Positions 1-64,000 of a stretch of DNA of 64,000 nucleotides are shown one piece after another. Each line of letters opens with the position of its first letter. Position 1 is the stretch's first letter. The translations under genes were made by a program, and so were the position numbers. Source of the DNA: Enterococcus dongliensis. Its GTDB lineage: Bacteria > Bacillota > Bacilli > Lactobacillales > Enterococcaceae. Under the pieces are notes generated by a model. It was not told the DNA's origin. It did no database searches and saw only the letters and a list, made by a program, of their open reading frames with translations. The DNA is taken from assembly GCF_005405225.1 (NCBI RefSeq), contig NZ_BJDQ01000006.1, positions 1-64,000 of the forward strand, written 5' to 3'.

Positions 1-1
1 G

Positions 2-373
2 TTTGAAGATTTGGCAAAAGAAAAAATGACATAACCGTCTCTACTAAAATGTGTCCAAGATATTGACTCAAATCCAAAAGCAATTGCTATTTTCCGTGCA
101 GAGCGTCCACTATCTGATGAAGAAAGTAAAGCACAAGAACGACAAGCTTATTATCAATCTATCGATCCGCAAATTGAAGAATCAATCGGTTTAGGTTATG
201 CCAGCAATCTATTCATCGGGATTGTTCTCGGTGCAATTATTGAGATTTTTGGTCAGATTTTATATAGTGGGAATTTGATTGGGATCGTCTTCTTCTTAAT
301 GCTTGGTTTAGGATTATTATTAGGGATTGCTTTAGGTCTGAACAAACACAATCGCATCATCAGCCAAAAATAA
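2..373 (+). pseudogene. 3' end of a small membrane protein gene, interrupted by an in-frame stop
   Basis: The frame ending in TAA at 371-373 is open back to position 35. Just before that, at 32-34, there is a TAA in the same frame, and the frame is open again to the window edge. No ATG, GTG or TTG lies in this frame soon after the stop; the first codons of the open part include only ATT. The translated part has a charged segment (about residues 10-50, with RAERPLSDEESKAQ) followed by two hydrophobic stretches (roughly 200-350 nt) that look like two membrane helices. I do not recognise the family. Either one gene carries a nonsense mutation, or an upstream gene ends at 34 and this one uses a rare start. 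The left edge of the window prevents a decision. Confidence 0.45.
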
Positions 374-378
374 GCAAA

Positions 379-415
379 CAAAAAAGCTTTGCCAAGAGAA
401 TTGGCAAAGCTTTTA
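379..415. terminator. bidirectional terminator
   Basis: The stem pairs AAAAGCTTTGCCAA with TTGGCAAAGCTTTT around a GAGAA-type loop. A-rich sequence on the left and T-rich sequence on the right let it serve both the plus-strand gene ending at 373 and the minus-strand kinase ending at 416. Confidence 0.85.
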
Positions 416-1072
416 TTATTCGGCAGGAACACCTTGGACTTCTAAGATTTTTTCATCAATGATTCGAATAACTTCATCTCGTGCTTGAGCATCGTCAACA
501 AAGTTCAAACGATCGCCGTCGATTTGAATTTTAGGACTTTCATTATAGTCTTCATACCATTGATCGTAACGGCTGTTCAATTCTTTATAGTAATCATATA
601 AAGTAGGATCGAATTCTAATTGTTCGTATTCGCGACCACGTTTTTGGATACGTTCCATCATCGTTTCAAAAGAAACCCGGATATGTACTAATAAGTCCGG
701 ATGTTTTTTATGGGCTGCATAAGGCAATTCTTGCATCATGTTAGCTAACAATTCATCATAGACCTTTACTTCTGTTTCCGTAGCCCGACCAAGATCGGCA
801 TTTAGATGGAACAATAAAGAGTCTTCATAGATGGAACGATCTAAGACATTGTTATCATCTTGCATCGCTTTTTTAATGCTATCAAAACGTTTATTTAGAA
901 AATAAATTTGTAGTAAAAATGCATACTGTTCTGGATCGGCATAAAACAGCGGCAACACTTCATTATCATCAATTGATTCATAAAAAGCTTGACTTCCTAG
1001 ATGTTCTGACAACATTGCGGTCAAACTTGACTTCCCTGCTCCAATGGTTCCTGCTAATACGATCACGCTCAT
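416..1072 (-). CDS. deoxynucleoside kinase (dAK/dGK family)
   Basis: Salvage kinase that phosphorylates deoxynucleosides (deoxyadenosine/deoxyguanosine type in Gram-positive bacteria) in the cytoplasm. The protein opens with a P-loop, GTIGAGKSS at residues 8-16, and has the family DRS motif (LDRSIYED) that places the substrate sugar near the catalytic acid. A basic lid region (QKRGREYE) follows at about residue 145. Length is 218 residues, normal for the family. I chose the ATG at 1072 because a GGGGG ribosome-binding site precedes it and the P-loop starts at once; an open frame runs further upstream to 1153 but adds sequence not expected in the family. The exact base preference cannot be read from sequence alone. 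Confidence 0.88.
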   Translation of the reverse strand: MSVIVLAGTIGAGKSSLTAMLSEHLGSQAFYESIDDNEVLPLFYADPEQYAFLLQIYFLNKRFDSIKKAMQDDNNVLDRSIYEDSLLFHLNADLGRATETEVKVYDELLANMMQELPYAAHKKHPDLLVHIRVSFETMMERIQKRGREYEQLEFDPTLYDYYKELNSRYDQWYEDYNESPKIQIDGDRLNFVDDAQARDEVIRIIDEKILEVQGVPAE

Positions 1073-1462
1073 AAACCCCCAACTCATTTCATACAAAATA
1101 TAGTGCGTATTTTTCAACTTATCCAATATACCCCCAATATCTTGTGTCGTCAAACAAAAAATCCAGAAAAATAAATATTTTTTTCTTCTAAGGAATGTTT
1201 AAAAAATCGTTGTTTTTCAAAAACTTTTCAGTAGTTTCGTTTACTTGTCGCCATTCTCTGAGTAAAATGTAAAGGAGATTGAAATGAATAACTGTTATTA
1301 GATAAAAATGATCCCCTGTTTGTTCAGGCGGAAATATAAAAATGAGTCGCCTTTACTAGTTATTAATGGTCTGAACTCATTAGTAACTAGTATTAAATAG
1401 GAGATTTGTTGGATTTTTCTTTAGGAAAAATCCTTACACTAAAACGAAATAGGGGTTTTTTT
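1073..1462. other. 390-nt gap: divergent promoters and mevalonate-operon leader
   Basis: There is no gene here apart from a possible micro-ORF. A plausible plus-strand promoter has TTTACT at 1240-1245 and TAAAAT at 1263-1268, spaced by 17. A strong AAAGGAG at 1271-1277 sits before an ATG at 1284 that opens a five-codon frame (MNNCY, stop at 1299-1301). A long inverted repeat follows at 1355-1391. Because a promoter at 1240-1268 would start transcription inside the AAAGGAG, either that promoter or the micro-ORF is probably not real. Confidence 0.4.
1355..1391 (+). promoter_or_regulatory. 14-bp inverted repeat in the mvk leader
   Basis: The arms at 1355-1368 (ACTAGTTATTAATG) and 1378-1391 (CATTAGTAACTAGT) pair along all 14 positions, with one G-U pair in RNA, around a 9-nt loop. 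No T-run follows, so it is not a plain terminator. It lies just before the AGGAG at 1399-1403 and the mevalonate kinase start. It could be an operator or an RNA structure controlling the operon. Confidence 0.6.
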
Positions 1463-2404
1463 ATGAAGTCGATTGGCACCGGTTATGCCAGCGGAAAAAT
1501 CATATTAATGGGGGAACATTCGGTTGTCTATGGAGAACCAGCAATCGCCTTTCCTTTTTCTGGGACAGGCATCCAAGCAACCATTCGCGCAAATAAATTA
1601 GAGTCTTGGATCGAGTCTAGTTTTTTTCATGGACCACTTTCAAAAGCACCAAATACGATGCGAAATGTAACGATCTTACTTTGGCAGCTAGTAAAATATT
1701 TTAAAATTCCAGAACCATTTTATTTAAAAATCGAAAGCTCAATCCCTGCAGAACGCGGGATGGGCTCTAGTGCAGCCGTTGCAGTCGCTATCACTCGAGC
1801 CGTTTTTGATTGGATGGAAGAACCGATGACACAAAAAAAAGTATTACATTTTGTCAATCAAGCTGAAACTGTAGCTCATGGAAATCCTAGCGGAATCGAT
1901 GCTACGACAATCAGCGGTACTGAACCTATCCTTTATCAAAAAGGGATTGGCTTCCAATCTTTCCAATTAAATATGGATGCTTTTTTAGTGGTTGCCGATA
2001 CAGGAATCAAAGGTCAAACTCGTAAAGCAGTCAGAGACATTGCTCAGCTGATGGAGCTTCGTCCTTACGAAACAAATAAACAAATGCAAACATTGGGCAA
2101 ACTAACAACCCAAGCACAACAAGCCGTCTTACAAAACCAACCGCATATCTTAGGTGACTGTATGAATCAGGCCCAAGGATTACTACGCTTATTAGGTACA
2201 AGTAACCGACAGTTGGATCACCTGATCGAAACAGCGTTAGAGAACCAAGCTTTAGGAGCGAAATTGACCGGTGGCGGCCGCGGTGGTTGTATGATCGCTT
2301 TAGCAGAAGATGAAACTAGCGGACGTCGATTGCAACAGATTTTATTAGATGCCGGCGCACGGAATACATGGATTGAAGGGTTAGGTGTCTATGCACATGT
2401 TTAG
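1463..2404 (+). CDS. mvk: mevalonate kinase
   Basis: First enzyme of the operon: phosphorylates mevalonate to 5-phosphomevalonate with ATP, in the cytoplasm. This GHMP kinase has the N-terminal substrate motif GKIILMGEHSVVYG, the ATP-binding glycine loop PAERGMGSSAAVA in the middle, and the C-terminal motif KLTGGGRGGC. The ATG at 1463 follows AGGGG at 1451-1455 and gives 313 residues, the usual enterococcal length. The same frame is open back to a TTG at 1406/1409 that has its own AGGAG at 1399-1403, so a 19-residue N-terminal extension or a small leader product is possible. Its stop lies inside the next gene (8-nt overlap), which suggests coupled translation. Confidence 0.95.
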   Translation: MKSIGTGYASGKIILMGEHSVVYGEPAIAFPFSGTGIQATIRANKLESWIESSFFHGPLSKAPNTMRNVTILLWQLVKYFKIPEPFYLKIESSIPAERGMGSSAAVAVAITRAVFDWMEEPMTQKKVLHFVNQAETVAHGNPSGIDATTISGTEPILYQKGIGFQSFQLNMDAFLVVADTGIKGQTRKAVRDIAQLMELRPYETNKQMQTLGKLTTQAQQAVLQNQPHILGDCMNQAQGLLRLLGTSNRQLDHLIETALENQALGAKLTGGGRGGCMIALAEDETSGRRLQQILLDAGARNTWIEGLGVYAHV

Positions 2405-3401
2405 CGGTAAAGCCCGAGCTTATACGAATATTGCCTTGATCAAATATTGGGGCAAAGAAGATCAAGAATTGATCATCCCAATGAACAATAGTTTATCGCT
2501 GACATTGGATGCCTTTTATACCGAGACCCAAGTCATCTTCTCAGAAGAAATCTCTGAAGATCGTTTTTATTTAGACAACCAACTACAAGACTCGAAAGCG
2601 ACTGTAAAAGTGAGTCGCTTTCTTGATTTAGTACGCTCAAAAGCGCACTGTAACTTATCTGCAGTCGTTCAAAGTCAAAACTTCGTCCCTACTGCTGCTG
2701 GTCTAGCTTCTTCCGCCAGTGGATTGGCCGCACTAGCAGGTGCTGCCAGTGCAGCATTGAAATTGGATCTGGCGCCAGAAGAATTATCTCGTTTAGCACG
2801 CCGGGGGTCCGGTTCAGCTTGTCGCAGTATCTACGGCGGCTTTGCGGAGTGGCAAAAGGGCGATTCAGATAAAACTTCTCATGCAGTAAAAATTCCCAGT
2901 GCTGGTTTCGAAAATGACTTGAGTATGATCTTTGTTGTCGTCAACGATTCTAAAAAAGATATCTCTAGTCGTGACGGCATGCAACGAACCGTTGAAACAT
3001 CAGCATTTTATCCAGGTTGGCTGACAAGTGTCCCGCAAGATTTAGCTAAAGCCAAAAAAGCCATTGCTGAAAAAGATTTTGTCGCACTTGGTGAAGTAAC
3101 TGAAGCAAGTGCTTTGAAAATGCACGGAACAACATTAGCAGCAAATCCACCCTTCACCTATTGGTCCGCTGAGAGTTTGCAGGTCATGAACCTCGTACGC
3201 CAAATTAGAAACAATGGTTTGGCTTGCTATTTCACAATGGATGCCGGACCAAATGTTAAAATTTTAGTGGAGCGAAAAAATGAAACAGCCTTGCTGCAAG
3301 CATTAAACAGTCATATCGCTACACAACAACTAGTAGTCGCTCATGCGGGTCCGGCAATTAAAATTTTGACCGAAGCGAACGGTACAGCATCAACATTTTA
3401 A
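2397..3401 (+). CDS. mvaD: diphosphomevalonate decarboxylase
   Basis: Converts 5-diphosphomevalonate to isopentenyl diphosphate with ATP use and loss of CO2. The protein starts with SGKARAYTNIALIKYWGK, which carries the family substrate-binding tract, and has the ATP loop PTAAGLASSASGLAAL near residue 100, then RRGSGSACRS and the C-terminal MDAGPNVK. At 334 residues it matches the family. The ATG at 2397 is chosen from three nearby starts (GTG 2385, ATG 2391, ATG 2397) because the conserved N-terminus begins there and AGGTG lies 9 nt upstream. It overlaps the end of mvk. Confidence 0.95.
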   Translation: MFSGKARAYTNIALIKYWGKEDQELIIPMNNSLSLTLDAFYTETQVIFSEEISEDRFYLDNQLQDSKATVKVSRFLDLVRSKAHCNLSAVVQSQNFVPTAAGLASSASGLAALAGAASAALKLDLAPEELSRLARRGSGSACRSIYGGFAEWQKGDSDKTSHAVKIPSAGFENDLSMIFVVVNDSKKDISSRDGMQRTVETSAFYPGWLTSVPQDLAKAKKAIAEKDFVALGEVTEASALKMHGTTLAANPPFTYWSAESLQVMNLVRQIRNNGLACYFTMDAGPNVKILVERKNETALLQALNSHIATQQLVVAHAGPAIKILTEANGTASTF

Positions 3402-3432
3402 AGCATTATTACCTAAAAGAGGAGTCAGCCAA

Positions 3433-4515
3433 ATGATCGAAGTATCTGCACCAGGAAAATTATACATCGCCGGTGAATATGCCGTAGTCGAACCAGGACA
3501 TCCTGCGATCATCGTTGCGATTGATCAATTTATCTCGGTCTCAATCGAACCGGCTAAAAAAATCGGCAGCATTCAATCTGCTCAATATAGTGATCTACCC
3601 ATCCGTTGGACACGCCGCAAGAATGAATTGGTCTTGGATATTCGTGATAATCCATTCCACTACATACTAGCTGCGATCCATTTCACTGAGAAATTTGCTC
3701 AAGAAAAAGGAAAGAAACTTGCTTTCTTTGATTTGAAAGTAACAAGTGAGTTAGACAATTCCAACGGCCGCAAATATGGCCTAGGTTCTAGCGGTGCAGT
3801 GACTGTTGCTACAGTCAAAGCGCTGAACGTTTTTTATGATTTACAACTTTCGCAGTTGGAGTTGTTCAAATTAGCAACACTCGCGCATTTAAATGTACAA
3901 GGCAATGGTTCCTGTGGAGACATCGCTGCCAGTTGTTATGGCGGCTGGTTAGCCTTTTCTACGTTTGATCATGACTGGGTCTTGAAACGATTAGAAGCAG
4001 AAAAACTGACTACTTTAATCGAAAGCACTTGGCCTAATTTACAGATTGAACCTTTACAAGTACCTGAAGATTTGCGCTTATTGATTGGTTGGACTGGCAG
4101 CCCTGCCTCTACTTCTGATTTGGTCGATCAAGTTCATCAATCTCGTTATGATAATTCTTATGAGAACTTTTTGACTGACAGCAAAAATTGTGTTGATCAA
4201 ATGATCCTAGGTTTCAAACAAAACAATGTTCCTTTGATCCAAAAAATGATCCGCAGAAATCGGCAGTTATTGAATCAATTAACTAGTCTGAGCAATGTAT
4301 CGATTGAAACAGAAGAATTAAAACGATTAAATGATCTTGCAGAAAAATATGGTGGAGCTGCAAAATCATCTGGCGCTGGTGGCGGTGATTGCGGAATCGT
4401 CATCATTGATAAACGTGCCGGTATCCTGCCATTAATGAGCTCATGGGAAAAAGCCGGTATCACGCCGCTTCCATTACACGTCTTTCATTTTAGGGAGGAC
4501 ACTCATGAATCGTAA
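3433..4515 (+). CDS. mvaK2: phosphomevalonate kinase
   Basis: Phosphorylates 5-phosphomevalonate to 5-diphosphomevalonate, so it acts between the two upstream enzymes. GHMP kinase signs: N-terminal SAPGKLYIAGEYAVVEPG, the glycine loop KYGLGSSGAVTVA near residue 120, and the C-terminal KSSGAGGGDCGI. It has 360 residues, as expected. The start follows AGAGGAG at 3417-3423. Its last 11 nt overlap fni, so the two are probably translationally coupled. Gene order mvk-mvaD-mvaK2-fni is the standard enterococcal and streptococcal arrangement. Confidence 0.95.
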   Translation: MIEVSAPGKLYIAGEYAVVEPGHPAIIVAIDQFISVSIEPAKKIGSIQSAQYSDLPIRWTRRKNELVLDIRDNPFHYILAAIHFTEKFAQEKGKKLAFFDLKVTSELDNSNGRKYGLGSSGAVTVATVKALNVFYDLQLSQLELFKLATLAHLNVQGNGSCGDIAASCYGGWLAFSTFDHDWVLKRLEAEKLTTLIESTWPNLQIEPLQVPEDLRLLIGWTGSPASTSDLVDQVHQSRYDNSYENFLTDSKNCVDQMILGFKQNNVPLIQKMIRRNRQLLNQLTSLSNVSIETEELKRLNDLAEKYGGAAKSSGAGGGDCGIVIIDKRAGILPLMSSWEKAGITPLPLHVFHFREDTHES

Positions 4516-5548
4516 AGACGAGCACGTCTCTTTGGCACGTGCTTTTCATCAAAAAAATAAAGAAAATGATTTCGATGCAGTTCGTTTGCTCCACCCTTCT
4601 TTAGTGACCGCTCGATCAGAAGAAATCGATTTACAGACAGAATTTCTCGGATTGCAACTAAGCGCTCCATTTTTTATTAATGCGATGACCGGCGGTAGTG
4701 AAAAAACTAAAAAAATCAATCACGATCTAGCCATCATCGCTCGTGAGACAGATTTGATGCTGGCTACAGGATCGGTCAGCGCCGCCCTTAAAGATCCTAG
4801 TGTGATTGATTCTTATACAATCGTCCGTCAAGTAAATCCCACTGGTTTGATCTTAGGAAATATGGGAGCAGGCAGAACCTGCGACGATGCTAAAAAGATC
4901 GTTGATATCCTTCAAGCAGACGCACTCCAGATCCATCTAAATGTACCGCAAGAACTTGTTATGCCTGAAGGTGATCGGGAGTTCCATGAATGGCCAGAAA
5001 ATATCCAGAAGACCGTCCAATCTTTGACCGTTCCTGTAATTGTTAAAGAAGTTGGTTTTGGGATGACTCACGAAACGATCTCTCAATTGCAAACACTCGG
5101 TGTGAAAGCTGTAGATGTTTCTGGTCGTGGAGGCACTAGTTTTTCACAAATTGAAAATGCCCGACGCCCAAAAAGAGAATTACATTATTTAGATGATTGG
5201 GGCCAGTCTACAGTGGTTTCTTTATTAGAGGCACAAAACATTCCCGAAATGACCTTACTTGCTTCTGGCGGTGTTCGAAACGCCTTTGATATTTTTAAAG
5301 CTCTCTGCTTAGGGGCAAAAGCTGTGGGCGTTTCTGGGACAATTTTAGATCAACTGCTGCGTCATGGCATCGAAGCGACAATCGAAATGATTGAGGACTG
5401 GAAAAAACAACTTGAACGACTGTATTTAATGACGAATAAAACAACTACTGCTGATCTGATCCACAATCCAGTAATCCTGACTGGCGCTCCCAAAGAATGG
5501 TGTGAAACTCGTGGAATTGATTATAAAAAATTAGCTACTCGGAAATAA
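4505..5548 (+). CDS. fni: isopentenyl-diphosphate delta-isomerase, type 2 (FMN)
   Basis: Interconverts isopentenyl and dimethylallyl diphosphate, the two building blocks for undecaprenyl phosphate and quinone side chains. Type 2 enzyme, using FMN and NAD(P)H. Visible family motifs are NAMTGGSEKT at about residue 60, an FMN/phosphate-binding region with DVSGRGGTSF near 205, and LASGGVRN plus GAKAVGVSG in the C-terminal half of the barrel. It has 347 residues. The ribosome-binding site GGGAGGA lies in the end of mvaK2. It is the last gene of the operon; a strong terminator follows. Confidence 0.95.
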   Translation: MNRKDEHVSLARAFHQKNKENDFDAVRLLHPSLVTARSEEIDLQTEFLGLQLSAPFFINAMTGGSEKTKKINHDLAIIARETDLMLATGSVSAALKDPSVIDSYTIVRQVNPTGLILGNMGAGRTCDDAKKIVDILQADALQIHLNVPQELVMPEGDREFHEWPENIQKTVQSLTVPVIVKEVGFGMTHETISQLQTLGVKAVDVSGRGGTSFSQIENARRPKRELHYLDDWGQSTVVSLLEAQNIPEMTLLASGGVRNAFDIFKALCLGAKAVGVSGTILDQLLRHGIEATIEMIEDWKKQLERLYLMTNKTTTADLIHNPVILTGAPKEWCETRGIDYKKLATRK

Positions 5549-5565
5549 TTATTCCTATTTAACAC

Positions 5566-5602
5566 AATAAGGGACTGCGACAACTGTCGCAGTCCCTTAT
5601 TT
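5566..5602. terminator. terminator of the mevalonate operon
   Basis: A near-perfect hairpin pairs AATAAGGGACTGCGACA with TGTCGCAGTCCCTTATT around a 3-nt loop. A- and T-rich flanks on both sides mean it can also end the minus-strand gene at 5625. Confidence 0.92.
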
Positions 5603-5624
5603 AATTCCTACAAAAATACGGATT

Positions 5625-6092
5625 CTATCTTCTAAACAAGCGTTGCAGCCAATTTTTCTTTTCACCAATACGAATAGTCCCGCTGATTTTTTTAGCATCC
5701 AACATCGATTGAAAGAAAATATTATCTTGTAACAGCAATTGATTGATAATCTTCAAACGTTTCAATTGTCGAATCTTCTTGTCATAAAGTTCTTGATCAG
5801 CAGGCTCAGATCCTTTGACTCGGATGTAATCTCTTTGAATGATTTTCATTATTTCATATTGCTGGGTAAGAAGATGATTGATCTGCTTGATTTCAGCTGG
5901 TGTTGCAGAGATTTTTGAATCCGAGGGGGCGAATCGATTCAGCGCGGCGACATAATCTTGCATATCTAATATAAAGATATGGTTCACCTTACTTGTCATC
6001 AGATTTTTTTCATTCGCCAAATAATCAATGACCGCACGTAGTCGAGCAGCCGATTCAGCTAATTCTTGGATCTCTCGTTTCAATTTCTCCAT
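5625..6092 (-). CDS. hypothetical coiled-coil protein, 155 aa
   Basis: No family recognised. The start follows GGAAAGG, and codon use resembles the neighbours. The protein is charged and almost entirely helical in appearance: an N-terminal helix with heptad-like leucines (residues 1-30), a middle part (about 35-65) containing an FILDMQDYVAALNRF segment, then a long Lys/Gln/Leu-rich helix (about 65-130) and a very basic end (KKNWLQRLFRR). No signal peptide or membrane helix. It is a single gene between two terminators. The basic, amphipathic C-terminus could bind a membrane or nucleic acid, but that is only a guess. Confidence 0.75.
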   Translation of the reverse strand: MEKLKREIQELAESAARLRAVIDYLANEKNLMTSKVNHIFILDMQDYVAALNRFAPSDSKISATPAEIKQINHLLTQQYEIMKIIQRDYIRVKGSEPADQELYDKKIRQLKRLKIINQLLLQDNIFFQSMLDAKKISGTIRIGEKKNWLQRLFRR

Positions 6093-6267
6093 GCTCTCGA
6101 ACCTTTCCTCTCATCCTGACTCCAGTCTATCGTTTTTCACAGACTATAACAATCAAAGCGCGTCATTTTATCAAAAAAATTGACTCTTTTAAATAAAAAT
6201 AAAAGTATCTCAATTCATTCTTTTTCTGCCCAATATCTTAAGGAAGGGTCCAAAAATCATTCTCGAC

Positions 6268-6304
6268 AAAAAAAGGTTGTGACATCGATAGTCACAACCT
6301 TTTA
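6268..6304 (-). terminator. terminator of adhE copy 1
   Basis: The hairpin AAAAGGTTGTGAC / GTCACAACCTTTT has a 7-nt loop and is followed on the minus strand by a run of T, just past the adhE stop. Confidence 0.92.
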
Positions 6305-6310
6305 ATCGTT

Positions 6311-8911
6311 TTATCCTTTGTAATCGTAAGCTGTTACGATAATCTCTTTTAGCTCGCTGATCAATGGTTCTTTTGGATTAGCTGTCGTACATTGGTCTTC
6401 ATAGGCCAATTCAGCCATCCGATCCACCGTTGAATTCAATGTTTCTTGCGTAACACCTTGTGCTTTCAAGTTCATCTCAATCCCAACTGTCTTACCTAAG
6501 TTGTAGACTGCTTCAACCAATGCACTGACTAATTCTTCGGTCGTATTACCTTTTAAGCCTAAGAATCTTGCAATATCTGCATAATCAGTATCAGCTCGGA
6601 AGTAATCATATTTAGGGAACATCGCATGTTTTTGCGGATCTTTGGCATTGTATCGAATAACGTGCGGCAGTAAGATCGCATTGGTCCGGCCGTGAGGGAT
6701 TCCGTATTCCCCACCAATCTTATGAGCAATCGAATGAGAGATTCCTAAAAAGGCATTGGCAAACGCCATCCCAGCCATTGCGGAAGCATTATGCATTTTT
6801 TCCCGTGATTCTGGATCTGCTGTTTTAACTGATTTTTCCAAATAATCAAAGACAATCTTGATCGCTTGCAGACTCAAACCACGAGTATAATCTGAAGCCA
6901 TTACAGAGACATAGGATTCGATTGCATGTGTCAAAACATCCATCCCAGTGTCTGCCGTAACAGATGCAGGTACAGTCATCACAAATTGCGGATCGATAAT
7001 CGCCACATCTGGTGTCAATGCATAATCGGCTAATGGGTATTTCACATGCGTCTCACTGTCGGTAATAACCGCAAATGGAGTTACTTCAGAACCAGTACCA
7101 GAAGTTGTCGGGATGCAGACAAACTGAACTTTTTCCGCATCAGGAATTTTATACGTACGTTTCCGAATATCTAAGAATTTTTGCTTAGCGCCGAAGAAAG
7201 ATGTATCTGGGTGTTCAAAGAACATCCACATACCTTTGGCTGCATCCATTGCTGAACCGCCGCCAAGTGCGATAATAGTATCTGGTTTAAAGTCATTGAT
7301 CAATTCTAAGCCTTTATAAACGGTGTTAGTTGATGGGTTTGGTTCAACTTCAGAGAAAACTTCAACTTTGACATCATTTTTGCGACGACCTAATACTTCT
7401 CTTACGATATCGGCATAACCAAATTGAACCATTCCTGGGTCACAGACCAACATAACACGTTCTACATTTGGCATTTTTGTTAGATACAATAAAGAGTTCT
7501 TTTCAAAATAGATCTTTGGTGGAAGTTTAAACCATTGCATATTATTTCTCCGTTTCGCGATAGTTTTAACATTGATCAAGTTAATAGCAGATACGTTTTT
7601 AGATACTGAGTTCTTCCCGTATGAACCACAACCAAGTGTCAATGATGGGATCATTTCATTGTAGATATCGCCGATACCGCCTTCAGCTGATGGGGTATTG
7701 ACTAAGATTCGACAGGCTTTCATCCGCAACCCGAATTTCACTTGTAAGTCTTCATCTTCTGTATGGATGACTGCAGTATGTCCAAGTCCCCCTAATTCCA
7801 ACATTCCTTGGCAAAGTTCAAATGCATGTGCGTGATCATTCGCTTTGACCATCGCTAAAACAGGAGAAAGTTTTTCACGAGACAGCGGATAATCGGCACC
7901 GACACCATCTAATTCTGCAATCAACATTTTTGTGCCTGCAGGAACTTTAATCCCGGCACGTTGTGCGATGTCTTCTGCCGAATGACCAACGATTGCAGGA
8001 TTGACTGCGTATTTCCCTTCATTCATTACGGCATCTTCTAATTTTTTCAATTCAGCTTTTTTCACTACATAGACTTGATGTGCTTGGAATTCTGCTTTCA
8101 CTTCATCGTAGATTTCTTTGTCAACGATGATCCCTTGTTCAGAGGCACAGATCATCCCATTATCAAAGGTTTTAGAGACGATTAAATCGTTGACAGCTCG
8201 TTTGATTTTTGCTGTTTTTTCAATGTATGAAGGTGCATTACCTGCCCCTACACCTAAAGCTGGTTTTCCTGTTGAGTAAGCAGATTTCACCATGCCAGGT
8301 CCACCTGTCGCTAAAACAATCGCAACGCCTGGATGATTCATCAACATAGATGTTGCATCGATCGATGGTTTTTCGATCCATTGGATACAGTTTTCTGGAG
8401 CGCCGGCAGCAATTGCTGCATCACGAACGATTCGTGCGGCTTCTGAGGAACACTTTTGAGCACTTGGATGGAAGGCAAATACAATCGGATTTCCTGTTTT
8501 TAATGCGATCATTGATTTGAAAATCGTTGTAGATGTCGGGTTAGTAGTAGGTGTGACCCCACAAACAACGCCGACAGGTCCAGCAACTTCGATCAATCCT
8601 TTTTGTTTGTCTTCACCAATGATACCAACTGTTTTATCGTGTTTAATGCTGTTCCAAATATATTCTGATGCATACATATTTTTGATAGCTTTATCTTCGA
8701 CGATACCGCGACCGGTTTCTTCTACCGCCATTTTTGCCAATAACATGTGTTTGTCTAATGCCGCCATCGCCATTTCATGAACGATATGGTCAACTTTTTC
8801 TTGGTCGAAATCTTCCATTTCTTTCAGAGCAACATTTGCCTTTGCTGCTAGTTCATCAATTATCTGTTCTACGCTGATTGCATCTTTTTCTTTTTCAATC
8901 GCTTTAGCCAT
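6311..8911 (-). CDS. adhE: bifunctional acetaldehyde/alcohol dehydrogenase AdhE, copy 1
   Basis: Reduces acetyl-CoA to acetaldehyde and then ethanol, regenerating two NAD+ in anaerobic fermentation; the family forms cytoplasmic spirosomes. Residues 1 to about 440 are the CoA-acylating aldehyde dehydrogenase, with the catalytic Cys in NGMICASEQ. From about residue 460 comes the iron-dependent alcohol dehydrogenase, with ALGGGSAMDAAK, the metal ligands in DTGMDVLTHAIESY and HSIAHKIGGEYGIPHGR. It has 866 residues. The ATG at 8911 is chosen because AGGAGG precedes it and copy 2 starts at the same point. The region upstream contains two Rex-like palindromes, so NADH/NAD+ control is likely. A second gene of the same length lies at 11240-13840. 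Confidence 0.96.
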   Translation of the reverse strand: MAKAIEKEKDAISVEQIIDELAAKANVALKEMEDFDQEKVDHIVHEMAMAALDKHMLLAKMAVEETGRGIVEDKAIKNMYASEYIWNSIKHDKTVGIIGEDKQKGLIEVAGPVGVVCGVTPTTNPTSTTIFKSMIALKTGNPIVFAFHPSAQKCSSEAARIVRDAAIAAGAPENCIQWIEKPSIDATSMLMNHPGVAIVLATGGPGMVKSAYSTGKPALGVGAGNAPSYIEKTAKIKRAVNDLIVSKTFDNGMICASEQGIIVDKEIYDEVKAEFQAHQVYVVKKAELKKLEDAVMNEGKYAVNPAIVGHSAEDIAQRAGIKVPAGTKMLIAELDGVGADYPLSREKLSPVLAMVKANDHAHAFELCQGMLELGGLGHTAVIHTEDEDLQVKFGLRMKACRILVNTPSAEGGIGDIYNEMIPSLTLGCGSYGKNSVSKNVSAINLINVKTIAKRRNNMQWFKLPPKIYFEKNSLLYLTKMPNVERVMLVCDPGMVQFGYADIVREVLGRRKNDVKVEVFSEVEPNPSTNTVYKGLELINDFKPDTIIALGGGSAMDAAKGMWMFFEHPDTSFFGAKQKFLDIRKRTYKIPDAEKVQFVCIPTTSGTGSEVTPFAVITDSETHVKYPLADYALTPDVAIIDPQFVMTVPASVTADTGMDVLTHAIESYVSVMASDYTRGLSLQAIKIVFDYLEKSVKTADPESREKMHNASAMAGMAFANAFLGISHSIAHKIGGEYGIPHGRTNAILLPHVIRYNAKDPQKHAMFPKYDYFRADTDYADIARFLGLKGNTTEELVSALVEAVYNLGKTVGIEMNLKAQGVTQETLNSTVDRMAELAYEDQCTTANPKEPLISELKEIIVTAYDYKG

Positions 8912-8931
8912 GTGTATCCTCCTAGAAATTT

Positions 8932-8949
8932 TTGTGTTACTTTTCACAT
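8932..8949 (-). promoter_or_regulatory. Rex-like operator, proximal
   Basis: TTGTGT-N6-TCACAT at 8932-8949 resembles the Rex consensus (TTGTGA-N6-TCACAA) with two or three changes. It lies between the -10 (8954-8959) and the ribosome-binding site, over the expected transcription start, a place where a bound repressor would block adhE. Confidence 0.5.
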
Positions 8950-8953
8950 GATT

Positions 8954-8981
8954 ATCATACAATATCGGAAAACGTTTGTAA
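8954..8981 (-). promoter_or_regulatory. promoter of adhE copy 1
   Basis: On the minus strand, TTACAA (8976-8981) and TATGAT (8954-8959) are separated by 16 nt. The -10 has an upstream TG, giving an extended -10. A weak cre-like core (GGAAAACGTTTGTA, 8967-8980) overlaps the -35. Confidence 0.6.
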
Positions 8982-8989
8982 ATAGTTTT

Positions 8990-9007
8990 TTGTGATTTTT
9001 TTCACAC
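8990..9007 (-). promoter_or_regulatory. Rex-like operator, distal
   Basis: TTGTGA-N6-TCACAC at 8990-9007 matches the Rex consensus at 11 of 12 defined positions. It sits just upstream of the -35. Rex is the NADH-sensing repressor that commonly controls adhE in Firmicutes; no rex gene lies in this window. Confidence 0.65.
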
Positions 9008-9202
9008 CTAATAAAATCTCATTAAACACGATTGTTTCAACGATTGTAAAAATATGTCTTTTTCCGCCTGTAAAACAAAATCATTACATATAAAGAACTT
9101 TTTTCACAATATATTCATCTCTATAGTTGAACAAGTGGATTTTTCTCGCTGTTAGCTTAAGATTATTTATTTTTTCTTCTTTGATATTTTGAAAATAGAC
9201 AC

Positions 9203-9229
9203 AAAAAAAGCCCGTATAAATACGGGCTT
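9203..9229 (-). terminator. terminator of yajC
   Basis: AAGCCCGTA / TACGGGCTT hairpin with a TAAA loop, followed on the minus strand by a run of seven T. Confidence 0.92.
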
Positions 9230-9252
9230 ACTGAACAAATCGTAACGATGGT

Positions 9253-9609
9253 TTATTTATCGTCAGTTTTATCTTCTGATTTTTCTTCAATTACTGATTC
9301 TGTTGATTCTGGTTCAACATTTTTTGTTTCAGCTGCTGTGGTTGGACTAACACCTGATTTGACTATTTTGATTGAAGAACGGTCAAATACTAAATAAATA
9401 CCTTCACAGTCTAAAGTAACTGTTTTATCGCTTGTATTAATTTCAGAGATCACACCGTGTAGACCGCCGATAGTTACGACACCATCTCCAACTTTCATAG
9501 CATCTAATAAACTTTGACGTTCTTTTTGTTGTTTCTTTTGAGAACGGTTCATCATAAAGAACATTCCCAGCATCAACACAAGTAAGATAATCATTGAAAA
9601 GTTTCCCAT
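9253..9609 (-). CDS. yajC: preprotein translocase accessory subunit YajC
   Basis: Small membrane protein that associates with SecDF-YidC/SecYEG in protein export. It has one N-terminal membrane helix (residues 4-20, FSMIILLVLMLGMFFMM), a basic RSQKKQQKERQ stretch, then the compact YajC domain with VGDGVVTIGGLHGVI at about 42-56. The C-terminal 25 residues are acidic and low complexity (ESTESVIEEKSEDKTDD). 118 residues. It sits 85 nt downstream of tgt on the same strand, the common tgt-yajC order, so the two are probably cotranscribed. Confidence 0.93.
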   Translation of the reverse strand: MGNFSMIILLVLMLGMFFMMNRSQKKQQKERQSLLDAMKVGDGVVTIGGLHGVISEINTSDKTVTLDCEGIYLVFDRSSIKIVKSGVSPTTAAETKNVEPESTESVIEEKSEDKTDDK

Positions 9610-9694
9610 TTTAAAATTCCCCTCGCATTCTTAGTAAATCCACTTTTAACTGTATCAAAGTTTCTAACGTTTCACTAGCTTTTTTGATTAGATT

Positions 9695-10840
<1,146 letters not shown>

Positions 10841-11169
10841 TTAATTTCCTACTTTCTTCTATATGTATGTGTTTGCAACTTGTACCATAATACTGGTTTT
10901 AATCGGCTTTTGCAACTTTCTATAAAGAGCTTAAAACTTCCTATAAGAAGTGAAAAATCAATTTGATCAAAAGAACACAAAGTTCTCTTTTTTTATTTTT
11001 TTGAATGAGTAAAAATGACGGACTTTATTTATCAGAAAAAAATTCTCCACGTAACTTCATTCGTTAAGACACACTTTTAACGATACAAAATAATGAACTA
11101 CTAAAACTATAAGAGAACACTCATTATGTTTTGTTCACTAACTCCTATTGTGAAATAAATATTTAATTA

Positions 11170-11183
11170 AGAAAGCGTTTACA
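11170..11183 (+). promoter_or_regulatory. cre site (CcpA operator) on the adhE2 promoter
   Basis: AGAAAGCGTTTACA matches the cre consensus TGWAANCGNTNWCA at all defined positions except the first. It overlaps the -35 box, a position at which CcpA represses. Confidence 0.7.
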
Positions 11184-11206
11184 TTCTATGATAGACAGAT
11201 TATGAT
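11178..11206 (+). promoter_or_regulatory. promoter of adhE copy 2
   Basis: TTTACA (11178-11183) and TATGAT (11201-11206) are spaced by 17 nt, about 30 nt before the GGGAGGA ribosome-binding site of adhE2. Confidence 0.75.
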
Positions 11207-11239
11207 GAGTTTAGCAAAAAAATTACTGGGAGGAACGAC

Positions 11240-13840
11240 ATGGTTAAAACAGTTGAGAAAAAGAAGGAAGCAATCAATGTTGAAGCGATGATCAATGAAC
11301 TAGCAACAAAGGGCAACGAGGCATTAAGCGTTTTATCTCGCTTCGATCAAACAACGATCGATCATATCGTCCATGAAATGGCGATGGCGGCATTGGACAA
11401 ACACATGTTATTGGCAAAAATGGCGGTAGAAGAAACCGGCCGCGGTATCGTCGAAGATAAAGCTATCAAAAATATGTATGCTTCAGAATATATTTGGAAC
11501 AGCATCAAACATGATAAGACTGCAGGCATCATCTACGAAGATAAACAGAAACACCTGGTCCAAATCGCTGAACCAGTTGGCGTTATTTGTGGAGTCACAC
11601 CTACCACCAATCCAACTTCAACTACTGTATTTAAATCACTCATTGCCATTAAGACCCGTAATCCGATTGTTTTTGCTTTTCATCCGAGTGCTCAAAAAAG
11701 TTCGGCAGAAGCCGCACGAATTATTCGTGATGCAGCGGTTGCTGCCGGCGCTCCAGAAAATTGTATCCAATGGATCGAAAGCCCCTCACTGGAAGCTACT
11801 CAAGGCTTGATGAATCATCCTGGAATTGCGATTGTTTTAGCGACAGGCGGCAGTGCTATGGTGAAATCTGCTTACTCAACAGGAAAACCAGCATTAGGTG
11901 TCGGCCCAGGAAATGTCCCTTCTTATATCGAAAAGACCGCGAGAATCAAACGAGCCGTCAACGATTTAATTGTCTCTAAAACCTTTGATAATGGAATGAT
12001 CTGCGCTTCTGAGCAAGCAATTATCGTCGATAAAGAAATCTACGATGAAGTGAAAAAAGAATTCCAAGCGCATCAAGTCTACTTTGTTAAGAAAAATGAA
12101 GTGAAAAAATTAGAAGATGCCGTAATGAATGAAGGAAAATACGCGGTCAATCCAAAAATCGTTGGTTTCTCTGCCAAAGCAATCGCTGAACTAGCTGGAA
12201 TCACTGTCCCAGATGGAACCAAACTGCTGATTGCTGAATTAGATGGTGTTGGTGCCGATTATCCTTTGTCTCGTGAAAAACTTTCTCCTGTTTTAGCGAT
12301 GATCAAAGCGACAAATACTCAACACGGACTAGAATTAGCGGAAAAGATGCTTGAATTAGGCGGCCTCGGACACACCGCAGTCATCCATACAGAAGATCCA
12401 GAGGTTGAACTGGAATTTAGTTTGCGGATGAAAGCCTGCCGGATCTTAGTCAACTCTCCTTCTTCTGAAGGCGGAATCGGCGATATCTACAATGAATTGA
12501 TTCCATCATTGACACTTGGTTGTGGTTCATACGGGAAAAATTCAGTTTCTCATAACGTGTCTGCCCTTGATTTGATCAATATCAAAACTGTAGCGAAACG
12601 GAGAAATAATATGCAATGGTTTAAACTTCCACCAAAGATTTACTTTGAAAAAAATTCTTTGCTGTACCTAACTCAAATGGAAAATGTGGAACGTGTCATG
12701 CTGGTCTGTGACCCGGGAATGGTCCAATTTGGTTATGCCGATATCGTGCGAGAAGCGTTAGGCCGTCGCAAAAATGATGTCAAAGTCGAAGTTTTCTCTG
12801 AAGTTGAACCAAATCCAACTACAAATACAGTCTACAAAGGTTTAGAAATGATCGTAGACTTTAAACCAGATACCATCATCGCACTTGGCGGCGGTTCAGC
12901 AATGGATGCAGCTAAAGGCATGTGGATGTTCTTTGAACACCCTGATACATCTTTCTTCGGCGCTAAGCAAAAATTCTTGGATATTCGGAAACGGACTTAT
13001 GGGATTAAACCAGCAGAAAATACACAGCTAATCTGTATCCCAACGACTTCTGGTACTGGTGCCGAAGTAACCCCATTTGCGGTTATTACCGACAGCGAGA
13101 CCCATGTGAAATACCCGCTAGCCGATTATGCATTGACACCAAACGTAGCGATCATCGATCCGCAATTTGTTTTAACATTACCTGCTTCAATTGCTGCAGA
13201 TACTGGGATGGACGTTTTAACACATGCCCTTGAATCCTATGTCTCTGTGATGGCTTCAGATTATACTCGTGGTTTGAGTTTGCAAGCAATCAAGATTGTC
13301 TTTGATTATTTGGAAAAATCTGTCAAAACTGGAGATGAAGAAGCTCGTGAGAAGATGCATAATGCTTCCGCAATGGCTGGAATGGCGTTTGCCAATGCCT
13401 TTTTAGGAATCTCTCACTCGATTGCTCATAAGATTGGTGGGGAATATGGAATCCCTCACGGCCGGACCAATGCAATCTTATTGCCTCATATCATTCGGTA
13501 CAATGCCAAAGATCCGCAAAAACATGCAATGTTTCCTAAATATGATTACTTCCGGGCTGATACAGACTATGCCGACGTAGCAAAATTTTTAGGACTACAA
13601 GGTAATACGACCGAAGAATTAGTCGAAGCTTTAGTAACTGCTGTTTACAAACTAGGGGTGTCGGTAGGTATTGAGATGAACTTGAAAGCACAAGGCGTCA
13701 CTCAAGAAAAACTAGATTCCACTGTTGATCGAATGGCTGAATTGGCCTATGAGGACCAATGTACGACAGCTAATCCAAAAGAACCATTGATCAGCGAACT
13801 AAAAGAGATCATCCTAACAGCTTACAATTATAAAGCCTAA
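11240..13840 (+). CDS. adhE2: bifunctional acetaldehyde/alcohol dehydrogenase AdhE, copy 2
   Basis: Same reactions and domain order as the gene at 6311-8911 and the same length, 866 residues. Aldehyde dehydrogenase motifs (NGMICASEQ with the catalytic Cys) and Fe-alcohol dehydrogenase motifs (ALGGGSAMDAAK, DTGMDVLTHALESY, HSIAHKIGGEYGIPHGR) are all intact. The two proteins are very similar across the dehydrogenase cores and differ mostly in the first 40 residues and in scattered surface stretches (for example around residues 310-400). GGGAGGA precedes the ATG. Its promoter carries a cre site over the -35, unlike copy 1, so it is probably shut off by preferred sugars. This looks like a diverged duplicate, not a recent one. 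Confidence 0.95.
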   Translation: MVKTVEKKKEAINVEAMINELATKGNEALSVLSRFDQTTIDHIVHEMAMAALDKHMLLAKMAVEETGRGIVEDKAIKNMYASEYIWNSIKHDKTAGIIYEDKQKHLVQIAEPVGVICGVTPTTNPTSTTVFKSLIAIKTRNPIVFAFHPSAQKSSAEAARIIRDAAVAAGAPENCIQWIESPSLEATQGLMNHPGIAIVLATGGSAMVKSAYSTGKPALGVGPGNVPSYIEKTARIKRAVNDLIVSKTFDNGMICASEQAIIVDKEIYDEVKKEFQAHQVYFVKKNEVKKLEDAVMNEGKYAVNPKIVGFSAKAIAELAGITVPDGTKLLIAELDGVGADYPLSREKLSPVLAMIKATNTQHGLELAEKMLELGGLGHTAVIHTEDPEVELEFSLRMKACRILVNSPSSEGGIGDIYNELIPSLTLGCGSYGKNSVSHNVSALDLINIKTVAKRRNNMQWFKLPPKIYFEKNSLLYLTQMENVERVMLVCDPGMVQFGYADIVREALGRRKNDVKVEVFSEVEPNPTTNTVYKGLEMIVDFKPDTIIALGGGSAMDAAKGMWMFFEHPDTSFFGAKQKFLDIRKRTYGIKPAENTQLICIPTTSGTGAEVTPFAVITDSETHVKYPLADYALTPNVAIIDPQFVLTLPASIAADTGMDVLTHALESYVSVMASDYTRGLSLQAIKIVFDYLEKSVKTGDEEAREKMHNASAMAGMAFANAFLGISHSIAHKIGGEYGIPHGRTNAILLPHIIRYNAKDPQKHAMFPKYDYFRADTDYADVAKFLGLQGNTTEELVEALVTAVYKLGVSVGIEMNLKAQGVTQEKLDSTVDRMAELAYEDQCTTANPKEPLISELKEIILTAYNYKA

Positions 13841-13881
13841 ATAAAAGACCTTCGAGGATAACATCCTTGAAGGTCTTTTAT
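13841..13881. terminator. bidirectional terminator after adhE2
   Basis: AAAAGACCTTCGAGGAT pairs with ATCCTTGAAGGTCTTTT (one G-U pair), with A/T runs outside. It serves adhE2 and the minus-strand regulator at 13881. Confidence 0.92.
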
Positions 13882-14093
13882 TAGTGACTTTCTTTTTGAT
13901 ATTTTAAAATATCCCCTGGTTGACATTCTAATATGCTGCAAATTTTATCCAAGGTGGAAAAACGTATCGCTTTGGCTCGATTGTTTTTCAAAATCGACAC
14001 ATTTGCCTGAGTGATTCCAACTTTTTCTGACAATTCGGTGACACTCATTTTTCTTTTTGCTAACATAACATCTAAATCAATGATAATCGCCAT
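13881..14093 (-). CDS. XRE-family regulator, 70 aa
   Basis: A stand-alone helix-turn-helix protein of the short Cro/CI type (YozG-like). The HTH covers residues 17-40 (MSVTELSEKVGITQANVSIL), followed by FSTLDKICSILECQPGDIL, the usual end of such domains. It lies 10 nt downstream of a DUF2975 membrane protein gene on the same strand. This XRE plus DUF2975 pairing is known from bacilli. The regulator may control its own operon, with the membrane protein affecting its activity, but neither role is shown here. Confidence 0.88.
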   Translation of the reverse strand: MAIIIDLDVMLAKRKMSVTELSEKVGITQANVSILKNNRAKAIRFSTLDKICSILECQPGDILKYQKESH

Positions 14094-14103
14094 GTAGTCA
14101 CTC

Positions 14104-14568
14104 CTAAATTGTTAATTCGTTGTCTGTTTTTAACTCAGCAGCATTTTTAAAAAGTTCTTCTACGATTTGAGAAAATATAAACGCGGTAAAAGGCAATAAA
14201 ACCAATGCAAACCCGATTACAAGAATTCCAGGAGCATCTTGCCGATCGGCCACAGTGTAGAAAAAGGGAAGAATTCCTAGAAATGCGATGCTGATCAATA
14301 GAATCGTCTTCTTTATAGCTGAGACTACTTTTAATGTCTTCATTGAAAAGGCTTCTGATTTTTTGATGTATCTCAACATTTTAGCCAGTAAAAAGAGGAC
14401 ACGAAATCCTAAAAGAACTGATACGATAAAAGACACAAACAAACAGCTGACGAAAAATGGCCGAATTTCTTCCGAAAAAAATTGAATGGAAAATACGACT
14501 GTTATAAATACTACCAATAAGCTGATCAAAACTAACGCAGCATTTAGGAAGTTGATTTTTTTATTCAT
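14104..14568 (-). CDS. DUF2975 membrane protein
   Basis: 154 residues with four hydrophobic segments at roughly 9-30, 38-62, 88-104 and 115-135, separated by short basic loops (RYIKKSEAFSMKTLKVVSAIKKT between helices 2 and 3). This matches the DUF2975 (YoaS-like) pattern of a small four-helix membrane protein. It is first in a two-gene unit with the XRE regulator. Function unknown. A reasonable guess is that it senses a membrane condition for its partner regulator. Confidence 0.8.
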   Translation of the reverse strand: MNKKINFLNAALVLISLLVVFITVVFSIQFFSEEIRPFFVSCLFVSFIVSVLLGFRVLFLLAKMLRYIKKSEAFSMKTLKVVSAIKKTILLISIAFLGILPFFYTVADRQDAPGILVIGFALVLLPFTAFIFSQIVEELFKNAAELKTDNELTI

Positions 14569-14662
14569 AGAAACACCTCGAATTCTTTTGTAACGTTATA
14601 CTAGCACCATACAGATTGAAATTCAATGTTTTTTTATCGAAAAACGATATGTTTGCTAAAAA

Positions 14663-14696
14663 GAATACTAAGTTGTTCAAGAACAACTTAGTATTC
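14663..14696 (-). terminator. terminator of the P-type ATPase gene
   Basis: Perfect 15-bp hairpin GAATACTAAGTTGTT / AACAACTTAGTATTC with a 4-nt loop, then T-rich sequence on the minus strand. Confidence 0.92.
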
Positions 14697-14700
14697 TGAT

Positions 14701-17343
14701 TCAATCATTTTCTGGATCTATTTCTGGTGTTTTGTGGAATTTAATCAATTCATTGACGATGATTGGAACGATTGACAGCAAGATTGCAATCACCCAATGA
14801 TTCATACTGATCGGCACTAGGTAGAATAATTTTTGCGTTTGCGGAATCAACGCAATCGCAGTTGTGATTCCCAGTGCCAGCCAAGCCATTTGTGCCAATG
14901 ATTTATTTGTGGCTAAGTCTACTTTAAAGATTGATTTACTGCTTCGTACATTAAATACATGTAAGATCGAAGAATATGCTAAGACTAAGAAAGCCACTGT
15001 TTGCCCTACTTCTAAACTTGGTGGCGTAAAATAGCTGACATGTTCAACGAACGCTCCAACATAAAAACCGATCAGTGTCACAATCGTAAATACAACAGCA
15101 TTTAGACCTATTTTCTTCCATAGGCCCCGCGCAAAGATTCCTTCATCACGCGGAATTGGTTTTTCATCCATGATTCCTGCTTCTGCTGGTTCTCTTCCTA
15201 ATGCAAAACCAGGCAATCCATCTGCTACTACATTGACAAATAACAGCTGAACCGCAGTGAATGGTGCGCCCCAACCTAATAACATAGCAATCACTACAAT
15301 AAAAATCTCAGAGATATTGCAACTTAATAAAAAATTGATCGCTTTTCTGATCCCTTGATAAACTGAACGGCCTCTTGCTACTGCATCAACGATCGTAGCA
15401 AAATTATCATCTGTCAAAATCATATCAGCTGCGCCTTTAGCAACATCTGTTCCAGTGATTCCCATTGCACAACCGACGTCACTCGCTTTTAAAGCTGGCG
15501 CATCATTGACCCCATCACCTGTCATAGCAACAACTGCACCCGTTCGCTGCCATGATTTAACGATTCTGATTTTATCTTCCGGTGTCACTCGAGCATAGAC
15601 CGATAATTCTTTGACACGAGCATCCAGTTCATCGTCACTCATCTTTTGTAATTCCGTACCTGAAAGAGCTTCTTTTCGCGATTTCATGATGCCCAATTCT
15701 TTTGCAATCGCTCCAGCAGTCACAACATGGTCGCCAGTAATCATTACTGTTTTAATCCCTGCTTTTTTTGCACGAGCAATCGCACCTTTTGACTCGGGAC
15801 GCGGAGGATCAATCATTCCGATCAATCCCATCAAACGCAGCTTTTTCTCCAATGCTTCTGAAGTAAATTCCGTAGGTTCTTCTTCATGAATTGCATAACC
15901 TACTGCAATTACGCGGAGAGCTTTTTTACCAAAACGATCATTGACGATTGCCGCTTGATCCACATCTCCATAATAGAATTTAGGGAGCAAGACATCAAAG
16001 GCACCTTTAGTAATCGAGATGAACTTTTTGCCACGTTTATGTACTGTCGTCATCATCTTACGTTCAGAATCAAAAGGAATTTCTCCAATACGAGGATATT
16101 TTTCTTCTAATTCGGCTTTAGTATGATAGTTTTCCTCCACTGCACGAACAATCGCGGCTTCGGTTGGATTACCTTTGATTTCCAATTCATTGTCATCATT
16201 TTCTACTACGACATCGGTACATAAAGCAGCGATACTTAAAACTTCCATGGCTTCATCTGTCATACCTTCTTCAGTGTCCACCACTGAATCTCCATGGGTC
16301 CAGACTCGGCGAACACGCATCTTGTTTTGTGTCAGTGTCCCCGTCTTATCCGAACAAATAACATTTGCTGAACCCAATGTTTCCACAGCCGGTAGTTTTC
16401 GTATGATCGCATTTTTTTTCGCCATTTTCTGTACGCCAAATGCCAAGGTCAACGTTACAATTACCATCAACGTCTCTGGTACAGCCGCTACTGCCAATGA
16501 AATCGAAGTAATGAACATATCTAATATTGGTTCACCTTGCATTTCCCCAATGAAAAACACAAAAGCCGCAGCTGCCAAAGCGATCAAACTAATTCGTTTG
16601 CCTAATTGATTTAATCGTTTTTGCAGAGGTGTTTTTTGGTTTTCATCATTGTTTAATAACCCTGCGATTTTCCCCATCTCAGTCTTCATACCTGTTGCTG
16701 TAACAATTGCTTTCCCACGACCATTCACTACCGTCGATCCTTTGTAAAGCATATTCAGTCGATCTCCTAGAGCAGCCCCCTCCTCACCTAAATAGTCAGG
16801 ATCTTTTATCACGGGTTCACTCTCGCCCGTCAAGGCCGATTCTTCTACACGCAACTGCGAGGCTTCGACAATCCGTGCATCTGCAGTGATCATTGAACCA
16901 GCTTCTAACAATAGTGTATCTCCAGGTACTAATTCTTCCGCATCGATCTCTTCTTGTTTTCCATCACGTATGACTGTAGCTGTTTGTTTGTTCATATCTT
17001 GTAAGGCAGACAATGCTTTTTCTGCATTCCCCTCTTGTACGATAGCTAAAACAGAATTAATCACAACAATCGCGATAATCAAAAAACTTTCAAAATAATC
17101 CCCATGATCTGTGGCAATCGCAGTGTATAGTGAGATTACTGCTGCTACCAATAAAATAATTGTCGTGAAATCCGTCAAACTATGAAAGAACTTTTTTGCT
17201 AATGATTCTTTCGCAGCTTCTTCAAATTTATTTTTTCCGTTATTTTTTATTTTATCACCAACTTGGTTGCTAGTTAAACCATGATCTAAATCAGCATCAT
17301 ATTCATCAATTACATTGTCTATCTTTTCTTTATATGGATCCAT
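14701..17343 (-). CDS. cation-transporting P-type ATPase, Ca2+ type
   Basis: P2-type pump, probably exporting Ca2+. Actuator motif TGES at 172-175; phosphorylation site DKTGT at 332-336; GDGVNDAPALK in the hinge; ten membrane helices with four after the last cytoplasmic domain. 880 residues, the same length as the Listeria Ca2+ pump LMCA1 as I recall it. Helix 5 has NISE (Asn and Glu ligands as in SERCA). Helix 6 has NVVAD, where Ala replaces the SERCA Thr. Helix 4 reads VPETLM instead of the usual IPEGLP. The site-II acids remain, so transport of one Ca2+ per cycle is plausible, but Mn2+ or another ion cannot be excluded. AGGAGG precedes the ATG; it is a single-gene unit. Confidence 0.9.
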   Translation of the reverse strand: MDPYKEKIDNVIDEYDADLDHGLTSNQVGDKIKNNGKNKFEEAAKESLAKKFFHSLTDFTTIILLVAAVISLYTAIATDHGDYFESFLIIAIVVINSVLAIVQEGNAEKALSALQDMNKQTATVIRDGKQEEIDAEELVPGDTLLLEAGSMITADARIVEASQLRVEESALTGESEPVIKDPDYLGEEGAALGDRLNMLYKGSTVVNGRGKAIVTATGMKTEMGKIAGLLNNDENQKTPLQKRLNQLGKRISLIALAAAAFVFFIGEMQGEPILDMFITSISLAVAAVPETLMVIVTLTLAFGVQKMAKKNAIIRKLPAVETLGSANVICSDKTGTLTQNKMRVRRVWTHGDSVVDTEEGMTDEAMEVLSIAALCTDVVVENDDNELEIKGNPTEAAIVRAVEENYHTKAELEEKYPRIGEIPFDSERKMMTTVHKRGKKFISITKGAFDVLLPKFYYGDVDQAAIVNDRFGKKALRVIAVGYAIHEEEPTEFTSEALEKKLRLMGLIGMIDPPRPESKGAIARAKKAGIKTVMITGDHVVTAGAIAKELGIMKSRKEALSGTELQKMSDDELDARVKELSVYARVTPEDKIRIVKSWQRTGAVVAMTGDGVNDAPALKASDVGCAMGITGTDVAKGAADMILTDDNFATIVDAVARGRSVYQGIRKAINFLLSCNISEIFIVVIAMLLGWGAPFTAVQLLFVNVVADGLPGFALGREPAEAGIMDEKPIPRDEGIFARGLWKKIGLNAVVFTIVTLIGFYVGAFVEHVSYFTPPSLEVGQTVAFLVLAYSSILHVFNVRSSKSIFKVDLATNKSLAQMAWLALGITTAIALIPQTQKLFYLVPISMNHWVIAILLSIVPIIVNELIKFHKTPEIDPEND

Positions 17344-17383
17344 CCTATTCCTCCTAATGTTATAAAAAACTACTTATATTATT

Positions 17384-17413
17384 ACTATAACATAGAAAAG
17401 ATAACGAACTCAA
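17384..17413 (-). promoter_or_regulatory. promoter of the P-type ATPase gene
   Basis: On the minus strand, TTGAGT (17408-17413) and TATAGT (17384-17389) are spaced by 18 nt, about 40 nt before the start codon. Confidence 0.6.
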
Positions 17414-17499
17414 AGTAAACAGTCTATATTTAGTCAAAAAGAAACAAAATAAACCGCTAAAAATAAACATATAAAACGCTTCCGTAATTAGATAAACTA

Positions 17500-17508
17500 T
17501 GCTATATT
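17500..17508 (+). promoter_or_regulatory. extended -10 promoter of the candidate RNA
   Basis: TGCTATATT is an extended -10 (TG-N-TATATT) with a poor -35, and transcription would start at about 17514-17517. This is immediately before the 5' arm of the long-range helix described for the RNA. Confidence 0.55.
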
Positions 17509-17514
17509 ATAGAT

Positions 17515-17887
17515 ACAAGGAAGGAGGAACTTAGATCATTCGAAGGATTTCTCGATAAGAAAGTAGAAGAAAGTAAACAATAAAATTGTTAGTAATACAA
17601 GGTTCACTGAAAAGTGTCAATAATACGTGTGAAGTATTTCCTTTTAAAAATAGTGAATGCGTATCCGAGATTGAGTAGTTCATCAAACACACAAGTAAAA
17701 TGATACGTAAAATAAGAAAAGATTCTTAAAACTGAATAGAAGTGAAAACGTAGTAAAAACAAATATTTATGTTTATAGTCAAGAAATTCATGTAATACTT
17801 TGCATGTATCATAAAGTAATATAAATTCGAATGAACTAATCCTTCCGATATTCTAAGAGCCAGGCAGTCGAGAGCCTGGCTTTTTTT
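17515..17887 (+). ncRNA. candidate structured non-coding RNA, about 370 nt
   Basis: There is no credible open reading frame here, but there is a full transcription unit: an extended -10 at 17500-17508 and a strong terminator at 17858-17887. The two ends are complementary. GGAAGGA (17519-17525) pairs with TCCTTCC (17840-17846); TTAG (17531-17534) with CTAA (17836-17839); TCATTCGAA (17536-17544) with TTCGAATGA (17826-17834). The only irregularities are one A-A mismatch and a 5-nt bulge. Inside are small hairpins: CACT-GAAA-AGTG with a GNRA loop, AATAC/GTATT, TGCGTATC/GATACGTA, and TACTTT/AAAGTA. It does not resemble tmRNA, RNase P RNA, SRP RNA or 6S RNA. The alternative is a mobile element with imperfect terminal inverted repeats. 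Confidence 0.6.
17858..17887 (+). terminator. terminator of the candidate RNA
   Basis: Perfect 8-bp GC-rich stem AGCCAGGC / GCCTGGCT with an 8-nt loop and seven T. There is no plus-strand protein gene upstream of it for several kilobases, which is itself evidence for the RNA. Confidence 0.93.
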
Positions 17888-17934
17888 GCGTTCAGAATCA
17901 ATACCTACTCTATTAAAGACTTTTCAACAAAATC

Positions 17935-17977
17935 AAACACAAAATCGCCCAATCATCTTTTTGATGACTGGACGATT
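17935..17977 (-). terminator. terminator of the ketodeoxygluconate operon
   Basis: Arms at 17943-17957 and 17963-17977 pair along 15 positions, allowing G-U pairs, and are followed on the minus strand by TTTTGTGTTTG. Confidence 0.8.
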
Positions 17978-17993
17978 CCCATTAACTATTTTA

Positions 17994-19016
17994 TTAACGA
18001 GCTAAACGTGCGCCGCTATTACTTTCCATTACTTGATTAATCTCAGCTTCTGAAACTAAATTCAAATCACCTGTGATTGTCAATTTCAAGACACTAGCTG
18101 CTAATGCAAATTTCACTAATTTTTCTGATGAGTAATCATGTAACAAGCCATGCAACAAACCAGCACCAAACGCATCTCCGGCTGCAACACCTTCCATGAC
18201 ATGCATGTCATAAGTAGCTGTTTCATAAAACGTTTCATCTGTCAGTAACAAGGCTGTCCATTGACTCGCTTCTACAGAGTAGATATTTCGTAAAATACTT
18301 GCTACCATTTTACAATTAGGATAATCAGCTTGAACTTGTTTCATTGCTGCTTTAAACGATTCTTTTTGTTCAATCCCACGTGAGCTGTCACCATCAAATG
18401 CTTGGATTCCCAAAGTGGCTTCAAAATCTTCATCATGAGCGATACAAATCGTTACATACTCCATAATTTTAGAGATCACTTTTTGTGCTTGCTCGGGACT
18501 CCACATTTTTGCCCGATAATTCAAGTCGCAAACAACGGGGATGCCTTGTTGTTTACAATACTCACAAGCAGCTAAAGCCGCTTGTTCTAAATCAGGCGAA
18601 ATCGCTGGCGTGATACCGGAAAAATAGAAATAGTCAACATCTTTAAAAATAGTCGGCCAATCAAATTCTGTTTGTGCTACTTGTGAAAAAGCACTGTAGG
18701 CACGATCATAGACGACATTTGTCGAACGAACACTGGTACCTTTTTCAAAAAAGTAGATTCCTAAACGATCTCCGCCAGTCAAGATTTTTGATGTGTCCAC
18801 TCCATATTTTTGCAAAGTGCTTTTAGCCGCTTGTCCTAATGGATTGTTGGGAAACTTACTTAAATAGCTGACTTCATCACCTAATAAAGCTAATGAAACA
18901 GCTACATTTGCCTCTGCCCCACCATAGGTCGCTTCATAAGATTGTGTTTGTAAAATCCGTTCATTCCCAGGTGTCTTCAACCGCAGCATCATTTCACCAA
19001 AAGATAAAACTTTCAT
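17994..19016 (-). CDS. kdgK: 2-dehydro-3-deoxygluconokinase
   Basis: Phosphorylates 2-keto-3-deoxygluconate (KDG) to KDPG in the cytoplasm. PfkB-family sugar kinase: N-terminal MKVLSFGEMMLRL, the substrate-side GGAEANVAVSLALLG near residue 32, and the C-terminal GVAAGDAFGAGLLHGLL with the catalytic Asp near 280. 340 residues. It follows the aldolase gene by 3 nt, so the two steps KDG to KDPG to pyruvate plus glyceraldehyde-3-phosphate are coupled. It is the last gene of the operon. Confidence 0.92.
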   Translation of the reverse strand: MKVLSFGEMMLRLKTPGNERILQTQSYEATYGGAEANVAVSLALLGDEVSYLSKFPNNPLGQAAKSTLQKYGVDTSKILTGGDRLGIYFFEKGTSVRSTNVVYDRAYSAFSQVAQTEFDWPTIFKDVDYFYFSGITPAISPDLEQAALAACEYCKQQGIPVVCDLNYRAKMWSPEQAQKVISKIMEYVTICIAHDEDFEATLGIQAFDGDSSRGIEQKESFKAAMKQVQADYPNCKMVASILRNIYSVEASQWTALLLTDETFYETATYDMHVMEGVAAGDAFGAGLLHGLLHDYSSEKLVKFALAASVLKLTITGDLNLVSEAEINQVMESNSGARLAR

Positions 19017-19019
19017 TAC

Positions 19020-19670
19020 TTACACCTCGCTTTTAATCAACTCTAGTTTCGCTACATATTCTTTAGCCACTTCAGTCACAGCTGCAAAATCTCCTTTAGC
19101 TGCTGGGGCTAATAAATTCCCGCCTACACCCACACAAGTGACGCCGGCTTTGAACCAATCAGCTAGATTATCTAAACCAACACCACCTGTTGGCATGATA
19201 TTCAATTGTGGCAATGGTGCCTTAAAGGCTTTAATGATACTTGGACCAAAAGCACTTCCTGGGAATAATTTGACGATATCTACGCCTGATTTCAACGCAT
19301 CCTTCATTTCAGTGATCGTCATGCATCCTGGTAAGTAAGGAATTTGATACAAGTTACAAATTTCAGCTGTTTCAGCATCAAAACATGGGCTGACAACATA
19401 TTCCGCCCCAGCCATAATAGCAATTCTGGCTGTCACAGCATCTAAAACCGTACCTGCCCCAATCACGACATCCTCACGGTCAGAATATTTTTCGACTAAT
19501 TCGCCGATCAATTCTTCCGCATTTGGAACGGTAAAGGTCAATTCAATCCCTGTAATCCCGCCTTTGATGATGGCATCGGTTGCCTTAGAGGCTTCCTCTT
19601 TATTTTTTCCTCGTACGACAGCAATGACGCCGGCTTTTTCTAGTTTGTTCAAAATACTCATTTTTTTCAT
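19020..19670 (-). CDS. kdgA: 2-dehydro-3-deoxyphosphogluconate (KDPG) aldolase
   Basis: Cleaves KDPG to pyruvate and glyceraldehyde-3-phosphate. Class I aldolase of the Eda/KdgA family: GVIAVVRG, the catalytic Glu in GGITGIELTFTVPNA, GAGTVLD, VSPCFD, and the Schiff-base Lys in VKLFPGS followed by MPTGGV. I chose the ATG at 19670 (216 residues) because AAAGGA lies 9 nt upstream; a longer frame begins with a TTG at 19688 that overlaps this ribosome-binding site. Operon partner of the kinase and the PTS IIC. Confidence 0.93.
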   Translation of the reverse strand: MKKMSILNKLEKAGVIAVVRGKNKEEASKATDAIIKGGITGIELTFTVPNAEELIGELVEKYSDREDVVIGAGTVLDAVTARIAIMAGAEYVVSPCFDAETAEICNLYQIPYLPGCMTITEMKDALKSGVDIVKLFPGSAFGPSIIKAFKAPLPQLNIMPTGGVGLDNLADWFKAGVTCVGVGGNLLAPAAKGDFAAVTEVAKEYVAKLELIKSEV

Positions 19671-19696
19671 TTCATCGGTTCCTTTCAACTACAAAA

Positions 19697-21046
19697 TTAA
19701 CTATTTGTTAAATCAGTAGTTATTTTCTTTCTATTGAATAGCGCAAAAGCAATCGTTAATACGCCTAAGATGATCGCTCCAACTACTCCGATATTAGCAG
19801 TTAATTGATAAGTAATCCATGAAAATGGACTAGCTGCAAAGTCAATTGATGCTACAGATTCTGTTCCTTTTGGAATCAATGAACCATCAACAAGTCGAAC
19901 CGCTTTAGTAAAGATTGTAGATAATGATGTTGCAAATAAAACACCTGTAACCAGTGTCAAGATTCCTGTTATCAATGAACGCAAGACATTCCCTTTAGTA
20001 TAAGGCAAGACCAATGGGAAAATGTAAATCAAACCAGATAATGAAGCTAATGGTAAGAATTTATTTCCTGGAATGATTACGGATAAGAATAAAATAATTG
20101 GAACTAATAGTAACGAACAAACTAATGTTACTGGATGACCGATTACCAAGGCTGGTGTCATACCAATATTTAGTTTCCGACCACCTTTTAATTTAGAACC
20201 AATCAATTCTTGTGAACGTTGAGAAATAGGATTCAAACCTTCAATAAATTGACCAGTGATCTTAGGGATCAAGACCATTACAGCAGCCATAGTGATTCCT
20301 AGCGTCAACATTTGAGCAATTGAATATTGAGCAATCAAACCTAATAAAATACCGACAATTACCCCTAAGAAAAGCGGTTCGCCAAAGATACCAAATTTGT
20401 CTTGCATTTTTTTAGCATCAAGATCGACTTTATTCAATCCAGGGATTTTTTCAATAATCCAATCTGTAATGATTGCAAAAGGAATAAAGCCTACACAAAA
20501 TGCTTGCGGAATGGAAATCCCCTCGAGGTCTTTTCCATAAAACGATTCCATTTTCTTCTGCGAACGATCCGCACCAATCAATGTGATAGCTACTGTTACA
20601 ACTACTGCGAAAAGTCCCCATAAGAAACTATCTGTTGCGATTGAAACGATTGATCCAATAAATGCAAAATGCCAATAGTTCCACAAATCAATATTTACAG
20701 TATTCGTTGTTCTTGTAAACAGCATAATAATATTGACCAACAAACCTAACGGAATAACGATTGCACCAACTTCTGTACCATAAGCAACTGCTGCTGCTGC
20801 TGGCCAACCAATATCTAATGTTTTTAAATTTAGTCCATACAGTTCTACCATTTTGCTAACTGCTGGTCCTAAGTTATCCGCTAATAATTTCGTGATGACA
20901 CTTAAACCAACAAAACCAATACCAACAGAAATCCCTGCTCGTAAAGATTTAGCAACGCCTAATCCTAAAATAATTCCAAAAATTGTAAAGATAATCGGCA
21001 TCATCACGCTAGCGCCCAAACTCATGACATAATTAATTACTACCAT
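19697..21046 (-). CDS. PTS IIC component, galactitol (GatC) family
   Basis: Sugar-translocating membrane subunit of a phosphotransferase system, related to the galactitol IIC family. 449 residues with about ten or more hydrophobic segments. Telling stretches are VAYGTEVGAIVIPLGLLVN near residue 95 and the GHP in PALVIGHPVTLVC near 300. AGGAGG lies 9 nt before the ATG at 21046. No IIA or IIB gene is present anywhere in the window, so the phosphoryl-transfer partners must be elsewhere or the protein transports without phosphorylation. Position between the dehydrogenase and the aldolase suggests a substrate that ends as KDG, such as a sugar acid. The exact sugar is unknown. Confidence 0.82.
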   Translation of the reverse strand: MVVINYVMSLGASVMMPIIFTIFGIILGLGVAKSLRAGISVGIGFVGLSVITKLLADNLGPAVSKMVELYGLNLKTLDIGWPAAAAVAYGTEVGAIVIPLGLLVNIIMLFTRTTNTVNIDLWNYWHFAFIGSIVSIATDSFLWGLFAVVVTVAITLIGADRSQKKMESFYGKDLEGISIPQAFCVGFIPFAIITDWIIEKIPGLNKVDLDAKKMQDKFGIFGEPLFLGVIVGILLGLIAQYSIAQMLTLGITMAAVMVLIPKITGQFIEGLNPISQRSQELIGSKLKGGRKLNIGMTPALVIGHPVTLVCSLLLVPIILFLSVIIPGNKFLPLASLSGLIYIFPLVLPYTKGNVLRSLITGILTLVTGVLFATSLSTIFTKAVRLVDGSLIPKGTESVASIDFAASPFSWITYQLTANIGVVGAIILGVLTIAFALFNRKKITTDLTNS

Positions 21047-21110
21047 GGTTTTTTTCCTCCTTATACATCCCAATCTATTAATTCATAAATTCACAATGTA
21101 CGAATTAGAG

Positions 21111-21134
21111 TAAGGCTGGCTTTCACCAGCCCTA
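21111..21134 (-). other. intercistronic hairpin between the dehydrogenase and IIC genes
   Basis: GGCTGG (21114-21119) and CCAGCC (21126-21131) form a GC-rich hairpin in the 102-nt gap. The tail on the minus strand (TTACTC) is poor in T, so full termination is unlikely. Partial termination or an mRNA-stabilising end is possible. Confidence 0.5.
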
Positions 21135-21148
21135 CAACAATCAGCAAA

Positions 21149-21955
21149 TTATGGTTGTTTACCGATGTATGCTAAGATACCGCCGTCAACATACAAAACA
21201 TGTCCATTTACAAAATCAGAAGCATCAGATGCTAAAAAGACTGCTGGTCCTTGTAGATCTGCTGTTGTACCCCAGCGAGCAGCTGGTGTTTTAGCAATAA
21301 TGAATTGATCAAACGGATGACGTGAACCATCTGCTTGTTTTTCACGCAATGGTGCAGTTTGCGGAGTAGCAATATAACCAGGTCCAATTCCATTACATTG
21401 GATATTTGCTTCACCGAATTCTGAACAGATGTTACGTGTTAACATTTTTAATCCGCCTTTTGCAGCTGCGTAGGCAGAAACTGTTTCTCTTCCTAATTCA
21501 CTCATCATTGAACAAATGTTAATGATTTTTCCGTGACCTTTTTTGATCATTCCTGGAATTACCGCTTTTGATACGATAAATGGTGCGTTCAAGTCAACAT
21601 CAACTACTTGACGGAATGCTTCAGCAGACATTTCTAACATTGGAATTCGTTTAATAATCCCTGCGTTATTAACTAAAACATCAATCGTTCCTACTTCTTT
21701 TTCTACTTTTGCTACAAATTCATTAACTTCTTGTTCGTTTGTCACGTCGCAGACATAACCTTTTGCTTCGATACCTTCTTCTTTATATGCAGCGATACCT
21801 TTATCTACTAATTCTTGTTTAATATCGTTAAATACGATTGTAGCGCCTGCTTTAGCAAATGCAGAAGCAATACTAAAACCGATTCCGTAAGAAGCGCCAG
21901 TAACAAGTGCAACTTTTCCTTTTAAGCTAAATGAATCCATTGAAAAATCTGACAT
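21149..21955 (-). CDS. SDR dehydrogenase, gluconate 5-dehydrogenase / KduD-like
   Basis: Short-chain dehydrogenase of 268 residues: NAD(P) motif TGASYGIG near residue 19, NNAG at about 95, and catalytic Ser, Tyr and Lys in SMMSELGRETVSAYAAAKGG. It closely resembles the streptococcal enzymes called gluconate 5-dehydrogenase; in some streptococcal uronate operons this protein acts as the ketoreductase that makes KDG (DhuD). With kdgK and kdgA downstream, the KDG-forming role is the better inference here. No KduI or DhuI isomerase and no unsaturated glucuronyl hydrolase is in the cluster. First gene of the operon; its promoter overlaps a clear palindrome. Confidence 0.85.
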   Translation of the reverse strand: MSDFSMDSFSLKGKVALVTGASYGIGFSIASAFAKAGATIVFNDIKQELVDKGIAAYKEEGIEAKGYVCDVTNEQEVNEFVAKVEKEVGTIDVLVNNAGIIKRIPMLEMSAEAFRQVVDVDLNAPFIVSKAVIPGMIKKGHGKIINICSMMSELGRETVSAYAAAKGGLKMLTRNICSEFGEANIQCNGIGPGYIATPQTAPLREKQADGSRHPFDQFIIAKTPAARWGTTADLQGPAVFLASDASDFVNGHVLYVDGGILAYIGKQP

Positions 21956-22390
21956 CTATATCCCTCGTTTCCTATTTGGAAATTATATTTTCCAAATAAA
22001 ATATTTTACATTTGTGAGTATATGCTCTAAGAAATAAAAAATCAAGCGTTTTCGGCAAAATATGTATTCGGTTCCACCTTGAAATAACTGATTGATTTAT
22101 GAAAATTTCCATCTCTCTCACTGGCAGATTCTTTATTATTTACTTATTAGAATCAAAATATAAAAAGAAAATAAGTTGAAAAGAGCTAAAATAGCCGTAT
22201 TAAATAAATATATTTTTGAAAATCTAGTGTTTATAAAATAATGCAGATCTTATTAAATCAATCACAAATAGTTGATATCATTTTTCTGAAACAATGGTGT
22301 TCAATAACAAAAAATAAAAAAATCTTTATTTCTTGATAAATTTGCTATTAACACTCTCATTGAATTTCTTTCAACCAACACTACAAAAAA
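21956..22390. other. 435-nt AT-rich gap holding the operon promoter
   Basis: Contains the promoter and operator at 21974-21997 and the terminator of the IclR gene at 22391-22416. A poor cre-like core (GAAAACGCTTGA on the minus strand) lies near 22046-22060. The remaining sequence, 22060-22380, is very AT-rich; I see no gene or convincing RNA in it. Confidence 0.5.
21974..21997 (-). promoter_or_regulatory. palindromic operator over the -10 of the ketodeoxygluconate operon
   Basis: ATTTGGAAA (21974-21982), 6-nt spacer, TTTCCAAAT (21989-21997): a perfect 9-bp inverted repeat. On the minus strand the -10 TATAAT (21982-21987) falls inside it. A regulator bound here would block RNA polymerase. The IclR protein encoded next door is the obvious candidate. 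Confidence 0.7.
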
Positions 22391-22416
22391 AGATCAGAGA
22401 AATGCTTCTCTGATCT
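22391..22416 (-). terminator. terminator of the IclR gene
   Basis: Perfect 11-bp stem AGATCAGAGAA / TTCTCTGATCT with a 4-nt loop and a run of T on the minus strand. Confidence 0.93.
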
Positions 22417-22431
22417 CAAATGACACTTAAA

Positions 22432-23196
22432 TTATCTTAGGCGTTTTTCTATGTTGGCTTTTGTAGTTAGTAGTTCTGTCACGACTTTTTGCCGATATTC
22501 TTCGGAAAATCTAAACTTGGGAAAGCTGACACTCATCGCACCGACGACACGATCATGCTTTTCAATCGTGACCGCCACACAATACCCATCATCTTCTTGC
22601 TCTTCATCATCGATCGAGAACCCTCTTTTTCGAATCTCAGCTAAATCAGCTGTTAACGCTGCACGATCCGTAATCGTATTTTTAGCTAGCTGAACTAATT
22701 CTGTTTGATCCAGATAAGCAGATAATTGTGGTTGAGTAAATGTGCTCAAAATAGCTTTTCCCATACCTGAACTATATAGTGGGCGCGATAGACCGATTCG
22801 CGACGTCATATAGATTCCTTGATTTTGTGGTTCTAATTTATCGATGTAGACAACTTTATTGTTTTCCAAAACAGATAAATGGATTGTCTCATTCAATGCT
22901 GCACGTAATTCTTCTAAATAAGGTCTGCTGATAGCCAGCAACCGCTCAGCTTCGATATTTTGCGTGTTATACTCCATAAATTTCGTACCTAGATAATATA
23001 ATTTTGCTTCGTCACGAATGACATACCCGATATAAATTAACGTCTCTAAGATTTTAGAAAGATTTGAAGGGGTAATCCCAGTTTCTTTTGATAACTCTTG
23101 GATAGTTTTTCCGCCATCTTTAGCAAGGGTATCTAAAATTTTTGCTGCTTTTAATAAGACACTGCCGTATAGTTTCTTTTCCGTATTTTTTTCCAA
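22432..23196 (-). CDS. IclR-family transcriptional regulator (KdgR-like)
   Basis: 254 residues: N-terminal winged helix-turn-helix (about 12-70, with TIQELSKETGITPSNLSKILETL) and a C-terminal IclR effector domain (about 85-250) containing GKAILS and GFSIDDEEQEDDGYCVAV. The start is TTG at 23196, with GGAGGG 6 nt before it. It is a separate unit on the same strand as the KDG genes, upstream of them, so control of that operon through the palindrome at 21974-21997 is a strong inference. The ligand is probably KDG or KDPG, by analogy with KdgR. Confidence 0.9.
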   Translation of the reverse strand: MEKNTEKKLYGSVLLKAAKILDTLAKDGGKTIQELSKETGITPSNLSKILETLIYIGYVIRDEAKLYYLGTKFMEYNTQNIEAERLLAISRPYLEELRAALNETIHLSVLENNKVVYIDKLEPQNQGIYMTSRIGLSRPLYSSGMGKAILSTFTQPQLSAYLDQTELVQLAKNTITDRAALTADLAEIRKRGFSIDDEEQEDDGYCVAVTIEKHDRVVGAMSVSFPKFRFSEEYRQKVVTELLTTKANIEKRLR

Positions 23197-23417
23197 GTTA
23201 TTCCCTCCGAATTACACTACTATCTAGATCAAATATTTTTTGAACGGACAGTTTCATCGTTTATCAGTATAGCATGGGCAACTTAAAAAAAAACTACTAT
23301 CTTCTCTTTCTCTAAAAGAAAGACTGTTCAAGTCTATGATGACAATCCCGTTTTTGATACAAATGCCATTGTTCCTGCAAAATTCGACTTCAATTGGAAA
23401 ATTTTCATTCGTTAGAG

Positions 23418-23774
23418 CTATTTTGTCAAAAAGTAGCTATCCTTTACTAAGTTGATTACTTGGTTTTCTGCTACTGTGCCGTCTAACAACACAGTCAACC
23501 AATGTTTTTTATTCATATGATAGGCAAAAAAATAGCCTGAACCATTTTTTAAAATAGAAAGGAGCTCCGGATCTATCTTGATATCAATGATCTCTACCGT
23601 TCCTGGGCCAGGTAAATGTAGTTTTGTTTTCTCAATTGACATGATCAAGCCAAACCATTTTCTGTTACTTGTATGACGAAGCACTTCGTATTCAGGAAAT
23701 TTGCTGAACGGATGATCTACTTGGCAATTTTCTAATGTTGCTACATAGTCCGTAACTGCCGTTTTTATACTCAT
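23418..23774 (-). CDS. MmcQ/YjbR-family protein
   Basis: 118 residues from the ATG at 23774, preceded by GGAGGG. A longer frame reaches 23879 but would run through the queA terminator, so I reject it. Features of the MmcQ/YjbR fold: FPEYEVLRHTSNRKWFGLIM in the first half, then a DIKIDPELLSIL stretch and AYHMNKKHWLTVLLDGTV near the end. The family has a double-wing DNA-binding-like fold, but no biochemical role is established. Single gene. Confidence 0.8.
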   Translation of the reverse strand: MSIKTAVTDYVATLENCQVDHPFSKFPEYEVLRHTSNRKWFGLIMSIEKTKLHLPGPGTVEIIDIKIDPELLSILKNGSGYFFAYHMNKKHWLTVLLDGTVAENQVINLVKDSYFLTK

Positions 23775-23852
23775 AACGCTCCCTCCATTTTCTTTTCTAT
23801 TTTTTACGAAAGACACTGGCTTATTAAACGCTGGTGTATAATCCTTTATAGA

Positions 23853-23887
23853 TAAAAAAAGTATGCGTGATTTCGCCATCGCATACT
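23853..23887 (-). terminator. terminator of queA
   Basis: AGTATGCG / CGCATACT stem with further pairing in the loop (GATGGCGAAATC), followed by seven T on the minus strand. Confidence 0.92.
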
Positions 23888-23912
23888 CTCTTTAAACTGA
23901 TTCATTTTTTTA

Positions 23913-24944
23913 TTACTTAACAAACATCGCGTCGCCGAAACTAAAGAAGCGGTAGCGTTCTTCGATTGCATGATGATACGCAGCCAGCGTTTCATCTCGT
24001 CCAGCAAAAGCACTCACTAACATCACTAGTGTTGATTTTGGTAAATGAAAATTTGTTGAAAAGGCTTGAACGATTTTAAACTCGTATCCTGGTGTGATGA
24101 AAATATCCGTCCAACCGCTATCAGCTTTGATCTCACCATTAAATTTTGTTCCAATCGTTTCTAATGTACGAATCGAAGTCGTCCCCACTGCAATGATTTT
24201 TCCGCCATTTTTTCGGACTTCATTCAATTGAGCAGCAGCCTCTTCAGTCAAACGATAAAACTCACTGTGCATTTGATGTTCTTCAATATTTTCTACACTG
24301 ACTGGACGGAAAGTTCCTAGTCCAACATGCAATGTCAAGTAGACCAATTTCACTCCTTTTGCGGCAATTTTTTCTAATAATTCCGGTGTGAAATGCAACC
24401 CAGCAGTTGGTGCTGCAGCAGAGCCATTTTCTTTTGCATAGACTGTTTGATAGCGTTCCGGATCGTCCAAACGTTCTTTGATATAAGGCGGCAATGGCAT
24501 CTCACCAAGTGATTCTAGATTTTCTAAAAAGATTCCTTCATAAGAAAATTCCACGATTCGACCGCCGTGTTCTAATTCTGTTTTTACTTCTGCACGTAAA
24601 CGACCATCACCAAAAACAATTTGGGTCCCAACTTTGGCACGTCGAGCTGGCTTAATCAACGTTTCCCATTCGTCCCCTTGCGTATTATTTAACAACAATA
24701 CTTCTAAATGTCCCCCAGTTTCTGGTTTTTCACCATATAATCGAGCTGGTAAAACTCGGGTATCATTCATTACTAAGGCATCCCCAGGATTCAGTTCTTC
24801 AATTATTTCGTCAAAATGTTTATCTGATATTTGACCAGTCTCCCGATCCAACACCAACAAACGTGAACTGTCGCGCTTTTCTAGAGGGGTTTGGGCAATT
24901 AATTCTTCTGGTAAATCAAAATCAAAATCTTCTGTAGTTAACAT
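23913..24944 (-). CDS. queA: S-adenosylmethionine:tRNA ribosyltransferase-isomerase
   Basis: Transfers and isomerises the ribosyl group of S-adenosylmethionine onto preQ1 in tRNA, giving epoxyqueuosine, the step after Tgt. 343 residues, full length. Visible family motifs: [22 protein letters not shown] at the start, [22 protein letters not shown] near 175-187, [12 protein letters not shown] near 205, GTTSIRTLE and [15 protein letters not shown] near the end. GAGGAG precedes the ATG. In many Firmicutes queA, tgt and yajC are adjacent; here they are separated. Confidence 0.96.
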
Positions 24945-25067
24945 AGCTTCTCCTCTTTTCCTCGGCTATTCTAACATGTGGGACTTTCCTTGAAAAGCCA
25001 AGTACTAGCTTAAAAACAAAAAATCATTTATGCTTACTTAAAATAAGTAAATACAGGAGGCTTTCTT

Positions 25068-25952
25068 ATGTCTTATTTTCATCATGTCTCACTATTGACT
25101 TCCCAACGTCAAGAAAACGTAACTTTTTATACACAAATTTTAGGCCTGCGTTTTGTCAAAAATACTGTGAATCAAGAAAATACTCGGATGCTGCATTATT
25201 ATTATGGTAACTATCAAGGCAGTCCAGGATCTGTCATTACTTTTTTTATCGTTCCACACTTAGGTCAGCGTCGTGATGAAGCCCAATTTTTGTCAGAAAT
25301 CGGGCTGAATATCCCCATGCATAGTTTAACTTACTGGCAGCGACGGTTTGAAAGTTTTGGTGTTCCTGTAAAAAAAGAGGCAAATCAATTGATTGTTCAA
25401 GATCCCGATCAAGTCACCTTATATTTTACTGAAACAGAGGCTGTGCTGCCAAATGCTAATAGTGTAAAAAATGACATTCCTGTTGAAAAGCAAATCTTAG
25501 GCTTAGCATCAATCAATTTTCATGTGGAAAACCCGAATGAAACGACCGTTTTCTTCGAACAATTATTGGGCTGGACTGGTGATAATCATCACATCCAATT
25601 AAGTCCGACCGAAAGCATTCAACTTACTGCCAGCCATTTATCCAACAAAACACGAATGGGACGCGGCAGCATCGACCATGTCGCCTTTGCTGTCAAAGAC
25701 GAGGAAGCATTGAATCGGCTTTATGAGAAAGCTCAGCAACAGAATTGGCAAATCGAAAAAATGATTTCACGCGGCTATTTCAAAAGTCTTTATCTTAAAG
25801 AACCTGGTGGAAATCGCGTAGAATTTGCTACTGTACAACCTGGATTCACGCTGGATGAATCTTTGGAGCATTTAGGAGAACAATTAGCGCTTCCACCTTT
25901 TTTAGCTTCTCAAAGAGCGAGTATCGAAAAGAACCTTTATTCCGAAAAATAA
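25068..25952 (+). CDS. VOC-family ring-cleaving dioxygenase-like protein
   Basis: 294 residues with two tandem vicinal-oxygen-chelate halves: residues 3-120 (HHVSLLTSQRQENVTFYTQILGLR) and 145-275 (LASINFHVENPNETTVFFEQLLGW). Candidate metal ligands are the His in HHVS, the His in SIDHVAF and the Glu in NRVEFAT. It resembles the MhqA/MhqE/MhqO quinone-responsive dioxygenases of bacilli. Substrate unknown; quinone or catechol detoxification is a guess. AGGAGG precedes the ATG. It is divergent from queA and ends in its own terminator. Confidence 0.85.
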   Translation: MSYFHHVSLLTSQRQENVTFYTQILGLRFVKNTVNQENTRMLHYYYGNYQGSPGSVITFFIVPHLGQRRDEAQFLSEIGLNIPMHSLTYWQRRFESFGVPVKKEANQLIVQDPDQVTLYFTETEAVLPNANSVKNDIPVEKQILGLASINFHVENPNETTVFFEQLLGWTGDNHHIQLSPTESIQLTASHLSNKTRMGRGSIDHVAFAVKDEEALNRLYEKAQQQNWQIEKMISRGYFKSLYLKEPGGNRVEFATVQPGFTLDESLEHLGEQLALPPFLASQRASIEKNLYSEK

Positions 25953-25963
25953 GCAAAATTCTG

Positions 25964-25999
25964 CAACTTCTCAAATGTATTTGAGAAGTTGTTTTTTTT
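25964..25999 (+). terminator. terminator after the VOC gene
   Basis: CAACTTCTCAAA / TTTGAGAAGTTG hairpin with a TGTA loop and eight T. Confidence 0.94.
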
Positions 26000-26033
26000 C
26001 ATTGGATTAGCCCATCAATTATTAGGAATATAA

Positions 26034-26112
26034 TAGTAATAAAAAATATTACTATGTTATTTTTATTTTTTATTTTTCTGCTCATGGCAGTTATTTAGTA
26101 CGTTTCATGAGC
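26034..26112 (+). promoter_or_regulatory. two inverted repeats upstream of opuC
   Basis: TAGTAATA-N5-TATTACTA (26034-26054), overlapping a TATAAT at 26029-26034, and GCTCATG-N19-CATGAGC (26080-26112). Both lie in the 190-nt region before opuCA and may be operators or leader hairpins for osmotic control. The promoter itself could not be set with confidence. Confidence 0.4.
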
Positions 26113-26193
26113 CTGTTAGTTGCTTTTTTATCATTCTTTGTAGCATACTAAAATTATAAATATGTTAAATTTTTGACATTTAGGAGTGAGAAA

Positions 26194-27366
26194 ATGATTG
26201 AATTTGACCATGTCTCTAAAATATACCCTGGAAACAAAGTCGCAGCAGAAGACGTTACTCTTTCAATCGACAAAGGAGAATTCGTTTGTTTGATTGGAAC
26301 CAGTGGTAGTGGAAAAACAACAACTATGAGGATGATCAATCGAATGATCGATCCAACAAAAGGAACGATCACGATTAACGGTGAGGATATCCAAAAGAAA
26401 AATCCTGTCGAATTACGACGCCAAATCGGCTACGTGATTCAAAACATCGGACTTATGCCGCATATGACAATCCGCGAAAATATAACCCTGGTACAACGGT
26501 TATTGAAAGTAAGCAAAGAAGAACAAAATAAAACAGCAGAAAAGATGATCGATCTTGTAGAATTGCCACGTGATATGCTGGATCGCTATCCCCATGAATT
26601 ATCTGGCGGACAACAACAACGGATCGGCGTCGTGCGCGCACTTGCGGCTGACCAAGATGTCATTTTAATGGATGAACCTTTTGGCGCCTTGGATCCAATC
26701 ACCCGTGATTCGTTACAAGATCTGGTGAAAGATTTACAAGAACGGCTAGGTAAAACCATTGTTTTTGTTACCCATGATATGGATGAAGCACTGAAACTAG
26801 CCAATCGGATCGCCATCATGGACGATGGCAAAGTGATTCAATACGATACGCCAGAAAATATCTTGCAACAGCCGGCAAATGAATTCGTAGAAGAACTTTT
26901 AGGTGAAGATCGCTTACTACAAGCTAAACCGGATACGACCACTGTTGGTGAAATTATGATGCCAACAGCTGTATCGATTACTCCCGAAAAAAGTTTGCAG
27001 AGTTCGATTCGTTTGATGCGTGAAAAACGTGTAGATACTTTGTTAGTCGTAGATGAAGACAATGTCTTAAAAGGATTTGTCGATGTTGAAACGATTGACC
27101 GCGAGCGTCGTCATGGAAAAGCGACCAGTATTGGCGATATCGTGAATTCGAAAGTTTTTTATGTCAAAGAATCTGATCTAGTCAGAGATAGTCTGCAACG
27201 GATTTTAAAACGCGGCGTAAAGTATGTTCCTGTCGTAGACGACAACAAGCATCTTGTCGGAATCTTAACGAGAGTTTCATTAGTAGATATCATTTACGAT
27301 GTCCTTTGGGGCGAAGAAGAGACTTTCGGAGATGCGGCTGAGAATATCACAAGCGAGGAGGCGTAA
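26194..27366 (+). CDS. opuCA: osmoprotectant ABC transporter, ATP-binding subunit
   Basis: Energises uptake of carnitine, choline or glycine betaine. Residues 1-240 are the ATPase: Walker A GTSGSGKT at 35-42, signature LSGGQQQR, Walker [13 protein letters not shown]. Two CBS domains follow (about 255-370); in related OpuCA proteins the CBS pair binds cyclic di-AMP and shuts uptake down. The ATG at 26194 follows AGGAGTG; a longer TTG-started frame is rejected. 390 residues. Two nt separate it from opuCB. First gene of opuCABCD. Confidence 0.95.
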
Positions 27367-27368
27367 TT

Positions 27369-28004
27369 ATGCAAGCATTCATCAATGATTATGGTGGGCA
27401 AATGCTGTCAAAAAGCGCTGAGCATTTATATATCTCTGGAATTGCTCTAGGACTTGGAATCTTAGTTGCTGTTCCTTTAGGAATTCTTCTGACCCGTTTG
27501 CCCAAAATCGCAAGTTTTGTGATCGGGATTGCTAGTGTTTTACAAACAGTCCCTTCTCTTGCATTGTTAGCGTTAATGATCCCCTTTTTAGGCGTAGGAA
27601 AATTTCCAGCGATTATCGCCTTGTTTATTTATTCTTTATTGCCTATCTTGCGTAATACTTTTATCGGGATGAAAAATGTCGATCGTAACTATCGAGATGT
27701 TGCAAAAGGTATGGGGATGACCGATCTTCAATCGATCTTCACGGTAGAATTACCAATCGCAATTCCAACCATCATGGCAGGGATTCGCTTAGCTGCGGTC
27801 TATGTTATTGCGTGGGCAACTTTAGCTTCTTATATTGGTGCGGGGGGATTAGGCGATATGATTTTCAGTGGGTTGAATAATTTCCAACCACCGTTGATCA
27901 TCGCAGGGACAGTGCCAGTCATTTTGATTGCACTAATCACCGATCTTCTACTGGGTTTTTTAGAAGATCACCTAACTCCAGTTGCTCTAAGGAAGGAGGA
28001 GTAA
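27369..28004 (+). CDS. opuCB: osmoprotectant ABC transporter, permease
   Basis: 211 residues, with five to six membrane helices and the permease EAA-like loop ([20 protein letters not shown]) that contacts the ATPase. [14 protein letters not shown] is typical of the OpuCB/OpuCD/ProW family. It sits between opuCA and the binding protein and ends in RKEE. It forms a heterodimeric channel with opuCD. Confidence 0.94.
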
Positions 28005-28007
28005 AGA

Positions 28008-28922
28008 ATGAAAAAATTAAAAACTTTGGCTTTACTCGGCCTCTCGTTACTATTTTTAAGCAGTTGTTCTTTTCCAGGTTTAGCTTCTAACGACAAAGAG
28101 ACGATTGCCGTTACCGGCGGAATCACTTCAGAGATGCAAATTCTGGGCAGTATTACCGCTGGAATGATTGAACATTACACCGATAAAGATACGACTGTCA
28201 TCAATAATCTAGCGACTAATATGATCAACCATCAGGCAATGTTGAAAGGAGATGCTTCGGTGTCTTCGGCACGTTACACCGGAACAGATTTATCCTCTAT
28301 TTTACAGCTGCCTGCTGAGAAGGATCCTAAAAAAGCTTTTACGATCGTTCATGATGCTTTTCAAGAACGGTTTGACCAGACATGGCTCCCTTCTTATGGT
28401 TTTGACAATACGTATGTCTTTTTAGTACGCAAGGATACAGCTAAAAAATACAATTTGAAAAAAACGAGCGACTTAAAAAAAGTTGCTGGAGAATTAAAAA
28501 CCGGTGTAGATACTTCATGGATCACACGTAAGGGAGACGGTTACGAGGGATTCAAAGAAGCTTATGGTTTTGAATTTTCTTCGATCCTGCCAATGCAGGT
28601 CAGCTTAGTTTACGATGCCTTATCTGTCGGTAAGATGGATATCGTCCTCGGTTATTCGACTGATGGACGAATCGCTAGTTATGATCTAGTGATGTTGGAA
28701 GACGACCTGCGTTTCTTCCCGCCGTATGATGCTGCACCGATCGTTTCTAATAAATTATTGAAATCTGATCCTGAAGTCAAAGATGCTCTAGAACGTTTAG
28801 ACGGCAAAATCTCAACAAAGCAAATGCAAAAACTCAATTATCGCGCAGACAATGATCTAGTCGAGCCACAAATCGTGGCAGAAGATTTTCTAAAAGAACA
28901 TAACTATTTCGAAGGGAAGTGA
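28008..28922 (+). CDS. opuCC: osmoprotectant-binding lipoprotein
   Basis: Substrate-binding protein anchored outside the membrane. Signal peptide at 1-19 with lipobox LSSC (Cys at about residue 20); mature domain of the OpuAC type with KKTSDLKKV and GYSTDGRIASYDLVMLEDDL near 210-235. 304 residues. Three nt after opuCB; the stop overlaps the opuCD GTG start (GTGA). Confidence 0.94.
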   Translation: MKKLKTLALLGLSLLFLSSCSFPGLASNDKETIAVTGGITSEMQILGSITAGMIEHYTDKDTTVINNLATNMINHQAMLKGDASVSSARYTGTDLSSILQLPAEKDPKKAFTIVHDAFQERFDQTWLPSYGFDNTYVFLVRKDTAKKYNLKKTSDLKKVAGELKTGVDTSWITRKGDGYEGFKEAYGFEFSSILPMQVSLVYDALSVGKMDIVLGYSTDGRIASYDLVMLEDDLRFFPPYDAAPIVSNKLLKSDPEVKDALERLDGKISTKQMQKLNYRADNDLVEPQIVAEDFLKEHNYFEGK

Positions 28923-29590
28923 GCGTAGTGGAAAATCTAAATACTTTTCAACAATTCATTCAATATTATCAAACGAATGGCAGTATCATTTTCGCACAGT
29001 TCATTCGCCACTTCTTGATTTCGATCTATGGAGTGATCTTTGCAGCAATCGTTGGGATTCCATTAGGAATTTTCATCGCTCGCCATACAAAAATGGCTAA
29101 TTGGGTAATCCGTTTAGCAAATGTAATCCAAACGATTCCTTCACTTGCCATGATCTCAGTCTTAATGATTGGCATGGGGCTTGGTGTGAATGTCGTGATT
29201 CTAACTGTCTTTTTGTATTCCTTATTACCGATTATAAAAAACACCTATACTGGCATGAGTCAAGTTGATCGAAATGCCTTAGATGTTGGAACAGGTATGG
29301 GCATGACACCTTGGCAACGGCTGCATATGATTGAGCTCCCGCTTTCTGTTTCCGTAATCATGGCGGGGATTCGAAATGCGTTAGTCGTTGCGATTGGAAT
29401 CACTGCTATCGGTGTGTTCGTTGGTGCCGGTGGTCTGGGAGATATTATTATTCGCGGAACAAACGCTACAGATGGAACGGCAATCATTTTAGCTGGCGCA
29501 TTACCTACCGCTTTAATGGCTATCATGACTGACTGGATCTTAAGCATCATTGAACGAAAATTAGATCCCACCACAAAATCTAGCCGATAA
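28919..29590 (+). CDS. opuCD: osmoprotectant ABC transporter, permease
   Basis: Second channel subunit, 223 residues, related to opuCB: VIQTIPSLAMISVLM and the ATPase-contact loop DVGTGMGMTPWQRLHMIELP. The GTG at 28919 overlaps the opuCC stop by 4 nt; a second GTG at 28928 has better spacing from AAGGGA and is an alternative start. Last gene of the operon. Confidence 0.93.
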   Translation: MSVVENLNTFQQFIQYYQTNGSIIFAQFIRHFLISIYGVIFAAIVGIPLGIFIARHTKMANWVIRLANVIQTIPSLAMISVLMIGMGLGVNVVILTVFLYSLLPIIKNTYTGMSQVDRNALDVGTGMGMTPWQRLHMIELPLSVSVIMAGIRNALVVAIGITAIGVFVGAGGLGDIIIRGTNATDGTAIILAGALPTALMAIMTDWILSIIERKLDPTTKSSR

Positions 29591-29616
29591 ACCGTTTATG
29601 TCATAAATTATAACCA

Positions 29617-29685
29617 AAAAAATATCCAAACTATCTAGATTGTTCCTGTAATGAACAGTCACTTGATAGTTTGGATATTTTTTGT
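29617..29685. terminator. terminator of opuC with 17-bp arms
   Basis: Arms 29619-29635 (AAAATATCCAAACTATC) and 29665-29681 pair perfectly. The loop carries a smaller TGTTC/GAACA stem. A and T runs flank both sides. The arms are nearly the same as those of the terminator at 57652-57723. Confidence 0.88.
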
Positions 29686-29863
29686 CACAAGATAGCTTAC
29701 CTTAATTTTTTTCGGTTACTTTTTCATTTTATTTTGATTTTTCTACTCGATCTGAGATTTTCTCCAATGAATTTGGTATTATCTATTAAAAGTTAGTTCA
29801 ATATCATTACGCTGGTTCAGTCACTATTGGAATCACGTAGTTAAAAATGAAGTTGGTGAAAAA

Positions 29864-30892
29864 TTGGAAGGGTTAGTTTGTAAATATTGTGGCGGAAACC
29901 AGTTCAACAAAACTGTAAAAGGATATGAATGCACCTATTGTCATACACTCTATGAATTTGAGCCAGAAAAAAAAGAACGACTATCGAATAAAAATCGCAG
30001 ATGGTTTATTGCTGTTTTTGCTATTTTGATACTTGGTCTAGGCAGTAATATTCTTATCCCCTATTTTAGTCAGTTACTCTTAAAAGACGGTAATCTTTTC
30101 ACTGTTACAAAAACAAATGATTCAGATGAAGTGACCTACTCTGAAAAAACGAGCAGTTCCAGTAAAGCAACCTATTCTGCTAATCAATTAAACAATCCTG
30201 AGCGAAATGTCCGAATTGCTGAGCTTTCTTTAAATCAAGCAGACATCGAGCAAGCTGTCGCTTCTGTCAAAAAATACGGTGGAGAAAAGACGAAAAAATT
30301 TGAGGAACGTTTGGACAAAGCAAAAAAAGAACAAATTTATTTAAAAAAGAATCGAGCAAAAGCCGCACCTAAAACGGACATGCTCATTGAAAATCCAGAT
30401 TCTGAATTTGCTGTGACTACCTATTATCGTGAAGCAGGTTATCTAGCTGCCTATGGTCCAGAGTTCAATCAGTATTCTACATCTGATATTTTAGGAATCT
30501 GGGGACAGCCAGATGCGGTCATTACTGATTCCGATCAAATCGAAAAAAATCTTACGCTGGAATTTGATGAAAAGAACAATCCCATCAGCTATGAAGCCAA
30601 AATGATTAATGCTCAGTGGCAGCAAGGTCAGTTGACCTGGCGAGAAGTTAGGGCTTTTAGTTTAATTCTTAAAGACAGCTCTTTTGCGGCCTATACAAAA
30701 GAATTTGTCTACGAGAAACAAGGAAAACCCAATGTTTATTTTACAGACGGACATGTAGGCTATGTGACTCCAATAATACGTTATCTCTCCTTTACTCGAT
30801 TACCTGAAAAATATCCTCGTGAAGGATTAGGTAAATACCCGGATGATTTCCCAAAAAATTATGGATTGGATGGACGCTTCCATGATAAATAA
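29864..30892 (+). CDS. zinc-ribbon membrane protein, 342 aa
   Basis: N-terminal zinc ribbon with Cys at 6, 9, 23 and 26 (CKYC ... CTYC), a basic stretch (KKERLSNKNRR), one membrane helix at about 48-70, then an extracytoplasmic part. Residues about 85-110 are Ser/Thr-rich; 120-165 are Lys/Glu-rich and helical; 180-330 form a globular domain with YYREAGYL and SDILGIWGQPDAVI. The start is a TTG at 29864; the frame is closed just upstream (TGA 29858-29860) and the ribosome-binding site is weak (GGTGA). It overlaps a paralogous gene by 11 nt. Function unknown; perhaps a membrane sensor with a cytoplasmic zinc site. Confidence 0.78.
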   Translation: MEGLVCKYCGGNQFNKTVKGYECTYCHTLYEFEPEKKERLSNKNRRWFIAVFAILILGLGSNILIPYFSQLLLKDGNLFTVTKTNDSDEVTYSEKTSSSSKATYSANQLNNPERNVRIAELSLNQADIEQAVASVKKYGGEKTKKFEERLDKAKKEQIYLKKNRAKAAPKTDMLIENPDSEFAVTTYYREAGYLAAYGPEFNQYSTSDILGIWGQPDAVITDSDQIEKNLTLEFDEKNNPISYEAKMINAQWQQGQLTWREVRAFSLILKDSSFAAYTKEFVYEKQGKPNVYFTDGHVGYVTPIIRYLSFTRLPEKYPREGLGKYPDDFPKNYGLDGRFHDK

Positions 30893-31478
30893 AGAATGTA
30901 TGAATTGCGGCAGCACTCAATTCCATCAAGTAGAAAATGGCTGGCAATGTGATTATTGCGGGACGCTTTATATAGAACAAAAAAAACAGCAGCCTCCAGA
31001 ACCAATCCATCATCAATCAACTTTTTTAAAGCAGAAAAGTCGCCTCGCTATCGGAGTGATTCTTGCACTTGGATTTATTTCACTTGGACCATTAAATTAT
31101 TTTATCTCTAAAGCTGACAATAATGAACCAGCTGTTTCCTATGAACCAATCGAGATAGATTCCCCAGATTCTACAACTGCAACTAAGCTGCCTGGGAAAT
31201 GGACACAAGACATTTATGATTCAGTCAAAGTAGCAACCGAAGTGTATGATGCTGATAATGAAAAATACTCGTTTACTGGTGGATCAAACTACAAAGAATT
31301 AGAAAAATTAGTAGGAAAACCAGATACTCTCATTAGTTGGGAAAAAGAAGAACACGGTATGCCGCCAAGGGTTTTAGCTACTTGGGAAAATACCGAAGAT
31401 GGTGAGTATGTGGATCATTCGATCAGTGTCACTTATGAGAAAAAGACGCAGAGAATTACGGATAAAGATTATCAGTAA
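30882..31478 (+). CDS. zinc-ribbon membrane protein, 198 aa, paralog of the preceding gene
   Basis: Same plan as the upstream protein but shorter: Cys at 6, 9, 23 and 26 (CMNC ... CDYC) at identical positions, which supports the ATG at 30882; a basic segment; a membrane helix at about 50-70; and an extracytoplasmic part with NYKELEKLVGKPDTLISWEKEE, which resembles the GQPDAVI region of its neighbour. Its start lies inside the end of the first gene, so translation is probably coupled. Function unknown. The two may work together as a membrane complex. Confidence 0.78.
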   Translation: MINKECMNCGSTQFHQVENGWQCDYCGTLYIEQKKQQPPEPIHHQSTFLKQKSRLAIGVILALGFISLGPLNYFISKADNNEPAVSYEPIEIDSPDSTTATKLPGKWTQDIYDSVKVATEVYDADNEKYSFTGGSNYKELEKLVGKPDTLISWEKEEHGMPPRVLATWENTEDGEYVDHSISVTYEKKTQRITDKDYQ

Positions 31479-31495
31479 AACATGATTTAATGACG

Positions 31496-31532
31496 AAAAA
31501 AGACCAAGCATTTTACGCTTGGTCTTTTTTTT
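31496..31532. terminator. bidirectional terminator
   Basis: AAAAGACCAAGC / GCTTGGTCTTTT hairpin with A and T runs outside, between the plus-strand zinc-ribbon pair and the minus-strand ABC genes. Confidence 0.93.
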
Positions 31533-33375
31533 ATTCTGCTAATTCTTCAAATTGAGAATTATATAATGATGCATAGAGTCCTTGTTGTGCTAATAGCTCT
31601 TCATGGGTCCCTTGTTCTTTGATGTCCCCGTCTTGCATATACAAGATTTTGTCTGCATCCTTGATGGTCGATAGACGATGGGCAATGACAAATGACGTCC
31701 GTCCTTCCATCAAATTATTCATCGCTTCTTGGATTAGTTCTTCTGTCCGGGTATCTACCGATGACGTTGCTTCATCTAAGATCAAGATTGGTTTGTCTGC
31801 CAAGATTGCTCGTGCAATTGTCAGCAATTGTTTTTGACCTTGTGAGATATTGGAAGATTCTTCGTTTAATTCCATTTCATAACCGCCTGGCAATGTCTTG
31901 ATGAAATGATCGACACGAGCAGCTTTTGCGGCTGCATAGACTTCTTCATCCGTGGCATCTAAACGGCCATAACGAAGATTGTCCATAATCGTTCCTTTGA
32001 ACAACCAAGTATCTTGTAGAACCATTCCGATATTTTTACGCAAATCAGCCCGATTAAAATCTTGAATGTTGTGTCCATCAATCTTAATAGCTCCTGAATT
32101 GACGTCATAAAATCGCATCAATAATTTGACCATCGTTGTTTTTCCGGCTCCTGTCGGTCCAACGATAGCGACTGTCTGTCCTGGATCGACGTGAGACGTA
32201 AAGTCTTGGATGATAATCTTGTCTGATGTATAACCAAACTGAACATGATCAAAATCAACCATTCCAGCTGCTTTATCAATCTGTACTGGATTTTCTGCCA
32301 GTTGATCTTCTTCCTCTTCATTCAAGAATTCAAAGACCCGTTCAGCCGCTGCGGCCATTGATTGCAGCATATTCGATACTTGAGCAAGTTGTGCAATAGG
32401 TTGTGTCAAATTACGAACATATTGGATAAAGGCTTGGATGTCACCAACTGTGATTACCCCATTATATGCCATGATCCCACCGGCAATCGCTACGCCAACA
32501 TACCCTAAGTTTCCAATGAAATTCATAATCGGCTGCATCAATCCAGAAAGAAATTGTGATTTCCAAGCTGATTTGAACAAGACATCATTTTGTTCTTTGA
32601 ATTCTACCAATGAATTTTCTTCTTCATTAAATAAACGGACAATGGTATAGCCGCCGATCGTTTCTTCGACTTTCCCGTTGATGACACCTAAGTATTCTTG
32701 TTGGGTCTGGAAATATTTCTGTGAATTTTTTACAACGACCATGATCAGAATCAATGAGATGGGTACAATCAAAATTGCGATTCCCGTCATTTTTACCGAG
32801 ATGGAAAGCATCATCACGATTACTCCGACAATTGTAAATGTTGAAGTAATCAGCTGTGTCAAACTTTGGTTTAAAGATTGTCCCAAAGTGTCCACGTCAT
32901 TAGTGATCCGTGACAAAACCTCACCCGTTGTGCGACTTTCAAAATAATTCATTGGCATACGGTTGATTTTTTCAGAGATCTCTTTTCGCATACGATAAGT
33001 GATTTTTTGCGAGATTGTTGACATGATCCAGCCTTGAATTACTCCGAACAGAGAAGACAAGACATATAGACCTAACATGAAGAGGAGAACGCCACCGATC
33101 TTCTCAAAATTGATGTCGCCAGTTCCTTCATATTTCTTCGTTAAACCTGTAAATAATTCAGTGATTGCTTTTGATAAGATTTTAGGTCCCCAGATATTAA
33201 ATATCGTTGAGGCAATCGCAAAAATCATTACAAGAAAAACCGCAATTTTATATGCGCCAAGATAAGAGATCAATTTTTTGATCGTCCCTTTAAAGTCTTT
33301 AGCTTTTTCTACTGGTGCTGCGCCCATATGTCCATGTCCGCCACCACGAGGGCGATTTTGTTGTTTATCTGCCAT
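31531..33375 (-). CDS. heterodimeric ABC exporter, catalytic subunit
   Basis: Half-transporter with six membrane helices (about 40-335) and an ATPase domain: Walker A GPTGAGKTT near residue 402, signature ISQGQKQ, Walker B ILILDEATSSVD with the catalytic Glu, and His in IAHRLST. The N-terminal 35 residues are Gly/His-rich (RGGGHGHMG). 614 residues. It pairs with the gene just upstream (15-nt gap), whose ATP site is degenerate, as in the LmrCD, BmrCD and EfrCD exporters. Drug or lipid export at the membrane is likely. AGGAGG precedes the ATG. Confidence 0.92.
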   Translation of the reverse strand: MADKQQNRPRGGGHGHMGAAPVEKAKDFKGTIKKLISYLGAYKIAVFLVMIFAIASTIFNIWGPKILSKAITELFTGLTKKYEGTGDINFEKIGGVLLFMLGLYVLSSLFGVIQGWIMSTISQKITYRMRKEISEKINRMPMNYFESRTTGEVLSRITNDVDTLGQSLNQSLTQLITSTFTIVGVIVMMLSISVKMTGIAILIVPISLILIMVVVKNSQKYFQTQQEYLGVINGKVEETIGGYTIVRLFNEEENSLVEFKEQNDVLFKSAWKSQFLSGLMQPIMNFIGNLGYVGVAIAGGIMAYNGVITVGDIQAFIQYVRNLTQPIAQLAQVSNMLQSMAAAAERVFEFLNEEEEDQLAENPVQIDKAAGMVDFDHVQFGYTSDKIIIQDFTSHVDPGQTVAIVGPTGAGKTTMVKLLMRFYDVNSGAIKIDGHNIQDFNRADLRKNIGMVLQDTWLFKGTIMDNLRYGRLDATDEEVYAAAKAARVDHFIKTLPGGYEMELNEESSNISQGQKQLLTIARAILADKPILILDEATSSVDTRTEELIQEAMNNLMEGRTSFVIAHRLSTIKDADKILYMQDGDIKEQGTHEELLAQQGLYASLYNSQFEELAE

Positions 33376-33390
33376 TTTTTTCGCTCCTCC

Positions 33391-35775
33391 TTAATCCGCT
33401 TCTTCTATGCCTAGTTCAGCATTGCTTAATTGTGACTGGGCAATTTCTTGATAGACTGCTGATGATTCCATCAATTCTTCATGACGACCTTGAGCAACGA
33501 CACGACCTTCGTCTAAGACAATGATATTGTCAGCATGCAAAATCGTTGAGATTTTTTGCGCAACGATGATCTGAGTCACATCTTTGACATTTTCTGACAA
33601 TGCGCGACGCAGTGTAACATCCGTCTTGTTATCAAGTGCAGAGAATGAATCATCAAAAATCAAAATCTTAGGATTTTTCGCTAACGCCCGTGCAATCGAC
33701 AACCGTTGTTTTTGTCCGCCAGAAACGTTAGTCCCGCCTTGAGAGATCGAACGTTCAAAACCTTTTTCATTGGCATTGATGAATTCAGTGGCTTGGGCAA
33801 TCTCAGCAGCTTTTTTCATTTGTTCGTCTGAGATATTGGCATCACCAAATTTGATATTTGATGCAATATCACCAGAGAACAACACACCTTTTTGTGGTAC
33901 AAAGCCCATGAGTTCGTGCAACTTATGCAGACTCATTTGCCGAATATCGATACCATCAATCGTAATCCGTCCGCCAGTCACATCAAATAAACGCGGAATC
34001 AAGTTGACGATTGTCGATTTCCCAGAACCGGTAGATCCGATTAAAGCAGTCGTTTCGCCCGGTTTAGCCGTAAAGTTGATATGATGCAAGACATCCGCAT
34101 CGGCATCGCCATAACGGAATTGAACACCTTCAAATTTCACTTCACCTTTGAAGTCATGATCATCTTTTGGTTTTTCAGGATCTTTGATTGTTGGTTCAGT
34201 ATTCAACACTTCATCTACCCGAGCAGCCGCTACATTTGACCGCGGTAAAATGATTGAAACCATCGATAACATCATGAAGGCCATTACGATCTGCATCGTG
34301 TAAGTAATAAATGCCATCATATCCCCAACTTGCATTTGACCGTTACTCATGTTTTGGCCACCGACCCAAACAATCAAAACAGAGATACCATTCATTAAAA
34401 GCATCATAACCGGCATCAATAATGACATCGCACGGTTAACGAACATTTGTGTCTTCATCAAATTCGTATTAGCTGTATCAAAACGTTTCTCTTCAAATTT
34501 CTCACGAGAGAACGCACGAATTACTGGCAAACCTGTAATAATCTCACGGGAAACTAAGTTCACTCGGTCAACCAAATTTTGTAACGCTTTGAATTTCGGC
34601 ATCGTTGTGAGCAACAATGTCAAGACTAAGATCAAGACTCCAGCTACTGCTACACCGACAATCCAGCCCATTCCAGTACCTGTTTGATAAACTCTGTAAA
34701 TACCGCCAATCCCTAAGATTGGTGCATATAAAACGATTCGCATAATCATCACAAGACCCATTTGAATTTGTTGGATATCATTTGTATTACGCGTAATCAA
34801 TGAAGCAGGTGAGAATTTTTCCATTTCATTATTTGAAAAGGCCAATGTTTGTTCATACTGACCAACCCGCAGATTTTTTCCGACTGTTGCGGCAACTAAT
34901 GAGCCGATCAGACCGACGATGATTGCAGCTACTGCAGAGACTAAGGTCAATCCAATCATTTTAGCGCCTGTTTTGATGATATAATCTGTTTGGATTTTTT
35001 TAGTATTCATATCTAGTTCTTTGTATTCTGATAACGTTAATTGAATACCGACAGATTTTAGTGTATCTTCTCCAACACTGCCTAATCCTTCTTTTGTTGC
35101 TTTACGTGCAGCTTCAACTTTTTCTGGCATCGCAGCATTTTTTTCTTTCGCCGCATTACCAAGTTCTTGTGCTTGGGTACCTTTCGTTTGTGCCTCAGCT
35201 GCTAATTTTTGTGCTTCAGCACCTTTTGCGGCTGCCGTTGCCGCATCTGTTGCTGTTGCTGCTTCTTTACCAGCAGCTTGCGCTTGTTGGCCTAGTTCTT
35301 TAGCTTCTTGACCTAAGGCTTGCGCTTTTTCGGCATCTTTTGAGATTGCTGTGTAACTTGTGACAACGTCATTGATTTCTTTATTCGTATTGCTTGATTT
35401 TTCTGATTGGGTAGAAGCAATCATCAACATTGGTAGATTAAAGATTTTAGCCAACTTATCTTTGGTCATACCTTTTTGAAGATCCAATTTATAAATGTCA
35501 ACTTTCTTTCCATCAACGGTTTGAGTTGCTTCTTTATAATTATCATCGATGATTTGTTTTTCTTCATCAGTCATAAATAACTTGATTCCTTGAAGCGTTG
35601 ACTTTCTAACTTTATCAGGAGTTGATTGTTCTAGTCCTCCTTGTTGAATACCGACATCGACGATATCTGACGTTAAGCTTGGCAAGCTCAGATCACTAGA
35701 TGCCTGCACAATTAATAGTAATAATACGGCAATAATTGCATACCAGTATTTACCAAGATATTTAAAAATCTTCAC
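33391..35775 (-). CDS. heterodimeric ABC exporter, degenerate-site subunit with a large extracellular insertion
   Basis: 794 residues, about 200 longer than usual. Membrane helix 1 is at about 12-28, then an insertion at about 45-265, then helix 2 at about 270-295. Residues 145-215 of the insertion are almost only Ala, Gln, Glu, Lys, Gly and Thr and look like a coiled coil. The ATPase part has Walker A GSTGSGKST and signature VSGGQKQRL, but Walker B is ILIFDDSFSALD (Asp in place of the catalytic Glu) and the switch His is Gln (VAQKIST). This is the normal asymmetry of heterodimers. GTG start at 35775, overlapping the MarR stop by 1 nt; GGAAGGGGA is upstream. Confidence 0.9.
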   Translation of the reverse strand: MKIFKYLGKYWYAIIAVLLLLIVQASSDLSLPSLTSDIVDVGIQQGGLEQSTPDKVRKSTLQGIKLFMTDEEKQIIDDNYKEATQTVDGKKVDIYKLDLQKGMTKDKLAKIFNLPMLMIASTQSEKSSNTNKEINDVVTSYTAISKDAEKAQALGQEAKELGQQAQAAGKEAATATDAATAAAKGAEAQKLAAEAQTKGTQAQELGNAAKEKNAAMPEKVEAARKATKEGLGSVGEDTLKSVGIQLTLSEYKELDMNTKKIQTDYIIKTGAKMIGLTLVSAVAAIIVGLIGSLVAATVGKNLRVGQYEQTLAFSNNEMEKFSPASLITRNTNDIQQIQMGLVMIMRIVLYAPILGIGGIYRVYQTGTGMGWIVGVAVAGVLILVLTLLLTTMPKFKALQNLVDRVNLVSREIITGLPVIRAFSREKFEEKRFDTANTNLMKTQMFVNRAMSLLMPVMMLLMNGISVLIVWVGGQNMSNGQMQVGDMMAFITYTMQIVMAFMMLSMVSIILPRSNVAAARVDEVLNTEPTIKDPEKPKDDHDFKGEVKFEGVQFRYGDADADVLHHINFTAKPGETTALIGSTGSGKSTIVNLIPRLFDVTGGRITIDGIDIRQMSLHKLHELMGFVPQKGVLFSGDIASNIKFGDANISDEQMKKAAEIAQATEFINANEKGFERSISQGGTNVSGGQKQRLSIARALAKNPKILIFDDSFSALDNKTDVTLRRALSENVKDVTQIIVAQKISTILHADNIIVLDEGRVVAQGRHEELMESSAVYQEIAQSQLSNAELGIEEAD

Positions 35776-36221
35776 TATTGATCACATTCCCCTTCCATGG
35801 ATATTTTTTTAGAGTAGCGAATAAACTTAGCAGTCAATTCAAGGTATTTTTTAGTATCTTCCACACCCATCATTTCAAATACACGAACAACTTTGTTGCG
35901 TCTCTCCTGCTTTTCAGCTTTTGCTACTTTTTTCCCACTTTCTGTTAAGCTAACATTGATTCGGCGCCGATCATCTGCATCCATCGTTCGAATGATCAGC
36001 CCACGCTTTTCCAAATTTCCAAGTACAGCAGCAATGCGTGCTGTAGATAAATTCAGCGTCTCGGCTAAATGTTTCGGATTGGTGGGTTCACCTAATCGAT
36101 CAAGCACATTAATGACGATGTTTGCGCCTTTACTGCTTTTTTCGATTTTACTGAATGCACCATGACGATTTTTGACCATCATCTGTGTTAGCTTTTGTTC
36201 AGCTTCTTCTGCAAAAGTCAT
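35775..36221 (-). CDS. MarR-family regulator of the ABC exporter operon
   Basis: 148 residues; winged helix-turn-helix at about 50-105 with NPKHLAETLNLSTARIAAVLGNLEKRG and the wing DADDRRRINVSLTESG. AAGGAG lies 7 nt before the ATG. It is the first gene of a three-gene operon with the two ABC subunits, and a palindrome sits in its promoter (36261-36273). It is therefore probably an autorepressor that releases the exporter genes when a ligand binds. Confidence 0.92.
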   Translation of the reverse strand: MTFAEEAEQKLTQMMVKNRHGAFSKIEKSSKGANIVINVLDRLGEPTNPKHLAETLNLSTARIAAVLGNLEKRGLIIRTMDADDRRRINVSLTESGKKVAKAEKQERRNKVVRVFEMMGVEDTKKYLELTAKFIRYSKKISMEGECDQ

Positions 36222-36260
36222 TCATTTTCTCCTTCCAAAAACATATGGCTAATTTAATAC

Positions 36261-36273
36261 CTAACAGTGTTAG
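36261..36273 (-). promoter_or_regulatory. palindrome in the marR promoter region
   Basis: CTAACAGTGTTAG is a perfect 6-bp inverted repeat with a 1-nt centre, 40-50 nt upstream of the marR start. A TATTAA -10-like box adjoins it on the minus strand. A likely operator of the MarR protein. Confidence 0.55.
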
Positions 36274-36377
36274 TAATTAACGCTGTTTGATATTACCGCT
36301 AATGGAAATTAAAATCAACCATTTTTTATCAAAAAAAAATGAATACGTTTCAACTGTCGATATTTTGTCTTTTTCTT

Positions 36378-36425
36378 AAAAAAGAGTGTCAAAACACCAA
36401 AGTTCCAATAAGACACGATCTTTTT
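36378..36425. terminator. likely terminator downstream of kimA
   Basis: AAAAAAGAGTGTC pairs with GACAC-GA-TCTTTTT (2-nt bulge), with T runs on both strands. A second hairpin at 36478-36504 (AAGGGC/GCCCTT) lies closer to kimA but lacks an adjacent T run. Confidence 0.55.
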
Positions 36426-36520
36426 ACAATGAGACATCAATCCAGATTGAGCAAAAAAACAGTTGAATCCGTAGCTAAAGGGCCGCGATAGTTATCACAG
36501 CCCTTCGTTGAATCGTTTAT

Positions 36521-38344
36521 TTATTTTTTCAAATGATAATTGTATGTGCTGACGATGATGTCATCACGATAAGATAAGCGCAACCGCAGACGCATCGCCG
36601 TTTGATTATGCAATGAACGTTTCCACGTCCGATTTGGCACGAATTCTGGAATCAAAACAGTCGTAGTATAGTTATGTTGTCTAGCGTTCTTACTTACTCG
36701 ATCGACATACCGACTAACTGGATTGACGACGGAACGATAAGGCGATCGAACGACCGACAGACGAACATCTGGGAACTTCTCACGAAATTCGTGACGGATT
36801 TCCCGTTCTTTTTCTTCATTTTCTTCTAAAGAAACATGCATGGCGATAACGTAATCGCCAATAGAACGCGCATAATTAATCGCTCCGATATTTACTTGGG
36901 TCACATTTCCCACTAATACGATCACAGTATTCCCATCATATTCATGCAATTCTACATCATCTACTAAACGCAGTTGTTCAGCGACATTTTTGTAATGTTC
37001 ATGGATTTTATAGAAGCCAAAAATCAAAATCGGCATGATAATAAAGAATGGCCAAATATCTGGTAAACGGAAAATGAACAAGATTAAAACAATTGCCAAA
37101 GAAATCAATGCACCAACGATATTGGCAATCGATTTTCTGACCCAATGCGGGCCTTCTTTCCGCCATTTTAGAACCATTCCAGTTTGAGATAAAGTAAACG
37201 GAATAAATACACCGACTGAGTACAGTGGAATCAAACGTTCCGTTGAACCTTGGAAGATCAGCAACAAAACAATCGAACCTAAAGCTAAAGTGATGATTCC
37301 GTTAGAGTAGCCTAAACGATCCCCACGGTCTTGATAACGATGCGGCAGGAATTTATCCTTCGCCAAGTTATACGCCAAGACAGGAAAGGCTGAGAAGCCT
37401 GTATTAGCCGCCACGGCTAAAATCAATGCAGTAACAAATTGTAAAACATAATACATAATCCCTTTACCGAACACGGCTTCACCAACTTGTGATAAAACGG
37501 TCACTTCAGCAGTTGGAACAATTCCAAACCAATAGTTTAAAAAGGTAATTCCGGTAAAGAAGAATCCTAATATCAAGCCCATCATCGCCAATGTACCTGC
37601 GGCATTTTTTGCTCGCGGTTTTTTGAAAAATGGTACGGCATTACTGATGGCTTCAACTCCAGTCAGCGATGAAGAACCTGATGAAAAGGCACGTAATAAA
37701 AGCGCGATAGAAATTCCTGGTACGACCGCCCCAACGTGAGCTGTCGCATGGACAGGTGCCACACCCGTCATGATTTTAATAAGACCTACAACAATCAAGA
37801 TAGTAATGACCGCAATAAAACTATAGACTGGAATCATCAAAAGTCCAGCACTCTCTCGCAATCCACGTAAGTTCATCAACATCAACAATAAAACAATAAT
37901 AACTGAAACCAATACACGATGATGATAAAAAGCGGGAATCGCAGAAGCAATAGCTTCAGCACCGGCGGAAACGGAAACGGCTACCGTCAGCATATAATCA
38001 ACCAGAAGTGAGCCTCCTGCAATCAGGCCGGCATTCTTTCCTAAATTCTCACTGCTGACGACATAAGCGCCGCCACCATGAGGATAAGCATGGATGATTT
38101 GACGATAAGACAAAATCAATGACGTTAATAAAATTAAAACGACTAGCGCGATTGGCAATGAATACCAGATCGCCGCGGCAGATAAGGTAACCAAAACGAC
38201 TACGATTTGTTCTGTCCCATAAGCTACAGAAGATAGCGCATCGGAAGAAAGCATCGCTAAAGCCGCAAATCGCGACAAATTTTGATCATCATTTTCAGAT
38301 GATTTCAATGGCCGGCCAACCAACAACCGTTTAAGATAATCCAC
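36521..38344 (-). CDS. kimA: APC-family potassium importer KimA
   Basis: Potassium uptake permease, inhibited by cyclic di-AMP in Bacillus. Family signs: RLLVGRPLKSSE, ALAMLSSDALSSVAYGTEQ, SYRQIIHAYPHGGGAYVV and GGSLLVDYMLTVAVSVSAG, then about twelve membrane helices and a C-terminal cytoplasmic domain of about 150 residues (VVLVGNVTQVNIGAINYARS). I set the start at the GTG at 38344, 8 nt after AAAGGAG. This gives 607 residues, the length of B. subtilis KimA. A longer frame reaches 38524 but is rejected because it runs through the upstream terminator. I see no ydaO riboswitch upstream. Confidence 0.9.
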   Translation of the reverse strand: MDYLKRLLVGRPLKSSENDDQNLSRFAALAMLSSDALSSVAYGTEQIVVVLVTLSAAAIWYSLPIALVVLILLTSLILSYRQIIHAYPHGGGAYVVSSENLGKNAGLIAGGSLLVDYMLTVAVSVSAGAEAIASAIPAFYHHRVLVSVIIVLLLMLMNLRGLRESAGLLMIPVYSFIAVITILIVVGLIKIMTGVAPVHATAHVGAVVPGISIALLLRAFSSGSSSLTGVEAISNAVPFFKKPRAKNAAGTLAMMGLILGFFFTGITFLNYWFGIVPTAEVTVLSQVGEAVFGKGIMYYVLQFVTALILAVAANTGFSAFPVLAYNLAKDKFLPHRYQDRGDRLGYSNGIITLALGSIVLLLIFQGSTERLIPLYSVGVFIPFTLSQTGMVLKWRKEGPHWVRKSIANIVGALISLAIVLILFIFRLPDIWPFFIIMPILIFGFYKIHEHYKNVAEQLRLVDDVELHEYDGNTVIVLVGNVTQVNIGAINYARSIGDYVIAMHVSLEENEEKEREIRHEFREKFPDVRLSVVRSPYRSVVNPVSRYVDRVSKNARQHNYTTTVLIPEFVPNRTWKRSLHNQTAMRLRLRLSYRDDIIVSTYNYHLKK

Positions 38345-38450
38345 TAGACTCACTCCTTTAATAAAATACAACAAGCGAATATTACTCGTACTATGACTAA
38401 ATGTCAATGATTTTTTCACTAAGTTTTCATAAGCAAAATAAAATACAAAA

Positions 38451-38497
38451 ACAGGCAAGACAACAGCGATACACTGTTGTTTTGCCTGTCTTTTTTT
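38451..38497. terminator. terminator of the YhgE gene
   Basis: Long stem ACAGGCAA-ACAACAG / CTGTTGT-TTGCCTGT with only single-base interruptions, directly after the stop codon at 38496-38498, with A and T runs outside. Confidence 0.9.
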
Positions 38498-41234
38498 AAT
38501 GGAATATTTTGCTTTCATGTGCAACTTTTGTCAGACGTTTTAAATGCGGTTGAAGAACTGGATATGCCCAAGTCCCTAAAACACCAAAGACGATGAAAAG
38601 AACAATCATCACAATGATATCTTGAGTCGCATTTGGCCAGTAGATCCCTCCGGCACTCTCACGCAATAGATTGACCGCATGAGTAAATGGCAGCCATGGA
38701 TTGACCGCTTGGAAGAATTTGCCCGATACTTGAATCGGATAATTCCCGCCGCCTCCAGAAATGGACAGCACCAAAATGATAATGGCGATCCCTTTTCCGA
38801 CCGTCCCAAAAAGTGCAACCAACGTATACACAATCATCATAAAGGCTAATGCTACTAAAACAGCAAACAAAATACTATAGACCGGATTTTTCACGTACAC
38901 ATCTAGTAAGAAGATATTTCCTAGTGTGACAATCAAAGCCTGACCCACACTGACGACTAAATAAGTCAGCATCCGTGCCCCAAATCGTTCGCGTTTCGTA
39001 TATTTTCCGCGATCTTTTTTATCAAGGACAAATTCTGTTGTTGTGACACTTGAAAAAAGTACCGCACCGACCCACAAACACAAGGCTGTATAAAATGGCG
39101 TACTTGCTGAACCATTGTTTGCAATCGGATATATTGTATTGGTTTGCAGCGCTACTGGTGTCGTGAAGAAATCACTTTCTTTTTGCGCATCCAATTTCAA
39201 CAATTTCAAGACTTGACCAAGATCAACATTTTTCTCTCCTTGTTCGATTGCATTCGCCGCTTTTTGGATACCGCTGCGAAGCGATGGCCAATCATTCTCA
39301 ATCAAATCAGTGGCAAGATTCAATGCTTTTTCAACTTCCGGCATTTTCTCATTAGCAATCTTCAAACCGCCTGTCAGATCTTTTTTCACACCAGGCCAAT
39401 CATTTTCCATAAAATTCGCTGCTAGAGATAGTTTTTGTTCAACTACGGGCAACTCATTGTTGTAAAGATCCACCCCTGTATTGATACCATTTACGATGTC
39501 ATTCATGTGACCATTCAATAGCACATTGGCGTCATGAACCTCTTGACCAATCGCCGGCATCTGCTTTTGATATTTTTCTAAGAAGGCAATCGCATGACTG
39601 ACCGTTCCTTCAGTCGAATTCAAAAGTGACGCAAAATCGATTTGTTGCGCTTGGTTCAATACTCCTTGTGCGGTAGTAATGACACTGATTAATTTATCCA
39701 GCACTGTGCTGACTGTTTGGCCAATTTGTCCAGCATCGATGCCGCCAACTAGTTTAGCAACCTTTTCAGCAGCAGATTGAACATCCGTTAGAAATTTCTG
39801 TACATCATTAGTATCACCAGTTTTTACAACTTGATTCAAATTACTTAATCGTACATTTAAATCTAACAGAGCTTGACTTGCACTATTTAATATTGTTTGT
39901 ATATTTTCTAATCTTTGAACAGAATTTGCGTCCTCATTTTTTTGGGCCAAGTTAATCATGTCTTGGATCAGACCATTAGAAAGTGATTCAAGAGCTTTTC
40001 GTTGATCGTCATTTCCGTTCATAAATGTTTGAATTAACGTACTCAGATTATTTCTCTCTTCTGTAGTTAGCTCATTGTCTTGCAACGCCGTTTTTATTGA
40101 AGCAGCTAGCGAATCTGTCGTCTTCGCCACTTGCCCGATTGATTCTAAGGTTACTTGCACACTGCTTGAGATACTTGGCACTGCCGTTTTTAATTTTTCG
40201 GCGCCGTCTTTAGTTACTGTGGCAAAATCATCGGCTTGATTTCCTAGTTTTTGAATATCAGGTAAGATTGTTTGTACTTGGTGAATAATCGTCAATCCTT
40301 GTTGGGCTTCGCTGATTCCTTCATTCATCGTCTTTTCGATTTCTGAAAAATCGTTGTCGACTTGAGCGATTTGGTTTCCTGCTTGTTGGATCTCAGGAAT
40401 TTTTTGTTGTAAAGTCAAAATAACACTGGCTTGTTTTTTGATCTCCGGCATTTTTTGATTCAACGTGATTAATTTTTGCCCCATCTCATCGATTTGCGGC
40501 AAGTAAGCCTGCAATTCATTCGCCTTTTCCAACTTTTCTTTCAGCTCAGGCATTTTTCCTTGTACTTCAACGACTTCTTGCGTATATTTGTCGATCTCAT
40601 CGATATTATCGTTAGTCGTCAAAATCAAATTCTTGACTTTATTGATGCTCAACATATTGGCATCAATATCATAGCCAATCTCATTAAAGACCTTCAATAA
40701 GGTCGAACTAGCTGTTTTTATAAATTCTTGGCTGATTTCTTGTTGGATTGACCCAGCACCTTTATCAGTGATTTTGGGCGCAATCGCGTTGATTTTTTGA
40801 TTCAAATAATATTCGATCTTCGGTTTTTGAATCTCGCCAGAAGTAAAGCTCAACAAATCTTTAGAAAAATCTTTTGGCAAATAAATTCCTGCGTAATATT
40901 TTCCGGATTTTACTCCTTCAACTACTTGTTTTTTAGAATCGACAAACTGCCAGCCGAGTTGCTTATTCTTATGCAGATTTTTGACGACTTCATTTCCGAT
41001 TTCGACATCTTTGTCTTGAAAACTTGCGCCAGCATCCGCACTATAAACTGCGATCGGTAATTCGCCGGTATTAGAATACGGGTCCCATAATGCCTTGATA
41101 TTGAACCAAGCATAAAGGGAGGGAATGATGACTAACGCTGCCATCAAAAAAATCGCGATTGGATTTTTGAGAATACGGCGCCAATCTAATTTAAAAAGAT
41201 TCCATGTATGTTTGAGAGATTGAAAAACGTTCAT
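38496..41234 (-). CDS. YhgE/Pip-family membrane protein
   Basis: 912 residues: one N-terminal membrane helix (about 27-47, ending LYAWFNI), an extracytoplasmic part of about 600 residues, and a C-terminal block of five to six membrane helices related to ABC-2 permeases. The family includes the lactococcal phage infection protein and the type VII secretion component EsaA. The extracytoplasmic part is largely coiled coil with repeats: three or four copies of a MPE(I/L) unit (about residues 225-300) and two copies of LA(A/T)-x4-ENDWP (nucleotides about 39270-39430). AGGTG lies 6 nt before the ATG at 41234. Role unknown; export or receptor functions are possible. Confidence 0.87.
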
Positions 41235-41388
41235 TGATTTCACCTACTATTTTTTCTCGCTGAATCACTGTAGCATGGAATTTCGGCTAATTTCAATTCT
41301 AGTGAGTGGTGGGAATCCTATTTTTTGACATTCCGGACGATTTGTCATAATTGTATCCCTTTTCATTAATTGAATCCTAAAGAAATGC

Positions 41389-41706
41389 TTAAAGACTAAG
41401 GTTCTTTCTCATTAGGAAACGTTCTAAAAGTTGATCAGTTAATTCTTCGATTTTTTCTGCATCTGTTGCTTGTGTCAGATTTAAAATTGGTGTTTCTTCT
41501 AAGTCACGCAAACGGATAGGTTCGATTTGATCCGCGACTTTTTGCAAAGTTACTTCTGGATGGGGGATCTTATCGCCACAAGGACCTGCAATCAAATATG
41601 CAAGTTGATAGCCCTCTTCCGTTTCACGCAAACGATAATATCCATCAGTTAAATCTTCGGTACCGATAAAATTTGCTTTTACTACTGACCATTTTTGTTG
41701 ATCCAT
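41389..41706 (-). CDS. hypothetical protein, 105 aa
   Basis: Not recognised. The ATG at 41706 follows AAGGAG; a longer frame to 41781 lies inside the upstream gene. The protein begins MDQQKWSVVKANFIGTEDLTDGYY, contains LAYLIAGPCGDKIPHPEV, and ends in an acidic helix (ATDAEKIEELTDQLLERFLMRK). Soluble, no membrane helix. It starts 1 nt after the stop of the oxidoreductase gene, so they form an operon and may share a process. Confidence 0.75.
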   Translation of the reverse strand: MDQQKWSVVKANFIGTEDLTDGYYRLRETEEGYQLAYLIAGPCGDKIPHPEVTLQKVADQIEPIRLRDLEETPILNLTQATDAEKIEELTDQLLERFLMRKNLSL

Positions 41707-41707
41707 C

Positions 41708-42640
41708 TTATTTCTCCTTCTTAATAATAATTTTTCCTGCCGCTGGATGTCCTTCCAATTTTTCATGTGCTTCGATAACACTGGCTAAAGTAAAGGGTAA
41801 GACTTCTGCGATTTTCAATTGTAATTTGTCAGCCAATTTCGTCAACGCTGTCAATGCTTCAAAATCTAAATATTCTTTCGCTGGACCAAAAGAAAAATAA
41901 TTCCCAGTTTTCTTTTGTTCCTTTGGCAATTCATTCAATGCAACAAAATTCCCTCCGGTTTTCATGATCTGCATCCCTGCTTCACCCGCACGTCCACCTT
42001 TTGTCGCATCGATAACCGTATCTGCTTGATCAGCAAAAATTTTTCCTGCATCTGCTTCATCATAGGCAACAAATTGGTCGACGCCGAGTTGAGAGACCCA
42101 CGATTCATTACGTTTTGCAGCAGAAGCAAGAACTGTTTTTCCCTGTTCCTTTAAAAATTGAACCAATAATGAACCGACCGCACCGGATGCGCCTTGTACC
42201 ATAACCGTCTCGCCGATGCTTTCTCCTAACAAGTGCGTTACTAAATGATATGCCGCTAACCACGGTGTCACCATACCAGCCGCAACTTCCCATGACATCA
42301 TCGCTGGTTTTTTTACAATTTTCTTTCCCGGAACAACGATTTCTTCTCCATAAGTACCGCCAATTGCATGAACGATTACTTCATCACCGCTTTTTACATG
42401 AGTAACTTTCTTGCCGACTTCTGTCACGATTCCTGCACCGTCATTTCCTAACACATAAGGAAATTTCAGCGTACGAACATCTCGCATTGCGCCTTGGCGC
42501 AGGGCAACATCATATGGATTAATAGCAAAAGCCACCAATTCTACGCGGACATGGGTCTCATCAACCAGACGAGGTTCTGAGTCAATCTCAATTAATACCT
42601 CTTTTGCTGGTCCGTAATCTTTTAGTGCAAAACGTTTCAT
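41708..42640 (-). CDS. quinone-oxidoreductase-like MDR dehydrogenase
   Basis: Medium-chain dehydrogenase/reductase without the structural zinc site, 310 residues. N-terminal catalytic domain (PYVLGNDGAGIVTEVGKKV near 63-80), then the Rossmann NADP motif VMVQGASGAVGSLLVQFLK near 150, and the C-terminal GHPAAGKIIIK typical of the family. A probable NADPH-dependent reductase of quinones or enones. First gene of a two-gene operon with the 105-aa protein. Confidence 0.88.
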   Translation of the reverse strand: MKRFALKDYGPAKEVLIEIDSEPRLVDETHVRVELVAFAINPYDVALRQGAMRDVRTLKFPYVLGNDGAGIVTEVGKKVTHVKSGDEVIVHAIGGTYGEEIVVPGKKIVKKPAMMSWEVAAGMVTPWLAAYHLVTHLLGESIGETVMVQGASGAVGSLLVQFLKEQGKTVLASAAKRNESWVSQLGVDQFVAYDEADAGKIFADQADTVIDATKGGRAGEAGMQIMKTGGNFVALNELPKEQKKTGNYFSFGPAKEYLDFEALTALTKLADKLQLKIAEVLPFTLASVIEAHEKLEGHPAAGKIIIKKEK

Positions 42641-42786
42641 CTTGATCCATCCTTTCTAATAAAATCACTCGTTAAAAACAACATTTGGCGTTTATCTTTA
42701 CGCTAACAGTGCAGCATTTTTCCGGTTTTTCTTTTTTAGCGACCTTTGTTCTCATTGTAGCGATTATTCTCTCCTTGTTCCAACAA

Positions 42787-42818
42787 AAAGGTGTGTCTCA
42801 CTTCCGTAAGACACACCC
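42787..42818 (-). terminator. terminator after the broken ABC pair
   Basis: GGTGTGTCT / AGACACACC stem with a 10-nt loop; five T on the minus strand. Confidence 0.9.
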
Positions 42819-42822
42819 ATAA

Positions 42823-44678
42823 TCAATCTAGTTCTACTTTTCCTGTGTACAATTGATAATACATTCCGCGTTCTGCTAACAAACTCTCATGATCGCCGCG
42901 TTCGATGATTCGACCATGATCCATTACCATGATGACATCTGAATTCTGGATTGTCGATAAACGATGGGCAATCACAAACACGGTACGCCCTTCCATCAAA
43001 CGATCCATACCCGACTGAACGATACTTTCTGTTCGCGTATCGATGCTAGAAGTTGCTTCATCCATAATCATTACCGGCGGATCAGCAATTGACGTTGCCC
43101 TTGCGACAATCCTTCTCCATCACCTGTGATTACCGTATCATACTTCTCAGGCAAATGCTGGATAAAGGTATCTGCATTTGATAATTTTGCGGCTTGATAA
43201 ACTTCTTCATCTGTCGCAGTCAAATTCCCATAACGAATATTTTCTTTGACCGTACCAGTGAACAAATGCGTATCTTGCAAAACGATTCCTAGGGACATGC
43301 GCAACGAATTTTTTTCGATTTTCTTGATATTGACTCCATCATAACGAATCTTACCATCTTGAATATCATAAAAACGATTAATCAAATTCGTTATCGTTGT
43401 TTTACCAGCCCCGGTCGCTCCTACAAACGCGACTTTTTGTCCAGGTTCGGCATAAAGATTGATGTCATGCAACACCAATTGATCATCATTGTACCCAAAA
43501 TTAACGTCTTCAAAGCGAACATCTCCAGTTAGACGGACATAAGAAGTTGTTCCATCTTCATGCGGATGTTTCCATGCCCAGATTCCTTTCCGTTCGTTGG
43601 TTTCAATCAATTGTCCTTCGACTTCTTTGACATTTACAAGAGTGACATACCCATCATCAACTTCCGATTCTTCATCTAATAATTGGAAGATTCGGTCTGC
43701 TCCAGCCAATGCCATAATCACAAAATTGATTTGCTGAGAGATCTGGCTGATTGGGCCATTCAACGAACGACTGAGTTGCAAGAATGCTGCAATCATTCCT
43801 ACTGTTAAAGCAGAGATACCATAAACAGCAAACAAACCGCCGATGATCGCAACTAAGACGTATTGGATATTCAAGAGATTCATCATGATTGGCATCAGAC
43901 TGTTAGCCATCCCGTTGGCTTTTGTTGCACTTTCTTGTAACTGGTTATTGATAACATCAAAATTGGCGATTGCTGCCTTTTCATGATTGAAGACTTTCAC
44001 CACTTTCTGACCATGCATCATCTCTTCAATATAACCATTGACCTTGCCAAGCGAGCGCTGTTGTTCGCCAAAATAGCGTCCGCTGCGATTAGTGATGAAG
44101 CGCAGTGTCACAAACATCAATGAAACTGAAACTAAGACAAAACATGTTAACGGAACACTCAATGAAAACATCGCGATAAATACAGAAACAAACGTTACCA
44201 ATGCCATCAGTAAATTGGGGATACTTTGTGAGATCATTTGACGCAGCGTGTCGGTATCATTAGTAAAATGACTCATGATATCGCCATCTGCATTTGAATC
44301 AAAATATCGTAACGGCAATGTTTCCAGATGATTAAACATTTGATCGCGAATTTTTTTCTGTGTTCCTTCCGATACTTTCACCATAATCAAATTATAGGAA
44401 AGAGTTCCTGCAACACCAACGATATAGATTAAGGCCATTGTTAAAATCGCTTTTAACAAGCCGGTAAAATTCGGATTCTCTTGACCGATTAACGGTGTGA
44501 TATACTCATCAATCACGACTTGTAAAAACAACGATCCACGTACATTGGCAAATGCACTGATTAAGATCATAAAAAAGACAATAATCAATTGGACCTTGTG
44601 TTCTTTCGCCATGATTTTCAGCAGTCGTTTAATCGTTCTTATCGGACTAGATTTGGCTGCGAGTTTTTTATTCATCAT
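42823..44678 (-). pseudogene. broken ABC exporter subunit (catalytic-site partner), frameshift deletion
   Basis: Half-transporter with six membrane helices and an ATPase (Walker A GATGAGKTT, signature LSQGQRQLL). Right after the signature the frame changes and stops at 43071-43073. The rest of the ATPase (MDEATSSID, IAHRLST) continues in another frame to 42823. The expected residues TIARA(I)VA are missing: the sequence jumps from QRQLL to DPPVM. The junction lies at a repeated TTGCTGA, as expected for a deletion between short direct repeats. Start taken as the ATG at 44678, overlapping the end of the partner gene. The insertion residues EGQLIETNERKGIWAWKHPHE near 355 are intact. Confidence 0.85.
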
Positions 44679-46404
44679 GTTCACCAAATCCCTTCTGTTG
44701 AGAGCTAAAGACTTCTTGATAGATCACATTCGTGGCTAATAATTCTTCATGAGTCCCAACCCCGTTAATCTTTCCATCATCCAACACGATAATTCGATCA
44801 GTATCTTGAATCGAACTAATCCGTTGAGAAATAATAAATGTCGTCGTACCAGGAATCTCTTTAGCTAGACCTTCACGAATCGCTCGATCCGTTTTGGTAT
44901 CGACTGCACTGGTGGAATCATCTAAGATCAAAATCTTAGGTTTTTTCAATAAGGCCCGGGCGATTGTTAATCGCTGTTTTTGCCCGCCGGAAACATTGTT
45001 CCCACCTTCAGAAATCATCGTGTCATAGTTATTTGGAAATTCTTGAATAAAGGGATCTGCCTGTGCAATCATCGCAGCGTGTCTTACTTCTTCTTCCGTT
45101 GCATGTACGTTGCCCCAACGCAGATTTTCTGTAATGGTTCCACTGAATAAGACATTGTTTTGCAAAACCATCCCGACTTGGTCTCTCAGTGCTTCTAGAT
45201 CGTAATCTCGTACATCGTGACCACCGACTTTGACTTTTCCATGTGTCACATCATAAAGACGCGGGATCAATTATACCAGACTAGATTTTGAACTGCCGGT
45301 ACCGCCGACAATCCCGATTACTTCACCAGATGCAATCGTTAAATCAATATTTTCTAAAACCAATTTGTCCATATCGTCTTTATAACTAAAACAAACATCT
45401 TGAAATTCTACTGAGCCATCAGGCACTTCTGTTAGTGGCGCATCCCCGTTTTTCAAGTCACTTTCTTCACTCAGCACTTCGGTGATCCGTTCAGCAGATG
45501 TCCGAGCAATCATCAATTGAACAAACGTCATCGACATCATCATCAGACTCATCAAAATCTGCATCGTATAGTTGAACATACTGACCAACTCACCAGTTGT
45601 TAAATCTCCTTTGTCCACGATCAATTCAGCACCTAACCATGAGAGCAATAACATGCAGGCATAGACCGCTACTTGCAAAAGCGGCATATTGAATGCCACG
45701 ATACGTTGCGCTTTCGTGAAATTATCAAAGACTTTTTTTGATACTTGGCTGAATTTTTCTTCATATTCTTCTCTTACGTAAGATTTCACGACCCGGATTC
45801 CTTGAAGATTCTCATGGACCACACTGTTCAATCGATCATACGTCCGAAAAACTTTTTCAAATAAAGGATGGGCAAAGCGAATAATCAAGCCTAATCCTAT
45901 GACCATAATCGGGACAATCACTAAATAAATCATCGATAATTCCCGATTGATATGAAACGTCATCGCCAATGAGAAAATCAAAATTAATGGTGAACGGACC
46001 AAGATTCGAATCACCATTTGATAAGCATTTTGAACATTCGTTACATCAGTCGTTAAACGGGTGATCAAACTTGAGCTAGAAAACCGATCGATGTTTGAAA
46101 AGGAAAAACTTTGGATTCGTTCAAACAAATTATGACGCAAGTTTTTAGCAAATCCAGCCGAGGCGATTGCTGCCGTCCGACCGCCTAATGTGCCTGTTGC
46201 TAATGCGAACAACGCACATAAAAACAACAACCCGCCATAACGCAGGATCGTATTGGAATCACTTTTTTCAATGCCATGGTCGATCAATCCAGCCATGATC
46301 AATGGCATAATTACATCCATCAAGACCTCTCCCATGGTAAATAACGGAGTCTGCAAACTCTGTTTCTTATATTCACCGACATTTGTCAGTAATTTTTTTA
46401 ACAC
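44668..46404 (-). pseudogene. broken ABC exporter subunit (degenerate-site partner), nonsense mutation
   Basis: 578-codon half-transporter cut by an in-frame TAA at 45271-45273. The context SSLV-stop-LIPRLYD suggests that CAA (Gln) became TAA by one C-to-T change. The Walker A just before it reads GTGSSKSS, with Ser (45289-45291) where the third Gly is expected. Downstream the frame is open and normal: signature VSGGQKQRL, Walker B ILILDDSTSAVD, and Gln in ISQRIS, the degenerate half of a heterodimer. I set the start at the GTG at 46404, 9 nt after AAAGGA. Together with the neighbouring gene the whole exporter appears lost, unless the stop is read through. Confidence 0.85.
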
Positions 46405-46533
46405 ATGCTCACGTCCTTTCACTAATAATTACTCCTTATAGTATAGAGACTTTTTCTTAAAAACTCTATTAAATGCTCCCTTTCCCCGTAAGAACAGCAG
46501 CAAAAATGATCGTTGATTCTACCTAGTCTAAAA

Positions 46534-46557
46534 TAAAAAAAGGGGAGTCATCCCCTT
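46534..46557 (-). terminator. terminator of the Mga-family gene
   Basis: AAGGGG-AGTCAT-CCCCTT hairpin with eight T on the minus strand. A further hairpin (GACAGTT/AACTGTC, 46590-46609) lies between it and the stop codon. Confidence 0.9.
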
Positions 46558-46617
46558 AAATATTTTGTCAAAAATGAAGAATCCATTTTGACAGTTCACG
46601 TAAACTGTCGACTTGTT

Positions 46618-48072
46618 TTATCGAACATTTTTTACAAATGAACCAATAGAAGAAAGGTCACTCTCTGTTAAAAAATCATCCACAATCTTTAAATTGCCAT
46701 AAGAATAATTTTTGATTGGATAATTTGCTACGACCAGATCATACTTCTTGAAACTTTCATCATAAGAAAAATCTAAAGCAGAGCCTCGATGAACCTCAAT
46801 TGCTACCCGATAATAAAAATGACTGCGGATCAGCTCAGCAATCATTGCTGCATGCCCTTCCCCTGAATCACTCACTACAAAAATCTTCACTTTCGCCGAG
46901 TGGATATCTAATGAACGAGCCAACCCTTCCCATTCTTTGAACAAGACAGTCAAAACTGAGAAATAAAATTGACTGAACCAAGGATCGCCGCTTTCACGCT
47001 CCATTTTTAACAATAGCTGATGGATGTATTTTGTGAAATGTGGGTATTGCAGTTTCGCATTCCGCGAAAAATACGCCGCAGAATCAAACAAAATGGATCG
47101 TTGGTAAGGACAGACTTGATAAGCCGCATGGATCTGCATTAATTTTTGTAAGATGGTCTCCCGCTGATCTTTTGGTAAAGAGATTTCATAAACCAACTCT
47201 ATTTCTTTTAAGAAATTAACTAGATACTTCGCACTTACTTGGCAGCAAGGGTCCACTTTAGTAATAAAGTAGTTGCAAAACAAACTGTTCGCCACTTCAT
47301 CATACCAACGCTCAGTCACATGATATTCTGAATCTTGCACGATTTGATCTGCTATCGTTCGCAAGGTTAAAACGTTAGTGATCACTGTCGGATTCAAGGC
47401 TAGTTTTTCACATTCTGACAAGATAAAACCTTGCGAAGTTCGAACAATAATCACAGCCAGTAAATAACTACTTTCAAGTATTTCACGGTCATTATAAAAA
47501 ATCCCGAGGGCACGACTAGCCTTGCGAATAAAATTAATGATCTTTCCGCGTTCTAAGTCAAAGGGCCATTCGTTCAATCCATATTTTTCTAAAAATAATT
47601 GGACATAAAAAATCCGGACCCACCGTTCTTCTTTAGCAGTGACACGAAACGGTTTGCGTTCAAGAATCAGCCCTTTTTCAGCTAGGACTTTATCCAGTTG
47701 TTTGACCATTCGATAAAAAGTCGCTTCACTAATGAACAGCTCGTTAATCCAATAATCAGTATCTTCATTTGGTTGAAAAAAGATCCGTTCCAAAAAAGTA
47801 AAGGCTTCAGATTCATTCATTAAATTCCATGCCAATTGCCGCGTCTTATTATGCAACGCATCATTTAATCGTAAGCCATTTGTACGAGAGTACTCGATAC
47901 CAACATGCTCTCCCCAAAATTGATTGATCGCTTCTACATCCGATAACACCGTTTTGGTAGAACAATCTAATAGATCCGCAATCATTTCTGGATTCTGCCA
48001 CCCGATCAGATCTCGTAAAACACCTATGATGGCCAAACGTCGCTGTGTGGTATTTTTAAGTAATCTCCGCAC
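46618..48072 (-). CDS. Mga-family transcriptional regulator
   Basis: 484 residues: N-terminal HTH (about 20-60, with MIADLLDCSTKTVLSDVEAIN), a second HTH (about 108-130, with LFISEATFYRMVKQLDKVLAEKG), a central PRD-like region, and a C-terminal EIIB-like part with VVSDSGEGHAAMIAELI. This is the Mga/AtxA layout of virulence- and sugar-linked regulators in Gram-positive cocci. The GTG at 48072 is favoured because GGGAGGG lies 7 nt before it; the ATG at 48078 has only 2 nt of spacing. No obvious target operon adjoins it; the closest unit is the broken ABC pair. Confidence 0.85.
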   Translation of the reverse strand: MRRLLKNTTQRRLAIIGVLRDLIGWQNPEMIADLLDCSTKTVLSDVEAINQFWGEHVGIEYSRTNGLRLNDALHNKTRQLAWNLMNESEAFTFLERIFFQPNEDTDYWINELFISEATFYRMVKQLDKVLAEKGLILERKPFRVTAKEERWVRIFYVQLFLEKYGLNEWPFDLERGKIINFIRKASRALGIFYNDREILESSYLLAVIIVRTSQGFILSECEKLALNPTVITNVLTLRTIADQIVQDSEYHVTERWYDEVANSLFCNYFITKVDPCCQVSAKYLVNFLKEIELVYEISLPKDQRETILQKLMQIHAAYQVCPYQRSILFDSAAYFSRNAKLQYPHFTKYIHQLLLKMERESGDPWFSQFYFSVLTVLFKEWEGLARSLDIHSAKVKIFVVSDSGEGHAAMIAELIRSHFYYRVAIEVHRGSALDFSYDESFKKYDLVVANYPIKNYSYGNLKIVDDFLTESDLSSIGSFVKNVR

Positions 48073-48286
48073 AAACATTCCCTCCCAACTCAATTGTCAT
48101 TGTGCCACAATCATTTTTTCTACATTATTCTTTTGTTATCATATCATAAGATGACACGATAAATCGCATAAGTATCGACTAGAAACACTTTAAAAATCAC
48201 AAATAATATATTTACTTAATGAGGATTATTTTCAGTATTCTTATTGTTCTTTCGTTTTAAAAATAAAATCGCTTATTGAGCAGCAA

Positions 48287-48330
48287 AAACAGCGAGGAAG
48301 AACACCATAGTGTATTCTTCCTCACTGTTT
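48287..48330 (-). terminator. terminator of mazF
   Basis: AAACAG-C-GAGGAAGAA pairs with TTCTTCCTC-A-CTGTTT, with one internal mismatch; T-rich on the minus strand. Confidence 0.9.
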
Positions 48331-48349
48331 CAAAAGTGAGTTGATCTTT

Positions 48350-48721
48350 TTATGTAAGATTTGACGTAGCCACAGACATCGTTTCAATCCCGACACTGAT
48401 TCGTAAAGCCGCATCTACTTCTGCCATCAAACAGTCATCCAAATGGCAAACTTTTTCTTTCAAACGAGTTTTATCAATCGTGCGAATTTGCTCTAATAAA
48501 ATCACTGAGTCTCGTTCAATCCCCGTACCATTTGATTTGATTCCAATATGTGTTGGTAATTTAGGTTTCGCCATTTTCGCTGTGATTGCAGCAATGATGA
48601 TCGTTGGACTAAAATGATTTCCTAAATTATTTTGGATCACCAACACCGGACGAATCCCTCCTTGTTCAGAACCAATAACTGGCGATAAATCTGCGAAATA
48701 GATATCACCACGCTTAACCAT
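48350..48721 (-). CDS. mazF: MazF/PemK-family mRNA endoribonuclease
   Basis: 123 residues with the MazF core: VKRGDIYFADLSPVIGSEQGGIRPVLVIQNN at the start, SPTIIIAAIT near 40 and SVILLEQIRTIDKTRL near 72-88. In this family the enzyme cuts single-stranded RNA at short sequences. It follows alr by 33 nt, the conserved location, but no mazE antitoxin lies between alr and mazF or elsewhere in the window. It may be controlled by a distant antitoxin or act as a housekeeping RNase. Confidence 0.93.
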   Translation of the reverse strand: MVKRGDIYFADLSPVIGSEQGGIRPVLVIQNNLGNHFSPTIIIAAITAKMAKPKLPTHIGIKSNGTGIERDSVILLEQIRTIDKTRLKEKVCHLDDCLMAEVDAALRISVGIETMSVATSNLT

Positions 48722-48754
48722 AATTCTCCTCCCAAAGTTCAGAATTTCTTGTTT

Positions 48755-49882
48755 TTATTTTTGATAAATTCGCGGTACACGCTCTGAAAGCGTACAACAA
48801 ACTTCATAATGAATCGTTCCCAGATGATCCGCTACGTCTTGCATCGTGATTTCTTGATCTTTGCTCTTGCCGATCAAAGTGACTTTAGTACCGACTTTAA
48901 ATTCCCGCGGCAAACGGATCATTAATTGATCCATACAGACACGCCCAATCGTTTCACAAAACTCACCTTCCACCAACAACGAAAAACCTTGCATCTTTCG
49001 CAACCAGCCATCCGCATAACCAATTGGAACTGTACCGATCCATTCTTTTTTTGGTGTATCATATGTTTTTCCATAACCTACACCTTCCCCAGCTGGTAAT
49101 TCTTTAACTTGGATCAGTTCAGAGAGTAATTCCATCGCTGGTTTTAACGGATAGGTTTCGGCTAATTCATGGCCGGATGGATTCAATCCATACATCCCCA
49201 CACCATAACGGATCATGTTGCCCGGCATTTCTTTGTCGTGCCATAAGGCAGTTGCACTGTTACTAGAGTGGATATACCGCGGCAAGTGATCCAGCGCATC
49301 AATCACTGCATTAAAGCGAGCTGTCTGTTTGTACCAATAGGAAGTATCTTGTTCATCTGCTGTAGCAAAATGAGTAAATAATCCTTCCCAAAGCAAGTTA
49401 GGCGAAGCTTCAATGATTTCTACTGCTTCTTTGACGGCATCAGGTGTTAAAAATCCAATCCGTCCCATCCCAGTATCAGCCTTAATATGAATTTTTATTG
49501 GCGTTGTTGTCTTTGCTAAATCCTTTAATACTTCTTGAGCTTCAATCAACCATTCTTTTGTCGCTACAGTGATCGATAAGTCATAGTCTACAACTAACGA
49601 CAAATAACTTGGGAAAACAACACTTAATACTAAAATCGGTTCCGTAATACCTGCTTCTCGCAATTCAATGGCTTCATCCAAAGTGGCCACACAAAAACCA
49701 GTAGCACCTGCCGACAATGCAATCTGTGCTGTAGCTACTGCGCCATGTCCATACCCGTCAGCTTTTACTACTGCAAATAACTCAACTGATTCAGGCAAAC
49801 GTTTTATTTCATTTTTAATATTTTCACTCAATGCTTTCTTATGTATGATAGCTCTCGTAGGTCGATGATACGTTACAACCAT
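48755..49882 (-). CDS. alr: alanine racemase
   Basis: PLP enzyme converting L-Ala to D-Ala for peptidoglycan. Lys40 in VVKADGYGHGA is the PLP lysine; RYGVGMYGLNPS and GVGYGKTYD (with the catalytic Tyr) follow. 375 residues. It is placed between acpS (19-nt gap) and mazF on the same strand, the usual acpS-alr order. It supplies the substrate of Ddl, encoded 4 kb away. Confidence 0.95.
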   Translation of the reverse strand: MVVTYHRPTRAIIHKKALSENIKNEIKRLPESVELFAVVKADGYGHGAVATAQIALSAGATGFCVATLDEAIELREAGITEPILVLSVVFPSYLSLVVDYDLSITVATKEWLIEAQEVLKDLAKTTTPIKIHIKADTGMGRIGFLTPDAVKEAVEIIEASPNLLWEGLFTHFATADEQDTSYWYKQTARFNAVIDALDHLPRYIHSSNSATALWHDKEMPGNMIRYGVGMYGLNPSGHELAETYPLKPAMELLSELIQVKELPAGEGVGYGKTYDTPKKEWIGTVPIGYADGWLRKMQGFSLLVEGEFCETIGRVCMDQLMIRLPREFKVGTKVTLIGKSKDQEITMQDVADHLGTIHYEVCCTLSERVPRIYQK

Positions 49883-49901
49883 AAACTAAGTGTCCTTCTT
49901 T

Positions 49902-50252
49902 CTATTCTTCCAGCAATACTTGTGCGATCGCTAGTTCCTCTGTATGGGTCAAACTGACAAAAACGTTTCCCTGGTGAGGTGATTTTGTAAAGGCGGGGGC
50001 ACCATTGTCATTTCGTAAAATTTCCAAATCTTGAAAGCTGACTTTTCCAATACCAGTTCCCCAGGCTTTAGAAAAAGCTTCTTTACATGCGTACCGGCCT
50101 GCTAAAAATTCTACCTGACGATGAGGAGAATGGCTAGCAAAAAGGGTCTGTTCTGCCGGAGTTAATATTCTTTCGACAAAATGCGGGCGACGTTCAATAA
50201 TTTTTGCGACTCGTTCCAACTCAGTCGCATCAATCCCGATTCCTTTGATCAT
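49902..50252 (-). CDS. acpS: holo-[acyl-carrier-protein] synthase
   Basis: Transfers phosphopantetheine from CoA to ACP. 116 residues: GIGIDATELERV at 4-15 with the Mg-binding Asp, and FLAGRYACKEAFSKAWGTGIG at about 49-69 with the catalytic Glu. First gene of the acpS-alr-mazF unit. Confidence 0.95.
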   Translation of the reverse strand: MIKGIGIDATELERVAKIIERRPHFVERILTPAEQTLFASHSPHRQVEFLAGRYACKEAFSKAWGTGIGKVSFQDLEILRNDNGAPAFTKSPHQGNVFVSLTHTEELAIAQVLLEE

Positions 50253-50349
50253 ACTCTCAACCCTTTCAGTAACATCTTTATTTTACCAAAGACTTATTTA
50301 AATGCTATGTTTTTTTCAAAGAATTCTTTTAAAATCTCTTTAACTAAAC

Positions 50350-50384
50350 AAAAAAGCCATCAATCAAAAAGATCGATGGCTTTG
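50350..50384 (-). terminator. terminator of cshA
   Basis: GCCATCGATC / GATTGATGGC hairpin (one G-U pair) with six T on the minus strand. Confidence 0.9.
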
Positions 50385-50392
50385 CTGATAGA

Positions 50393-51964
50393 TTAATCGT
50401 TTGAATTTGAACGGATCACAAAGCCGCGTTTTTTATCGTTGCTGCGGTTTGTATTTTTATTGTTGCTATGTTGTTTGCTTCCGCCATAGTTTTTGTTTTT
50501 ATTGTTGCTGCTATTACGATCACGATCTTTGCGGTAGTTGTCTTTGCTGCGACCGCCGCCACGGTTATTACCACCGCCGCGATTGTTGCCGCCACTACGT
50601 TTACCGCCGCCACGATTGAACCCGCCTTTTTTATTTGAAGGCAATGGACGTTCCGGCGTAATTTTTACTGGTACAGCATCAGCAGGATCTTTCGCTGTTG
50701 TCTTCAACAATAAAGCAGCTAGTTCCTCTGGTGAATAAGCAGCCAGTAATTCTTTTGCTGATTCATTGTATTTTTCCAAGCTGTCGGAATTTTCTTCCAT
50801 TTGGCTTTGGATTTGTTCCATCGCTGCACCTAATTGACCTTTGAATGCTTCTTTTTCGGTCGGTGGACGCAATGGATTCATCCGTTTTTTCGTTAGGTTT
50901 TCGATGACATGTAAGTAACCCATTTCGTTTGGTGTAACGAACGTTACTGACATACCGCCTTTACCTGCACGACCTGTACGGCCGATCCGGTGAACATAAC
51001 TTTCTGGATCTTGTGGAATATCGTAGTTGTAAACATGGGTAACGCCAGAGATATCCAAGCCACGAGCAGCAACGTCTGTCGCTACTAAAATATCAAGATC
51101 GCCACGCTTAAACGAACGTAAAACACTCATCCGTTTTTGTTGTGACAAATCACCATGGATTCCTTCAGCTTTGTAGCCACGAGCTTCTAGACCGCGAGCC
51201 AATTCATCTACACGACGTTTAGTCCGTCCAAAGACGATTGCTAAATCTGGTGTTTGAACATCAAACAAACGAGTCATGATATCGAATTTTTCATAATCTT
51301 TTCCACGAACATAATATTGATCGATCAAATCAGCAGTCATTTCTTTGGCTTTGATTTTCACATGTTCAGGATCTCTCATAAATTTAACGCCGATTTTTTT
51401 GATTGCATCTGGCATTGTAGCTGAGAACAACAAAGTTTGACGTTCGGCAGGGACTTTACTGATAATTTTTTCGATATCTTCTAGAAAGCCCATGTTCAAC
51501 ATTTCGTCTGCTTCATCTAAGACCAATGTCTCAACTGTTTCTAGTTTTAATGTGTGACGGTTAATATGATCGAGCATACGACCAGGTGTACCAACAACGA
51601 TATGCGGACGATCTTTCAATCCACGAATTTGACGACCGATGTCTGCACCACCGTAGACAGCTTGAACGCGAATTTTTTTGTCGCGGCCTAGACGATACAA
51701 CTCTTCTTGTGTTTGAATTGCTAATTCACGAGTTGGTGAAATGACTAATCCTTGTAAAGCATTGTTCGTTGTATCAATTTTATCCAGCATAGGTAAACCA
51801 AAAGCAGCGGTTTTACCAGTACCAGTTTGTGCTTGTCCAATAACATCTCTTCCGTTTAAAGCTAATGGAATCGTTTGTGCTTGGATCGGTGTTGCTTCTT
51901 CAAAACCTGCGCGTTCAACCGCGAGCAATAGTTCTGGTGATAATTTTAGTTCTTTGAATTTCAA
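50393..51964 (-). CDS. cshA: DEAD-box RNA helicase CshA
   Basis: ATP-dependent RNA helicase, linked to the RNA degradosome, ribosome assembly and cold growth. Motifs: [20 protein letters not shown] in [22 protein letters not shown] and [13 protein letters not shown]. 523 residues. The last 90 are a low-complexity Gly/Arg/Asn/Lys tail (repeats of NRGGG and NNKN, then [13 protein letters not shown]), normal for CshA and typical of RNA-binding tails. The start is TTG at 51964, 7 nt after AGGAGG. A structured leader lies upstream. Confidence 0.95.
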
Positions 51965-52112
51965 ATGATATCCTCCTAATGTCTGTTGACCTTATCATTT
52001 AGAGCGTATGGTTTGGTATCTGCGTTTAGTCTGCAACTGTCCCTTTAGTTGCCGTCCTTGGCGATACTACCGAAAAACCGCTCCGCGAAGTCAGGCGGAA
52101 GGATCATCTCTC
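51965..52112 (-). promoter_or_regulatory. structured 5' leader of cshA
   Basis: Between the murF terminator and the cshA start, two GC-rich hairpins occur: GCAACT/AGTTGC (52033-52052) and TCCGC/GCGGA (52082-52099). On the minus strand the latter is followed by GCGGTTTTT, which resembles an attenuator. Long leaders are common for cold-induced helicase genes; the mechanism here is inferred. Confidence 0.45.
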
Positions 52113-52114
52113 AC

Positions 52115-52161
52115 AAAAAGTGGTTGCGACATCGTTCAATTGAAAAATGCCCCAACCGCTT
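52115..52161 (-). terminator. terminator of murF
   Basis: AAGCGGTTG / CAACCACTT stem on the minus strand with a long loop, then TTTTT. It is about 135 nt after the murF stop. Confidence 0.7.
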
Positions 52162-52295
52162 CTCAAAAATAATTGGTAAGCCAGCGATCTATTCACTAGC
52201 GAATCTTTAATTTATTGGATGACTCATTCAATCATTACTTCATTTCTCGGCAATGGCTCATTCTAGCACATCATTTCATTTTCTGCAACTTTTCA

Positions 52296-53651
52296 CTACG
52301 CCTGCAAAAATTCGACAACTTCAAGCAAGCCCATTCCATTACTACCTTTTAAAACAATATTGTCATTTGCTTGTAAATTATTTTTAACAGTTTCCATCAT
52401 TTGCTGTTTTTCTTCTCTATTGAAATAATGTACAGCTAATGTCGGGTAACGATCCGCTAAAGCTACTTTCAAACCTTTCATGTCTTCACCATATAAAAAG
52501 ATTTCTTGAAAATCTTGATCATTGATATGTTTTACCATGCTCGTATGCAGTGAGAAAGATTTATCACCTAGCTCTAACATATCTGCTAAGACTGCCAGAC
52601 GACGACCTTCTGTAGGCAGTTTAGCAAAAGTATCTAAAACTAGCCCCATCGCTGTTGGGTTGGCATTATATACATCACTCAAAATATCTGCACCATTCGC
52701 AGCTTTCAACCACTGCGTTCTATTTTGTGTAACTTGTACGTAAGCTAAGCCTTGAAAAATCTCGTCGTTATTCAGCCCAAACCAACGACCGATTGCTATA
52801 GCAATCAACGCATTTTGAACATTGTAACTACCTGGTAAAGGAATTTGATACCCATTGTCTTCCACAGAAAAAACAGTAGCACCTTTGTTCTCATTCAAAA
52901 TCGTCGCTGATAGATCTCCTGCTTGAATGCCGACGGTTTCTATCGTTTGTGATAACGAACGCGTGCGCTCGGTCAGTAACGGCTCATCTGCTGGGATAAC
53001 CAATAATCCATCTGCTGCTAGTCCCGTAGTAATCTCCATTTTTGCATCTGCAATCTTTTCTCGCGAGCCTAAATTTTCAATATGGGCTTCGCCAATAATC
53101 GTGATTGCCGCAACATCTGGTTCAGCTAGTTCTGATAAAACACTAATCTCTCCTGCATGGTCCATGCCCATTTCCAAGATCAGTTTTTCAGTTCCTTCTG
53201 GCATATGCAAGATCGTGTAAGGCAGTCCGATGTCATTGTTATAATTTCCTTGTGTTTTATATGTTCGAAATTTTTGATTGAGTACCGCTTCGGTCATATC
53301 TTTGGTCGTTGTTTTGCCATTTGAACCTGTAATCGCAATCACATCAGGATTTTCTTCCAGTAAATAGTAGCTTGCTAACGCTTGAAAAGCTAGCAAAGTA
53401 TCTTTGACCAAAATAACTGCGATCTCTTCAGGAGCTGTTGCAGGATCTTGACTCCATAATGTCGCTGTTGCACCATTTTCAATCGCTTTGGCTACAAACT
53501 CGTGACCATCATTCGTCCCCTGTAACGGGATGAACAAATCGCCTGCTTCAATTTTTCGTGAATCGAATTCGACACCAGTAACGGTCACCTCATTTTCCGT
53601 CAATACTTCACCTTGAACGGCCTTGCTGATGATTGTCGTTGTAAAATTCAT
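52296..53651 (-). CDS. murF: UDP-N-acetylmuramoyl-tripeptide-D-alanyl-D-alanine ligase
   Basis: Adds the D-Ala-D-Ala made by Ddl to the UDP-MurNAc-tripeptide in the cytoplasm. Mur-ligase layout: N-terminal UDP-binding domain with GVEFDSRKIEAGDLFIPLQG, ATP site ITGSNGKTTTKDM near 110, EMGMDHAGEI near 163, and a C-terminal domain with LSDVYNANPTAMGL and RLAVLADMLELG. 451 residues. GGGAGGA precedes the ATG. Encoded just downstream of ddl, a common and functional pairing. Confidence 0.95.
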   Translation of the reverse strand: MNFTTTIISKAVQGEVLTENEVTVTGVEFDSRKIEAGDLFIPLQGTNDGHEFVAKAIENGATATLWSQDPATAPEEIAVILVKDTLLAFQALASYYLLEENPDVIAITGSNGKTTTKDMTEAVLNQKFRTYKTQGNYNNDIGLPYTILHMPEGTEKLILEMGMDHAGEISVLSELAEPDVAAITIIGEAHIENLGSREKIADAKMEITTGLAADGLLVIPADEPLLTERTRSLSQTIETVGIQAGDLSATILNENKGATVFSVEDNGYQIPLPGSYNVQNALIAIAIGRWFGLNNDEIFQGLAYVQVTQNRTQWLKAANGADILSDVYNANPTAMGLVLDTFAKLPTEGRRLAVLADMLELGDKSFSLHTSMVKHINDQDFQEIFLYGEDMKGLKVALADRYPTLAVHYFNREEKQQMMETVKNNLQANDNIVLKGSNGMGLLEVVEFLQA

Positions 53652-53745
53652 GGTGTTCCTCCCATTTTTTGGTTTCTGACTTTAAACGATTCCGCAAATA
53701 CATTGATTCGATTAAGCCAACTCGGTTGGTAAAACATTAAAAGGA

Positions 53746-53785
53746 ACTTGAGGCATCATTCATACAGAATCATGTCTCAAGTCCT
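53746..53785 (-). terminator. likely terminator of ddl
   Basis: ACTTGAG / CTCAAGT stem with partial inner pairing (CAT/ATG). The minus-strand tail TCCTTTTAA is moderate, so some read-through into murF is possible. Confidence 0.6.
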
Positions 53786-53809
53786 GTTGTGATTAAGCAG
53801 TCTGTCTGA

Positions 53810-54874
53810 TTATTCAAAAGCGGCTTGCTGTTCGTAGCGTTTCAATCCTAATTGAATCAACTCTTCAATCAAGTCGCCGTATTTCAGTCCCATGTTTTCC
53901 CATAATAATGGATACATACTGAATTCTGTAAAGCCGGGCATTGTATTTAATTCATTTAAGAATAATTCATTTTTGTTGGTCAAGAAAAAGTCACAGCGAC
54001 TAAGTCCTGAACCGCCTAACATCGTATAAGCTAGTTTGGCAAATTCACGGGCTTTTTGCATCACATCTTCAGGTACTTCTGCTGGTATCGCCATTTTGAT
54101 TGTGTTGTCGATATATTTAGCATTGTAATCATAAAACGCAACCTCTTTTACGACTTCTCCAGGCAGTGTCGTCCGCACATCATCATTACCTAAAACGGCA
54201 ACTTCAATCTCGCGCGCATCGATTCCTTGTTCAACTAATGCCCGAGAATCATACCGATACGCTTCTTGCAGCGCATTTTGTAGTTCTTCTCGATTTTCTG
54301 CACGCGTGATCCCGACACTTGAACCCATGTTAGCTGGTTTAACGAACATTGGATACAACAGTGTTCCTTCACATTTTTCAAAAATTTGTTTTGGATTTTC
54401 TTTCCATTGGTTCTTTAACACAGGTACATACGGTACTTGAGGGATTCCGGCAGCTTGCAAGATATACTTAGTCATGATTTTATCCATGGCACAGGCACTG
54501 GCCATTACGCCCGCCCCAACATAAGGCATGTTCAATGTTTCTAAGAAGCCTTGGATCGTTCCGTCTTCACCATTTGGTCCATGCAAGACGGGAAAAACGA
54601 TCGCGTTTTCTTCTTTGATATCACCAGGATCAATTACTTTTCCGCTGAATCCTTCAACTTCATGACCTGCTGTATCCCAAGTCAAACGCAATGTTTCGTC
54701 TGTTTCTGGTGCTTCCGTTAATAATGGACCTTTGACCCATTGACCGGTTTTATCGATATAAATAAGTTGTACTTGATAATAATCAAAATAAACCGCAGAA
54801 ATAACTGAAAAGGCCGACAAAATCGCAACATCATGTTCTGGACTTTTCCCACCATAAAGTAAAATAATTTTCAA
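53810..54874 (-). CDS. ddl: D-alanine-D-alanine ligase
   Basis: ATP-grasp ligase making D-Ala-D-Ala. Motifs: LLYGGKSPEHDV at the start, HGPNGEDGTIQG near 95, FVKPANMGSSVGI near 170, EVAFYDYNAKYI (the Tyr-containing loop of D-Ala-specific ligases, unlike VanA-type D-lactate ligases) and NELNTMPGFT near 315. I set the start at the TTG at 54874, 8 nt after GGAGG, giving 354 residues; the ATG-side extension to 54889 contains the ribosome-binding site. The sequence fits the normal vancomycin-sensitive type; no van genes are in the window. Confidence 0.94.
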   Translation of the reverse strand: MKIILLYGGKSPEHDVAILSAFSVISAVYFDYYQVQLIYIDKTGQWVKGPLLTEAPETDETLRLTWDTAGHEVEGFSGKVIDPGDIKEENAIVFPVLHGPNGEDGTIQGFLETLNMPYVGAGVMASACAMDKIMTKYILQAAGIPQVPYVPVLKNQWKENPKQIFEKCEGTLLYPMFVKPANMGSSVGITRAENREELQNALQEAYRYDSRALVEQGIDAREIEVAVLGNDDVRTTLPGEVVKEVAFYDYNAKYIDNTIKMAIPAEVPEDVMQKAREFAKLAYTMLGGSGLSRCDFFLTNKNELFLNELNTMPGFTEFSMYPLLWENMGLKYGDLIEELIQLGLKRYEQQAAFE

Positions 54875-54974
54875 ATGAATATCCTCCATTACTTTCTGAT
54901 CCCTAATATTTTAGCACAAAAATCAAAATCCCCAAAAAGAAATTTTACAAGTATGACAAAGCTTATCATTTTGA

Positions 54975-55424
54975 TTACACTAAAGACTGTTGAATCAAGC
55001 TTTCTAGAACTTCTTTAAACTGTTCCCGTTCAACGTTTGTGAAAGGCTTGGGGCCTTTTGTCCGTTGTTTTGCTTGGCGCATCTTGCTGCCGATGAAACG
55101 TTGTGTCAATAAAGCATCGATATTCATCTGAGTATATTCCATTCCGGTCTGATGTAAGACATGGGCTGCTTTTGCCAATGTTAACGAAGCAAGCCCGTAG
55201 TCTTGAGTGATTAAAATATCTGTTGGCTTAATCACTGAGACGATCTTGAAATCCGCCGAATCTGATCCACGATCGACATAGATGAACCTTACAAAATCAG
55301 GGTATTCTTTTTTTGAATAATGATCGATACTTGTTACGATCACTACTGGTATTCCATATTTTTCAGCGACTAAAATCGTCGTATCTTTTACTGGCGATCC
55401 ATCACCATCAATGATCAAACGCAT
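54975..55424 (-). CDS. YaiI/YqxD-family protein (DUF188)
   Basis: 149 residues from the ATG at 55424, preceded by GGGAAGG. NYN/PIN-like nuclease superfamily: Asp residues in LIIDGDGSPVKD, then YVDRGSDSADFKIV and LITQDYGLASL. These form the acidic pocket seen in the family. A nuclease or RNA-processing role is likely but unproven. Single gene; the ORF extension to 55448 adds only eight residues. Confidence 0.88.
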   Translation of the reverse strand: MRLIIDGDGSPVKDTTILVAEKYGIPVVIVTSIDHYSKKEYPDFVRFIYVDRGSDSADFKIVSVIKPTDILITQDYGLASLTLAKAAHVLHQTGMEYTQMNIDALLTQRFIGSKMRQAKQRTKGPKPFTNVEREQFKEVLESLIQQSLV

Positions 55425-55521
55425 GTTATCAACCTTCCCAATTACCAAGACTCATTAAGTAAGTCATTTTTTATCATACCTATTGTTACAAGGATTACAA
55501 CTAGATGCAAGCGTGTTGAGT

Positions 55522-55552
55522 AAAAAACCGCTCAAAAATCCACGGCTTTTTT
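55522..55552 (-). terminator. terminator of the phosphoesterase gene
   Basis: AAAAAACCG / CGGCTTTTTT stem with a 12-nt loop and T run on the minus strand. AT-rich, so moderate. Confidence 0.65.
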
Positions 55553-55590
55553 AACGAACAAAAAATACTTGCTAATTGTTAAAATCAATT

Positions 55591-56490
55591 CTAATAAGAA
55601 ATCCAGGTAATTGCTTGTTGAAATTCTTCGATTAAGTGAATTTTTTTATATTCAGTAAATGCTGCTTGATGTTTTTTCAATAAGCTTCGCATTTTCATAG
55701 GGAGATAGATCTCTGCCAATTGATTATCTAAAACAAAATCTCGAGTAATCTTCCACTCATAGTAATACCCCAATGGTCGACAACTGTAAATCGTCCCATA
55801 AAAGGTTTGATCGTCAAAACGGCGATGCGTATGACCAAAGACTACTTGTCGAATGTTATCATACCGATCTAATAAATTCCCTAAGGATTGTGACCCTAAA
55901 AAAGCATTTAATTTGTTCCAAATTTTGTAGTCACCGTTTAGACGAACGATGAATTCTGTTTTAGGGACAAAATGCGTCACTAGTATCACTTGATAGTTTT
56001 TACGAGCTAATTCATCTAAGACATCCTGTAATTGCCGCAAAATTTCTTGCATGACAGTAGGATCATCTGCAAAGCGTTCGATCACTCGATCAAACCAATA
56101 AATATTTTTAATCGAGCGATTTTTCTGCGGATCATTTGACTCAGAAAAACTATAATCATACCAGCCATTTAATCCTAATAACACTGTCTTTTGATTAAGC
56201 GGGAGGTAACGAAGATTCAAAAAATGGCTGTCAGGATAATGTTCGATCATCTGCTCGCCTTTGACAGTACCCATTTCATGATTTCCCAAATTAAAAGTTG
56301 TCGGCAGCCCGTGATGCCGGAAAAAATGGTTGACTGCTAATGCTCGGTCGATTCTATTGGCCGTATCACCAGCAAAGTGTAACCGTGTTGCCTTTTGTTC
56401 TTTTAACACACTAAAAAGTAATGCTAGCTCATGATCACCAAAGTGATTGATATCTGCATGTAAATCAGTAATTACAGCTAATTTCCCCAT
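55591..56490 (-). CDS. metallophosphoesterase
   Basis: Calcineurin-like phosphoesterase with the metal-binding motif order ITDLHAD (residue 7), HFAGD (38), FNLGNHEMG (66), VTHFV (about 170) and VFGHTHRRFD (about 218). 299 residues, soluble. AGGAGG precedes the ATG. Substrate not predictable from sequence; many such proteins act on nucleotides or phosphodiesters. Divergent from the 132-aa gene. Confidence 0.9.
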   Translation of the reverse strand: MGKLAVITDLHADINHFGDHELALLFSVLKEQKATRLHFAGDTANRIDRALAVNHFFRHHGLPTTFNLGNHEMGTVKGEQMIEHYPDSHFLNLRYLPLNQKTVLLGLNGWYDYSFSESNDPQKNRSIKNIYWFDRVIERFADDPTVMQEILRQLQDVLDELARKNYQVILVTHFVPKTEFIVRLNGDYKIWNKLNAFLGSQSLGNLLDRYDNIRQVVFGHTHRRFDDQTFYGTIYSCRPLGYYYEWKITRDFVLDNQLAEIYLPMKMRSLLKKHQAAFTEYKKIHLIEEFQQAITWISY

Positions 56491-56616
56491 TTTACCGCCT
56501 CCTTTTTTACTTTACACAAACTAATCTCAGAATGCGAATCAAATGCTAGTCAGATCACAAGGAAGTTTACAGATATGCTATACTTAAATCAATGAAAATC
56601 AAAGGAGGGAAATGTA

Positions 56617-57015
56617 ATGATCACTTATCAAAATTTACAAACCGATTTATTGCAAGCGCTTGATTTACACATTGATATTTTAAAAGAAGTCGATGATATT
56701 GAAAAAGATGAACTGCCGGGGTTTTTATTTATGATGCGAAGTTTAGGATTCATGCTTGATCGAGCGCCCTTGGTCCTAGCTAGCAGCGACGATGAGGAAA
56801 TGCGCTACATGATGTTCCAGTACTATTGTCTATTAAAGGAATTAAAATTTAATCTGGCGATGAGTTTTCCCCACGCTAAAATCCAAGGCAAGCCTTTAAT
56901 CGATACAGTCAATCGTTTTCCTGACAGCTACGAAAAAGAGATGAAAACTTGGTGGGAAGAAAAAACAGGACTAACTGTCGAAGAAACCAAACAAACAATC
57001 GAGTTAGTCGAATGA
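56617..57015 (+). CDS. hypothetical acidic protein, 132 aa
   Basis: Not recognised. AAGGAGG precedes the ATG. Mostly helical and acidic: ITYQNLQTDLLQALDLHIDILKEVDDIEKDELPGF, then FMMRSLGFMLDRAPLVLASSDDEEMRYMM, and a C-terminal KTWWEEKTGLTVEETKQTIELVE. No membrane helix. It precedes a LOG-family gene by 74 nt on the same strand; a hairpin (57011-57036) overlaps its stop codon, so linkage is uncertain. Confidence 0.75.
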   Translation: MITYQNLQTDLLQALDLHIDILKEVDDIEKDELPGFLFMMRSLGFMLDRAPLVLASSDDEEMRYMMFQYYCLLKELKFNLAMSFPHAKIQGKPLIDTVNRFPDSYEKEMKTWWEEKTGLTVEETKQTIELVE

Positions 57016-57037
57016 TCCATAACTAAATGGATCATTT
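57011..57037 (+). other. hairpin at the stop of the 132-aa gene
   Basis: AATGATCCAT / ATGGATCATT with a 6-nt loop and only three T after it. A weak terminator or a stabilising end. Confidence 0.45.
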
Positions 57038-57089
57038 AATGATCTGCTGAGACCCAGCTAGTCAATGGAAATGAACGGGAGGCGGTCAC

Positions 57090-57641
57090 ATGCGTATCGC
57101 TGTATATTGTGGTGCACATCTTGGCGCTGATCCAGCGTATCAAAAAGCAGCTCAAGAATTAGGTGAATGGCTCGTTGCACATGATTATGAACTAATTTAC
57201 GGCGGCAGCAAATTAGGATTGATGGGCGTAGTTGCAGACAGCGTTTTAAATAAAGGCGGAACAGCAATTGGGATCATGCCAAAATTTCTGAGTGATCGTG
57301 AGCGGGTGCATCCTGGATTGACCCAGATACTCACTGTAGCTGACTTAGACGAACGCAAAAAAATGATGATGCAAGAAGCAGATGTTTGTCTCGCTTTACC
57401 TGGCGGTGTGGGTACCTTAGAAGAAATCAGCGAAGCTTATTCATGGATGCGTGTTGGGCAGACACATAATCCTTGTATCTTCTTTGATGTAAAAAATTAT
57501 TATTATTTATTGCAAGCGTTTTTTGATCAGATGGTCAAACAAGATTTTTTATCTCAAAAAGATCGTCAGCTCGTCTTATTTTCTGAGTCTCTATTTGAGA
57601 TTGACACCTTCATTCACAATTATTACCAAAACAACATATGA
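57090..57641 (+). CDS. LOG-family protein (TIGR00730)
   Basis: 183 residues with the family motif PGGVGTLEE near residue 108-116 and the N-terminal YGGSKLGLMGVVAD near 38-51, both of the nucleotide-binding Rossmann fold. Related enzymes release free cytokinin-type bases or act as nucleotide 5'-monophosphate phosphoribohydrolases. GGGAGGCGG precedes the ATG. Confidence 0.92.
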   Translation: MRIAVYCGAHLGADPAYQKAAQELGEWLVAHDYELIYGGSKLGLMGVVADSVLNKGGTAIGIMPKFLSDRERVHPGLTQILTVADLDERKKMMMQEADVCLALPGGVGTLEEISEAYSWMRVGQTHNPCIFFDVKNYYYLLQAFFDQMVKQDFLSQKDRQLVLFSESLFEIDTFIHNYYQNNI

Positions 57642-57647
57642 TTCCAG

Positions 57648-57727
57648 ATAAAAAATATCCGAACTATAAGATGAAAAGCAACTGTTTCACGCAGAAGCAA
57701 GACCTCTATAGTTCGGATATTTTCTTT
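57648..57727. terminator. bidirectional terminator with 17-bp arms
   Basis: Arms 57652-57668 (AAAATATCCGAACTATA) and 57707-57723 pair perfectly, with A and T runs outside. It serves the LOG gene and gshF. The arms differ from those of the opuC terminator (29619-29681) at only two positions. Confidence 0.9.
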
Positions 57728-57745
57728 TATCACAAGTTTCTTTGA

Positions 57746-60007
57746 TTAAATAGCCATTTCAGGATATAAGAAGCGTAATACATCGATGGTCAAGCGGCGA
57801 CTCTGTCCAATATACGGATAGATATGCATGTGCATCATTGGATTGAAATTTGCTTCAATGATTCCATAGTCTTTCGCAGTTTCATAAGGCTTCTCTTTAT
57901 CAGGAATGATTAAATCAATTCCGCTGATGCGTGCGCCTAAGACCTCCACTGCATCGACAGCTATCTGTTTGTAACTCTCGTCCATTTCATCTGTCACGTC
58001 AATTGAATCTCCACCTGTTGAGACATTTGAATTTTCTCGCAAGAAGACTTGTTGATCTTTGTCAGGGATACTGTCTATACGAAAACCTTGCTCTTTTAAC
58101 ATCAATTGTTCCAAATCACCAAGTTGGATTTTTTCCAAAGGAGCTCGATGATTGGTACCTCGTAATGGATCGGCATTTTTAGCTGAAACAAGTTCTTTAA
58201 TCGTTTGTTTTCCGTCACCGATAACATTGGCAGGCGTCCGCAGCAAGACTGCTTTTACTTGATGGTCAATCACAAAGAATCGGTATTCAGTTCCCTCTAA
58301 GAACTCTTCAATAATCACTTCATCATCTTCAGCAAATGCAAGGGCTAAACCGGCATTAAAGTCGTTGATTGCTGGTTCATTTTTAAAAATCGTGATACCT
58401 AGACCGTAATTTGTTGACTTTGGTTTGATAACAAATGCTTTTTGTGCAAAACGTGGATAGGCTTTTTTAGCTTCAGCTATTGATGCGAACGTCTCCCCAT
58501 GAGGCACATGAAAACCAGCGCGTTCTAATACGATCTTAGTCACTGTTTTATTTTCCATTAACAAGGGTGCAATATATGTATCCTTGCTAGTCATATTGCC
58601 ATTTTTCACTAATTCTTGATGATTTTTATGCTGTAGTTTTACAAATTGATCTTGTCGATCCAATACTTCAGTCTCGATTCCTTTTTGGATCGCATCAAAC
58701 AATAGACTTTGCGTTGATAATTCCATTTCTTGAAATCCCGCCAACTGGTAAGGATGTGCCCAGGCTTGATTATAAAACTGAAGGCCAAGTTCAGTTGCTA
58801 CTGCTGCTTGGCCTTTTGTTTCATCTAAAGCCAAAATCCTAGCTGCAAACGTCTCTGCTGGATGATCGAGCCAGCTTTGATATTTCTGCAGCAGATCGCC
58901 ACCTTCTAATGATAATTCATCAATCATTTGCAACATCTCTGCAAAAATAGCATGCCCTTCGGCAACATACGCAGTTGTTTTTGCTGGGTGTTCTAACGAA
59001 ACAGCATCACTGATGCGATTTCCTTCTGCTACCCATTCATCAGCTGGTAACTTTTCATCGGTCCACAATAAATAAAGCATGAATAAATGGAGAAATTCAA
59101 TCTCATCCGAACTGATTCCTACACGTTCAAAAGGATTCAAATCAATATTTCGTAATTCCACGTAACGAATCCCTGTATGGAACAAATCCGCTACTTTTTT
59201 ACCACCGCGCATCCGAATAGGCGCGTAGAATTCTTTTTCTTCTGATAAACGTCCTTGTGCCACATTTTCTGCCAGCTCTTCACTGTATCGAGCCAATGTT
59301 TCATAAGAGACTTTTACATCGGGCTTATTTACGTAGCCATAACGGCTCGTCCGAATACTGCGAACAGGTTCTTTGGGCCGATCTGCGCCATCAAAATAAC
59401 GAGCTTCACTTAACGGGCTCGCACCAAATAAATACGTTATCAACCAACGATAACGCAAAAAATTGCGGGCGATTTTCATATATAAACGGGTCTTAAAGTT
59501 TTCCATCAAAACTTCTTCCGTTTGAGCTAAAAATAATTGTTCAACCAAATCTAAGCCATATTCAAAATTGAAATGAATACCGCTCACCATTTGTTTTCGT
59601 TTGCCATACTCACGTGCTAAATAGCGTCGATACAAAACGTCTGCATGGTTTTCCAATTTTGCGATCTGAATATCTTCCTCTTTTTCAGGAAGGGCTGGCG
59701 GCATTGAAAAAGGCCACAACATCTCATCTTCTGGCATACTTCGTTGTGCCACATCGTGAATCGCTTCTAAACTAGCTAACACCTCGTCAACAGATTCAGT
59801 GACTGGTGTGATCAACTCTATTTGAGATTCAGAAAAATCGGTCTGGATATACGGATGGAAGCTTCGACTTCCCACAGAAGTTGGATGATCGGTCCGTACT
59901 AAATGTCCTTCCAGCGTGACTCTTTGACTTTCCTTTTCAATCCCGTAACGTGCTTGCAGCAAAAAAGGTTTGACCTTTTCTTGTATCATCATATCTTTTG
60001 TATTCAT
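57746..60007 (-). CDS. gshF: bifunctional glutamate-cysteine ligase / glutathione synthetase
   Basis: Makes glutathione from Glu, Cys and Gly in one protein. N-terminal gamma-GCS domain (about 1-450) with RYGIEKESQR, IQTDFSESQIEL and ELRNIDLNPFERVG. C-terminal ATP-grasp domain (about 480-750) with VIKPKSTNYGLGITIF, IIEEFLEGTEYRF and EANFNPMMHMHIYPY. 753 residues, the GshF length of Gram-positive bacteria. Start at the ATG at 60007, 9 nt after GGGAGG. Single-gene unit. Confidence 0.95.
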   Translation of the reverse strand: MNTKDMMIQEKVKPFLLQARYGIEKESQRVTLEGHLVRTDHPTSVGSRSFHPYIQTDFSESQIELITPVTESVDEVLASLEAIHDVAQRSMPEDEMLWPFSMPPALPEKEEDIQIAKLENHADVLYRRYLAREYGKRKQMVSGIHFNFEYGLDLVEQLFLAQTEEVLMENFKTRLYMKIARNFLRYRWLITYLFGASPLSEARYFDGADRPKEPVRSIRTSRYGYVNKPDVKVSYETLARYSEELAENVAQGRLSEEKEFYAPIRMRGGKKVADLFHTGIRYVELRNIDLNPFERVGISSDEIEFLHLFMLYLLWTDEKLPADEWVAEGNRISDAVSLEHPAKTTAYVAEGHAIFAEMLQMIDELSLEGGDLLQKYQSWLDHPAETFAARILALDETKGQAAVATELGLQFYNQAWAHPYQLAGFQEMELSTQSLLFDAIQKGIETEVLDRQDQFVKLQHKNHQELVKNGNMTSKDTYIAPLLMENKTVTKIVLERAGFHVPHGETFASIAEAKKAYPRFAQKAFVIKPKSTNYGLGITIFKNEPAINDFNAGLALAFAEDDEVIIEEFLEGTEYRFFVIDHQVKAVLLRTPANVIGDGKQTIKELVSAKNADPLRGTNHRAPLEKIQLGDLEQLMLKEQGFRIDSIPDKDQQVFLRENSNVSTGGDSIDVTDEMDESYKQIAVDAVEVLGARISGIDLIIPDKEKPYETAKDYGIIEANFNPMMHMHIYPYIGQSRRLTIDVLRFLYPEMAI

Positions 60008-60160
60008 TTGTCCATAGCCTCCCATGCTACATTATATAGAAGAACCTCCAGAAACAGAACGGAAATGCTTGAAAAAAAATACAAACGGACGAACACTAAA
60101 AAATACGGCAACCTGGATTTAGTCCAGCTCGTTTTTATTAAACATCTCTCGTTCTTCCGC

Positions 60161-60188
60161 AAAAAAGACTGTGACATATGTCACAGCC
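60161..60188 (-). terminator. terminator of the smc-HAD-ftsY operon
   Basis: Perfect CTGTGACA-TATG-type palindrome (60169-60186) followed by TCTTTTTT on the minus strand. Confidence 0.92.
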
Positions 60189-60222
60189 TAACAGCAGTTT
60201 TCAAATAAATCAGCGATAATTT

Positions 60223-61587
60223 TTATTCTTCTTTTAACAATCCTTTGAACAATCCTACAGCAAAATCATTTGAATCAAATACTTCCAAATCATTGATCCC
60301 TTCGCCTAGACCAACTAGTTTCACTGGCAGATGCAATTCATTACGGATCGCTAAAACGATTCCGCCTTTGGCCGTTCCATCGAGTTTCGTCAAGACCAAT
60401 CCCGTGACATCAGTTGTTTCTTTAAATTGGCGTGCTTGGACTAACGCATTTTGCCCGGTCGTCGCATCCACTACTAATAAAACCTCATGGGGGGCTGTTG
60501 GAAATTCACGTTGAATAACTCGTTTGATTTTTTCCAATTCATTCATCAAATTGACTTTATTTTGTAGACGCCCAGCCGTATCGATCAATAAGATGTCGTA
60601 GTTTTCATTTTTAGCTTTATCTACTGCATCAAAAACTACTGCTGCTGGATCTCCACCAGCATTGCCACGAACAACTTCCACGCCTGAACGTTCACCCCAG
60701 ACGACTAACTGGTCGATTGCGCCCGCTCGAAAAGTATCCGCTGCGGCTAATAGAACTTTTTTGCCATCATCTTTGTATTGTTTGGCTAGTTTTCCAATGC
60801 TGGTAGTTTTCCCTGTTCCGTTAACGCCGACAAATAAGATTACACTCAAGCCATCAGATTGTAAATTGATTGCATTATTTTCATTGATGCCTTCTGCTTC
60901 ATAAATGTCTACTAATTTCTCAATGATGACATTTTGAATTTGTGCCGGCTTTTTAGCATTTTTCAATTTGACTTCTTGCCGCAGCGAATCCGTCAACTTA
61001 ATCGCCGTATCAAAGCCGACATCTGCACCGATCAATGTTTCTTCTAATTCTTCAAAAAAATCCTCATCTACTCGACGGAAACGAGCAAATAGTTCATTCA
61101 TTCGTTCGCCAAATGATTTACGAGTTTTTTCTAACCCTTTGTCATATTTTTCCTGAACGGTTTCTTCAATCGGTTCTTCAACTAGTTCAGGTGAGATTGC
61201 AGCTTCTGAGGGTGAAATTTCAGGCAGCTCTGTTTCTTCAGCTAACGATTCAGTCGCCTGTTCTGCCTCTTCTAATTCAGCAGATGTTTGAGCAGATTCA
61301 ATACTTTCTGGTTCTACTTCTTGCACTGGCAAATCTGTTGCCTCTTCTGGCTGTTGTTCAACAGTGTCTTCAACAAGATCAGTCATTTTCTCTGTTTTTT
61401 CGCTAGGAGATGCTTCTTTTTCTGTTTCGGGCGCTTGCTCTGCTTCGGGCGTTTGTTCTGTGTCAATCGTCTCTATGCCTTTATCAGCATCTACCTCAGA
61501 ATTTTCTTGATCTTCAATGACCTCTTCTGGTTTTTCAGCTTCTTTTTCGCCAGTAAAGGCTTTTTTTATACGGTCAAATAATCCCAT
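60223..61587 (-). CDS. ftsY: signal recognition particle receptor FtsY
   Basis: GTPase that docks the ribosome-SRP complex at the membrane for cotranslational insertion. Residues 1 to about 150 are an acidic A-domain, very rich in Glu, Pro, Thr and Ala ([14 protein letters not shown]). The NG domain follows: [15 protein letters not shown] near 255, [37 protein letters not shown] and [10 protein letters not shown]. 454 residues. Its start abuts the HAD stop (TAGATG). Last gene of the operon. Confidence 0.96.
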
Positions 61588-62424
61588 CTAAATCCCCCCT
61601 TCATTCAATTCCTTCAAATCATCAAATACAAATTTTTGAATGGCATGAGCAACACCATCTGCTTGGTTGGTTCTTGTGACAAAATTGGCAGCGGATTTTA
61701 CACCATCAGTAGCATTTTCCATCGCTACACCCATTCCTGCATAGGTAATCATTGAAAGATCATTGGCTTCATCACCTAGTGCCATCATTTCATGAGTCGC
61801 GATTCCCAGATGTTCTCCTAAGACTGACAGACCAAACGCTTTAGTCACCCCTTTTGGCATGAACTCTAACAAATTGGGACGTGTTTTAAAAATTTCAAAT
61901 CGTTCATATTCCTCTTCTGGAATCAAGGCGATCTTTTGATCCAAATATTCAACGTCAATTGCTGCAACAACTTTATTGTACAACATATCTTCTGTTAATG
62001 CGTCAATCGTTTTAGGAACAAAAGTCAATGCCTTGTTCAATCTTGGATAAATAGAAGGATGCTCCACTGCTGTTGCCAATTGGAAACATAACGCATCCGA
62101 TAAGACATCCGTTGGCAGCTCAAGATTCATCAACAACTGATAAATGTGTTTCACATCTTCCAAAGGCATTGCGGATTTACCTAAAATCTCACCGGTATTG
62201 GTTTGGATCAATCCACCATTGAATGTGATCGAATAATCATTTGCATCCAGCAGATTTAGTTCTGCCAAATACTCTTTGATCGCGATCAGCGGACGTCCTG
62301 TACAGATTACAATCTTTACACCGCGTGATTTTGCTGCTGCTAATATTTTTTTATTTGTGTCAGAGATGGTCTTTGCATCTGTCAGCAATGTCCCATCTAG
62401 ATCAATCGCAATTAATTTTATCAT
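61588..62424 (-). CDS. Cof-type HAD-family phosphatase
   Basis: HAD hydrolase with DLDGT at residues 8-12, TGRPLIA near 42, the Lys of motif III in KGVTKAFGL, and GDEANDLSMI near 218. The Cof-type cap domain lies in between. 278 residues. Such enzymes dephosphorylate sugar phosphates or pyridoxal phosphate; the substrate is not predictable here. Its start overlaps the smc stop by 4 nt (ATGA), and its stop touches the ftsY start, so the three genes are tightly coupled. Confidence 0.92.
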   Translation of the reverse strand: MIKLIAIDLDGTLLTDAKTISDTNKKILAAAKSRGVKIVICTGRPLIAIKEYLAELNLLDANDYSITFNGGLIQTNTGEILGKSAMPLEDVKHIYQLLMNLELPTDVLSDALCFQLATAVEHPSIYPRLNKALTFVPKTIDALTEDMLYNKVVAAIDVEYLDQKIALIPEEEYERFEIFKTRPNLLEFMPKGVTKAFGLSVLGEHLGIATHEMMALGDEANDLSMITYAGMGVAMENATDGVKSAANFVTRTNQADGVAHAIQKFVFDDLKELNEGGI

Positions 62425-64000
62425 TCCAAAGAATCCCCTTTCTTTACTTGGAATTTTCCATCTTCTTTTACTTCTTCCAGACGAACTGAGATCATCTTGG
62501 AAACACCGGATTCTTGCATCGCTACTCCATAAAGTACATCAGCAGCTTCCATCGTTCCTTTACGATGCGTCACGACGATGAATTGCGTATCGTTTTGGAA
62601 AGAACTTAGGTACCGCCCAAACCGCGTGACATTGGCTTCATCAAGTGCTGCTTCAACTTCATCCAAGACACAAAACGGTACTGGTCGTACTTGGATAATC
62701 GAAAACAATAATGCGATGGCTGTCAGTGCTCGTTCTCCGCCAGAAAGCAGTGATAAACTTTGGAGTTTTTTCCCTGGTGGCTGTGCTTCGATTTCAATCC
62801 CAGTATTCAACAAGTCATCAGGATCAGTCAACACCAATTCAGCACGTCCTCCGCCGAACATATTTGGGAAAACTACATTGAACTGGTCACGAATCGCTTG
62901 GAATGTCTTATAAAAACGAGTCTTCACTTCATCATCCATCTCACCCATCGTTTCAAACAATTGTTCTTTTGCAGATAATAAGTCATCTCGTTGAGTCGTA
63001 AGAAACTCATATCTTTCCGATACTTGTTTATATTGTTCGATGGCATTCAAATTGACCGGCCCTAGTTTTTCAATCGCTTGTTTTAAACGGTTGACTTCTA
63101 CTTCTGCACTGTCTTGTTCGATTTCAAGATCAGCACGAGCTTCGGCACCTTCAAAAGTCAAACTATATTCTTCTTGCAAATATGTTAGCGCGTTGTCTAG
63201 TTTTAATTCGTATCGATTTTTTTGAACATCGGCTTGCGACTGCCGAGCCAGTAATTGTTTCTGTTCACGATTAGCTTGAGTCAGCGCGTAATCAGCTTGA
63301 TCGATTTGCTGCTGTTCTTGTTGTCGGGTCTCTTTCCAGAGCGTCAATTGAGCTTGCAATTGTTCTCGTCCACTGCTTAATTCCGTTAGACGTTGCTTCA
63401 AACTCTCTTCAGTTTCTTCATGTCCAGTCGAATCACTGGAAAGTGCCAATAATTGATTTTCCAGACTTGTGATCTGACTAGTCAATTCATTGATTTGTCC
63501 TTTGAAGCTCATCGCTTGGCGTTCTAAATATAACAATCGTTCATCTAAAACTGCGTAATCGGCTTGTAAGCGACCTAGTTGGGTATTGATGCTGGTCCGT
63601 TTTTCCTCTAACTGATCACTTTTTTCATTCAATTGCTGGATTTCTTGATTGATTTTTTCTTGTTGGACGTGCAAGTCAGTTTGTTGAATCTCCAACGCTT
63701 CTTTTTGCGTGTGATAATCAGTCAAGAAACTTTCCAACTCTTTTACTTCATAAGAGAACACTGCTTGTTCTTTTTGTAAATGAGTTAATTCCGTATGGAC
63801 ACGCTCTTCTGTACTTTGTGCTTCTTGATAAGCCAATCGCGTCTGTTCACCTTTTGTTCGTAAACCTTCGATTGATTCGGTCTGTTCGGCAACTTTTGTT
63901 TGCAATGTACGAACTTCTTGCTCTTTTATTTGCAAAGCCTGATTGATCTCTTGAGAGCGTTTGGTCCATTCTGCTAATTCATGGCTTTGATTAAACAAAT
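62421..64000 (-). CDS. smc: chromosome segregation protein SMC, C-terminal part
   Basis: The right window edge cuts this gene; only the C-terminal 525 or so residues are visible. These are the second coiled-coil arm (Gln/Glu/Leu heptads), LGPVNLNAIEQY, and the head: signature LLSGGERALTAIALLF and Walker B CVLDEVEAALDEAN, then VVTHRKGTMEAAD. SMC dimers organise the chromosome with ScpAB. It heads an smc-HAD-ftsY operon, the common Firmicutes order smc-ftsY with a HAD gene inserted. Confidence 0.96.
   Translation of the reverse strand, partial: LFNQSHELAEWTKRSQEINQALQIKEQEVRTLQTKVAEQTESIEGLRTKGEQTRLAYQEAQSTEERVHTELTHLQKEQAVFSYEVKELESFLTDYHTQKEALEIQQTDLHVQQEKINQEIQQLNEKSDQLEEKRTSINTQLGRLQADYAVLDERLLYLERQAMSFKGQINELTSQITSLENQLLALSSDSTGHEETEESLKQRLTELSSGREQLQAQLTLWKETRQQEQQQIDQADYALTQANREQKQLLARQSQADVQKNRYELKLDNALTYLQEEYSLTFEGAEARADLEIEQDSAEVEVNRLKQAIEKLGPVNLNAIEQYKQVSERYEFLTTQRDDLLSAKEQLFETMGEMDDEVKTRFYKTFQAIRDQFNVVFPNMFGGGRAELVLTDPDDLLNTGIEIEAQPPGKKLQSLSLLSGGERALTAIALLFSIIQVRPVPFCVLDEVEAALDEANVTRFGRYLSSFQNDTQFIVVTHRKGTMEAADVLYGVAMQESGVSKMISVRLEEVKEDGKFQVKKGDSLE

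Follow-up and report, generated by a model that had tools for sequence, protein, structure and literature searches.

The window, by which we mean the whole 64,000-nt stretch of Enterococcus dongliensis DNA analysed here, contains a gap between a P-type ATPase gene and a KDG operon that holds a transcription unit on the plus strand. The features of this locus are given below; neighbours were counted at the loci of 69 copies of the RNA, within fetched flanks of limited length.

14701-17343, minus strand: divergent P-type ATPase, a recurring neighbour, upstream of the RNA at 59 of 69 loci
17344-17993: gap flanked by two minus-strand genes, the ATPase (start at 17343) and KdgK of the KDG operon (at 17994)
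17471-17485, plus strand: degenerate cre-like (CcpA) site matching 10 of 13 positions, at the same place as sites of 11-13 of 13 in the sister genomes shown
17500-17508, plus strand: extended -10, TGCTATATT; inspection by eye shows its TGnTA core in the relatives displayed
17513-17887, plus strand: structured RNA of 375 nt, almost certainly the Ref19C/Ern0160 orthologue, with full-length homologues
17855-17887, plus strand: intrinsic terminator with T-run; the listed relatives differ in the sequence of its stem but preserve the pairing
23913-24944, minus strand: QueA, the convergent neighbour in relatives and here past the KDG operon, downstream of the RNA at 43 of 69 loci

The preliminary description of this DNA had proposed a plus-strand unit in the gap with its own promoter and terminator, and both signals were recovered, although the RNA start, set there at 17515, moves 2 bases earlier to 17513 by homology to the published E. 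faecalis start. The promoter scan listed no plus-strand -35/-10 pair at the RNA promoter. The ATPase lies 171 nt upstream of the RNA, and an upstream P-type ATPase is found at 159-401 nt across the 59 loci. Three loci were left out before the 59- and 69-copy counts, namely L039 (the same as L038), L036 (from the genome of L070) and L055 (in which no RNA was found); re-fetched loci of counted genomes (e.g., L057, L061-L063, L074-L103) and named records were also uncounted.

In the window, the interval between the RNA and queA is occupied by a KDG-type operon (17994-23196, minus strand), whose genes were named by eye from their translations as kinase, aldolase, permease, dehydrogenase and IclR-like regulator. 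In sister loci (e.g., L011 and L013) no more than 50 nt separate the RNA from queA, which suggests that the operon was inserted in the window. Two overlapping ORFs of 53 and 52 aa (17531-17762) lie on the minus strand over the RNA, and a weak opposite-strand transcript, sRNA_0170, is reported over the same locus in E. faecium (PMC5593968). In two sister species (L027 and L028), an extra terminator with a CGAGA loop lies downstream of the RNA.

The preliminary description had called this a structured RNA of an undescribed kind. A search of Rfam at gathering cut-offs, the check proposed there, gave no match in the window. At a permissive threshold, RF02639 aligned weakly with 17513-17892 over positions 1-474 of its 474 (11.6 bits, E 1.4), below its gathering cut-off of 533 bits and outscored in the window by SNORD101, VqmR and DUF805b, which we took as chance matches; at E≤0.001 no RF02639 match was found in the window's own genome. 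The family nevertheless matched 25 of 105 family genomes, at the places of this RNA where compared. Only the E. faecalis-like genome G021 passed the cut-off (586 bits); the 24 further genomes carry sub-threshold, mostly end-to-end matches. Thus, Rfam misses the RNA because the RF02639 cut-off admits only one of the 105 genomes. When Rfam families were run on the window and eight homologue loci, the sole match was RF02639 in L056, the locus of G021. In the opposite direction, a profile of the window's relatives detected L056 at 7e-36 and the E. durans locus L064 at 2e-88; the same search gave no match in L055 and L072.

We conclude with high confidence that the window RNA is the avium-group orthologue of E. 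faecalis Ref19C (EF0869_EF0870, RF02639) and of E. faecium Ern0160. This rests on the RF02639 matches across the family, the relatives' profile and the locus, and not on the weak match in the window. The identity with Ref19C follows from full-length homology and locus, and that with Ern0160 from locus, strand, size and homology to its genus. The structured nature of the RNA is upheld, as are its promoter, terminator and closing helix, with coevolution seen in relatives (see below); the claim of novelty is not.

Ref19C was mapped by RACE and gave a northern signal only after 24 h, from cells in glucose medium, as reported in PMC3166299. For sRNA_0160, PMC5593968 describes a 370-nt, abundant transcript of late accumulation, whose count of 147,750 is the highest among the table entries listed. 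The context given for both Ref19C and Ern0160, a divergent ATPase and a convergent queA (PMC3166299, PMC12870237, PMC5593968), is found in the window, with queA past the KDG operon. Ref19C shares the locus, the start and helices P1-P3 with the window RNA, but the copy in the E. faecalis-like G021 lacks both pseudoknot motifs described below. Ern0160, at 370 nt and with late accumulation, has the locus and orientation of the window RNA, and other members of its genus, among them E. durans, carry homologues at this locus. The authors of Ern0160 describe a 113-nt region of 24% identity common to it and Ref19C (PMC12870237, PMC5593968), whereas the homology found here extends over the full length.

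The preliminary description had also set the RNA apart from tmRNA, RNase P, SRP and 6S RNA, and rightly so, as no such Rfam match occurs at the locus. 6S RNA resembles it in being abundant, long and closed by end pairing, but is a separate gene without a sequence-family match to the window RNA: the 6S gene of the window's genome lies elsewhere (G000:C8:51999-52192), and no RF00013 match was found at the RNA locus.

We then considered the distribution of the RNA. With blastn at E≤0.01, matches were found in 63 of 147 genomes, the window's own included, some of them short and doubtful. R1, a model of 154 positions covering the 3' part of the RNA and built from 25 copies, is sequence-only because the automatic structure of the 3' module had no base pair; it gave one match each in 81 of 105 family genomes, including all 20 of the window's genus. 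One of these, in G033, was judged false, leaving 80, of which part were inspected. In an order-wide sample R1 matched 59 of 395 genomes, six of them in a second family, f8, with Vagococcus salmoninarum and V. allomyrinae among the six; in a class-wide sample it matched 4 of 398, all within the same order. Two of the 59 order-wide matches, in G033 (L112) and G296 (L114), were treated as false, since they carry none of the RNA's landmarks. Apart from the RNA itself, matches in the window's own genome are limited to five stretches of 19-22 nt.

This distribution bears on whether the RNA is a large mobile or phage-borne RNA similar to ROOL or GOLLD, for which its size and ornate shape could speak. 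The preliminary description had tied such a reading to many dispersed copies; the single match in each of the 81 positive family genomes and the recurring locus argue against it. Moreover, plasmid records (72,556) and phage records (50,697) gave no blastn match at 1e-5, and Rfam gave no match to large-RNA families. We regard a mobile origin as exceedingly improbable.

A cis-acting origin, in which the RNA would be a leader or read-through product, or an element controlling the ATPase or the downstream gene, draws on the promoter region common to the RNA and the divergent ATPase, and on the published E. faecalis RNA, which continues beyond the terminator as far as the following gene's start codon. 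The RF02639 model, of 474 nt, includes this extension, whereas the window RNA ends at the terminator after 375 nt. In L056, the model likewise passes an intrinsic terminator on the RNA strand and reaches the next gene's start codon, which suggests that the curated 3' end is a read-through end. Against a cis-acting role, the RNA is on the opposite strand to the ATPase at 59 of 59 and to QueA at 43 of 43 loci where these were found, a terminator-like 3' end is present in 59 of 59 trimmed copies, the RNA is retained at the Vagococcus loci although their fetched flanks gave no ATPase match, and trans effects are reported in PMC12870237. Such a role is very unlikely.

The RNA unit has a minimum free energy of -83.6 kcal/mol (z -5.2), and none of 100 dinucleotide shuffles folded as well. 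Its helices, conserved segments and proposed pseudoknot sides, all on the plus strand, are:

17519-17525: P1 5' strand, GGAAGGA, pairing with 17840-17846
17530-17544: P2 5' strand, coevolving with 17826-17839
17550-17555: UCUCGA, 5' side of the proposed pseudoknot, co-occurring with the UCGAG loop
17583-17598: conserved AAA[G/A]UUGUUAG segment, matching the predicted LysM-pairing segment of an E. faecium-clade genome
17601-17608: conserved UUCAC(C) motif, UUCAC being present in 65 of 69 copies; it may pair with 17652-17658
17623-17638: P3 5' strand, 16 bp with 17794-17809
17659-17665: P4 5' strand, GCGUAUC, pairing with 17702-17708
17702-17708: P4 3' strand, GAUACGU, pairing with 17659-17665
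17781-17790: conserved AAGAAAUUCA segment, conserved in relatives
17794-17809: P3 3' strand, 16 bp with 17623-17638
17826-17839: P2 3' strand, coevolving with 17530-17544
17840-17846: P1 3' strand, UCCUUCC, pairing with 17519-17525
17868-17873: UCGAGA, loop of the terminator and proposed 3' side of the pseudoknot, rare in other terminators

The end-to-end pairing in blocks of 7, 4 and 9 bp that had first been noticed is present in the minimum-energy fold (17519-17525, 17531-17534 and 17536-17544 with 17826-17846). The hairpin with a GAAA loop (CACTGAAAAGTG, 17605-17616), pointed out at the same time, was found in one of 69 copies, that of the window itself, and drops out of the conserved structure.

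A column-pair covariation scan against a simulated-tree null yielded nothing at E<1, the best pair being one of P2 (E 1.35). For this reason, we used an alignment-free swap test, in which the pairing of each copy's 5' strand with its own 3' strand is compared with its pairing with those of other copies. For P2, with 12 representatives below 75% identity, own strands paired at -14.6 and swapped strands at -5.3 kcal/mol, and none of 100,000 permutations was as good. For P3, with 16 representatives below 80% identity (L046 and L066 unparsed), the values were -18.8 and -16.8 kcal/mol (p 3e-4). Neither P4 (p 0.08, with 6 of 59 copies lacking the anchor) nor the hairpin located 3' of P3 (p 0.1) reached significance; p was 0.64 for a short 5' hairpin, and three arbitrary segment pairs serving as controls gave p 0.29-0.65. 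Coevolution among the copies thus supports the predicted closing helix P2 and the long-range helix P3.

P1 is identical in 52 of 69 copies. The 17 variants comprise, in the register used, five two-sided changes keeping the pairing, six wobbles and six mismatches. The compensatory forms are GGAAGGU/ACCUUCC (twice) and GAAAGGA/UCCUUUC, GGAGGAC/GUCUUCC and GGAAGAA/UUCUUCC (once each), so that the predicted P1 is supported by few compensatory changes.

The 5' end also prompts the question of whether AAGGAAGGAGG is the ribosome-binding site of an overlooked short protein, the RNA then being a small mRNA. This end is Shine-Dalgarno-like, and in the E. faecalis-like copy an ATG stands two bases after the tract, nearer than the range of 2-14 nt that was counted. 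Yet an ATG 2-14 nt after the tract occurs in 2 of 69 copies and any start codon in 25 of 69, with unrelated frame lengths, and GGAAGGA is engaged in P1. As first described, the unit appears to encode no protein, its RNA-strand ORFs being short and unconserved. A small mRNA is very unlikely indeed, slightly more so than a cis-acting element.

The terminator stem varies among the copies, whereas its UCGAG loop is kept in 66 of 69. All 66 also carry the UCUCGA-type motif, and the remaining three (L056, L066 and L113) carry neither. Eight further diverged loci, inspected by eye, gave five with both motifs and three with neither; L234, one of these three, has an unrecognisable 5' half of the RNA. 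Overall, 71 of 77 copies have both motifs, six have neither and none has one only. These are counts of raw copies, and the losses may represent few independent events, as related genomes share them. A UCGAG-type loop is found in 0 of 21 other terminators of the window and in 2 of 48 in the locus flanks, these two being one sequence in sister species, and a pattern search of the window's own genome returned no second terminator of this loop form. The co-occurrence in 77 of 77 copies suggests that UCUCGA may pair with the terminator loop as a pseudoknot. In genus g4 (L066, L233 and L235), UCUCGA is replaced by a UUUUCUAG-like motif and the terminator loop is changed too.

We scored the upstream regions at 13 positions against a consensus that we take to be that of cre, the CcpA site. 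A score of 12 or 13 was reached in 60 of 69 regions, as compared with 17 of 3,450 shuffles and 5 of 1,599 75-mers of the window. The best site begins 32-33 nt before the RNA in 49 copies, 42-43 nt in 19 and 65 nt in one; at the E. faecalis-like locus, the distance from its first base to the published RNA start is 33 nt, which places it over the promoter, so that bound CcpA should hinder the polymerase. CcpA is therefore a likely regulator of the RNA family, judging from its upstream sequences. It should be noted that the window's own score of 10 is reached by 486 of its 1,599 75-mers (30%), which makes CcpA control of this copy uncertain. RsaI of Staphylococcus aureus is a CcpA-repressed sRNA released when glucose runs out, and it is shorter; the window RNA would share this wiring. 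The term CcpA is absent from the main texts of PMC12870237 and PMC3166299.

In E. faecium, PMC12870237 reports that Ern0160 binds LysM mRNA in gel shifts, forming direct complexes in vitro. Binding was lost on deleting 13 nt of the LysM target, and LysM repression on deleting 13 nt of Ern0160; cold RNA added as competitor had no significant effect on the gel shift. According to the same report, 13 genes changed on deletion of Ern0160 and 419 on its overexpression, with none in common. In G148, which belongs to E. durans' genus, the RNA is predicted to form its strongest duplex with both LysM paralogues through the AAAGUUGUUAG segment, which pairs with the beginning of the ORF; this is consistent with the published pairing site inside the LysM ORF (PMC12870237). 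The AAAGUUGUUAG segment probably corresponds to the 13-nt site of the published work.

Across genomes, the pairing of the conserved segment with LysM exceeded all 200 shuffles in 2 of 26, G148 and G147 (E. durans). The next was G018, with 2% of shuffles as good, and the window's genome stood at 10%; the LysM pairing published for Ern0160 is not confidently predicted there. When the whole RNA was searched in G148, shuffled versions of the two LysM mRNAs did as well as the real ones in 2 of 60 and 4 of 60 cases. Of 15 LysM loci compared with control ORFs, one had no ORF; among the 14 tested, L194 (G001) beat all 45 control ORFs and the remaining 13 were unremarkable, with 13-27% of controls as good for the best of them. 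Own LysM pairings gave -18.5, against -18.0 for all pairings (27 genomes). Combining nine hand-picked genomes gave a p of 6e-4, which was set aside, since it was carried by G148 and G147. Two related LysM genes are present in 17 of 20 genomes of the window's genus, one of which per genome was tested, and L179 and L180, from one genome of E. durans' genus, are similar LysM signal-peptide genes whose start region is complementary to the RNA.

With only 2 of 26 genomes standing out, LysM pairing cannot account for the conservation of the RNA, and where the segment is conserved and the pairing absent, other targets or another role should maintain it. This raises the alternative of a mainly structural or protein-binding scaffold, such as 6S RNA, to which mRNA pairing was added late in the E. 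faecium clade. Two families retain the length of about 375 nt, the long-range helices and the proposed pseudoknot of the terminator, the conserved segments are longer than one sRNA seed, LysM pairing is not conserved and the RNA is abundant. Moreover, Ern0160 is also reported in gradient fractions 8-10, near RNA polymerase (4-8), 6S (5-9) and 30S (~10). The Ern0160 authors describe, however, no examined RNA-binding protein with a matching gradient profile, and the sRNA-mRNA complexes they obtained in vitro are direct (PMC12870237). We hold the scaffold reading, the main rival to the one favoured below, to be tentative and less than likely. A bolder form, in which the terminator is part of the tertiary fold and the ancestral role in enterococci and vagococci is that of a scaffold or machine acting at sugar exhaustion and not mRNA pairing, appears unlikely.

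The best reading, which we favour with moderate confidence, is that of a CcpA-repressed, late-growth, trans-acting regulatory RNA whose closed scaffold is probably pseudoknotted. While preferred sugars last, CcpA at the cre over the promoter would repress the RNA, and on exhaustion of these sugars the RNA would be made in large amounts, as the position of the cre and the published late-growth expression suggest. The transcript of ~375 nt would then fold into a closed rod, in which P1 and P2 join the ends and P3 closes the core, and the terminator loop would fold back onto UCUCGA as a pseudoknot. This scaffold may protect the RNA and present the AAAGUUGUUAG, UUCACC and AAGAAAUUCA segments, which would pair with mRNAs in trans, as others have demonstrated for LysM in E. 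faecium. Compared with the published accounts, what is likely new is the conserved closed shape and a probable switch under sugar control.

Overall, two separately named sRNAs, one of them a reported regulator of colonisation and virulence, are joined into one family with a testable fold, and the reason why the Rfam entry misses this family is made apparent. The family also gains a likely regulator, CcpA, and a proposed terminator-loop pseudoknot.
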